From Candidatus Atribacteria bacterium (GTDB lineage Bacteria; Atribacterota; JALVIU01): 5,701 nt of DNA. Below, in pieces: positions 1 through 5,701 of this stretch (its first letter is position 1; each line of letters opens with the position of its first letter). The translations under genes were made by a program, and so were the position numbers. The stretch spans positions 1 to 5,701 of the forward strand of contig JALVIU010000080.1 in assembly GCA_027028665.1 (NCBI GenBank). Direction: 5' to 3'. Below the pieces are notes generated by a model that worked only from the letters and a program-made list of their open reading frames with translations, was not told the DNA's origin and did no database searches.

Positions 1-476
1 AGTTCATGTATAGCTATTGCGCCCAATGTAGCAACAGTCATCAGGAAATTTTCATCAAATATCTGCCCTCTCCCTATATTCCTTAATGCACTTAAAAGTA
101 CCCTATTCCCTGATAATAAGTATGCTGCCAAAAATACAGCATATTCCCCAATGAAAAATGGGGTATTTTGAAGAAATGGTTTAAAAATAAGTCCGAATAA
201 AAAAAGAGAACCTGACAAAACAAGCATAAAAATTTTTTTATGTCCATTTTCTTCTTCCTCTTTTTCATAGGAAGACTCCAAAGGTTTCACACTAACATCA
301 GGTTCTATCCTTTTTACTTCCTCTATTGCTTTGTCAATATCATCTGCATCTATTATAAGGGTCTCTGTTGCAAAATTTACAGAGACTTCTTTTACTCCCT
401 CTAATTCTTTAAGCCTTCCTTCAATCTTAAATGCACAATCTGCACAATCTAAATTCTGAAGTTTATATTTTTTCAT
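1..476 (-). CDS. cadA: Heavy-metal-transporting P1B-type ATPase (Cd2+/Zn2+/Pb2+ exporter), N-terminal part
   Basis: Partial gene: 158 codons are visible and the 3' end runs off position 1. The family exports soft divalent metals across the cytoplasmic membrane using ATP. Residues 1-70 form a heavy-metal-associated (HMA) domain with the metal-binding motif NLDCADCA (Cys11, Cys14). An acidic linker follows (about 72-82, EKEEEE), then hydrophobic segments at about 84-103 and 110-128. Next comes a GQIFDENFLMTVATLGAIAIHE-like stretch (from about 137), typical of CadA/ZntA at the third membrane helix. The phosphorylation DKTGT, the CPC motif and the ATP-binding domain would lie outside the window, so metal specificity cannot be read. 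The ATG (476-474) overlaps the repressor stop as ATGA, and GAGAGG lies just upstream inside the repressor gene, so translation is probably coupled. The match to Cd/Zn/Pb exporters rather than Cu exporters rests on the NLDCADCA and DENFLM motifs. Confidence 0.9.
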   Translation of the reverse strand, partial: MKKYKLQNLDCADCAFKIEGRLKELEGVKEVSVNFATETLIIDADDIDKAIEEVKRIEPDVSVKPLESSYEKEEEENGHKKIFMLVLSGSLFLFGLIFKPFLQNTPFFIGEYAVFLAAYLLSGNRVLLSALRNIGRGQIFDENFLMTVATLGAIAIHE

Positions 477-847
477 AAATTACCTCTCTTTTGTTCCTCT
501 ACATGGGCAAATGTCTGTTTTATCAAAGTTTCAACATGCTCATCATTTAAAGAGTAAAAAATATGTCTCCCCTCTTTCCGATATTTAACAATCCTTAAAC
601 TTTTTAAAATTCTCAATTGGTGAGATACCCCAGACTTTGTAATTCCTAAAAGTTCTACAAGATCATATCCGCAAAGCTCCTCTAAGGAAAGAGCAAGTAC
701 AATCTTAAGTCTGGTGGGATCAGATAGGACCTTAAAAATTTCTGAAACTGCATGAATAGCCTGATCCGACTTCATTTTAGAGTTTACACGAGATATTTTA
801 TCAAGGTGAACATCTTCATCAGTACACATATTTTTCAACTCTTGCAT
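473..847 (-). CDS. ArsR/SmtB-family metal-sensing repressor (CadC/SmtB-like)
   Basis: This 124-residue protein has the length usual for the family. Such proteins bind operator DNA as dimers when metal-free and release it on binding metal, de-repressing the exporter encoded next to them. The winged helix-turn-helix is clear: FKVLSDPTRLKIVLAL (38-53), the ELCGYDLVELLGITKSGVSHQLRIL segment (57-81, with recognition helix about 70-82) and the wing KYRKEGRHIFYSL (88-100). The alpha-5 metal site of SmtB/CzrA is complete, with Asp102, His104, His115 and Glu118 at the same spacing as SmtB's DxH and HxxE. The alpha-3 motif ELCVCDL of CadC/ArsR reads ELCGYDL, keeping Cys59 but losing the second cysteine. 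One N-terminal cysteine (Cys8) and His14 remain. The start is supported by AGGAGG five bases upstream. The gene is first in the operon with the P-type ATPase, overlapping it by ATGA, and is probably autoregulated through the palindrome at 869-892. Zinc is the likeliest inducer; cadmium or lead are alternatives. Confidence 0.92.
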   Translation of the reverse strand: MQELKNMCTDEDVHLDKISRVNSKMKSDQAIHAVSEIFKVLSDPTRLKIVLALSLEELCGYDLVELLGITKSGVSHQLRILKSLRIVKYRKEGRHIFYSLNDEHVETLIKQTFAHVEEQKRGNL

Positions 848-868
848 CTTTCCCTCCTTTTTAAAATG

Positions 869-892
869 ACAAATTATTGTTCAACTATTTGT
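869..892. promoter_or_regulatory. Candidate operator for the ArsR/SmtB-type repressor
   Basis: This is a 24-bp imperfect palindrome. Outer arms ACAAAT and ATTTGT match exactly, and inner TTG and CAA also pair across the dyad, giving 9 of 12 symmetric positions. It starts one base after the -10 box and covers the predicted transcription start, the usual position for an ArsR-family operator. The minus strand also carries TTGAACA here, similar to the TGAA-type half-sites of SmtB/CzrA operators. That this repressor binds it is inferred. Confidence 0.6.
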
Positions 893-921
893 ATAATAGC
901 ACACCTTTTTTATAATGTCAA
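893..921 (-). promoter_or_regulatory. Sigma-A type promoter of the repressor/metal-ATPase operon
   Basis: Read on the minus strand, a perfect -35 box TTGACA (921-916) is followed by a 17-bp spacer and the -10 box TATTAT (898-893). TGC precedes the -10 box, giving an extended TGn element. Transcription should begin near 886, about 40 bases before the repressor start codon. Confidence 0.8.
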
Positions 922-1080
922 ATATTTTTTATTAAACCTAATGAGGATTATAGATGCAGGTCTCTACTTATGATTTCTTTTTTATTTTGTTTATTATCCT
1001 TTTTCAGAGTGTGGCCCCATTATCTCATAAAGCGACGTTACATTGTACTCTTATCCTTCCATGATTAACCCTTACTATTT

Positions 1081-1108
1081 ATTCCTTATCTTATAGAGTA
1101 TGAGGAAT
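1081..1108. repeat. Short inverted repeat, first of three consecutive hairpins
   Basis: Arms ATTCCTTAT (1081-1089) and ATGAGGAAT (1100-1108) pair over nine positions with one T-G wobble, around a 10-base loop. On its own it is weak. It gains interest from lying directly beside two stronger hairpins and sharing the GAGGAAT/ATTCCT core with the one at 1153-1189. Confidence 0.4.
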
Positions 1109-1112
1109 GTAA

Positions 1113-1146
1113 AGAATTTGCTCCTTTCTTTTTAAAGGAAAATTCT
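1113..1146. repeat. Inverted repeat with two-part stem
   Basis: The outer arms AGAATTT (1113-1119) and AAATTCT (1140-1146) pair perfectly. The inner arms TCCTTT (1122-1127) and AAAGGA (1134-1139) also pair perfectly. A GC bulge lies between them on one side and the loop is six bases. On the minus strand the stem ends in a short, interrupted T-rich stretch, so it could act as a weak terminator for the ABC operon. Confidence 0.5.
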
Positions 1147-1152
1147 GGTGAG

Positions 1153-1189
1153 TACTTATTCCTCCCCTAAAACAGGGGAGGAATAAGTA
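1153..1189. repeat. Perfect 16-bp inverted repeat (possible terminator or structured RNA hairpin)
   Basis: Left arm 1153-1168 (TACTTATTCCTCCCCT) and right arm 1174-1189 are exact reverse complements around the loop AAAAC. The CCTCCCC/GGGGAGG core makes the hairpin very stable. It lies 70 bases past the stop codon of the ABC ATPase on the minus strand, where a terminator is expected. Neither side has the T-run of a standard intrinsic terminator, so mRNA 3'-end protection or a mobile-element remnant are alternatives. Confidence 0.65.
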
Positions 1190-1258
1190 AGATTTGAGCT
1201 TTTATGTTTCCAGGGATTCCATACTTATGCTAAGGGATCCATGATATAAGACCCATTA

Positions 1259-2071
1259 TTATTTAAATATCGAAATCTCCACATTCTTTCTTAAATATCC
1301 TATTACTATATCCTTAAACTTTGGATACTCACCCACATCTCTTTTGGTCTTTACAAGAGTCCCTCCATCTATATTTGCCACTACTTCACCATCTGGAATA
1401 GTCTCCCCTTCTGCTATAATCCTATGGCTCTCTTTTGCATTATCAAGTGTATCTTTATACAAAATCTTTCCCTCCCTGATAACAGCAAATGATGTGATAA
1501 TCTCTTCGAGTTCATAGATCTCATGAGATGAAATAACTATAGTAGTATCTCTATACTGTGCAAAATTTCTTATAAGTTTCAGAACTTCATCCTTCTTCAA
1601 TGGATCCAGATTATGTGTAGGTTCATCCAGAAGTAATACCTCTGCACCAGATGCCATGGAGAGGGCAAGGAAAAATAATGTCTTTGTACCTGCAGAAAGC
1701 TTGTCTACCCTCTCTCCAAGCCCCAGGGAATAATGCACTATAATATCATTCAGCAGTTTATCATCAAATTTAGGATACAAAAGTTTATAGATTGTTTTGT
1801 ATTCTCCTACCTTAAACCCGGGGAAAGAAGACCTTGTCTCATTCAACATAGCGAGTCTGCTTTTTACATTCTCCGGATCAGCAGTACCCAATATCTCAAC
1901 TTCTCCACTTGTAGGCCTTATCTGCCCATTTAGGATCCTGAGTGTAGTAGTCTTTCCTGCGCCATTTGGGCCAATAAGTGCAAAGATCTCGCCTTTTCCG
2001 ATCTCAAGGTTCATATCCACTAAAACCTGTTTATCCTTAAACTGTTTTTTTACATTTTTCAGTTTTATCAT
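1259..2071 (-). CDS. ABC transporter ATP-binding protein, YtrB-like
   Basis: The protein (270 residues from the chosen start) is the ATPase of a small exporter-like ABC system acting with the hydrophobic protein encoded just upstream. Visible motifs are Walker A GPNGAGKTT (34-42), signature LSAGTKT (125-131), Walker B LLLDEPT (146-152), D-loop HNLDP (153-157) and switch His183 in VISSHE. The signature departs from LSGGQ, as is common in YtrB-like ATPases, and the usual Q-loop glutamine is not evident in LNETRSSFPGF (76-86). About 75 residues after the nucleotide-binding domain form a C-terminal tail of unknown role. Two starts are possible: GTG at 2080, directly after the permease stop, or ATG at 2071. 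ATG is preferred because AGGTG sits six bases before it, the product then begins MIKLKNVKKQF as family members do, and GAGGGG is only three bases from the GTG. It is the last gene of the operon. The substrate cannot be inferred. Confidence 0.9.
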   Translation of the reverse strand: MIKLKNVKKQFKDKQVLVDMNLEIGKGEIFALIGPNGAGKTTTLRILNGQIRPTSGEVEILGTADPENVKSRLAMLNETRSSFPGFKVGEYKTIYKLLYPKFDDKLLNDIIVHYSLGLGERVDKLSAGTKTLFFLALSMASGAEVLLLDEPTHNLDPLKKDEVLKLIRNFAQYRDTTIVISSHEIYELEEIITSFAVIREGKILYKDTLDNAKESHRIIAEGETIPDGEVVANIDGGTLVKTKRDVGEYPKFKDIVIGYLRKNVEISIFK

Positions 2072-2077
2072 CTTTTT

Positions 2078-2082
2078 CACCT
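2078..2082 (-). promoter_or_regulatory. Ribosome binding site that decides the ABC ATPase start
   Basis: AGGTG on the minus strand lies six bases before the ATG at 2071-2069, and its last three bases are themselves the competing GTG start at 2080-2078. This spacing favours the ATG. A stronger GAGGGG (2089-2084) is only three bases from the GTG and 12 from the ATG, so use of the GTG cannot be excluded. Confidence 0.45.
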
Positions 2083-2623
2083 ACCCCTCATAATTGTATA
2101 CAAATCCATAATACCCAATTCCAAGAACTAATAGTGAAAAAATTGCACTAAAAAGTTGATTTCCCTGAGTAAGTACGCTTATATAAGAATATCCTGGGAC
2201 AGATAATAAAATAGCATCCACTGCGAGCACCAAAAGGCTCATACCAAACAGAGAGCGTTCTCCTGATGCAAAATATGTAGCTACTCCAAAATAAAAGGTA
2301 AAGAATATGAAAAGATACACTATAGAATAGAGAGTAGTAGTACCTGAAAAGATTCCTCCAACAAGAGAGGAAACAAGTATAAGAAAAAGGCCAGAAAGCC
2401 AGGACAAGAAAAATAACTCTTTCTTTCTAAAAGGTAAAGACAAGAGAGAAATAATACTATTTTTTCTCTCTATATCCAATCCCAGGATTCTCATACCAAG
2501 AAAGAAAGCCATAAAACCCTGGATAGGGAGAAGTGGTATACACAAACCAAGAAAAAGAGCAAATATATGCTTCCCCTTCACACGGAAAAAGATATTTAGA
2601 AATGCCTCAATCTTATTTATCAT
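2081..2623 (-). CDS. Small ABC transporter permease-like membrane protein
   Basis: This 180-residue protein is very hydrophobic. Segments at about 19-47 (long enough for a hairpin of two short helices), 70-91, 98-119, 125-143 and 157-176 give roughly five or six membrane helices. The loop LSLPFRKKELFFLSW (61-75) before the second long segment resembles the cytoplasmic helix of ABC-2 type permeases, where the pattern leu-pro-basic-basic recurs. No enzyme motif is visible. The start ATG (2623-2621) is backed by GGAGGAGG nine bases upstream, inside the end of the GntR gene, which it overlaps by 11 bases. It most likely forms the membrane half of the transporter powered by the ATPase encoded immediately downstream. 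At 180 residues it is short for a full permease, so it may work as a homodimer. The assignment rests on hydrophobicity and context rather than a recognised family signature. Confidence 0.75.
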   Translation of the reverse strand: MINKIEAFLNIFFRVKGKHIFALFLGLCIPLLPIQGFMAFFLGMRILGLDIERKNSIISLLSLPFRKKELFFLSWLSGLFLILVSSLVGGIFSGTTTLYSIVYLFIFFTFYFGVATYFASGERSLFGMSLLVLAVDAILLSVPGYSYISVLTQGNQLFSAIFSLLVLGIGYYGFVYNYEG

Positions 2624-2972
2624 TTTTATAAACCTCCTCCAGTATTGTAATAGCGATTAAAAGATCTACATTGTTCTCCCTCAACAATCTTGCAAAATTT
2701 TTTATTTCGGATAAAACTTCCTTTTTTATAAAAGATGCCTGCGTTATAAAATACCCTATCCCATGCTGAGCCTGGATTACTCCTTCAAATTGGAGCCTCT
2801 CATATGCCTTAAGCACCGTATTTATATTTACACCCAACATCCTTGCAAGATCCCTTGTAGGGGGAAGTTTATCTCCTTCTTTCATCCTCCCCAGGACAAT
2901 TTCCTTTTTTATTTGATTCATTATCTGGATATACACAGGCACACCTGAATGTTTGTCTATCCTAATCCCCAT
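2613..2972 (-). CDS. GntR-family transcriptional regulator, YtrA subfamily
   Basis: From the preferred start the protein has 119 residues, the short form typical of YtrA-type regulators, which lack a large ligand-binding domain. Residues 1-77 are the winged helix-turn-helix: GVPVYIQIMNQIKKEIVLGRMKEGDKLPPTRDLA, then the recognition region LGVNINTVLKAYERLQFEGVI (46-66) and the wing HGIGYFI (70-76). The remaining 42 or so residues would form the small helical dimerisation domain. An ATG at 2993 would add seven residues, but the ATG at 2972 gives the normal family beginning (MGIRIDKHSGVPVYIQI) and has GGTGGAG just upstream. The gene overlaps the stop of the solenoid-protein gene by 11 bases and the permease start by 11 bases, so the proteins are probably made in coupled fashion. 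It likely represses this operon by binding the palindrome at 3871-3892. The signal it senses is unknown; relatives respond to envelope-active compounds. Confidence 0.93.
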   Translation of the reverse strand: MGIRIDKHSGVPVYIQIMNQIKKEIVLGRMKEGDKLPPTRDLARMLGVNINTVLKAYERLQFEGVIQAQHGIGYFITQASFIKKEVLSEIKNFARLLRENNVDLLIAITILEEVYKNDK

Positions 2973-3843
2973 AGCGCTCCACCACATTTCCAAATCCTTC
3001 TCTCTTTATATCCAACTTCCCGGGATTTCCAGGTGGTAAGGTATATCTAATCTTTGTGCCAAGCCCATCTACCGAAAGAATCCATGTACCTTCCCATGGG
3101 GTAGTGTATTTTAAATTTATATCTGCACCCATACCGTCTATCAAAATAGATGGAGCCCTAATGACTGAAGAGTGCAATTTTATACCCATTCCATCTATTT
3201 CTAACTCTTCCAGATCTAATATTCCTTCTATATCTGCACCCATACTATCTATGGAAAGCCTCTTTGCATTTATATACCCCATTATCTTTACACCCATAGC
3301 ATCTACACTCATATCATCTATCTGAGACTTTGCACCTATTACAATCTCTTTTGCCCGCACTCTGCCATATAACTTAAAAAAAGAAATCCCATTATAAAAG
3401 GTAGGGGCTTCTATAGTCAAGATATCCCCTACTCTTTCTACTCTCACTCCCTCTGGTACACCTATGTCCCCTTTATCTTTATCAAATTTGATGATAAAAC
3501 CCGGCCCACTTATCTTTATCCTCTTTGCAGATGGAATAAAACTAACCGGAAGATCAGGATGAGAAAGCTCTACCTCACGAGAGATAAAAGGGGAACGAAA
3601 TCTCATAAAGGAAAGAGAGGCCTTTCTAAGAAACGAAACAGGGGAAAGGGCTATAGGTAATAAAAATATTATGAGAAAAACTATTGGCCCCACTATTTTT
3701 CTAAAATTATAAGAAAAAATAAGAAAACCCAAAACCCCTCCTAAAATAGAAAAAATATTCGGCCCCCTTGCAAAGGATATGCCAAAAGACAATGCTAATA
3801 TTCCTAAAGCCAAAAGAGTATTTTTTACATATGGATAGCTCAT
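2962..3843 (-). CDS. Membrane-anchored protein with C-terminal beta-solenoid (adhesin-like, DUF4097-type) repeats
   Basis: From the preferred start the protein has 293 residues; numbers here count from the longer 295-residue form. Three hydrophobic segments at about 9-27, 31-47 and 52-70 form a membrane anchor. From about 105 to 275 the sequence is short beta-strands with a recurring turn motif: DAMGVKI (183), DSMGADI (201), DGMGIKL (219), DGMGADI (238) and DGLGTKI (261). Repeat spacing is 18, 18, 19 and 23 residues, as expected for stacked solenoid rungs. This resembles the putative adhesin domains (DUF4097/DUF2807) often fused to membrane helices near envelope-stress operons. Function is unknown; a role in sensing or scaffolding for the transporter is inferred from being first in the operon. 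The ATG at 3849 is only three bases from AGGAGG (3858-3853), whereas the ATG at 3843 is nine bases away, so 3843 is preferred. The stop overlaps the GntR start by 11 bases. Confidence 0.82.
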   Translation of the reverse strand: MSYPYVKNTLLALGILALSFGISFARGPNIFSILGGVLGFLIFSYNFRKIVGPIVFLIIFLLPIALSPVSFLRKASLSFMRFRSPFISREVELSHPDLPVSFIPSAKRIKISGPGFIIKFDKDKGDIGVPEGVRVERVGDILTIEAPTFYNGISFFKLYGRVRAKEIVIGAKSQIDDMSVDAMGVKIMGYINAKRLSIDSMGADIEGILDLEELEIDGMGIKLHSSVIRAPSILIDGMGADINLKYTTPWEGTWILSVDGLGTKIRYTLPPGNPGKLDIKREGFGNVVERYGD

Positions 3844-3852
3844 ATCCATATC

Positions 3853-3858
3853 CCTCCT
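3853..3858 (-). promoter_or_regulatory. Ribosome binding site that decides the solenoid-protein start
   Basis: AGGAGG on the minus strand is nine bases before the ATG at 3843-3841 and only three before the ATG at 3849-3847. The first distance is workable for initiation and the second too short, so the protein probably begins MSYPYVKN rather than MDMSYP. Confidence 0.55.
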
Positions 3859-3870
3859 TTCTGTATTCTT

Positions 3871-3892
3871 GTGTCATAGATAACTATAACAC
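3871..3892. promoter_or_regulatory. Candidate operator for the GntR (YtrA-type) regulator
   Basis: This 22-bp palindrome has arms GTGTCATAG and CTATAACAC, which match at eight of nine positions, around a four-base centre. It covers the -10 box and the predicted start of transcription, so binding would block RNA polymerase. Widely spaced GTGT/ACAC half-sites are, from memory, also a feature of known YtrA-type operators. Assignment to this regulator is inferred from position and gene content. Confidence 0.6.
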
Positions 3893-3911
3893 TAATATAC
3901 AAATTTGTCAA
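3883..3911 (-). promoter_or_regulatory. Sigma-A type promoter of the solenoid/GntR/ABC operon
   Basis: On the minus strand a perfect TTGACA (3911-3906) is separated by 17 bp from TATAGT (3888-3883). Transcription should begin near 3876, giving a leader of roughly 33 bases. A 14-bp palindrome of A and T (3925-3938) lies 14 bp upstream of the -35 box and may act as an UP-like element. Confidence 0.8.
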
Positions 3912-4107
3912 CCACTCTTTAAACATTTTTTAAAAAATATCTGTTGTCTTCTTATTATAAGAGAATCAGGATGTTATATCTTTCTTCATGTCCAAATTCT
4001 TTGCACTTACAGTACCTCTAAGTATTTAATGTATGGAGTGTTTACCTTTTCTTTACCTAATTTACAATAACTTCTATTGCTTATGAATTAGAGCAAGTCA
4101 GAGAAAA
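3912..4107. other. Upstream region between two divergent promoters
   Basis: Together with the promoters on either side, 3844-4174 carries no gene. The middle holds an A/T palindrome (3925-3938) and three similar hexamers TTTACC, TTTACC and TTTACA (4041-4046, 4052-4057, 4061-4066) set 11 and 9 bases apart. No small RNA, riboswitch or terminator was recognised. Confidence 0.45.
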
Positions 4108-4136
4108 TTCACAAAAAAGATTATATCTGATATAAT
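4108..4136 (+). promoter_or_regulatory. Sigma-A type promoter of the ACT/UPF0210 operon
   Basis: TTCACA (4108-4113, one mismatch to consensus) is 17 bp from a perfect TATAAT (4131-4136), with TGA directly before it as an extended -10 element. Transcription should begin near 4143, leaving a leader of about 32 bases, too short for a riboswitch. A 6-3-6 inverted repeat (TTATAT, CTG, ATATAA; 4121-4135) overlaps the -10 box but is simple A/T sequence. Confidence 0.8.
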
Positions 4137-4174
4137 ATACATGCACTCTCTTTATCATAAAAAGGAGAATAAAA

Positions 4175-4444
4175 ATGAGAGCTATTATAACTGTGGTGGG
4201 TAAAGATCGTGTAGGAATTATTGCAGGAGTAAGTAATCTCCTTGCAGATGCAAATGTTAATATCTTAGATATAAGCCAGACAATCCTTCAGGAATACTTT
4301 ACAATGATAATGCTTGTGGATTTATCAAATATGAATACAACGCTGGAAGAACTTAAAAATAAGTTAAAGCAAAAAGGCGATGAATTAGGTGTATCTATAA
4401 AGCTCCAACATGAAGATGTCTTTCGTGCAATGCACAGGATATAG
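4175..4444 (+). CDS. Single ACT-domain protein, UPF0237 family
   Basis: The 89-residue product is essentially one ACT domain, the usual size for UPF0237. ACT domains are small beta-alpha-beta-beta-alpha-beta folds that bind amino acids or related ligands at dimer interfaces. Strand 1 is AIITVVG (3-9); the ligand-loop region GKDRVGIIAGVSNLLADANVNI (9-30) has the conserved glycine (Gly14) and begins helix 1. LDISQTIL (31-38) and YFTMIMLVDL (41-50) are strands 2 and 3, helix 2 is about 55-70, and VSIKLQHED (73-81) is strand 4. The N-terminal layout resembles the glycine-cleavage regulator GcvR, but no partner of that system is present. AGGAG seven bases before the ATG supports the start. It is first in an operon; its stop codon shares bases with the next gene's Shine-Dalgarno site, implying coupled synthesis with the UPF0210 protein. 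It is probably that protein's ligand sensor or regulatory subunit, which is inference. Confidence 0.92.
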   Translation: MRAIITVVGKDRVGIIAGVSNLLADANVNILDISQTILQEYFTMIMLVDLSNMNTTLEELKNKLKQKGDELGVSIKLQHEDVFRAMHRI

Positions 4445-4453
4445 GAGGATATC

Positions 4454-5701
4454 ATGATAAATCCGTACGAAATACTTGAGACAATTCGTATGATAGATCA
4501 AGAAAAATTGGATATCCGCACTATCACTATGGGAATATCACTGCGCGATTGCATAGATTCTGATGGCGATAAGGCAAGAAGAAAGATATATGATAAAATT
4601 ACAAAATGTGCAAAAAACCTTGTAAAAACAGGAGAAAAAATTGAACTTGAATATGGCATACCTATTATAAATAAAAGAGTCTCTGTTACTCCTATATCAA
4701 TAATTGCAGAGGCAACAGATGAAGAAAATTATGCAAAATTTGCAAAAACTATGGATAGTGCAGCAGAAGCGATAGGTATAGATTTTATTGGTGGTTTTTC
4801 TGCTCTTGTGCACAAAGGATATACTAAAGGAGATGAAATACTCATTAGATCTATTCCAGAGGCCTTAAGTATTACAAAAAGAGTCTGTTCTTCTGTCAAT
4901 GTAGCAACAACCAGGGCAGGTATCAATATGGATGCAGTGCGACAAATGGGAGAAATTGTCAAGAAAACAGCAGAACTTACAGCAAAACAAGGCGGAATAG
5001 GTGCTGCCAAATTGGTAGTATTTGCAAATGCGCCAGAGGACAATCCATTTATGGCAGGGGCATTTCACGGGGTAGGAGAACCAGAATGTGCAATAAATGT
5101 CGGGATAAGTGGGCCAGGAGTGGTGAGAGCTGTACTTGAGAAACTAAAAGATGCGCCTTTTGACGAAGTAGCAGAAGCTATTAAGAAGACAGCATTTAAA
5201 ATCACAAGAATGGGTCAGCTTGTAGCACAGGAGGCATCAAGATTGCTCGGTGTACCTTTTGGTATTGTAGATCTTTCTCTTGCACCTACACCTGCTATTG
5301 GCGATAGTGTTGCACATATTCTCGAAGAAATGGGATTAGAAAATTGTGGGGCACCAGGGAGCACAGCTGCACTTGCATTATTAAATGATGCTGTTAAAAA
5401 AGGCGGTGCCATGGCTTCTTCTCAAGTAGGCGGATTAAGTGGTGGATTTATACCTGTAAGTGAAGATGCAGGAATGATCGAAGCTGTTCAAAAAGGTTCT
5501 TTGAGTATTGAAAAATTAGAGGCTATGACTGCTGTTTGTTCTGTAGGTCTTGATATGATCGCTATTCCAGGTGATACACCTTCATCTACTATCTCTGCAA
5601 TAATTGCAGATGAGGCCGCCATTGGAGTAATAAATAATAAAACTACAGCTGTCCGCATTATTCCTGTACCTGGAGGGCATATAGGGGAGATGGTAGAGTT
5701 T
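4454..5701 (+). CDS. UPF0210 / DUF711 ('PFL family') protein, 3' end missing
   Basis: The first 416 codons are open and the gene runs off the window; the family is about 450 residues, so perhaps 35 are missing. The biochemical function is not established to my knowledge. The name 'PFL family' reflects proposed similarity to pyruvate formate-lyase-like folds, not a shown activity. Family-like stretches include [17 protein letters not shown] (19-35), [16 protein letters not shown] (about 97-112), [17 protein letters not shown] (about 208-224), [21 protein letters not shown] (about 275-295), [40 protein letters not shown] (about 299-338) and [12 protein letters not shown] at the window end. Six cysteines are visible (33, 52, 145, 212, 298, 362). 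There is no signal peptide or membrane helix, so it is probably cytosolic. The ATG has AGGAGG five bases upstream, overlapping the ACT gene's stop, with a 9-base gap between the genes. A glycyl-radical motif would be expected near the C-terminus if it were a true radical enzyme, but that part is not visible. Confidence 0.93.

Follow-up and report, generated by a model that had tools for sequence, protein, structure and literature searches.

Glycine-related RNA leaders before relatives of a UPF0237-UPF0210 gene pair from Candidatus Atribacteria

Most Clostridia sampled carry the protein families UPF0210 (DUF711) and UPF0237, as do lactic acid bacteria, corynebacteria and methanogens; structures have been solved, with no function assigned. 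The closest described proteins are SP0239 (2HA9) and the ACT family member 1ZPV of Streptococcus pneumoniae, which represent the same two families as the pair reported here, SP0239 differing in that residues 212 and 298 are not cysteine. DUF711 has the ten-stranded alpha/beta barrel of the ribonucleotide reductase/pyruvate formate-lyase (RNR/PFL) superfamily in common, but is much shorter and is without the glycyl radical domain. In arrangement the pair may be likened to acetohydroxyacid synthase IlvB/IlvN, a large enzyme with a separate small ACT regulatory subunit encoded in one operon, although the catalytic fold of IlvB is unrelated to that of DUF711. The ACT domains of SerB, PurU and GcvR share the ACT_6 region of UPF0237 but are fused to an enzyme or belong to another system, and UPF0237 is distinguished by a tail of its own, F83-x-x-M86-H87, which is invariant in the family and missing from the SerB and PurU-like ACT domains compared. 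Glycine riboswitches and T-boxes, the latter turning genes on when charged tRNA is scarce, form regulons whose leaders are found on homologous pairs, but not on the pair of the window.

The window is the whole stretch of DNA that was analysed, the entire 5,701-nucleotide contig G000:C80 (JALVIU010000080.1) of a fragmented genome of 1.79 Mb, the assembly of which is 90% complete. The features of the gene pair are as follows.

4108..4136, plus strand: TTCACA-17-TATAAT, a promoter of the sigma-70 type with extended TG, judged by consensus match only (11 of 12 positions)
4162..4167, plus strand: ribosome-binding site AAGGAG of the ACT gene, from the sequence
4175..4444, plus strand: UPF0237 ACT-domain protein, 89 aa (NF001220, ACT_6 PF13740, structure 1ZPV)
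4443..4448, plus strand: ribosome-binding site AGGAGG of the DUF711 gene, from the sequence, overlapping the ACT stop codon TAG at 4442-4444
4454..5701, plus strand: UPF0210/DUF711 ("PFL family") protein, 416 residues up to the contig end, which truncates the gene at its 3' side (NF003700, PF05167, 2HA9)

The promoter is, as a consensus match only, the top-scoring plus-strand site of the region. The two ORFs are in the same frame and separated by 9 nt, GAGGATATC. The shared promoter, the 9-base spacing and the ribosome site over the first stop codon, all named in a preliminary description of this DNA, were borne out by the sequence and the consensus scan. The DUF711 ORF has no stop codon up to the contig end, and ~36 C-terminal residues are missing from the window. 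The missing C-terminus is supplied by contig C164, the DNA of which is 97% identical over an overlap of 1,048 bases that ends exactly at both contig ends; the C164 copy probably comes from another strain of this organism. On C164 the DUF711 gene has a normal end, and 10 bases downstream begins a tungsten/molybdopterin gene of the aldehyde:ferredoxin oxidoreductase (AOR) superfamily (locus L041, 1170-3044), with convergent genes for an HpcH/HpaI aldolase and DUF498 after it. The best NCBIfam match of the AOR gene is GAPOR, at 354.6 bits far below the cut-off of 1300. Positions 3-3911 of the window carry divergent genes on the minus strand behind a promoter-like TTGACA-17-TATAGT (3911-3883). These encode a 295-aa unknown protein, a GntR-type regulator, a 180-aa protein without family match and an ABC ATPase and, further along, an ArsR regulator and a ZntA-like metal ATPase.

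Both proteins score well above the thresholds of their families: 136.1 bits against NF001220 (UPF0237; cut-off 74) for the ACT protein, 716.3 bits against NF003700 (cut-off 440) and 654 bits against PF05167 (cut-off 25) for the DUF711 protein. The ACT protein matches ACT_6 (PF13740), has 1ZPV as its closest solved structure (E 3.6e-19) and is related to GcvR (35 bits). Residues D11 (93/93), G14, N29 (92/93) and Q35 are invariant or nearly so in UPF0237 and are common to the first ACT domain of archaeal SerB, which scores 129.8 bits against the UPF0237 model. In an alignment by hand, D11 and N29 coincide with the serine-binding residues N346 and N364 of SerA from E. coli. The invariant tail may be the contact with the partner. 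The ACT and DUF711 proteins of one homologous locus (L067), modelled as one fused chain, gave a pLDDT of 88.9 and a pTM of 0.88, which are whole-chain scores and not a measure of the interface. The general model of the preliminary description, an ACT sensor that controls a large enzyme-like partner, stands as likely, backed by the conserved residues and by the pairing across genomes. Of the outcomes which that description had named as refuting it, lack of co-occurrence and lack of conserved pocket residues did not arise.

Among 41 genomes of the window's phylum, 17 encode DUF711 and all 17 have UPF0237 directly upstream; UPF0237 exceeded the cut-off in none of the 24 genomes without DUF711. 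In the archaeal phylum of Methanococcoides (60 genomes), stand-alone UPF0237 is present in 18 of 18 genomes with DUF711. One archaeal genome (G046) has the two genes on different contigs, each beside unrelated genes, so the co-occurrence does not rely on linkage alone. The ACT gene lies directly upstream of DUF711 in 94 of 102 loci; the remaining eight comprise two contig-end cuts, two loci with less than 1 kb upstream and four true exceptions (L081, L096, L111, L137). A search started from ACT in Clostridia found it in 81 of 118 genomes, with DUF711 next to it in 30 of 30 loci examined. Sulfolobus acidocaldarius has DUF711 and no UPF0237 match. DUF711 is not generally required, because many genomes are without it. 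The earlier proposal of a recurrent two-protein unit is upheld by this strong co-occurrence and by the recurrence of the ACT partner.

No third gene is conserved beside the pair across the 102 loci, and the gene neighbourhood was rejected as a clue to the pathway: the neighbours look like lineage context, namely Veg and endonuclease V for the window's phylum, tRNA-modification-like genes for archaea and leu genes for a single family. At L042-L057, which belong to other families of the window's phylum, veg-like and endonuclease V-like genes precede the pair in constant order, from which the window differs. The window DUF711 is up to 78% identical to proteins of Clostridia but shares only 55-62% identity with those of its own phylum, a pattern suggestive of transfer or mis-binning. 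The pair also occurs on Enterococcus plasmids, which account for 19 of 30 matching plasmid records (for example at 41435-43059 of NZ_CP034945.1, under the annotation PFL family protein); 17 of the 30 are predicted to be conjugative. In the archaeal phylum the pair and tandem-ACT SerB seemed to exclude each other, a pattern that is confounded by clade and was discarded.

Rfam scans of 24 homologous loci placed a glycine riboswitch immediately ahead of the pair in five (L070, L078, L080, L084 from Clostridium caldaquaticum, L092) and a T-box in two (L063, L068). A covariance model built from the Rfam-detected leaders added riboswitches at L091 and L118, giving seven riboswitch leaders in total. 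With this model, seven of the eight aptamer sites in 1.5 Mb are ACT-DUF711 leaders (chance ~5e-14, with five of the seven having served to build the model); Rfam alone, independently of the model, places five of six sites there. In the Alkalibaculum genome the sole glycine aptamer found is the ACT-DUF711 leader. Both T-boxes have the specifier GGA and the bulge UGGA, which fits tRNA-Gly; a second T-box-like element is located upstream at L063. Glycine control was seen at ~9 of ~94 leaders, all Clostridia-like, and most homologues are without it; 30 further Clostridia leaders close to Petroclostridium contain no glycine aptamer. The window's own leader has neither riboswitch nor T-box and does not place the pair in a glycine riboswitch regulon, so the glycine assignment of the window's pair rests on homology. 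Searches of the freely accessible literature on both families gave neither a function for ACT-DUF711 nor a link to riboswitches. The regulatory link to glycine in relatives of the window's pair is new here, and provides a concrete, testable lead to the function of UPF0210 and UPF0237.

In all seven riboswitch leaders a terminator-like hairpin follows the aptamer, and its 5' arm can pair, over an unbroken 7-12 bases, with the 5' strand of P1 and the aptamer core. Shuffled arms paired equally well in 0-5% of cases (<1% in six of the seven leaders); L091 is a weak case. Within the same genomes such pairing is present in the control leaders of an AGCS symporter (glycine/alanine) and of threonine synthase and missing from those of gcvT and grdX. 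The layout, judged by complementarity, is that of an OFF switch in which glycine would close P1 and free the terminator. A conserved 5' hairpin in the leaders fits the ghost hairpin of a type-2 singlet, a class of which 90% control transporters (PMC6944388). The OFF layout, the type-2-like hairpin and the glycine T-boxes together point to expression at low glycine, and the ACT-DUF711 pair is probably made under that condition. In the genome of Clostridium sp. C8-1-8, which carries L092, thrC (L209) also follows a glycine riboswitch with OFF-type terminator pairing.

The fold of DUF711 was examined on a model of a full-length relative (L061) that is 78% identical to the window protein (pLDDT 90.3, pTM 0.90). 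In the structure ranking 2HA9 was at the top (Z 54.2), and all other rows listed were ribonucleotide reductases or glycyl radical enzymes (Z 13-16, 290-369 residues aligned), a match over most of the ten-stranded barrel. The window protein itself matches 2HA9 with E 4.1e-173. As modelled, DUF711 is a compact ribonucleotide-reductase/pyruvate-formate-lyase barrel without glycyl-radical domain; ECOD likewise assigns it to the RNR/PFL barrel group (PMC4390871). At least 98% conservation among 116 homologues was found for 110 of the 416 positions, many of them charged (R75, K121, D196, E209, D273, D284, K315, K316, E337, D338, D367, K396 and R401), as expected of an enzyme pocket or active site and in keeping with the glycine-rich loops and the active site suggested before. 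The six cysteines of the preliminary description are present (33, 52, 145, 212, 298, 362). Of the three singled out there, Cys33 is invariant (115/115), while Cys212 varies and Cys298 is mostly C or V; Cys145, which had been overlooked, is invariant (116/116). Position 362 is C or S, and Cys52 varies. The DUF711 protein DIP1287 of C. diphtheriae is S-mycothiolated under hypochlorite at Cys324 in a GGMMAC loop (PMC5504048); the equivalent residue in the window is serine.

The reading that we favour, with middling confidence, is that the pair consists of a catalytic and a regulatory subunit acting together in glycine supply, with DUF711 as a non-radical barrel enzyme. DUF711 would be an enzyme on the ten-stranded barrel of RNR and the glycyl radical enzymes, with the radical chemistry absent, and UPF0237 would be its allosteric subunit, arranged as IlvN is beside IlvB. 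UPF0237 would most likely sense glycine (or serine) and slow DUF711 when the amino acid is plentiful, whereas at low glycine the pair would be expressed and glycine supplied. This supposes that the function of the window's pair can be read from the RNA control in relatives, that glycine is the ligand of the ACT protein, that the two proteins are in contact and that DUF711 activity yields glycine. The reaction can only be guessed at: threonine, or a hydroxy amino acid like it, might be split at a C-C bond into glycine and an aldehyde. Most of the genomes concerned also encode serine hydroxymethyltransferase (SHMT), an alternative source of glycine; its distribution did not separate genomes with the pair from those without. 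According to the preliminary description no reaction is assigned; from the regulation in relatives, the field can be narrowed to glycine supply. If the favoured reading is true, one more glycine-supply enzyme is added, as well as an RNR/PFL superfamily member without a radical that bears on the origin of the fold.

Glycine riboswitches mostly govern glycine cleavage genes (PMC6944388, PMC11477304), excess glycine is toxic (PMC11477304) and the ACT protein is related to GcvR, all of which would suit a pair that consumes or senses excess glycine in a GcvR-like role and is turned ON with glycine. We consider such a role unlikely in view of the terminator-aptamer complementarity, which OFF leaders show and which gcvT and grdX leaders from these genomes do not, the type-2-like ghost hairpin, and the starvation-activated glycine T-boxes before two homologues. 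It is also doubtful that DUF711 is a non-catalytic regulator or scaffold that binds a metabolite and controls other proteins together with the ACT protein; the lack of a known reaction and of conserved pathway neighbours would agree with this, but the many conserved, often charged positions are as expected of an active site. DUF711 could also be read as a cryptic enzyme of the glycyl radical or thiyl radical kind, given its barrel, its invariant C33 and C145 and, at the C-terminus, the motif R-G-G-R-I-P-A-P with an invariant glycine 11 residues before the end; to this reading we give very little credence. The spacing of the motif is unlike R-V-x-G-Y, and Gly_radical (PF01228) matched neither the window protein nor the C164 protein including its C-terminus (Pfam: DUF711 only), nor anything else in the window's genome. 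C. glutamicum, S. acidocaldarius, M. jannaschii and M. acetivorans have DUF711 and lack the glycyl radical domain, and Lundin 2015 (PMC4390871) likewise found SP0239 to be without a radical glycine. The loop after the fifth strand (193-209, starting N-A) is almost invariant and has no cysteine; placed by strand order and not by coordinates, it would be in the finger-loop position, where the RNR/PFL superfamily has its thiyl cysteine, and DUF711 would thus be without a finger-loop cysteine. All matches to the PFL-type activating enzyme (TIGR02493) in the window's genome, 90% complete as assembled, were below the cut-off.

A more specific form of the glycine-supply reading, tentative at best, takes DUF711 as an alternative threonine (hydroxy amino acid) aldolase that replaces LtaE, cleaving threonine to glycine and acetaldehyde; it is similarly speculative that the AOR relative encoded next in the window's genome removes the aldehyde. 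Among Clostridia, LtaE-like PF01212 was found in 7 of 42 genomes with the pair versus 24 of 37 without (Fisher p 2e-5), strong matches in 1 of 42 versus 14 of 37, and LtaE-like proteins and the pair are disjoint in 14 control genomes. PF01212 includes other enzymes, however, and its matches were sorted by frame length only. With relatedness controlled on an SHMT tree, seven informative pairs remained, divided 6 versus 1 (strong matches 5 versus 0), a borderline result that makes the anticorrelation only suggestive. One of the genomes with the pair has threonine synthase behind an OFF-type riboswitch of the same kind. AOR-family genes next to or near DUF711 amount to two cases, that on C164 and one two genes downstream in Maledivibacter, and no catalytic residue supporting aldol cleavage was recognised. 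The LtaE distribution, the threonine-synthase riboswitch and the two AOR neighbours make conversion of threonine to glycine and an aldehyde a reasonable first test, and no more. There is a slim chance that a non-radical DUF711 makes glycine from threonine or a related amino acid under feedback by UPF0237, as an unrecognised route in Clostridia, lactic acid bacteria and archaea.

A molybdenum/tungsten riboswitch (L080, 9791-9903) was observed in Maledivibacter halophilus just past DUF711, before ferredoxin-like and AOR genes.
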